Positions 1-22,589 of a stretch of 22,589 nucleotides of DNA are shown here, one piece after another. Source of the DNA: a virus. Within the stretch, counting starts at the first letter, position 1, and every line of letters starts with the position of its first letter. Both the position numbers and the translations under genes were made by a program. The stretch spans positions 1 to 22,589 of the IMG/VR virus record IMGVR_UViG_3300002132_000015; one strand, written 5' to 3'. The notes below the pieces were generated by a model. That model was not told where the DNA came from and did no database searches. It saw only the letters and a list, made by a program, of their open reading frames with translations.

Positions 1-2174
1 ATGAGACTATCAGTAGTGGTAGTAGTACCAGTTTCAGCTACATAGTCAGTGTTAATATATTGTGTGACTATGGCTGCAGAATCTGCAGCCAATGTTTGAT
101 ATATTGTACTTGGAACTTCATTAGCTAATACATCAGCTACCAACAATTTTAATTGTTGGTAGGAAGCAACACCTTCGTCTGCTTCTGCTGCCAGTGTTAC
201 ATATGGAACGCTTTCTTCTGATGCTGAAAGTTCTCCAGCTTCTCCAAATGCTCCTAACAAACTAAAAGCTGCGGCACGCACTTTTAAGTTTCCGCCGTGT
301 CCTAGATCCCAAATTAATCTATCAATAATAAATCCAACATCTCGCTCACACTTGTATTCATCGTAATCAAATGCTGATGTAAATGGAGCAATATCGTTAG
401 TAATCTGATATCTAATCCAAGCACTTATTTCTCGTTGTATAAATGCACGGTTTAATTCTAATAGATACGTTGAATTAGGATTGCGAGCACCCTTCTCTAC
501 TTGTTCACAGGCATATCGGATTGAAGCCCAAGGTTTGTCAAGTGTAATTCCGCAATCCGGAGCTGATCGATCCTCGCCGTTATTGCCAACATAATATACA
601 TAATCTGTACTACCCCAACTAACCCATTCAGGAATACCCGTCGAGCTAACACGAAGGATTTGACCCTCTGTTCCAATTGGCAGTCTTGTTGGGCCAGCGC
701 CACCATAGTATACCATGTCGCCTACTGTAGTTAATACTTCAAGTTCATTACCTACAGAAAGTACATTCCAATATATACCAGAAGAATCTAAGTCTGGACG
801 GCTATTTGCTGCGCCACCACCTTCGGCTTTAACTGACGAGCCATCGTCGCCTTCTGAGCGGTGTGCTAGTACACAGATGTAAGCATTGGCTCCGAATCTA
901 ACAGCATCTCCTGCATTATATTCTACATCATCGATCCAATCACCCTGCCAATAAATGCCGTTAGTAAGTTGTGACCAATACGTAGCATTAGGCGGTTCCG
1001 CAGAAACTCTAGCAGTTAAAGTACCAGTAGCTGTTGATGCATTAAAAGTTGTCCCGCCATATATGTCAGTGATTGTAAAAGTTGTAGAATCTAATACATC
1101 TTTAACATAATATCTTGCGCCGGATAGAACGTTACCAAAGGCAGTTCCTGTAAATCTAATACTCATACCAGCAACCATACCTGTAGTATCGCTAGTAGTA
1201 AATGCATCTGTTGGTCCATCACTGGCTGTGATAGAATACGAATAGCTTGGACTATCTGCAACAGCTAGATAATTATGCCCGTTTACTTTTACAACTTCAC
1301 CAATTTTGTAAGAAGTTGTGTTGATCCAGTCTGCTTGATAGCTTAGACCTTCTGCAAATAAATCCCAATCGCTAGTTGCAGTTAGTGGATTTGCATTTGA
1401 GTTTAGAGTCTTAGCAACATATTGATTACCACCGTAGCGAACAACATCGCCGGGCTGGTAAGCAGTTGAAGAACTCCAATCGTTTTCAAATTCAAAACCT
1501 TCTACATATTGTGTCCAATAAGCAGTATCTGTAGGAAAAGCAACGGCTGCTTCGTGTTTAGTTATACAAATCCAAAGTCCCGCGCCCCACTTAACAATGT
1601 CGTTAACTTTATAACGAGTAGCAGTGACCCATGTTCCTACGTATTCTTGACCTTGTGTAAACACTTGCCAATTTGCGGAATTATCTTCTAAACCCAATTC
1701 AACTGTAGCAGCTGATGTATGTCCAGTGATACAAACATAGTTGATGCCGCCGTATCTAACTATATCGTTAAAATTATATTTTGTAGAAACAGCCCAGTCG
1801 TTACGCCATTCAAACCCTTCTACAAAGGTATCCCAATCTGCGGAGTTGTCTTCTAGTCCTAATGCGGTCGTAGCAGCTGATGTATGTCCGTTTGTACATA
1901 GATAAATTGTACCACCGTACTTAACTAGATCGCCTTCTTCATAGCTTTCGTTAGTTGTCCAGTCGCCTGTCCATCTTTGTCCATCGGACATTAAATTCCA
2001 TTTTGTTGGATTGATATCAAGATCTGTATTAAAATCCGCATCCGAGGTGTGTCCAATTTGACATATATAAACCTTGCCGCCGAATCGAATCACATCGTCT
2101 TTATAGTATGCTGTAGCTCCTGTCCAGACGTCTTTCCATACAAATCTAATTCTACCTAATTTAAATTCTGCCAT
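1..2174 (-). CDS. Giant virion structural/adhesin protein, N-terminal 724 codons (3' end outside window)
   Basis: The reading frame is open from ATG at 2172-2174 to the left edge with no stop, so the protein is longer than 724 aa. GGAG lies just upstream of the start. The N-terminus (MAEFKLGRIRFVWK) matches that of the 1841-aa protein immediately upstream (MAEFKISRFRYTWK), so the two are tandem paralogues. Seven repeats of about 45-65 aa follow, with the pattern W-x5-Y-x3-D-x-V-x-Y/F-G-G-x-x-Y-x-C-x3-H-x-S, resembling carbohydrate-binding modules of families 5/12. An extra FCCH-like segment of about 70 aa is inserted after repeat 6 (near 1010-1250). Next comes a segment with YYVGNNGEDRS and KPWASIRYA, like the start of the beta-helix region in the paralogue, then a helical KCERD...IIDRLIWDL motif. 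Likely role: a tail or baseplate-associated fibre binding host surface glycans. The paralogy and repeats are seen directly; the function is inferred. Confidence 0.85.
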   Translation of the reverse strand, partial: MAEFKLGRIRFVWKDVWTGATAYYKDDVIRFGGKVYICQIGHTSDADFNTDLDINPTKWNLMSDGQRWTGDWTTNESYEEGDLVKYGGTIYLCTNGHTSAATTALGLEDNSADWDTFVEGFEWRNDWAVSTKYNFNDIVRYGGINYVCITGHTSAATVELGLEDNSANWQVFTQGQEYVGTWVTATRYKVNDIVKWGAGLWICITKHEAAVAFPTDTAYWTQYVEGFEFENDWSSSTAYQPGDVVRYGGNQYVAKTLNSNANPLTATSDWDLFAEGLSYQADWINTTSYKIGEVVKVNGHNYLAVADSPSYSYSITASDGPTDAFTTSDTTGMVAGMSIRFTGTAFGNVLSGARYYVKDVLDSTTFTITDIYGGTTFNASTATGTLTARVSAEPPNATYWSQLTNGIYWQGDWIDDVEYNAGDAVRFGANAYICVLAHRSEGDDGSSVKAEGGGAANSRPDLDSSGIYWNVLSVGNELEVLTTVGDMVYYGGAGPTRLPIGTEGQILRVSSTGIPEWVSWGSTDYVYYVGNNGEDRSAPDCGITLDKPWASIRYACEQVEKGARNPNSTYLLELNRAFIQREISAWIRYQITNDIAPFTSAFDYDEYKCERDVGFIIDRLIWDLGHGGNLKVRAAAFSLLGAFGEAGELSASEESVPYVTLAAEADEGVASYQQLKLLVADVLANEVPSTIYQTLAADSAAIVTQYINTDYVAETGTTTTTDSL
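1705..1889 (-). repeat. Near-identical tandem CBM5/12-like repeat units (165-bp period)
   Basis: The same 20 bases, gtagcagctgatgtatgtcc on the plus strand, occur at 1705-1724 and 1870-1889, exactly 165 bp (55 codons) apart. Flanking sequence is also similar (gcggaattatcttcta near 1675 and gcggagttgtcttcta near 1840). They encode the end of repeats 2 and 3 of the giant protein (GHTSAAT...LGLEDNSA in both). The conservation at DNA level, while the other repeats are diverged, points to a recent unit duplication or gene conversion. Confidence 0.8.
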
Positions 2175-2192
2175 TTTCTACTCCGTATCTTA

Positions 2193-2200
2193 TATTTATT
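2193..2200 (-). promoter_or_regulatory. T4-type late promoter candidate AATAAATA
   Basis: The minus strand reads AATAAATA, one base off the T4 late promoter TATAAATA. It overlaps the stop codon of the 1841-aa gene and sits 18 bases before the start of the next giant gene. Transcription would start near 2187 and give a leader of about 12 nt that contains the GGAG ribosome binding site. Confidence 0.5.
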
Positions 2201-5200
2201 ACTTTAAACCAAAGCTTCTCACAAACATTGTTTGTGCTAATATGCTTCCACTTATGCTTGCGCCTGCACCTGAAAAATCTGCTATAACATCAAAGTTAAT
2301 AGCTATGTCCGCTGTATTATCTATTAAGTTTGGTCCTACTTTAACTAGACCTGCAATAACACTTGGCGTTAATAGATCCTCACCGCCAATGTTTAGTCTA
2401 GATTGCAAATATGATCTTACCGCTTTTTGCGTAGGAATTACATTATTAGAATTTTGTAAGAACAGCGGATCTTTTGAGAATTCTCTAATAATTGCGGTTG
2501 ACCCAACTCTTACTCCTGCTAGTCGTAATTCTGTTAGACCTGCTAGATCAAAGAAGTCTGCACTAATTGTAACAATAGCAGTAGCTTGTTCAACTGCAAA
2601 CTGATCGCCAGCTCTAAAGTTGCCATCTTGATCAGTTGATGTAAAGAATACCCGTCCACCATTTAGATTAAAAGTTTCCTTTAATGGAGATTTAGTATAC
2701 AGGTAATCTGTATACAGTGTTGGATAATTCGTAGTTTCAAAATTGCCAGCTCCAATATCTAAGAAGTCGTGTCCAGTAATACGAACTTGACTATACTGCT
2801 CTCTAATTACAACTTCCATTCCATGTTCAAAATAGTCAGATAATCTTGCCTGCGGACTAATCTGGAATGTAGATCTAATTGTTCCGTTTGTCAAGAACTC
2901 TTCATTAAGTCCAACAATAACTGCTACATAATAATCCGATCTACCTTTGATATAGAATTGAGCGCCAGGGCCTGGCAACTTTGACAATCCGTCTAATGTT
3001 ATAAACTTACTTCTAGGAGTGACGTCTGCAAATCCGTCTCCGGTAATAGTGACAGCAGTAGTACTAGTTTTATACGAAACTCCTTTTGAGACAAACGTAG
3101 GTTGTGCCAGCACGCCGTCGGCAATTCTTGGTCTAAAAGTAGGAGCTGTTGTTGAACTAGGATCGAATACTGTTCCTATTACATCTTCATCTCTAGTATA
3201 CCCACTACCTGGCTCCCAAAGTTTAACATAATCTATCCCGATGCCTGCGACAACTACTCTTCCCATTGCTCTTGCGCCTGTTCTAATAACATTCAGTACA
3301 GTACCACTAGTTGAGGGAGCAATAATCCAGAACGGATTACTATTTGGTATAGAACTGTCGCCTAACGTTGTATCTGGATTTCCAAACGCTGCAAATCCCC
3401 AATTTTCTGCAGTTGCAGTTTCTCTTGCTGTCCACACAATGCCGTCATAGGATGTGACAATATAAGTTGTAGGACCAGTAGTTGGCTCAGCGGCGATATC
3501 TCTAGATCCAGTATCTCCAACAGCTATAAACACACCTTGACCATATCGAATCTGTTTCCAGTTGTGTAATGTTGAGCCGTCTTGTGTGGGCATTTCTGTA
3601 GGAAGCCAATTCTCACCGTCAAAGCTGTATGCTACCTCGCCGGTATTTGCTATTGCAACAAATCTTCTATTACCGTAAGCAATCGATACCCAATCTTTAG
3701 AGCTCGAATCATCAATAACGTCTAGAATATGCCAAGCCCATGCAATTTCGTTTGTTAACGAATCGTATGTTCCAACGGCCACACTGTTATTACTATTAGC
3801 CAGTGCTACGAACACATCAAAGCCAAACGCAATGTCAACATATTCATTTAGTGTTGAGTCGTTTCCATCTGGTAAAGTTGTAGAAGTCCATGATGTTCCA
3901 TTAATCGAGTAAGCGCCTGCATTTAAATTTCCTGCTACTGCAACAAATACACCAGTATCAGACGTGCTAGGTTTACCATAAGCAACACCGTTCCACTCTC
4001 TAGATGCTGGCATTGTTCTTGCAGTCCAATCGACACCGTTTGTACTACTTGCGGCTGTATTGCTATCATAAGCAATTGCTACAAATTTGTTGTCTCCAGC
4101 TGCTAGACATTTCCAATTACCGTCAGTGGGTAAGTTCGATGCTGTCCAGGTTATACCATCAAGTGAGTACTTAGGAAAGTGTCCTGTTGTTGGAGTTATA
4201 ACAAACACTCCGCTAGGCGCTACATTAGTCTCATCTTTTGAGAATGCTAGTATAGAGTTTGTACTATCGTCGGATACTGTTAACACTGTTAACGTAATAT
4301 CATGTTCTAATGTTGTGCCACCAATATCTTCACCGTTGATAGTTAATGTGTCTCCCACAGCATATCCTGCGCCACCTGTGTCTAGTGCTACTGAATATAC
4401 TCTACCAATTTTAGTGACTGTAAATGTTGCTGCTGCTGGAGCAACATCAACTACATCGCCAGTTCCAACGGTTGCTGCTATACCTGTAAATGTGTCTGAT
4501 GTCTCTCCGTAAACTATCGCGGCAGGTTCGATTGCTGGCGATATTCCTATTTCAGTTGCACTGTATGCAGGCTCGTTAAAGGTTAATCTGGGCTCAATAC
4601 GATAACGTGTACCTGTAGTTAGCAGTGGATTAGAAGGCGTCCCCGGAAGGATATGATCCCATCCTGGTTGATCATCGCTTTCTCTATATACCGTACATAA
4701 TTTTGTGCCGGCATTGTATGAGTAAACATATCCGTATTGTCCAGTACCTTCGCCTGAAATAATAATGATTCTCATTCCAAGAATCTGTTCTTCTGTAGCA
4801 GTTTCAGCAGTTGCTAAACTTATTGTAAGAGTATTACCAAAGTTTGCTTGGTTTCCGTATTGTGAAAATCCAGAGCCTGCACTTAATGTTTGACATTCAA
4901 ACATTGCATTATCTCTAAATTCTTCTTGTATTGCGTCGGCTCCGACTCCCGAACTAGTAATCGTATAGGTTGCTGTGGTATAGTTTTGTCCGCAGTTTGC
5001 AAATTCTAAACCTAAAATAAAGTCTAAAATCTCGCCAGCGAACGCAGAATACACAGTAGCTTGTTCAGTTCTAGTATTAATATATCCATATCTAACAATT
5101 TCGTCTGGATCTACTCCATCAGCAACTGCTCCGAAATCACCGTAGGAACTATTTCCGTTTGTAGCTCTAATGATGCCGCCATTTGTAGCAAACATACCAA

Positions 5201-7724
5201 TGTGTGCATAATACGAGAACACAGATACCAATTCACCGCGCCCACCGTTTAACATCCAAGCGCCAATACCGTCTGATATTACTTGTGTAAAGTCGTTAGA
5301 CACAATAGATTTATTACCGCCGTTATGCAAGTCGCCATCTACTTTTTGACCAACTGCTCCAACACCAATTGTTGTGACGTTTTGTACATAACAACTTCTT
5401 GAAGTAATCCAAGTACGCTCGTCATCTGGACCCCATCCTGGATCTAACGATACAAATGCACCACCAGTTGGAATTTGATATTCATCTCCTTCTACTAATG
5501 CTGGCAGTGTTCCTGCTAATCCTTTTAAGGTCATATTCCTCACGCCGGTGGTATCTCTAACATAGAACATATCTTCTAATTGAGACCCGATAACAGCATT
5601 TGCATAATATCTTCCAGCAAGCAGTGATTTGTAATTTCCGATTCTATCTAAGTCATATCGAACTGCATCAATAAATTTATCAATGTCTCGTCTGCATTTG
5701 TTAGTATCAAAAGAATACTCGGGATTCTCACGAGTCATGTATAGAATTGCTTCAGTTTTAATAAATTCTCTATTATTATCGAGATTTTCTGATGCAAATG
5801 ACGGTGTAATTATATTACTGCCAGTTGTTGTTGGCATGCTTCCAACGCCATTTATTTTATATTCAATAACATCAATTATATTACCCCAAAGAGAATTTGC
5901 TCGAGCTGCTTGGTCCGTAGTTCCTAGTGGGAATATACTTAAAGGTACCGTGTTTCCAACAGACGCTACTACTGGATTTCCTAAAATTATGTCGCTTAGT
6001 AAAGTTCCAATAAAAGTTAGAGTTTCTAATGTGTATTGAGCATCACTTGCTAACGCTGCGATTGGATTGTTTGCTTTAATTGTTGTGCTTCTTAGCTCTT
6101 CACCGAGTACTGTAGTTCTTGCCGGTACAATCAAAGGTAATACTTCTTCGTATTCTCCAGTAGATACATAAACTGATGTACTACCACTATAATTGTCGTC
6201 TGCTTGGTCTAAGGCAAATCTAACAGTTCTCCAAGGTTTAAAATAATTAATGCCGCGGTTAGGATCAGTACTGTCATCTACTCCTGTTGTGCTTACATAG
6301 AAAATTCTTGGTATATTTCCCCAGGTTTTATATCCAACATCGCCTTGATTATTTTCAACAACCAACAGTTGGTCAGTTTCGCCTGCTGGAATTGCAGTTC
6401 TACCAAACGTGCTTCCATCGCCTATAGTTTTTGTGGTGCTACCGTCATAAAGAACATTTCTATAGAGATTATAAGTTATCAAATCTCCAAGATTTGTTAG
6501 AGCAGCGCCTTCGTCGCCGATTAATAAAATAGTCCAATAGCTTATACCTTCTCCGTTATCTCCAGGAAAGTCATCAAATGTACTGTTATGTGGCGTTGAA
6601 CAGTAGTAAACTACGCCTCTATAATATACTACATCATATAAATTATAATCTTGATCAGTTTTCCATGCTCCTTGGAAACCATACGATGAAACTACTAACT
6701 GCCAGTTTGTGTCGTCAAAAACAGTTAACGAACTGTCTTCATCGGAAACTTGATTAGTTAAGCTCACCCATAGTGAACCTCCGCGTCTAACAAGATCTCC
6801 AGCGTTATACGGATATTGCGACCCAGGATCGTATTCTCCTAAAAAATTGTTGGCTTTAGTTATTAATGTCCAATCAGGATTGCCGTCTGGATAACTGTCT
6901 GAAACTCCGGGTGGAATATTTGAATTGTTAATAGAAGAAATATAAACTGTTCCGCCATATCTTACAACATCCCCTATTGCATAATTTGTAGAAGAATTCC
7001 AGTCAGCGTAATAGTTAAACCCTAAAAGATAAATTTCAAATTTTAAATTATCTATAGTTAAGTCAGACAGATGCTCTTCAGTACATTTAAATATAGATCC
7101 GCTATATTTTACTAAATCATTTATTCTATATGACGTTGATGGTGCAAATTCGCCAACATAGGCATAATTTTCTACAGCAATCTTCCATGTTTCGGCAGTA
7201 CTATCGTCTTCGCTGTCGTTATTACCAACAATAACTCCTTCGGAAGTTGTTCCTGAAGTATGCTCTAGTACACATTGATACGTATATCCGTTATATCTAA
7301 TTATATCGTTAACTCTATAGCGAGTAGATTCGGTCCATTCGTTTCTAAAATTTGAACCCGAGGCAAATATTTCCCAATTAATAGTATCACTATTAAATTC
7401 GGTTGAAGAAATATGAGAAGCTACACATAGATATACATTTCCGCCGGCTAATACTAATGTGCCGGGGTCATATCGTATACCGTCAGTCCAATCACCTAGC
7501 CACTCTCTGCCATCTACTGATTTAATCCATGCCGGTGAAGGATTAGTTTGCTCTCCTACTACAAATGTCTGGGCATCATCAAATACATCAGGTGCATGTT
7601 GTCTAATGCAAACCCAGGTTGATCCTCTGTAGTAAACTACATCATCTTTATAATAAAGGGCTAGATCTGCAGACCAGTTGCCTTTCCATGTGTACCTAAA
7701 TCGTGATATCTTAAACTCAGCCAT
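2199..7724 (-). CDS. Giant modular virion protein: CBM5/12-like repeats, beta-helix, Asp-box propeller (1841 aa)
   Basis: ATG at 7722-7724 has AGGAATT upstream. Seven CBM5/12-like repeats fill about residues 1-400 (examples: YKDDVVYYRGSTWVC and YAIGDVVRYGGTVYIS). A segment beginning IFYVSTTGVDDSTD near residue 475, followed by KPWRTVRFALDQA and VLGEELRSTTI, looks like the start of a pectin-lyase-type beta helix. A KCRRDIDKFIDAVRYDL motif follows near residues 680-700. Around 1180-1445 there are five S-x-[DN]-G-x-x-W motifs (SLDGITW, STNGVDW, SINGTSW, SFDGENW, SYDGIVW) alternating with FVAxA strands, as in Asp-box propellers. The C-terminus, with FFTSTDQDGNFRAGD, VTISADFFDLAGLTELRL and VIPTQKAVRSYL, matches a block I know from large marine T4-like virion proteins. 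Probable role: fibre or baseplate-attached adhesin that binds or processes host glycans. No catalytic residues could be assigned, so enzymatic activity is unproven. Confidence 0.88.
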   Translation of the reverse strand: MAEFKISRFRYTWKGNWSADLALYYKDDVVYYRGSTWVCIRQHAPDVFDDAQTFVVGEQTNPSPAWIKSVDGREWLGDWTDGIRYDPGTLVLAGGNVYLCVASHISSTEFNSDTINWEIFASGSNFRNEWTESTRYRVNDIIRYNGYTYQCVLEHTSGTTSEGVIVGNNDSEDDSTAETWKIAVENYAYVGEFAPSTSYRINDLVKYSGSIFKCTEEHLSDLTIDNLKFEIYLLGFNYYADWNSSTNYAIGDVVRYGGTVYISSINNSNIPPGVSDSYPDGNPDWTLITKANNFLGEYDPGSQYPYNAGDLVRRGGSLWVSLTNQVSDEDSSLTVFDDTNWQLVVSSYGFQGAWKTDQDYNLYDVVYYRGVVYYCSTPHNSTFDDFPGDNGEGISYWTILLIGDEGAALTNLGDLITYNLYRNVLYDGSTTKTIGDGSTFGRTAIPAGETDQLLVVENNQGDVGYKTWGNIPRIFYVSTTGVDDSTDPNRGINYFKPWRTVRFALDQADDNYSGSTSVYVSTGEYEEVLPLIVPARTTVLGEELRSTTIKANNPIAALASDAQYTLETLTFIGTLLSDIILGNPVVASVGNTVPLSIFPLGTTDQAARANSLWGNIIDVIEYKINGVGSMPTTTGSNIITPSFASENLDNNREFIKTEAILYMTRENPEYSFDTNKCRRDIDKFIDAVRYDLDRIGNYKSLLAGRYYANAVIGSQLEDMFYVRDTTGVRNMTLKGLAGTLPALVEGDEYQIPTGGAFVSLDPGWGPDDERTWITSRSCYVQNVTTIGVGAVGQKVDGDLHNGGNKSIVSNDFTQVISDGIGAWMLNGGRGELVSVFSYYAHIGMFATNGGIIRATNGNSSYGDFGAVADGVDPDEIVRYGYINTRTEQATVYSAFAGEILDFILGLEFANCGQNYTTATYTITSSGVGADAIQEEFRDNAMFECQTLSAGSGFSQYGNQANFGNTLTISLATAETATEEQILGMRIIIISGEGTGQYGYVYSYNAGTKLCTVYRESDDQPGWDHILPGTPSNPLLTTGTRYRIEPRLTFNEPAYSATEIGISPAIEPAAIVYGETSDTFTGIAATVGTGDVVDVAPAAATFTVTKIGRVYSVALDTGGAGYAVGDTLTINGEDIGGTTLEHDITLTVLTVSDDSTNSILAFSKDETNVAPSGVFVITPTTGHFPKYSLDGITWTASNLPTDGNWKCLAAGDNKFVAIAYDSNTAASSTNGVDWTARTMPASREWNGVAYGKPSTSDTGVFVAVAGNLNAGAYSINGTSWTSTTLPDGNDSTLNEYVDIAFGFDVFVALANSNNSVAVGTYDSLTNEIAWAWHILDVIDDSSSKDWVSIAYGNRRFVAIANTGEVAYSFDGENWLPTEMPTQDGSTLHNWKQIRYGQGVFIAVGDTGSRDIAAEPTTGPTTYIVTSYDGIVWTARETATAENWGFAAFGNPDTTLGDSSIPNSNPFWIIAPSTSGTVLNVIRTGARAMGRVVVAGIGIDYVKLWEPGSGYTRDEDVIGTVFDPSSTTAPTFRPRIADGVLAQPTFVSKGVSYKTSTTAVTITGDGFADVTPRSKFITLDGLSKLPGPGAQFYIKGRSDYYVAVIVGLNEEFLTNGTIRSTFQISPQARLSDYFEHGMEVVIREQYSQVRITGHDFLDIGAGNFETTNYPTLYTDYLYTKSPLKETFNLNGGRVFFTSTDQDGNFRAGDQFAVEQATAIVTISADFFDLAGLTELRLAGVRVGSTAIIREFSKDPLFLQNSNNVIPTQKAVRSYLQSRLNIGGEDLLTPSVIAGLVKVGPNLIDNTADIAINFDVIADFSGAGASISGSILAQTMFVRSFGLK

Positions 7725-7738
7725 TCTTAATTCCTATT

Positions 7739-8113
7739 TTATGAAGAAATGCCATCTGGGTATGCATACCCTCTGTTAATTCTTATTATAAACTGTCCTT
7801 CGTTGTCTACGTAATAAAACAACGATCTCTCGTCCCATTTAAATTGAGGATATTTCATATTGTCGTCTACAGATTCATGTGCGACATCTATGCCTTCAAA
7901 ATAATCCACGCCAGCTTCAAAGTCTTCAAAGTCTTCTCCCGCTGGACCTGGAATGTTTAATTCGTATGCTTCGGTATCAGATATCTGATTGCTTCGAACC
8001 ATAAACAATTCGCCGTCTTCATTTCTTCTAAGAGCATACCAAAACTTAGGACTATTGCCTAATGATTCTGAAGGTGTAGTACCTAAATAATACGGACTTG
8101 AATTTCCTGCCAT
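7739..8113 (-). CDS. Small conserved virion-region protein (124 aa), function unknown
   Basis: ATG at 8111-8113 has a strong AAGGAGC ribosome binding site. The protein is acidic and rich in Tyr and Phe, with FWYALRRNEDGELFMVR near the N-terminus, an acidic middle (AGEDFEDFEAGVDYFEG) and a C-terminal WDERSLFYYV...FIIRINRGY that looks like short beta strands. There is no signal peptide, membrane segment or known catalytic motif. It lies between a small beta-sandwich protein and the giant adhesin, with gaps of 10-14 nt. I recall similar FWY-LRRNE-GELF proteins beside giant structural genes in marine T4-like phages. A virion component or a partner of the giant protein is the likely role, but this is inference from position. 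Confidence 0.72.
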   Translation of the reverse strand: MAGNSSPYYLGTTPSESLGNSPKFWYALRRNEDGELFMVRSNQISDTEAYELNIPGPAGEDFEDFEAGVDYFEGIDVAHESVDDNMKYPQFKWDERSLFYYVDNEGQFIIRINRGYAYPDGISS

Positions 8114-8123
8114 CTTATGCTCC

Positions 8124-8456
8124 TTATGATATCTCTACATAACTAACTACAGCATCGATGCTGTTAGCAGTATTTGTAGTCACTCTTAGTGATGTACTTT
8201 CCGGCAAAATTAATTTTTCACCTTGTGTAATTATTTTAACAGCAGTCTTAGGTGGTATTGCTAAACTTTTAACATAATATGCTACTGTTGTATCTGCACC
8301 AACTATTTGTATGTCTGCTACCACGGTGTCGTATTCTGTGACGTTAGCTAAATTGCACCCAATCACAGTTGCTCTTACACCTGCGCCAATTTCGACCACG
8401 TCAGTTGGACTTGTTCCTATTTCTGTTACTAAACTATGTTTAAATACTGTTGGCAT
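8124..8456 (-). CDS. Small beta-rich structural protein (110 aa)
   Basis: ATG at 8454-8456 has AGGA upstream, and the stop codon lies 10 bases before the next gene. The sequence alternates short hydrophobic strands and polar turns with no long helix: ATVIGCNLANVT, VVADIQIVG, AYYVKSLAIPPKTAVKI, GEKLILPESTSLRVTT and DAVVSYVEI. This suggests a single beta-sandwich or jelly-roll domain. The strand order and spacing (…C-N…, V-x-I/V, IPP/VPAG, L-x-[SP], L-x-V) parallel those of the 133-aa product at 11338-11739, so the two may be distant paralogues. Possible roles are head or tail decoration or a fibre adaptor. No specific function can be assigned. Confidence 0.72.
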   Translation of the reverse strand: MPTVFKHSLVTEIGTSPTDVVEIGAGVRATVIGCNLANVTEYDTVVADIQIVGADTTVAYYVKSLAIPPKTAVKIITQGEKLILPESTSLRVTTNTANSIDAVVSYVEIS

Positions 8457-8460
8457 ATTA

Positions 8461-9528
8461 TTATCCTAATGTTAAAGCATATGAAACGGCAATATCTTCC
8501 GCTTGCGTACCACTAACAGCACCAGATGTACCTGCAGGGCTTGCCCATACTGCGCCATCCCACACTTCAAGAGCTTTAGAATTAGTGTTATATCGTGTCA
8601 TTCCAACTGGTAGTGCTCCGTAGCCTAACAGCCCGCTTGGACGTTGGGCATCAGAACCAACTGGCGGAACAAAGCCTCCAGTTCCTTGAATCTTAAAATA
8701 TCCTGTTCCGCTCTGTGCAATTTGACTAATTGCTCCGGATACCACATTAGTAATAGTGTTATCAGATATTTTAAAATTGCCTAATCTAACGCCGCCGCTG
8801 CCATTGCCGTCGATATATAAATCTAAACCAGTAGTTGTTGTGATTTCGTTGTCGCGGAACATCAAGTTGCCAATGTCTAGTGACGGGACTTGAATAGAGT
8901 CTGTGTAAAAATCGTAAGCGTAAACTGCTCTCCAACGGAAAGCAGCAGAACCTAAATCATATGTGTTGTCAGCTTGGGGAACTAGATCACTTTTGATACT
9001 AGCATTAATTACAATCTCGTCTGTTAGTGCATCACCGATCTGAATGTTGCCACCAATTACCACGTTGCCAGTAGCGTTTATATTTCCAGTGACATCTAGA
9101 TTACCTGTAATATTTGTATTTCCAATAATGCTAACAATGCCTGCTCCGTTTGGAACTAGTTCAATAGAACTGTTAGAAACTGTTGTGGAAATTTTATTAC
9201 CTTGCAATTGCAAATCGTCGATTTGTAATCTGCTGTGATATACTGTAGCTTCGCCTGCCGCTGCGGAAAAGTTAATTGTCGAACTATCACTAGTAATAGT
9301 ATTACCTGTGATGTGAAAGTTTCCAACGTTTAGTTGATTGTCGACTGTAATATCAGTAGTGTGGATGTGACCGTTGACGTCTAAGTCTGTAGAGGGCGTG
9401 GCTGTCTTGACACCAATTCTAGAATTGTTTACATCTATATATAATAGATCAGTCTCAAAAGCTAAATCTACGCCTGCGCGAAGTAGATTTGACTTCAGGA
9501 GTTGACCTGAAATGCGACCAATAGCCAT
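8461..9528 (-). CDS. Fibre-type virion structural protein, GRISGQLL family (355 aa)
   Basis: ATG at 9526-9528 follows a strong GAGGAG site. The N-terminus (IGRISGQLLKSNLLRAGVDL, then LLYIDVNNSRIGVKTATP) is shared with the 363-aa gene upstream, so they are paralogues. The middle is made of short repeats of the type GNTNITGNLDVTGNINATGN, typical of trimeric beta-fibre shafts. NTYDLGSAAFRWRAVYAYDF follows, a motif common in phage tail fibres. A C-terminal module (RYNT...LEVWDGAVWAS) and the end AVSYALTLG parallel the other paralogue. Probable role: a fibre or whisker subunit. The gene is preceded by an unusually long leader with its own late-type promoter, so it may be expressed separately from the upstream paralogue. 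Confidence 0.85.
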   Translation of the reverse strand: MAIGRISGQLLKSNLLRAGVDLAFETDLLYIDVNNSRIGVKTATPSTDLDVNGHIHTTDITVDNQLNVGNFHITGNTITSDSSTINFSAAAGEATVYHSRLQIDDLQLQGNKISTTVSNSSIELVPNGAGIVSIIGNTNITGNLDVTGNINATGNVVIGGNIQIGDALTDEIVINASIKSDLVPQADNTYDLGSAAFRWRAVYAYDFYTDSIQVPSLDIGNLMFRDNEITTTTGLDLYIDGNGSGGVRLGNFKISDNTITNVVSGAISQIAQSGTGYFKIQGTGGFVPPVGSDAQRPSGLLGYGALPVGMTRYNTNSKALEVWDGAVWASPAGTSGAVSGTQAEDIAVSYALTLG

Positions 9529-9645
9529 GCGCTCTCCTCATAAGCAAAACACCGTGTTGCACGGATAACCAATTTCTCATCCCTTACGGGCTCTTTGCTG
9601 GTTTACCACAGTCGGATCCTGCTCAGGTCGGCCAACCCTTGCAAT
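9529..9645 (-). other. Long structured 5' leader upstream of the 355-aa fibre gene
   Basis: This is the longest non-coding stretch in the window. If transcription starts about 6 nt downstream of the CATAAATA motif at 9652-9659, the leader is about 117 nt. Read on the minus strand it holds several small potential hairpins: GGTT-GGCC-GACC, CCC-GTAA-GGG (GNRA-type loop), and CCGTG-CAA-CACGG at 9552-9564 shortly before the GAGGAG site. It matches no RNA family that I can name. It might control translation or attenuate transcription. Confidence 0.45.
9552..9564 (-). other. Hairpin CCGTG-CAA-CACGG in the leader
   Basis: A perfect 5-bp stem with a 3-nt loop lies about 15 nt upstream of the ribosome binding site of the 355-aa gene. 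On the minus strand it is followed by TGTTTT. It resembles a weak intrinsic terminator or a structure near the translation start. The stem is short and the U-tract interrupted, so termination is doubtful. Confidence 0.35.
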
Positions 9646-9651
9646 TACATG

Positions 9652-9659
9652 TATTTATG
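9652..9659 (-). promoter_or_regulatory. T4-type late promoter candidate CATAAATA
   Basis: The minus strand reads CATAAATA, seven of eight bases of the T4 late consensus. It lies in the gap between the two fibre paralogues, 12 bases past the stop codon of the first. It would drive the 355-aa gene and the downstream genes through the long leader at 9529-9645. Confidence 0.55.
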
Positions 9660-9671
9660 CCTTTGGAGAAA

Positions 9672-10763
9672 TTACCCTAGAACAAGAGTCCAGACATTGC
9701 CTAGATCGTTCATAATAGTTTCAGTGACCTCATCACCACCACCTGTGGATAATGTCCATACGCTGCCATCGAAACATTCAAGATATTCTTGATCAGTATT
9801 CCATCTCGTTTCACCTAACTCCGGCGATGTTGTTCGTTCTGCATCTGTACCTGCAGGAATCAGCATTCCGTTGTCACCTGCGAATCGATAATAAGATGGG
9901 CCAGTCACTGCTAAATTTAGTGATGTATTATTGAGATTAGTAATATCACTATCTTCCCACTTAGTACGTTCAATATAAACAATACCAGTATCGGGATTTA
10001 AAGTAATGTCTTCATTAGACTGCTGTGCAAAAATTTGATTATTAACGCCGTCTAGTTTAGTCTGTCCACTGATTGTGACAGATAGCGGGTGTAATGCATC
10101 TCCGGCATATCCGCCTTTTGTAATGTTAGTCCAGTCTGGAGAATGTAGTTGTGCCCAGCGTCTAGGACTAGAGTCACCTGCATCCCATCCCAACGTATAT
10201 GTTAGGTCGTCCCCGGGTAATATGTCTTGAGTAAAGTCTGTATTAACTGTGACAGTATCAAGAATTTGATCGCCAAGTATTAATCGACTTAATCCAATTA
10301 AATCGCCATCCATGGAAATATTTCCGCTAACTGCAAGATTACCTGTGATGAGTGTGTTTGCTGCCAGTTCGATTGTTCCTGAACCGTTTGGATCAAATAC
10401 AATGTTAGAATCGTTGACACTAGAAATTAAATTTCCATCAAGTACTAAATTAGCGGTTGTTAATCTATCATGAAATATTTCGCTGCCAGCAATATAAACA
10501 TCAATGCCGCCTACACTTGTTGTAAATATACCAGCTGTATTAATTCTAATATTATCAATAGAAGCAGTGTTGTCACTGGTTAATTCTAATGAGTGTATAT
10601 CTAAATTAACATCTAGATCGTAAATTGGTGAGGTTTGATTAATACTAATCTTTTGATTAGATACATCAAGATACAGTAAGTCTGTTTCAACAGATAAGTC
10701 AACCCCAGCGCGGAGTAAGTTGTCGTCTAATAGTTGACCACCTATGCGCCCTACTTGACTCAT
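9672..10763 (-). CDS. Fibre-type virion structural protein, GRIGGQLL family (363 aa)
   Basis: ATG at 10761-10763 follows the stop codon of the 191-aa gene by 2 nt with no strong ribosome binding site, so translation is probably coupled. The N-terminus (VGRIGGQLLDDNLLRAGVDL, then LLYLDVSNQKISI) pairs it with the 355-aa protein. The centre has fibre-like repeats (NTLITGNLAVSGNISMDGD) followed by LTYTLGWDAGDSSPRRWAQL, a variant of the YDLGS...RW motif of phage fibres. The C-terminus has PAGTDAERT, RWNTDQEYLECFDGSVW and the end VWTLVLG. The two paralogues are clearly diverged at DNA level. Probable role: a second fibre or whisker subunit, perhaps forming a heteromer with its paralogue. Confidence 0.85.
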   Translation of the reverse strand: MSQVGRIGGQLLDDNLLRAGVDLSVETDLLYLDVSNQKISINQTSPIYDLDVNLDIHSLELTSDNTASIDNIRINTAGIFTTSVGGIDVYIAGSEIFHDRLTTANLVLDGNLISSVNDSNIVFDPNGSGTIELAANTLITGNLAVSGNISMDGDLIGLSRLILGDQILDTVTVNTDFTQDILPGDDLTYTLGWDAGDSSPRRWAQLHSPDWTNITKGGYAGDALHPLSVTISGQTKLDGVNNQIFAQQSNEDITLNPDTGIVYIERTKWEDSDITNLNNTSLNLAVTGPSYYRFAGDNGMLIPAGTDAERTTSPELGETRWNTDQEYLECFDGSVWTLSTGGGDEVTETIMNDLGNVWTLVLG

Positions 10764-10765
10764 AA

Positions 10766-11341
10766 TTAGTTGGCGTATCCGTAGTAAACAGTCACGTAAA
10801 CTGGATTACCGCCACCTCCTGTTGCTGGTACTGGAGATGTAAATTTAACATACCACCCATCTGCATATGGACTACCTGGGCCGCTTAAACTACCACTAAC
10901 ACTTTGTACTACTGTGTAGTTTGTTGTGGAAATTTGCATAACATTTTCTACTAATACAACAATGTTATCTGCGCTTGCTGAGTAAGATGTCACAAAGCTA
11001 GTGTTTAAAGGACCAAATACTGTTTCTGTTCCATCGCCAGGTCCAATTGTTTGTTTAGTAATCGCACTAGCTACTGGGCTGGCAACTACTACCCAAGTTC
11101 CGCCGACATATGCTTCTACAGAATTTAGTGTGGTATTATATCTAATAGTTCCGTTAGCGTCAGTGGGTTGTCTAACCCCTGTAAGTTGAGGGCGTTCTGA
11201 TGTACTGCCTTTGGGCAACATTAGGCCACCGTGTGCATTCATAACAACACGACTAGCCGGACCGTTAGCATCAGGATATGCAATCAATGTTCGATCATTG
11301 ATGCTAAACTTTGAGATGTTTTTAGTCTTTAGGAATTTCAT
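10766..11341 (-). CDS. Small fibre-tip-like structural protein (191 aa)
   Basis: The start ATG overlaps the TGA stop of the 133-aa gene (ATGA at 11338-11341), so translation is coupled. Two parts are visible. The N-terminal part has LPKGSTSERP and then GTIRYNTTLNSVEAYVGGTW, a module found at the end of many phage fibres and also in the 355- and 363-aa proteins here. The C-terminal part (about residues 95-191) has GDGTETVFGP, NIVVLVENVMQISTTNYTVV, WYVKFTSPVPA and VYVTVYYGYAN. That arrangement is common in phage virion proteins that bear a beta-sandwich appendage. Likely a fibre or collar accessory protein; the exact place in the virion is unknown. Confidence 0.8.
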   Translation of the reverse strand: MKFLKTKNISKFSINDRTLIAYPDANGPASRVVMNAHGGLMLPKGSTSERPQLTGVRQPTDANGTIRYNTTLNSVEAYVGGTWVVVASPVASAITKQTIGPGDGTETVFGPLNTSFVTSYSASADNIVVLVENVMQISTTNYTVVQSVSGSLSGPGSPYADGWYVKFTSPVPATGGGGNPVYVTVYYGYAN

Positions 11342-11739
11342 ACTGCTAACGCACTCACTAATACACTTAGCCTGCCTGTATCGCTAGTGCCTACCCAAAT
11401 TTCATCACCGCTTTCTAGCACAACTCTTTCTTCACTGAAGAACACAGTTTCGCCTGCTGGAACAACTAAACTACTAACAATTAAATTTCCTGCAACATAG
11501 GATTTTCCACTTCTAACAAGATACACGTTTACTGTGACTGCATTTGTTGTTTCGTCTGCTGTAGTTGCTGCTGCTGTATTACAAAATGCAATTGTTGTAA
11601 TTGCATTAGTTCTACCTATAACTCCACCTGCAATTGGTCCACCAGTTGTTGAACTAGTAAATACCTTTACAGGTACACTAACTGATGATGAATCAATTAA
11701 TGAAATTGTATTTTCTGGATTTTCGTAATTTCTAATCAT
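11338..11739 (-). CDS. Small beta-rich structural protein (133 aa)
   Basis: ATG at 11737-11739 follows an AGAGGCAG ribosome binding site. The product consists of alternating strands and turns, rich in Val, Thr and Ser: VSVPVKVFTSST, ITTIAFCNTAA, AVTVNVYLVRSG, LIVSSLVVPAGETVFF, ERVVLESGDEIWVGTS and LSVLVSALAV. There are no helices, membrane segments or signal peptide. The layout resembles the 110-aa protein at 8124-8456 (strand, C-N, strand, VPAG/IPP turn, G-x-x-[VL]-x-L, final strand). It probably forms a beta-sandwich decoration or adaptor. The function is inferred only from context among virion genes. Confidence 0.75.
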   Translation of the reverse strand: MIRNYENPENTISLIDSSSVSVPVKVFTSSTTGGPIAGGVIGRTNAITTIAFCNTAAATTADETTNAVTVNVYLVRSGKSYVAGNLIVSSLVVPAGETVFFSEERVVLESGDEIWVGTSDTGRLSVLVSALAV

Positions 11740-11748
11740 ATCTGCCTC

Positions 11749-12813
11749 TTAAAATAGCATACTAAAAACTAATGCTTTATTTTTGCTTATTAACTCACCA
11801 CTTCTCTTGGCAGTTTCTGCACTATCATTTTGGAACCATACACCAGAAGTTCCTATTCCCGGTTCTGCTGCATATATCACAGTATTATCTGCTACATAAG
11901 CTGGTGTGACGTTTATTTTTTCTAGCTGCAAGGCGTAATTTGTTTGTAATTTACCAGTACCTTGTGTTCTAATATAAATGTTTTCGTTGGTAATACTGTC
12001 TTTAGTAGTTAGTTCATTTCTGTTTTCACCACCGCCTAATTCTAAATTGCCAATTTCAAATCTATTATTGAAAATTTGAGAAGTTAATTCACCATCAATA
12101 ATGATACTGATAGCGCTCTCGCCGTTGGAGTCAAACCCAGTTTGATCTTGGAGATAAGATTCAGAACCCGGAACCAGTGGGTCACCTGTTTCTAAATCTT
12201 TATCAGTTATGATAACTCTGGTATCTTGACTTTGCGGAGCAACAATCTGGAAAGTTGGATTGTTTAGAATAGCATCGTCTACATATTTTTTATTAGGAAG
12301 ATCGTCATCTGCAGTCACTTGATCTTCGTAATTTGTAGTGCCGAATACTTTTACAACACCAGTACCTGTACCAATTAGCGTTAAGTCGCCAGTGTCGGTT
12401 GTAGAGCTAGTTAAAATTTCTTTTAGTCGTACTCTACTAAATGTATAGTTAAACGGACCAGGTGCTGTTCCGTGCGCTAATATCCAAGTATTATTAATTT
12501 CGTCCCATAAGAACGATGCATTATTTTGTGGTTCGGTACTGGGATTGACAGAAGTAGTATCACCCCTGTCAATCTCAATTCCTGAATAATCTAGTGTAAC
12601 TCCTGGACCATCTTCACCAGTGTTTAAGGTGATAACGTTATCAGTGATATTTAAATTAGTAGCCTCAACTGCTAATGTCTCACCTTGAACTACTAGATTA
12701 CCGGTTATAACAACCTGACCTCCAGTAGCAGCCGGTCCAGTGTCAAGAACGATCTTGGCACCTTCACCTGCTTTAATATTATAGTCACCGTTGACCTGTA
12801 GAAGTTGGCCCAT
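11749..12813 (-). CDS. Fibre-like virion structural protein (354 aa)
   Basis: ATG at 12811-12813 has AGGATT upstream, and the gene follows the 131-aa gene after 14 nt. Near the N-terminus are GGQVVITGNLVVQGETL and TNLNITDNVITLNTGEDGPG, followed by YSGIEIDRG and ASFLWDE...TWILAHG. I associate this block with structural proteins of marine T4-like phages. A central part (DLPNKKYVDDAILNN) resembles the KKYVD motifs of phage fibres. The protein ends with GTSGVWFQN and then KRSGELISKNKALVFSMLF, a C-terminal signature often seen in phage fibre-type proteins. Probable role: a beta-fibre subunit. It is not a close paralogue of the 355/363-aa pair, but it shares the ITGNL-type shaft repeat. Confidence 0.82.
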   Translation of the reverse strand: MGQLLQVNGDYNIKAGEGAKIVLDTGPAATGGQVVITGNLVVQGETLAVEATNLNITDNVITLNTGEDGPGVTLDYSGIEIDRGDTTSVNPSTEPQNNASFLWDEINNTWILAHGTAPGPFNYTFSRVRLKEILTSSTTDTGDLTLIGTGTGVVKVFGTTNYEDQVTADDDLPNKKYVDDAILNNPTFQIVAPQSQDTRVIITDKDLETGDPLVPGSESYLQDQTGFDSNGESAISIIIDGELTSQIFNNRFEIGNLELGGGENRNELTTKDSITNENIYIRTQGTGKLQTNYALQLEKINVTPAYVADNTVIYAAEPGIGTSGVWFQNDSAETAKRSGELISKNKALVFSMLF

Positions 12814-12827
12814 TGTTTAATCCTAAA

Positions 12828-13223
12828 TTAAGCGATCGCTGTTAGTGCAATAAAGTCTGCTGACGAATCGTTTTCAAATACCCAAGTATATCTATTACCT
12901 GAGAAATCAGTAGCGACACGTTTAGTAATCTTAGCAATTGATACTTGATTGTCTTCACCGTTGCTGCCAATATATCCTTGGATTCTCATTTCGCCTGCTG
13001 TTGCTGGCTCGCCAGAAACTACGATTGCGGTTGTATATGCAGAAGTTGTTCCGATATTCCCAACTTGGGAAACAACGAAAGTTTTAGCACCACGCTGTTT
13101 AATAATAACACCGTCTGTTCTTAAACTTGCATCGTAAAAATCAACTCTAATTCCTGTGGCTGCTGCTGCGCCTGTGCCGATAACATCAACACCTAATATA
13201 TCTTTTCTTAATGGACGTCCCAT
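12828..13223 (-). CDS. Small virion-region protein (131 aa), function unknown
   Basis: I place the start at ATG 13221-13223 (MGRPLRKDILGVDVIG) because it follows a perfect AAGGAG site at good spacing. The frame is open upstream to an ATG at 13286, but the added residues would run through the ribosome binding site. The protein starts with a basic segment and a Gly/Ala stretch (GTGAAAATGIRVDFYD). A beta-rich domain follows (GVIIKQRGAKTFVVS, TTAIVVSGE, MRIQGYIGS, ISIAKITK-like strands, NRYTWVFENDSSADF). It is the first gene after a late-type promoter and an 83-nt leader and heads the fibre gene set, so a structural role is likely. No family was recognised with confidence. Confidence 0.75.
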   Translation of the reverse strand: MGRPLRKDILGVDVIGTGAAAATGIRVDFYDASLRTDGVIIKQRGAKTFVVSQVGNIGTTSAYTTAIVVSGEPATAGEMRIQGYIGSNGEDNQVSIAKITKRVATDFSGNRYTWVFENDSSADFIALTAIA

Positions 13224-13306
13224 TTGTTTCTCCTTAAATTGACGTTTTAGGTCTACGCGGTGGGTAGTTTCCGCATAAGCCCTCATACATGAGGTACCCT
13301 CTATGA
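13224..13306 (-). other. Leader of the fibre operon with hairpin and possible short upstream ORF
   Basis: From the predicted start near 13306 to ATG 13223 the leader is about 83 nt. It contains a CCTCA-TGTA-TGAGG hairpin (13281-13294) and a possible 18-codon ORF from ATG 13290 to TAA ending at 13234 (MYEGLCGNYPPRRPKTSI), whose stop touches the ribosome binding site of the 131-aa gene. An AGAGGG lies about 7 nt before that ATG. Whether the short ORF is translated is unknown. Confidence 0.35.
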
Positions 13307-13311
13307 TAAAG

Positions 13312-13319
13312 TATTTATC
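13312..13319 (-). promoter_or_regulatory. T4-type late promoter candidate GATAAATA
   Basis: The minus strand reads GATAAATA, seven of eight bases of the T4 late consensus, overlapping the stop codon of the 89-aa gene. It would drive the 131-aa gene and the structural genes after it. Confidence 0.55.
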
Positions 13320-13584
13320 TTCTACTTAGCAATGACATAAGTTCGATGTTGCCAACCAACAGCAATTTTTGATTAATTGCATCTATTTCGTGTTGTGCTA
13401 GTTCTAGATATTTTTTGCTGTGTGTTTGTCTATAGATTACTAAATGCTTGCTGTATGTTGAGATATGATTTTCTATTAATCGTTCAACGTGCTTGACATC
13501 ATGAACAAACATCGGAAATCGTTTCTTCCACTCGTATATTTGAATACGTAGTTTAGGAAAATCGTTTTCGTTTTCTATTTGCAT
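13315..13584 (-). CDS. Small conserved-looking hypothetical protein (89 aa)
   Basis: ATG at 13582-13584 gives a helix-rich, soluble protein: RIQIYEWKKRFPMFVHDVKH at residues 13-32, then ERLIENHISTYSKHLVIYRQ and a second amphipathic stretch (KYLELAQHEIDAINQKLLLV). There are no cysteines, no membrane segment and no signal peptide. No Shine-Dalgarno sequence is present upstream, and a CTTAAATA late-type motif ends only 7 nt before the ATG. The gene sits alone between the gp23 terminator and the next late-type promoter, so it is probably a single-gene unit. The function is unknown; the regular helical pattern and fit between signals support it being real. Confidence 0.68.
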   Translation of the reverse strand: MQIENENDFPKLRIQIYEWKKRFPMFVHDVKHVERLIENHISTYSKHLVIYRQTHSKKYLELAQHEIDAINQKLLLVGNIELMSLLSRR

Positions 13585-13591
13585 ACACTGA

Positions 13592-13599
13592 TATTTAAG
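13592..13599 (-). promoter_or_regulatory. Weak late-type promoter candidate CTTAAATA
   Basis: The minus strand reads CTTAAATA, matching TATAAATA at six of eight positions. It lies between the gp23 terminator and the 89-aa gene, where a promoter is needed if the terminator is efficient. The predicted start falls about 2 nt before the ATG. Confidence 0.35.
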
Positions 13600-13605
13600 T
13601 CAAAC

Positions 13606-13629
13606 AAAAAGGCCCCGAAGGGCCTTTTT
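13606..13629 (-). terminator. Strong intrinsic terminator after gp23
   Basis: AAAAA-GGCCC-CGAA-GGGCC-TTTTT: a perfect 5-bp GC stem with a 4-nt loop, extended by A-T pairs and followed by a T-run, 21 bases past the gp23 stop. The symmetric A and T runs could let it act on both strands. It separates the head operon from the fibre region. Confidence 0.92.
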
Positions 13630-13649
13630 GAAACGCGATAAAACGTTAA

Positions 13650-14825
13650 TTAAGCAAATCGTAGATTTGCTGCATTTGTAGACAAGTTAACTTTGCCCAA
13701 GTAGTCAGCAGCATTACCAAGAGATGAAGCTGTGTTTGTTAATTCAACATAGCCATATCTTGTCATGAAACTCACGACTGGTTCAAAAGTTGCTGGGTCT
13801 AGTACAACACCGCTTGACATCAATGGGATGTATGGGCAGTAGAATGCAGCAGCATCAGACTCTGAAGCGCCTTTGTATCCAACGATAACGTCATCGTTGT
13901 CTGCATATGTGTTAACATAGATCTTCATTGCGTTGTTCAAAGTACCAACTAGCTTAGTGTTAGTTGGAGCTTCGAATGTACCTTCTGTTGTTCTTGCGAA
14001 CGCAGAAGTTGTAGCACTTTGAAGAATTGTCAATGCAGTTGGGCTTACAACGGCCCAATTACCAGCACCACGACGTGTGCGTTGTGCAATCAAGTTTGCA
14101 GTTCTGTTGATCATAACAGCTAAAGCAGCATGTTCATCACCAACGAAAGTTGCAGTACCAGATACAGCAGCTTGATTATAAGTCTGTGCTGTTGCTGCTA
14201 ATGAACTCAAACTACGTAGGACTTCTTGGTCGATCTCAGCAGTAATCTCTTGTGCAAGAGCTGCCATGATTTCGGCCTCAACGTCGATACCTTGTTGTGC
14301 TTGTGCATCCTGAGCAGCTTCAAAAGTCCAGCGAGCTGATAGCTTGCGGGTTTTAGCTTCTACAGTTTGCTTCAAGATCTGGATGCTCATTTTATTACCA
14401 GCAATACCTTCTTTGGCAGCAGTCGCATCTGCTTTACCATTGGTATTACCTGAATAACCTTCAGCGATCTTGAATGGGCTTAGTGCCTCTTCTCCAGCTG
14501 CGGCTGATCCACCAGCAGATCCGGTGTAGTTATCTGAATAACGAACACGTAGAGTGTGGATTTGACCGACTGGTCCTGTCATTGGCTGTACGCCAACCAA
14601 TTCGTTAGCAATAACGGTTGGCATTACACGTCTGATGACGGGTAGAATAACACGATTTAGTGTTGCTACGTTACCGGCGGATGTTGCACCAGCTGTGGCG
14701 CTCTCTGCGAGATACTTGCGAGTATTTTCTAGAGTAGCTGCCATAACTGAACGCTTATTACCTTGGAGGCCTTCTAATAGGGCGTCCTTGGTTTCCGACC
14801 AGCGACTTTCAAGTAGTTGTGACAT
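13650..14825 (-). CDS. gp23: Major capsid protein, T4 gp23 family (391 aa)
   Basis: This is the shell-forming subunit of the head. The family is shown by VIRRVMPTVIANELVGVQPM and then GPVGQIHTLRVRY at about residues 63-96, which correspond to VRRAIPNLIAFDICGVQPM in T4 gp23 and its GPTGQVF-type continuation. AAGGAGAA precedes ATG 14823-14825. Residues 1-41 (ending YLAE) align in position with the T4 N-terminal delta domain, which gp21 cleaves after FLTE. LAE|S at 39-42 therefore fits the protease consensus, though this is inferred. The protein is clearly shorter than T4 gp23 (521 aa); the delta domain is shorter, and the region corresponding to the T4 insertion domain may be reduced. It directly follows the scaffold gene and ends before a strong terminator, as expected for a very highly expressed product. 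Confidence 0.95.
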   Translation of the reverse strand: MSQLLESRWSETKDALLEGLQGNKRSVMAATLENTRKYLAESATAGATSAGNVATLNRVILPVIRRVMPTVIANELVGVQPMTGPVGQIHTLRVRYSDNYTGSAGGSAAAGEEALSPFKIAEGYSGNTNGKADATAAKEGIAGNKMSIQILKQTVEAKTRKLSARWTFEAAQDAQAQQGIDVEAEIMAALAQEITAEIDQEVLRSLSSLAATAQTYNQAAVSGTATFVGDEHAALAVMINRTANLIAQRTRRGAGNWAVVSPTALTILQSATTSAFARTTEGTFEAPTNTKLVGTLNNAMKIYVNTYADNDDVIVGYKGASESDAAAFYCPYIPLMSSGVVLDPATFEPVVSFMTRYGYVELTNTASSLGNAADYLGKVNLSTNAANLRFA

Positions 14826-14836
14826 TTATGTTCTCC

Positions 14837-15931
14837 TTAAACTTTTAGTCCCGCAAGCCTGCGGATGTCAAAAATCTCAGCGGTTTTTTCTTGACCGCCG
14901 TTTGTATGTGCCTGTGTTTTATCGCCTGTGATTTCTTTAGCCTCTGATAGTACTTTCTTCGCTGGTGATCCGCCATTCATTACTGCTGGCATATACTTGT
15001 CGAAAGCTGTACGTAGCTTTTCAGTTTGTACTGATTCGAGTAAACTTCCCATTACTGAACGCTTATCGCCGGTTAGTGGTCCTAGCAACTCGGACATTAC
15101 ATCCTTGCGCTGGGCACTTTCTTTGATAATGCGTAGTTCACGGTCTTTGCCGTCTACTCTGTCTTGTGCTTCTGCAACTATTTTTGCTGCTTCTTCTAAT
15201 TCCATCTCTTTATTTGCAACTACCTTAAGTAGTTTTGCAGTTTCAGATTTTTCATTTAGATGACTTGCAGCATATTCGCTTGCGAAAGATTCAAAAATTC
15301 TGCGTCCAAAGTCACTTCTACGAGCTGCGTCAATGTCTTCTTTCAATTGTTTCATCTCAGAACGTAGTCCTTTAGCGACTGTTTCTGAAATAAGTTTTGA
15401 AGATTGCTGAATAAATTCTTTCTTTACAGACTCAAATTTAGTCTTGCTTTCGCGGACTAACTTTACCTTGGTTTCTGCCAAGTCTTTTTTGTCTGAGTGG
15501 AATTCTGCGATTTCTTTCGCTAGTGCATCCACGATAAAAGATTCTAATTTAGCAACATTGCCTGCAACCGCTTTACGGTCTTCGTGTAGTTCTGCAATTT
15601 CTTTCTTGAGATTATTCATAACAAATGCTTCCATTGCTGTAGCATCTGATTTCATTTTCTCAACATATTTTGCACGAGCTTCAATTAGTCCTTGACGATC
15701 TTCTGCAAGTTCGCCTAGTTCTGCTTGTAAACGATCTGATAGCATAGCTTCTACAGCTTCTACCATTGCGTCTTTGTCGTGCTCATACTTTTGTGCAAAT
15801 TCTTCACGTAGTGTAGAGGTGACTTCGTCACGGTTTTCTTGAATTCTGCTTTCCCAAGCATTTTCAATTTCCGATTTGATTTCTTCGGAAATCACATTGT
15901 TTTCAAACAGTTGTTTTACGATGTCTAGCAT
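14837..15931 (-). CDS. gp22: Prohead core scaffolding protein, T4 gp22 family (364 aa)
   Basis: This protein forms the internal core on which the capsid assembles and is later degraded by gp21. Position between protease and capsid genes, a nearly all-helical charged composition, and SDFGRRIFESFASEYAASHL (residues 206-225) support the call. ATG at 15929-15931 has AGGAGAA upstream. Residues 58-160 hold about three related units (RLQAELGELAEDRQ, LKKEIAELHEDRK, LAKEIAEFHSDKK), so the coiled-coil core is partly repetitive. It is longer than T4 gp22 (269 aa). Unexpectedly, residues 282-300 (LLGPLTGDKRSVMGSLLES) match the N-terminus of gp23 (LLEGLQGNKRSVMAATLEN). The C-terminal tail beyond residue 315 looks flexible and contains a possible gp21 site (VLSE|A at 327-331). 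Confidence 0.92.
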   Translation of the reverse strand: MLDIVKQLFENNVISEEIKSEIENAWESRIQENRDEVTSTLREEFAQKYEHDKDAMVEAVEAMLSDRLQAELGELAEDRQGLIEARAKYVEKMKSDATAMEAFVMNNLKKEIAELHEDRKAVAGNVAKLESFIVDALAKEIAEFHSDKKDLAETKVKLVRESKTKFESVKKEFIQQSSKLISETVAKGLRSEMKQLKEDIDAARRSDFGRRIFESFASEYAASHLNEKSETAKLLKVVANKEMELEEAAKIVAEAQDRVDGKDRELRIIKESAQRKDVMSELLGPLTGDKRSVMGSLLESVQTEKLRTAFDKYMPAVMNGGSPAKKVLSEAKEITGDKTQAHTNGGQEKTAEIFDIRRLAGLKV

Positions 15932-15946
15932 GTGATTCTCCTACTG

Positions 15947-16576
15947 TTAATTGAGGCCTGAAATTATTTTTTTCAGACTCTCTGCTAAGTATCTCTGTGC
16001 CTTTGGGTCGCCTTGAACTTGTTGTGCTATTGTAAATGCCTTGTAGCCACCTGTATTATTCATCAGGTGTTCATAAACTGGTGTTGGGTAAGCGCCAGGT
16101 GCGCTTGGTTGAGCAACGATGTCAACTGTGATAATTTCAAATCCTTGAACATTACCACCGTTATCAACTTCGCCCGAACCTCTGCTGGAAACTCCCAACT
16201 TAACTCCCGACTCCAACATGGTCTGAACTAACTGACCCATTGGGGTTGGGATGATTTTAAGTTTTCCGTAGCCGTTAGGACCATCCATCCACATCTTGGT
16301 AATCATATGACTAACACGATCTAGATTGATTTTTAAATCCTGTGGGTGATCTAACTCGCCGCAAACTGAGTATCCACCAGCGATCTGCTCGTTGAGCGTT
16401 TTGACAGCCCTGCCAATTTCCTGCGAAGAATAAACACGTTGATTTGCATTACGGATATCACCCTGAATACAAATCCCGTTCAAGTGCAACGACTTTTTAC
16501 CGTCGTTGCCCTCTTCGCTCTCCAAGACAATCTTTGCCTGGTCAAAACTCAAATGTTCTGCTAGAGTAGTTTTCAC
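15947..16576 (-). CDS. gp21: Prohead maturation protease, T4 gp21 family (209 aa)
   Basis: This serine protease matures the prohead by cutting the core proteins and the capsid N-terminus. The length is close to that of T4 gp21 (212 aa). The likely catalytic histidine is His77 in GELDHP (73-78). The likely catalytic serine is Ser130 or Ser131 in LGVSSRGSGEV, in the herpes-assemblin-like fold of this family. The N-terminal NGICIQGDIRNANQRVY segment (33-49) also fits phage proheads proteases of this class. The start is GTG (16574-16576): it has AGGG about 9 nt upstream, and no ATG is available nearby in frame. It lies 14 nt after the gp67-like gene and 15 nt before gp22. Confidence 0.94.
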   Translation of the reverse strand: MKTTLAEHLSFDQAKIVLESEEGNDGKKSLHLNGICIQGDIRNANQRVYSSQEIGRAVKTLNEQIAGGYSVCGELDHPQDLKINLDRVSHMITKMWMDGPNGYGKLKIIPTPMGQLVQTMLESGVKLGVSSRGSGEVDNGGNVQGFEIITVDIVAQPSAPGAYPTPVYEHLMNNTGGYKAFTIAQQVQGDPKAQRYLAESLKKIISGLN

Positions 16577-16590
16577 CTTATCATGCCCTA

Positions 16591-17427
16591 TTATCTACGA
16601 CCACGGAAAAGGCTTTGCTTATTATCAGCTGATTCAGCTGCGCCTTTCTTTTCAGCGCCATGTCCGGGTTCTTTCTTAGAAAAAGCACTGCCTGCTTTTC
16701 CGCCTGGAACATTGATATTACCTGCATTATTTTCTTTAGTAGCTGGATTAGCTAATCCACCTTTTGTGCTAGCACTTTCTGCCTCAACACCGCCTTTAAC
16801 GATATTAGCAGATGTACCGCCCATATCATTTTTACCAGCTACAACTGATTTAGCGTTTGCACCGTTATCGCCGCCAATTTTAGCACCGAAACCGCCTGCA
16901 ACTTTTTCAACATACTCACGAACTGTGTCTAGTTCATAGCCTTCGTTGTCAGCATCCATGTCGCTTTCGCCGCCCATGTTATCTGCATCTGGCTCGCTGT
17001 GTCCGTCTTTCATTTCGTCGAACTTGGCTTGCAATTCATCAACGATAGACTCTAGGTCCATGAATAATTCTTCTTCGGATTTTTCTTCTCCGTCGTCTTC
17101 ATCGGGCCCCATTTCGCCTTCTAGGTCATCACCCATGTCAGGTGTGTCACCCATGTCGTCCATGTCGTCATCACCTTCGATAGCAATGTCTTCGAAGTTT
17201 TCGTCTAAGTCTTCGTCGTCTTCATCTTTTTCTTCGTGAGCCGCTTCATCGACTTCTTCGTCGTCTTCATCTTTTTCTTCTTCTTCAGCAATTTCGCTGT
17301 CGATCATTGATTCGTAAATTTCACGTGATTGTGCAACTACGTAATCATGGAATAATTCTTCGGCCTTGGCCTGGTCTTCGTTTACAAGATGCTCAAGCAT
17401 CTGCTTTAATAGATTGTTATCTGCCAT
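16591..17427 (-). CDS. gp67: Acidic prohead core protein, gp67-like (278 aa)
   Basis: The N-terminal part (LLKQMLEHLVNEDQAKAEEL, then FHDYVVAQSREI) resembles the start of T4 gp67, a small acidic core protein (LIEAIKSNDLVAARKLF...). A very acidic stretch of Asp/Glu follows (about residues 44-125), also as in gp67. The product is about 3.5 times longer than T4 gp67 (80 aa). It has a Gly/Ala/Asn/Lys-rich, basic C-terminal half ending EPGHGAEKKGAAES...LFRGRR, a tail I associate with core proteins of marine T4-like phages. The start ATG 17425-17427 has GAAGGAG at correct spacing. A TTG 15 nt upstream would lie across that site and is rejected. The gene lies between portal-linked genes and gp21, like gp67 in T4. 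Its products are expected to be cleaved by gp21. Confidence 0.85.
   Translation of the reverse strand: MADNNLLKQMLEHLVNEDQAKAEELFHDYVVAQSREIYESMIDSEIAEEEEKDEDDEEVDEAAHEEKDEDDEDLDENFEDIAIEGDDDMDDMGDTPDMGDDLEGEMGPDEDDGEEKSEEELFMDLESIVDELQAKFDEMKDGHSEPDADNMGGESDMDADNEGYELDTVREYVEKVAGGFGAKIGGDNGANAKSVVAGKNDMGGTSANIVKGGVEAESASTKGGLANPATKENNAGNINVPGGKAGSAFSKKEPGHGAEKKGAAESADNKQSLFRGRR
17210..17280 (-). repeat. 26-bp direct repeat in the acidic tract of the gp67-like gene
   Basis: An identical 26-base sequence occurs at 17210-17235 and 17255-17280, 45 bp (15 codons) apart. It encodes EEKDEDDE/EEKDEDDED in both copies. In-frame expansion or contraction of the acidic tract by slippage is therefore easy. 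Confidence 0.85.
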
Positions 17428-17467
17428 AGTGTTCTCCTTCAAGATATTGGTTTATTTGGCTGTATTC

Positions 17468-17475
17468 TATTTAAC
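17468..17475 (-). promoter_or_regulatory. Weak late-type promoter candidate GTTAAATA
   Basis: GTTAAATA on the minus strand lies in the 68-nt gap between the 217-aa gene and the gp67-like gene, about 40 nt before the start codon. It matches six of eight bases of TATAAATA and could boost expression of the core, protease, scaffold and capsid genes. Confidence 0.3.
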
Positions 17476-17495
17476 ACTAATATTTTAATCCAGGG

Positions 17496-18149
17496 TTAAA
17501 TGGTACTTTTTTGATTCATTTGGTCTGAATATATAGTATCAGGAAAAATATTTGAAAATTCCTTGTACGTTATATGAGACAAATTAGATAGCGTTGGACC
17601 TAACTTATCGGGTATGAATGCTCCCGGTTCTATTACTCTAAAAAACTTTACATGTCTAAATTCTTTAATTACTTTCTCAGTTTGACTGAGCCAATTACCA
17701 AAGTATGTAGCTGAATCTACAGACTTTTTGTAGTTAAATGTATCTGCATACATGTTGTTAAACTTTCCATCAGTTCCTTGATAGTCAAATCCAAAAATGT
17801 ATATTACAGTATGTCCTTGAGATGCAGCATGCCATAGTGCAGTCGGTCCACTACTCCATCCTTTGTGAGGACTAAAAAAATTAATATTATTCTTAGTCTG
17901 TATTCCTTTGTTAGGATTTGTCCACACTGAATGAGTTTTGTGATAGCCTGAACTTATAATCTCATTGACCATTTTTACGTCAACTGCAATAATATGATGA
18001 GGATTGTATTCTCTGTACTGTGCATTACAGCCGTAGACTATTCCCTTGGTTAACAACGATTCTGGATTTAATTGAGATCTACTAGTTCCGTTGCCTACTA
18101 CAAAGGCTGGATTATTCTGCTGCTGCTTCTTCACCGACTGGAGTTCCAT
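17496..18149 (-). CDS. Putative GNGxSR-type nucleotide-sugar-binding / glycosyltransferase-like protein (217 aa)
   Basis: FVVGNGTSRSQL near residues 16-27 is a glycine-rich loop like that in GT42 sialyltransferases and DUF115-type enzymes (AGNGPS...). It is followed by IVYGCNAQYREYNPHHIIAVD (split across 37-57), SSGPTALWHAA, and VIYIFGFDYQG with NMYADTFNYKKS. This layout suggests a Rossmann-like sugar-nucleotide domain. The family assignment is moderate, and the substrate and reaction are unknown. The first 38 nt overlap the end of the 82-aa gene; a GTG at 18132-18134 is an alternative start, and neither has a strong ribosome binding site, so coupling is likely. T4 has no such gene between portal and protease. 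Six sampled 60-base rows have 28-42% G+C, lower than rows I counted in gp23 (42-53%), which fits insertion of a foreign gene. Confidence 0.8.
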   Translation of the reverse strand: MELQSVKKQQQNNPAFVVGNGTSRSQLNPESLLTKGIVYGCNAQYREYNPHHIIAVDVKMVNEIISSGYHKTHSVWTNPNKGIQTKNNINFFSPHKGWSSGPTALWHAASQGHTVIYIFGFDYQGTDGKFNNMYADTFNYKKSVDSATYFGNWLSQTEKVIKEFRHVKFFRVIEPGAFIPDKLGPTLSNLSHITYKEFSNIFPDTIYSDQMNQKSTI

Positions 18150-18360
18150 ACATTTGTTGAATAAAACCCATTTCCGATTCAGTTTCTAGTTGATGTGCTT
18201 CTGCTTGCAATCTTAGTTTATTGATTTGCCGCAGAGTTAAACGAATCTTTCTTGTGTCACTTTTATCAAGGACAGAAGAATCACTGCTGTTATCGTATCT
18301 ACGATCAACAGCAAAGTCATTGTTTTTCTCGTTAAAATAAAAAAATTCGTTTAGTAGCAT
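18112..18360 (-). CDS. Small conserved protein between portal and core genes (82 aa)
   Basis: ATG at 18358-18360 encodes a polar N-terminus (LLNEFFYFNEKNNDFAVDRR), then a basic helix RKIRLTLRQINKLRLQAEAH (residues 37-56), then ETESEMGFIQQMYG and an acidic end. I recall RLTLRQINKLR...F...MYG-type small proteins following the portal gene in marine T4-like phages, so it may be conserved there, but its role is unknown. It lies 15 nt after the portal stop. There is no Shine-Dalgarno sequence: a TATAAATA late promoter ends 5 nt before the ATG, so a transcript from that promoter would be nearly leaderless. Translation on longer messages would depend on coupling to the portal gene. Its 3' end overlaps the next gene by 38 nt. 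Confidence 0.75.
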   Translation of the reverse strand: MLLNEFFYFNEKNNDFAVDRRYDNSSDSSVLDKSDTRKIRLTLRQINKLRLQAEAHQLETESEMGFIQQMYGTPVGEEAAAE

Positions 18361-18365
18361 AACAC

Positions 18366-18373
18366 TATTTATA
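18366..18373 (-). promoter_or_regulatory. Perfect T4-type late promoter TATAAATA
   Basis: The minus strand carries the exact T4 late consensus TATAAATA, directly after the portal stop codon (18376-18378). Family knowledge: this element is recognised by the gp55-type late sigma factor with the sliding clamp. Transcription should start close to 18360, at the start codon of the 82-aa gene. Confidence 0.65.
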
Positions 18374-18375
18374 CT

Positions 18376-20070
18376 TTATTGGATCGGGGGCTCTTCTACG
18401 CCAGCTTCACCTTCGGGTGCTTCTGCTGCCATATCTTCGGGTGCTTCTGCACTTTGGTCTGCAACATCTGCTGCCATGCCACCTGGAGTGACTCCTGCAG
18501 ATCTTAACTGACTCTGTGCATCTGGTGCTGATTTTAAGTTTCCACCATTCTCTTCTCTCCACATGCGTTCGTTTTCTTTAATCTCATCTTCACTCATACC
18601 AAGGAATCGTTTCATAGCAAAACGCTTGCTGAGATGTGGAATCTGTATGATCTGACTGAATGTTGCTGCACGAGCAGTATCGAGTTCACTTTGACGATAT
18701 GCTGCAAAGTTTTGTGGACTGTTAAACTTTAATTCAAATAAACTATTGTCAATGTTAATACCGTTGTTGTCTAACCATATTTTAAATTCTAGGTCAAATG
18801 TTTCAACAATCATTGATTGTAAACGCTTGCAGTATTCATTGAACCGTAGTTCTTGAATGTATGCTGTGCCTACTTTTCCGTCACTGACTTGATTAGATCC
18901 TTCGTCAATTGACGTTGGTAAGTAGCTGCTAGGAATTCTTAATGCACGAAATAGTTTGTTAGTGAAATACCGTAAGTCTGTAATTTCTCCTAGGTTTGTA
19001 CCGCCTGGTAGTGTTTCAACTTTAGAACCACGACCTTCTGCTGTTTGCGGAAAGAAATAGTCTTCGTTGGTACTTAATGGATTATAGCTAGCATCCACTA
19101 CGTTATTGCCACCACCAGTTGCACTAGGAATACGGCGTTGTTGAATTTCGTTTTTAACACGTTCAACAAAGCTCATAGCCATGTGTGCTGGCATATTACC
19201 TACGTCAACATAGAAAATTCTGCGCTCAGGCGCACGTTGAATACGATAGATAATGATCGCATCTTCTAACAATTCTTTTTGTTTGTAAACTTTGAATACT
19301 GATTCTAGAATACTATTTCCAAAAGGATAGTTAGTGTCTAACCCTTCGCTTAAACTGATATGAACTACATGCTTTGCATCTACTGTAAGTTCATTGTTGG
19401 CATTCTGAAAACGTGAACCGGGTGGACGAGCTGCATCGCCAACAAAGCCTCGGCCTTGGCCACCGCCGCTGGAATAGGAACTTGTGCCGCTGGGACTAGT
19501 GTTTGCTGTGTTGCGCGGACTAGTTGCAATTAAATTTACAAAGTTAAAATTAATATCTGCTACTACGTACTGCTCAGGAACTTTACCTTCACTTTCGTTG
19601 ACAATAATTTTGCTAATCTTTGCAGGATCTACGTACAACCATTTTAATGTTTGCGGATCTCTGATAAAGAAACAATCGCCATACTTCATTGTATTTCTAA
19701 AGATACGGAAAATACGAGTTTCAAATTGTTGTTGCTTGGCCCACTTCTGTAGTGCATCTTTTAAAAGTTTAACTTCAGTAGAAGTAGGAGAACCTTTAAA
19801 GAAAGTCTGGAACGGCGTTGCATTCTCTTTGTCTTTCTGTGTGCAAAATTCTGCTAGAATATCTAATGCAGCATTAACTTCACTATCACTGTCCATGGTG
19901 TCGTATTGCATATAACGGTCAACACGATTAGGTGCGCCAGCATATACATCGGGTAGGTAGCTAGAATAGTTTGCATGTGCAGGACCGGGACGTCCTTTGC
20001 CGCTGATTGGGCTAAAGGCACCACCTCTGTTGTCAACGTCAACTGGCGTAAAATATTTTTTCCAACTCAT
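18376..20070 (-). CDS. gp20: Portal vertex protein, T4 gp20 family (564 aa)
   Basis: This dodecameric ring at one head vertex starts head assembly and is the channel for DNA. Diagnostic segments are FRIFRNTMKYGDCFFIRDPQ (121-140) and LKWLYVDPAKISKI; RAPERRIFYVDVGNMP (279-294); and VETLPGGTNLGEITDLRYF (351-369) with LFRALRIPSSYL (373-384), which mirror T4 gp20 (RRVFYIDVGNLP, DTLPGGQNLGEI, LNVPSSRL). Length is near that of T4 gp20 (524 aa). Extra material is a Ser/Gly-rich stretch at about 183-225 and an acidic Ala/Pro/Glu-rich C-terminal tail (about 515-564). ATG at 20068-20070 has AAGGATT upstream. It follows the tape-measure-like gene after 22 nt and is followed by a late promoter. Confidence 0.96.
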   Translation of the reverse strand: MSWKKYFTPVDVDNRGGAFSPISGKGRPGPAHANYSSYLPDVYAGAPNRVDRYMQYDTMDSDSEVNAALDILAEFCTQKDKENATPFQTFFKGSPTSTEVKLLKDALQKWAKQQQFETRIFRIFRNTMKYGDCFFIRDPQTLKWLYVDPAKISKIIVNESEGKVPEQYVVADINFNFVNLIATSPRNTANTSPSGTSSYSSGGGQGRGFVGDAARPPGSRFQNANNELTVDAKHVVHISLSEGLDTNYPFGNSILESVFKVYKQKELLEDAIIIYRIQRAPERRIFYVDVGNMPAHMAMSFVERVKNEIQQRRIPSATGGGNNVVDASYNPLSTNEDYFFPQTAEGRGSKVETLPGGTNLGEITDLRYFTNKLFRALRIPSSYLPTSIDEGSNQVSDGKVGTAYIQELRFNEYCKRLQSMIVETFDLEFKIWLDNNGINIDNSLFELKFNSPQNFAAYRQSELDTARAATFSQIIQIPHLSKRFAMKRFLGMSEDEIKENERMWREENGGNLKSAPDAQSQLRSAGVTPGGMAADVADQSAEAPEDMAAEAPEGEAGVEEPPIQ

Positions 20071-20092
20071 TTATCGATAATCCTTAGACATG

Positions 20093-22589
20093 TTAATACA
20101 CGCTGCCTGCATTTTTGATTGCACTCAATTGATCATTATTCACTGATAAATTCTGACTAGTAAGTGCAATTAGTCGGGCCATGTTAGTATTTAACTGTGA
20201 TAGTAATGATTCTGCTGATTCTTGAGTAGCTGCTGGTGTTGTAGTGGCACCAGCTGTAGTAGACACGCCGCCGCCACTAGCTTCGACTGCATCTGCAGCT
20301 TTTTTAGCCTCTGCCGCTGCGGCTATTGCAGCAACAGTATTGTTTGCTCCAGCTGATGCTTCATTTTTTGGAAGTAATGGACTTCCTTCTTTTTTAGCAA
20401 ACTCTAGTAAAAGACTGTCACCATTTAGATTGGCATTTATGTCAGCAGCCTTCTGTGCTGCCTCTGCTGCTGCTAAAGTCTTGCCATTAATTACATTAAG
20501 TTTTCTTGCGTTGAGATCGTGTTTTGCAAACTCAGATGATGCAGCGTTATTTTGATCTTTTTGATCTTCTAATTTTTTATCTTCTAATTTACTAGCTTGT
20601 GCTGCCGCATTCCATAATAAATCTCTTGCTTCTGCTCTTGCTTTTGCTTCTGCAATTCTTTCAACTTTTCCTTGTGCTCGAGCTGCATCTCGTGCTTCTA
20701 ATTCTTTTGCATCTATCCCACCTATCGGCAACATTTTTAGAAGTCTATCAACCATTGATCCAAATGCATCACTAAGATCGGCAATCATATCTTTAAATCC
20801 ATATACAATAGCATCTTTAGCAGACGTCAACATCCACTTAACACCTTCAACACTGAACACAATCTTAAATGCTTCGTACAACATTTTTATATTTGTACCT
20901 AGCCAACCTAAAATATTTCTTAACGTTTCAGAATTATTATACAGATTTACAAACATATCACCAACAAATCTAGCTGTATCGTAAACTACTGTTAATGCCT
21001 CACCGACTAAGAAACCCATAATTTCAAAAGTCTTTCCAATAAAACTACCGGCTCGATAAATGATGTCTGTGAATATGCTAACACCGTCAACCGCTGTAAA
21101 AATTTGCCCGTAAAAATCAGAAATAGGCTGCAATATCATAGAGATACCGTTGAATAAGCCATCAAGAATGTTTATAACAACGTCAATAGTAGATGCTAAC
21201 ACAGTGAATGTGACATTTAACAATCCGTCTATGAAACCAAGTGTACCACCTAATCCGCCAAACCAACCACTGAGTGCTGTAATAACTGGCTCTAACAATA
21301 ATGTAAACCCAGTCCATATTTTCATTACTGCTGATGTTAGTATGTTAAATGCTGGTATTAAGAATGTCTGTGCTAATGCTGCTATTCCTTTAAATGCAGA
21401 AAACATAACATCTAAAATTCCACTAGATGCTAGAAGATATTTAAATTCGTTTCCAAGTGCAGCACTTTGCTGACCCATTTCTTGCATCTTCTTATTGAAG
21501 CCATCAGTTAATGCTGCTGTTTTTGCTTGTTGTGCTTCTGCTTCTGCAGTAGCATCCATGTTAACTTTGTTAAAGCTACCTAATGCTGCTGCGGTACCGT
21601 GCATTTCGTCATTAGCTGCCAATGCAAACTTACTACGTTGCAATGCTTGCGATGCTTCAGCTTTGCCCGTATTCATTGCTTGATTCATCTGAGCTTTTGA
21701 AATCGTCACACCCTGCTGTGTTTGGCTATGTAGTGCAGTAAATTGCGCACCTAGCTGAGGCATTTGAGCTAGTAGTTTTCTATTTTCTTCAGTTGTAGCT
21801 GTACCGTTGGCAATTAAATCTTTAGCAAAGTTTTCCATTTCTTTGCTAGGCATACTTTGTATAAGTTGCATCGCTGATGCTTCTACGTCAGCGCCCATGC
21901 CTGCCATAGCTGCACGAAACATACCGTCTGCTGCTAACGCTTCTCTTTGTTTTTCTAATTCTTCTCTGCTTTTTCCAGTAATCTTTGCAAGCGCATCCAT
22001 TTCTTTCAAATAAGATTTTGCACCTGCGGCTAATTCTTTATTAGACATTGTACCTTGCTTACCTTGGAGTCTTAAAAGATTTCCGTAGTTAGCAAGGCCG
22101 CCATTAATTTCTTCTGTAGTAAACCCTAGAGCATACAAATCACTACCCGTGGCTTTTAATTGTTTAGATACCTTGGCAAAGTTTTTGGCACCGTCTTCAG
22201 TTGTTGTACCAAACCCCATCATAGCAGGCGCACTCTTAGCCATTAGCGCACCAAAAGCATCCATGGTCATACCAGCTTCTGATGCTGATCTAGAGAAACT
22301 CGCAATACTTCCGCCAAATGATGCGCCGGCCTGTGCGCCTGCTGTGTAAGATTTTGTCACAGCGTCAGCTGCTGCTGCAACTGCTGCAAATGCACTACCT
22401 ACTATAGGAATACTTTTAAATATATTTGACATACTAGTAGCACTGCTGTCTAAATCAGCCATTGCACTAGTAGCTCCAATAGTTGCGTTGGCGAACGCTC
22501 CCGCAGCTTTAGCTGCCATCTTGGCTCCTGAAGCTACCATACCAAGTGGACCAGTAATCAGCTTGCCGATGTTAGGTAGGCCACCGCCA
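20093..22589 (-). CDS. Tape-measure-like large virion protein, C-terminal part (5' end outside window)
   Basis: The frame is open to the right edge (residues GLPNIGKLITGPLGM precede the first internal Met), so the true start lies outside; at least 832 aa are present. The composition is Ala/Gly/Met-rich and helical. An N-terminal stretch with SASEAGMTMDAFGALMAKSA and TGKSREELEKQREAL resembles phage tape-measure proteins. A central hydrophobic region follows, with several possible membrane segments (about 21440-20880: IAALAQTFLIPAFNILTSAV, GFTLLLEPVITALSGWFGG, LNVTFTVLASTIDVVINILD). Next is a long Ala/Lys/Glu-rich region with coiled-coil potential, then the C-terminal LLSQLNTNMARLIALTSQNL. Likely role: sets tail length and/or is ejected to help DNA cross the membrane. 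T4 places tail tube gene 19, not a tape measure, directly before gene 20. Another possibility is an internal head or injected protein. Confidence 0.75.
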   Translation of the reverse strand, partial: GGGLPNIGKLITGPLGMVASGAKMAAKAAGAFANATIGATSAMADLDSSATSMSNIFKSIPIVGSAFAAVAAAADAVTKSYTAGAQAGASFGGSIASFSRSASEAGMTMDAFGALMAKSAPAMMGFGTTTEDGAKNFAKVSKQLKATGSDLYALGFTTEEINGGLANYGNLLRLQGKQGTMSNKELAAGAKSYLKEMDALAKITGKSREELEKQREALAADGMFRAAMAGMGADVEASAMQLIQSMPSKEMENFAKDLIANGTATTEENRKLLAQMPQLGAQFTALHSQTQQGVTISKAQMNQAMNTGKAEASQALQRSKFALAANDEMHGTAAALGSFNKVNMDATAEAEAQQAKTAALTDGFNKKMQEMGQQSAALGNEFKYLLASSGILDVMFSAFKGIAALAQTFLIPAFNILTSAVMKIWTGFTLLLEPVITALSGWFGGLGGTLGFIDGLLNVTFTVLASTIDVVINILDGLFNGISMILQPISDFYGQIFTAVDGVSIFTDIIYRAGSFIGKTFEIMGFLVGEALTVVYDTARFVGDMFVNLYNNSETLRNILGWLGTNIKMLYEAFKIVFSVEGVKWMLTSAKDAIVYGFKDMIADLSDAFGSMVDRLLKMLPIGGIDAKELEARDAARAQGKVERIAEAKARAEARDLLWNAAAQASKLEDKKLEDQKDQNNAASSEFAKHDLNARKLNVINGKTLAAAEAAQKAADINANLNGDSLLLEFAKKEGSPLLPKNEASAGANNTVAAIAAAAEAKKAADAVEASGGGVSTTAGATTTPAATQESAESLLSQLNTNMARLIALTSQNLSVNNDQLSAIKNAGSVY

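Follow-up and report, generated by a model that had tools for sequence, protein, structure and literature searches.

The window analysed here, the whole 22,589-nucleotide stretch of virus record IMGVR_UViG_3300002132_000015, is a 22.6 kb fragment of a T4-like myovirus in which the T4-like portal gp20, an S77 prohead protease and the major capsid protein gp23 are encoded near a large fibre gene. This gene, termed A, is a minus-strand ORF (2199-7724) with an ATG start that encodes 1841 aa. Its residues 125-932 matched the PHROGs profile phrog_9851 (tail fiber protein) with an E of 1.5e-133; an NCBIfam search with the gene A protein gave zero matches. Seventeen full-length relatives were found in IMG/VR, sharing 52-69% identity over the best segment. 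Gene B, a tandem paralogue of A, is cut by the record end and holds seven CBM5/12 stretches (Pfam); in close relatives it encodes about 2550 aa and includes a propeller of its own. The 124-aa gene directly upstream of A is 26% identical to P-SSM2 YP_214531 (BLASTP E 1e-8 in a single-pair comparison). The features of the locus, with residue numbers of the gene A protein and the basis of each assignment, are as follows.

2199-7724, minus strand: fibre gene A (ORF; phrog_9851 match; IMG/VR relatives)
3-2174, minus strand: fibre gene B, a paralogue of A truncated at the record end (Pfam CBM5/12)
7739-8113, minus strand: 124-aa gene directly upstream of A (synteny with P-SSM2 YP_214531, T4-GC 295)
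6495-7724, minus strand: CBM5/12-type repeat region, residues 1-410 (Pfam PF02839)
5115-6308, minus strand: predicted beta-helix, about residues 473-870 (AlphaFold2 model and VIA fold match)
5589-6044, minus strand: mostly helical insertion within the beta-helix, about residues 561-712 (model secondary structure)
3285-4568, minus strand: optional cassette, about residues 1053-1480 (missing as a block from 13 homologues)
3285-4229, minus strand: predicted beta-propeller blades, about residues 1166-1480 (AlphaFold2; fold match)
4146-4166, minus strand: short Asp-box 1, SLDGITW, residue 1187 (motif match)
4026-4046, minus strand: short Asp-box 2, STNGVDW, residue 1227 (motif match)
3888-3908, minus strand: short Asp-box 3, SINGTSW, residue 1273 (motif match)
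3606-3626, minus strand: short Asp-box 4, SFDGENW, residue 1367 (motif match)
3432-3452, minus strand: short Asp-box 5, SYDGIVW, residue 1425 (motif match)
2808-3284, minus strand: segment right of the cassette, residues 1481-1639 (present in propeller-less homologues)
2355-2807, minus strand: conserved C-terminal block, residues 1640-1790 (present in cultured isolates)

CBM5/12 repeats, a beta-helix and the conserved C-terminal block form the frame of the gene A protein. Pfam detected PF02839 (CBM5/12) in four stretches, with an E of 3.3e-26 and a score of 91.5 bits against a curated cut-off of 26.2, which bears out the repeats proposed in a first-pass annotation of this DNA. An AlphaFold2 model of residues 440-960, built on 47 related sequences, reached a mean pLDDT of 83.8 and contained the beta-helix that the same annotation had called; its best VIA match was the cyanophage Pam1 tailspike (7eea; Z 17.8, rmsd 2.5, 192 residues), and many further matches to the right-handed beta-helix fold (pectate-lyase-like, tailspikes) had a Z above 14. 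Residues 1481-1639 open with a GSGY-type unit and lead into the C-terminal block, whose mean identity among A proteins is 72%; the last 200 residues of the protein were modelled with a pLDDT below 50.

This frame recurs in the fibres of cultured marine T4-like phages. Like gene A, the fibres of P-SSM2 (YP_214532, T4-GC 296), S-CAM3 (YP_009321360) and pelagiphage Mosig (QOI69027) belong to phrog_9851, and they share with A a CBM5/12-type N-terminus, beta-helix segments and the C-terminal block (44-47% identity); in P-SSM2 a similar small gene also lies just upstream. At 1090-1326 aa, however, they are shorter than the 1841-aa gene A protein, no propeller was detected in these three fibres, and in the cultured T4-like relatives a single fibre was matched, whereas the gene A group carries A and B in tandem. 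The best viral structure match, A0A6J7WHK8 (UniProt, uncultured Caudovirales phage; E 4e-37, 23% identity), is a 'ChiC_BD domain containing protein', that is, by its name it has a chitin-binding-type N-terminal domain, as does A.

A second AlphaFold2 model (residues 931-1841, built on 23 sequences) gave pLDDT values of mostly 80-95 over the propeller. VIA-align superimposed residues 1052-1485 on virginiamycin B lyase (2z2o) with a Z of 31.1 and an rmsd of 2.4 over 283 residues; a PDB sequence search with the propeller profile returned no match. Structure prediction and fold search of the propeller and helix regions thus recovered both folds, and agree with the earlier placement of a propeller between the helix and the conserved C-terminal block. 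The likeness to virginiamycin B lyase (2z2o, 2z2n, 2qc5), an antibiotic-degrading enzyme, is one of fold only, at about 14% identity. The alignment to the lyase begins at residue 1052, which suggests that strands ahead of the GSGY-type unit may take part in closing the propeller ring.

The five S-x-[DN]-G-x-x-W motifs claimed for this region were all found within two residues of the positions given, along with FVAxA-type strands at residues 1214, 1260, 1305 and 1355. A sixth copy of the motif lies at residue 69, inside the CBM region; shuffled versions of the gene A protein (n = 2000) contained a mean of 0.036 such motifs and a maximum of 2. The sequence of residues 1166-1480 can be parsed into about seven blade-like units, and the best structural matches are seven-bladed proteins. 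The propeller is thus probably seven-bladed and not five-bladed, while the five motifs and the FVAxA strands stand. The label 'Asp-box-like' is right, as all five propeller motifs match the short Asp-box, published as S/t-X-D/n-X-X-X-W/f/y (PMC2716378), but the canonical form S-X-D-X-G-X-T-W, in which one residue separates Asp and Gly, had zero matches in the gene A protein. The fit to the short form does not, however, imply a sialidase.

The propeller is part of a block that is not present in every homologue. It was found in gene A of all relatives retrieved with the whole protein (17/17), and in gene B of those relatives wherever the contig covers that part. In a wider homologue set, obtained by searching with the C-terminal block alone, 13 homologues had no propeller but kept both flanks, which abut (-15 to 8 residues by profile ends); in single-propeller proteins about 180 to 345 residues separate the same flank profiles. 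Relatives of this kind had been set as a test by the first-pass annotation, and the domain order is indeed not the same in all relatives, with the propeller absent, single or double. Most propeller-less homologues read xIEPRxxFxxP and then xGxxAxGRAxV at the junction. In the gene A protein the equivalent positions are 1043-1052 and from about 1481 on, which places the insert at about residues 1053-1480; it comprises a segment of strands, a GSGY-type unit and the propeller. At this junction the cultured relatives are too remote to be aligned. An assembly artefact is unlikely to explain the missing propellers, because the proteins concerned are encoded by long ORFs (one open at the contig end) of diverged sequence on separate contigs. 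Some propeller-less B proteins carry another insertion, of about 80 residues, to the right of the junction (relatives L168:9718-15141 and L171:7058-12757).

At the other extreme, in five B proteins, which come from four or five contigs, the junction holds about 650 residues with nine motifs, and these proteins carry two propellers; three A proteins (L147:2803-8517, L151:3529-9645, L154:3955-9648) have a second propeller match between the GSGY-type segment and the C-terminal block. These two-propeller counts rest on distances and motif numbers, and automatic counts are inflated by a repeat inserted in gene B. Among the 69 contigs with both genes, the propeller was present in both in 57, in A only in 10, in B only in 2 and in neither in 0; with so few cases, the absence of 'neither' contigs is not significant.

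What might such a propeller do? The first-pass annotation had suggested a sialidase-like or purely binding domain, and the propeller could be a glycan-degrading enzyme (a sialidase or other depolymerase), as in phage endosialidases, with which the fibre cuts through capsule. Phages with propeller depolymerases exist (PMC11326577), and the top fold match of the propeller is itself an enzyme, a lyase. We nevertheless consider catalysis unlikely. Among the propellers of 14 close relatives there is no invariant Glu, and Pfam assigned no sialidase or BNR family to the 14 members searched. Of the charged or amide columns in 145 fibre propellers, only three (two Asp, one Gln) reached 80% or more, two of them belonging to the Asp-box; conserved positions are almost all W, G, S, Y or F, and those invariant across A and B propellers are nearly all structural. 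The catalytic set of GH33/GH58 sialidases (Tyr-Glu pair, Asp, Arg triad) was not seen in the propeller alignments. The scarcity of conserved polar columns and the lack of an invariant Glu make a conserved active site improbable, and the sialidase reading, which also found no Pfam or PDB sequence match, was dropped. In the close clade, certain polar residues do not vary, and conserved ones such as D1382, H1387 and R1434 leave room for a clade-specific activity.

We regard binding as the most likely role of the propeller, by analogy with Gp45 of Staphylococcus phage phi11 and with the propeller lectins of extracellular contractile injection systems. The cavity of the phi11 receptor-binding protein could hold GlcNAc, and Gp45 resembles the gene A protein in placing a propeller, likely sugar-binding, in a multidomain adhesin (PMC4901313). 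It differs in being five-bladed, in its trimeric platform and in its other stem and tower domains (PMC4901313); phi11 is moreover a siphophage of a Gram-positive host, and the likeness is one of description. PhiKZ gp131C, a seven-bladed propeller at a myophage baseplate whose function is unproven, is comparable by description only (PMC4901313). The fibres of contractile injection systems, again likened to A by description, use a beta-propeller as binding domain in a tail-derived fibre, but have collagen-like shafts and other partners (PMC12923769).

The predominance of structural residues would also fit a spacer or fibre-assembly scaffold, for instance a subunit or baseplate contact, with no ligand of its own, as would the finding that the propeller is no more variable than other outer regions of the protein. 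Its complete absence from 13 homologues, however, shows that the fibre can assemble without it, and propellers of other phage adhesins are thought to be receptor-binding (PMC4901313), so that a mere scaffold seems improbable to us. Under the binding role that we prefer, the propeller would be a non-catalytic platform whose ligands are probably surface glycans, and would supply host contact beyond that of the CBMs and the helix.

The modular make-up had been taken to suggest host-range evolution by domain swapping. Variation in the presence of the propeller is real: on a tree of helix plus C-terminal block, built with a quick method and a simple model, presence changes at least four times, and two of these changes are forced by strongly supported branches. 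This might reflect recent exchange between unrelated phages or paralogues instead of inheritance, and in a quick tree the B propeller of relative L183 fell among divergent A propellers, as though it had hopped from A to B. In the careful tree, however, this placement was unsupported, and a grouping of the L183 propeller with the other B propellers could not be rejected (AU p 0.48). The B propellers fall into a single clade (support 97/89), and the propellers of the fibres stand apart from those found in bacteria and in other phages. Exchange among the A proteins fared no better as an explanation, since the most discordant pairs are equally diverged in their other outer regions, which leaves no clear swap, and searches with their propellers and with their backbones led mostly to the same relatives. 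The GC content of the cassette (42%, compared with 38-39% in the rest of gene A) differs too little to be a sign of recent transfer. Propeller identity correlates with backbone identity (Spearman 0.64); this, together with a variability like that of the CBM region, speaks for inheritance with losses or gains more than for frequent exchange, which we rate as quite unlikely. The A and B propellers mostly follow the tree of their genes, so that of the modular scenario the presence and absence stood, and swapping as proposed found no support.

Our preferred reading, which we hold to be probable, is that gene A encodes a tail-fibre or baseplate-attached adhesin of phrog_9851 with an optional cassette at one junction and a non-catalytic binding propeller. 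The propeller was most likely in place before or near the A/B duplication, and most likely was inherited with its genes, with several losses or gains afterwards. Where two genes lie in tandem, one of them may go without a propeller while the other retains one. The fibre probably helps the virus to hold its host. Photosynthesis genes give no hint of a cyanobacterial host, as a search for psbA in seven long relatives, which reach 281 kb but may be incomplete, found none. More tentatively, the insert could be a discrete recognition cassette that is added, doubled or dropped at one set point of the two tandem fibre genes, in which case the adhesion repertoire could be altered in one gene while a propeller copy is retained in the other.

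Phage adhesins with propellers and with CBMs are already known, and tail-fibre domain mosaicism and the modularity of receptor-binding proteins are well documented (PMC10684548). New, as far as our searches show, are the exact optional cassette in phrog_9851 fibres and its separate fate in tandem genes, which extend this modularity (PMC10684548) to a defined insert in a marine T4-like fibre family. The two fibre forms constitute a natural present/absent pair with exact boundaries in widespread uncultured large T4-like phages, and make a role of the propeller in host attachment directly testable.

Several further observations were made in the window and its relatives. A 217-aa gene without a Pfam match (17496-18149) separates the prohead genes from the portal gene, and two adjacent genes of 355 aa and 363 aa (8461-10763) have similar N-termini (GRIxGQLLxxNLLRAGVDL), as a duplicated pair would. 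Some relatives have a third gene, of about 1100 aa and located upstream of A, that includes the C-terminal block (L111:2-3391, L148:3-3200, L174:570-3893). Gene B propellers (L002:13560-21221 and others) hold an inserted unit of the type ETAGxFVxGRxYxITxxGNTxFTxIGAxxNxVGTxFxATGxGxGTGTA, which looks like another mobile fibre module. Propellers of the sequence type studied here occur in many bacteria (L184-L213), including Bacteroidetes, Spirochaetes, Actinobacteria, Patescibacteria and others. In Synechococcus phage B23 (L214:4937-5776), a related propeller frame, an ORF of 323 residues, runs opposite b23_0328 and b23_0329, and these annotated small genes may be on the wrong strand.

Follow-up and report, generated by a model that had tools for sequence, protein, structure and literature searches.

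A conserved structured leader that may control translation of fibre-like genes in uncultured T4-like phages

A long gap before a fibre-like gene

The DNA analysed here is a 22,589-base virus fragment from IMG/VR, called the window below, whose coordinates are used throughout. On the minus strand, Pfam recognizes a Gp23 capsid protein and a T4 portal, which belong to a T4-type structural module, and the same strand holds a pair of fibre-like paralogues, the leader between them, and all parts of that leader (Table 1). An earlier note, made from the letters alone, had claimed a 143-nt non-coding gap between the paralogues, and this gap lies at 9529–9671. Its estimate of 2–20 nt for the typical gap of the region is roughly right: the remaining gaps of the cluster mostly measure 2–28 nt, although two are longer, at ~53 nt (17443–17495) and 65 nt (13585–13649). 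The 65-nt gap, the second-longest in the structural cluster, adjoins the Gp23 gene. Elsewhere on the minus strand, an open frame of at least 724 amino acids (3–2174) runs off the contig end. The upstream paralogue is preceded by a gap of only 2 nt and has no leader. Neither of the two fibre-like genes has a Pfam match, their best PHROG matches are weak, and an AlphaFold2 model of the fibre is poor (pLDDT 50).

Read in the RNA sense, the gap contains, in order, the promoter CATAAATA, hairpin P1, the core ACUGUGGU, strand AACC of helix P2, hairpin P3, the partner strand GGUU, hairpin P4, the Shine-Dalgarno sequence AGGAG, and AUG. The late-type promoter had been reported in the earlier note; among the matches listed, TAAATA lies upstream of the core in all 211 untruncated homologous leaders, 37–41 nt away in 158 of them, and by itself the motif shows no excess in the window (38 near-matches versus 49 expected by chance). 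The GNRA-type CCC-GTAA-GGG hairpin of that note is present at 9590–9581, and the ribosome binding site is strong, as it had said, and also well spaced. The letters of its CCGTG-CAA-CACGG stem are also there, but homologues back only three pairs around a 7-nt loop, since many of them do not keep the fourth pair intact. The element is larger than described before, extending from 9659 to ~9493 and reaching into the gene; this extension into coding sequence, and a long-range pairing with the first codons, had been missed. The single-sequence fold of the window is unremarkable (−40.3 kcal/mol, z −1.09), with neither strand unusual, and the evidence for a structured RNA is comparative.

Table 1 Features of the leader and its flanking genes in window coordinates.
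Feature	Position	Strand	Basis
363-aa upstream paralogue, without leader	9672–10763	−	N-terminus MSQVGRIGGQLL
T4-type late promoter CATAAATA	9652–9659	−	Direct reading; TAAATA in homologues
P1 hairpin: outer UUGC/GCAG, inner GGGUU/GACCU, around GGCC	9619–9644	−	Regional fold and 28 homologues
P1 loop segment GGCCGACC (P5 5′ strand), complementary to coding UUGGUCG	9626–9633	−	Loop/codon counts in homologues
Invariant core ACUGUGGU	9605–9612	−	50 diverse leaders
P2 5′ strand AACC	9600–9603	−	P2 pairing in homologues
GCA, possible 3-bp pseudoknot stem with core UGU (9610–9608)	9596–9598	−	Pair variation
P3 removable hairpin AGCCC-GUAA-GGGAU (contains the GNRA-type hairpin of the earlier note)	9579–9592	−	Missing in minimal class
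P2 3′ strand GGUU	9567–9570	−	P2 pairing in homologues
P4 hairpin CCG-UGCAACA-CGG	9552–9564	−	Variants in homologues
Shine-Dalgarno AGGAG	9534–9538	−	Direct reading and homologues
Coding UUGGUCG (P5 3′ strand), codons 3–5	9515–9521	−	Codon bias and GGAC/GUCC variants
Codons 8–12 GGU CAA CUC CUG AAG, constrained; CUCCU complementary to AGGAG	9493–9507	−	Leu-10 CUC bias
355-aa fibre-like protein, downstream of leader	8461–9528	−	Weak PHROG matches, one a tail spike family

Leader homologues and compensatory changes in P1–P4

In environmental T4-like contigs, homologous leaders stand before fibre genes that start with M(A/S)xGRISGPLLK. Searching with the downstream fibre protein yielded 80 loci, and in nearly all relatives with a delimitable upstream gene the gap measures 120–170 nt, regardless of the identity of that gene; the leader goes with the downstream gene even where another gene, of ~950 amino acids, stands upstream. 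Two loci (L045 and L047) have a 35-nt gap and no leader. Two scans with core patterns returned at least 119 and at least 120 stretches, the true number being larger. Among the matches listed, 299 core matches occur in 320 sequences, and 291 of them stand directly before a gene starting Mx(1-4)G(R/K/Q)(I/V/L)xG; the eight without a fibre start were excluded, three of them being cut by contig ends and two looking like chance. Merging identical records reduced 291 to 215 unique leaders and, after a later scan, 294 to 217, giving at least 217 unique leaders overall.

The 129 complete leader-bearing products (L002–L382) share a start type and differ in length, with 67 of ~350 amino acids, 16 of 380–700, 45 of >700, and one of 73. 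The loci also contain 61 leaderless GRISG paralogues, many of which have their own TAAATA no more than 30 nt from the start, and the same phages seem to express these from simple short leaders. Differential control of the two fibre types, raised in the earlier note, is, in the absence of expression data, no more than consistent with an upstream paralogue that has no leader and with a leader that stays with the downstream gene.

P1 drifts in sequence with its pairing kept: in 28 homologues, all 11 pairs show double changes and 84.5% of cells are paired, the window's P1 being weaker than most homologous copies. At six loci (L058, L087, L115, L171, L177, and L194), the P1 region is enlarged by an extra hairpin, mostly with GCUGAGCAGGAC or a similar tail. 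Seven of the eight core positions are invariant in 50 leaders, which were selected by a pattern that includes the core, and the remaining one exceeds 90%. P2 is a long-range helix whose pairing is kept in 204 of 215 unique leaders among the matches listed, through eight strand combinations (AACC/GGUU, AGCC/GGCU, UACC/GGUA, AUCC/GGGU, CGCC/GGCG, CGCC/GGUG, CUCC/GGGG, and ACCC/GGGU); the remaining 11 have one A–C mismatch. In the type 2 class, which has GGG-ACAGGAU-CCC hairpins, P2 is extended to 6 bp and the added position is U–A or C–G. The variable pair of the possible UGU/GCA stem is U–G in 207, U–A in 6, and C–G in 2 of 217 leaders among the matches listed, with GCG in two others. A hairpin of UGUGG with CC.GCA proposed by RNAalifold competes with P2, and only its UGU/GCA part was retained as possible.

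P4 consists of three pairs and a 7-nt loop, mostly UGAAACN or ACAGGAU. Its stems read CCG/CGG or CGG/CCG in type 1 and GGG-ACAGGAU-CCC, GGC/GCC, or GCG/CGC in type 2, and the loop types are interchangeable. On a tree of the protein N-termini, the state of P3 changes no fewer than 32 times and the P4 type no fewer than eight times. A GGA motif is typical of CsrA/RsmE-type hairpins, which the type 2 loop ACAGGAU resembles and the type 1 loops do not; CsrA/Rsm binding at this loop was set aside since type 1 loops have no GGA.

RNAalifold recovered only five pairs, none with double changes, from a mixed alignment (A2), because the P4 hairpins of the two types do not line up; type 1 leaders alone were then used, in a hand-assembled alignment (A3). 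Across P1–P4 in 28 homologues, 90.3% of cells are paired, and both partners have changed in 14 of 21 pairs. Double-change cells number 75 against 24.6 in shuffles, with none of 500 shuffles as high, and sliding the partners by 1–3 columns destroys the signal (0.066–0.094 versus 0.381). The shuffle control leaves relatedness in place, but the slid versions retain it and still lose the signal; all our evidence is comparative, and related sequences inflate p-values.

A covariance model (R1) built from 28 type 1 leaders matched 88 of 99 loci once each, without a second copy, and left 11 without a match; these 99 are a part of the loci collected. The matches include type 2 leaders, which were absent from the training set. 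The window's copy scores 98.2 bits (E 1e-24) and is the sole window match below E 0.4, the window itself having been in the training set. The leader family, defined by a GRISG-type fibre gene preceded by P1, P2, P4, and the ACUGUGGU core, includes the window's copy. The 4227 covariance models of Rfam 15 gave no match for the window at the gathering threshold, none for 9400–9800 at E 10, and none for five related loci at E 1. Searches of INPHARED found no isolate carrying the leader: blastn of leaders returned chance matches only, or none, tblastn against named phages returned only relatives below 60% identity, or in one search none, and the regions of two such relatives, Melnitz-3 and S-MbCM6, have no model match. 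In GTDB genomes, 198 stretches fit a peptide pattern and none encodes a relative. Judged by comparison of sequences, the leader is very likely, as regards its structure, a new RNA family conserved in many uncultured T4-like phages. The suggestion of a phage RNA element in the earlier note is strongly supported by conservation of sequence and structure with compensatory changes, and the lack of conservation in homologous gaps that would have refuted it was not encountered across the homologous leaders.

Pairing between the leader and the first codons

In the P1 loop, GACC is the complement of the GGUC that spans codons 4–5 of the fibre gene, a pairing that we call P5. Among the matches listed, a loop with GACC (158) or GGCC (7) accounts for 165 of the 201 GGUC genes with a P1 region, and a GUCC loop goes with GGAC coding in six of six cases, with crossed combinations seen 0 and 0 times (Fisher 3e-11, a value that is optimistic because the sequences are related). 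A scan of all viral contigs for a GTCCA loop before the core, prompted by two of its eventual hits, gave 64 loci, seven of which have the leader, and all seven read GGAC. A protein tree of 201 distinct N-termini, built by a quick method from few columns with the first ten residues left out, requires two separate GGAC origins. The fifth loop base tracks the wobble base of codon 3 in 126 of 160 cases (115.7 when shuffled; 1/5000), and codons 2–6 pair better with the P1 region than their synonymous versions do in 87% of 183 cases, and no other segment does so for these codons.

P5 is not universal, because some loops are exceptions and some leaders lack P1. None of the five 4-mers sought is found for 29 GGUC genes, two others have UUCC or GCCC, and five leaders have no P1. 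Genes with GGAA coding (4) or GGGC coding (1) have no perfect loop partner, and the four GGAAGA-coding genes, of two origins, are also without the GACC loop. The GACC loop is largely lost in a clade whose genes start AUGGCC. At one locus (L061), GGCCAA directly at the start codon finds its complement in the loop UUGGUC, a single case that could be chance. The window's own P5 needs GGCCGA, with two G–U pairs, or an opening of the stem for CGACC.

The coding side was compared between 208 leader-bearing N-termini and, at the same loci, 61 paralogues that have no leader. The GR and GPLLK codons are frozen only in leader-bearing genes: Leu-10 is CUC in 171 of 201 Leu codons with a leader versus 0 of 43 without, Arg-5 is CGN in 204/208 versus 16/56, and Gly-4 is GGU in 197/208 versus 44/61 (208/215 against a background of 0.42 among the matches listed). 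CUC makes up 3% of Leu in later codons of leader-bearing genes and ~20% at the nearest conserved Leu positions. Further along, at codons ~14–41 of related loci, some codons are used that are rare later in the gene, for example Glu GAG in 173 of 197 at one position versus 10% later, as if the N-terminal module of the fibre genes were of another origin or under another constraint.

GGAG begins 8–13 nt before the start codon in 213 of 217 records among the matches listed, which is all in which it was located. AGGAG is complementary to CUCUU (CUCCU in the window, with five Watson-Crick pairs), and no partner is settled for GGUCCGCUCUUAAAG. Spacers that extend the complementarity of AGGAG go with CUC (160/20 versus 18/19, Fisher 2e-7), an association that may reflect clade structure. 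Because the Shine-Dalgarno sequence is invariant, its helix with CUCUU can covary almost not at all. In an energy test of synonymous codons 7–12, no single partner stands out, the Shine-Dalgarno included. Pairing of AAGAGC in P3 with coding GCUCUU was also considered; the minimal class lacks AAGAGC and keeps CUC, so this partner cannot be general.

A proposed latch on initiation and its alternatives

Among the T4 genes compared here, gene 38 is itself a tail-fibre gene. According to PMC3014915, RNA structure likewise lies in the initiation regions of the T4 tail genes 38 and 25, where a hairpin bridges a split region and shortens an SD–AUG distance of 22–27 nt; in the new element, that distance is already normal, and the criterion of a split region is not fulfilled. 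The same source describes inhibitory helices in T4 e, soc, 49, and I-TevI that, in a similar manner, pair over the Shine-Dalgarno or AUG, with a late promoter of the TATAAATA type nearby. The inhibitory structure of T4 e has the late promoter within its 5′ strand, and late transcripts escape it (PMC3014915), whereas here the promoter precedes the whole element, standing before P1 in the window, so late transcripts carry the element and the criterion of a gene e type escape is not fulfilled. The RegA operator, unstructured and A+U-rich with 5′ poly(A) over AUG (PMC3014915), is not matched either, as the site reads AGGAGAGCGCAUGGCUAUUGG. The T4 gene 32 pseudoknot (autogenous, gp32; PMC3014915) resembles the new element as a structured T4-type leader with pseudoknot-like pairing before one gene; the new element differs in the late fibre gene that it serves, in its larger size, in its pairing with coding sequence, and in its lack of an identified protein partner, and it does not belong to the gene 32 type, the gene being fibre-like. 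The new element therefore fails one defining test of each of these systems, while belonging to the same general arena. Conserved structured 5′ leaders also occur in T4-like aquatic phages and cyanophages as the manA and wcaG motifs (RF01745 and RF01761), which precede metabolic and light-related genes (PMC2864571), and neither matches the new element. A glutamine riboswitch is placed at the tmRNA gene of Melnitz (PMC9004378), and none of these known leaders is described at a fibre gene. No description of such a fibre-gene leader was found in the open-licence literature of PMC, a search that does not cover paywalled work.

We propose, with a probability of about 0.6, that the leader is a conserved cis-acting RNA that extends ~36 nt into the fibre gene and acts as a translational latch on the initiation region. 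The proposal draws on conservation, on covariation of P1, P2, P4, and P5, and on codon constraint seen only with the leader, all of it read from aligned sequences. The late transcript would start just before P1, a start inferred from the T4 rule, and would form P1, a core that P2 closes and that can include P3, and P4. The loop of P1 would pair back to codons 3–5 just downstream of AUG, and codons 10–11 may offer CUC(U/C)U as a partner to the Shine-Dalgarno. Closing P5 would put the initiation region inside a loop; because the 30S subunit requires this stretch single-stranded, its binding should be hindered in the closed form, and the element would set fibre translation. By pairing with the first codons, the first hairpin probably governs synthesis of the fibre protein; the direction in which P5 would shift translation, down or up, is only inferred. 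A factor reading the invariant core, and the P4 loop, would open or stabilize the closed form; our guess, which is not shown, is that the fibre itself, or some other late protein of the phage, plays this role in autogenous control. Latch function, effect on translation, and recognition factor are all inferences in the absence of expression, probing, or mutational data. In a more far-reaching reading, less likely than not, the 5′ hairpin of the late mRNA would latch onto codons 3–5 and clamp the ribosome site until a factor bound to the invariant core, such as fibre protein awaiting assembly or its chaperone, frees or fixes it. Fibre synthesis would then be tied to the assembly of virions throughout a large T4-like lineage of uncultured phages.

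The main rival is a translation enhancer or mRNA stabilizer that works without switching: the late transcript would be shielded by its 5′ hairpin and the compact core, which would also keep the initiation region open or well spaced. We consider it rather unlikely, while noting that P1 stands at or near the predicted transcript start, that the Shine-Dalgarno is strong and well placed, that a fibre is, by inference, needed in quantity, and that RNA structure aids initiation at T4 genes 38 and 25 (PMC3014915). Against it, the Shine-Dalgarno and AUG are already close, so there is no split spacing to mend, and the extreme conservation of core and loop exceeds, as we infer, what a stabilizing hairpin needs. 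P5 also covers codons inside the 30S footprint, where hindrance rather than help would be expected.

A metabolite-sensing riboswitch for the fibre gene could present the same compact core with invariant unpaired residues, pseudoknot-like pairing in P2 and UGU–GCA, and interchangeable peripheral hairpins. We regard it as improbable: the element adjoins one structural gene family only, a gene context that argues against it in the absence of ligand data, and no Rfam riboswitch matched. A recombination cassette at the DNA level, with leader and N-terminus as crossover homology for fibre exchange and RNA pairing incidental, predicts sequence identity, yet P1 and P2 change letters with pairing kept and P5 changes on both sides together. 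It is very improbable as the sole explanation, even with the same leader and N-terminus before products of ~350, 500, and >1000 amino acids, different upstream genes, and a P3 that comes and goes; a recombination role in addition to the RNA role may exist. A decayed gene or small ORF, for which the 143 nt leave room and a 65-aa plus-strand ORF overlaps (9595–9792), can practically be discarded given a length of 120–170 nt, hairpin insertions of many sizes, and conservation that tracks RNA pairing.

According to PMC3014915 (2010), the gene 32 pseudoknot may be the sole viral pseudoknot in translational autoregulation, and no riboswitch or trans-acting sRNA of T4 had been functionally characterized as of 2010. 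A widespread, compensated RNA that links a leader hairpin to the first fibre codons offers a case in which RNA control of fibre dosage can be tested directly. The codon constraint also shows that the 'synonymous' sites at the start of these fibre genes carry structure, and the leader provides an anchor by which fibre genes of uncultured phages can be located.
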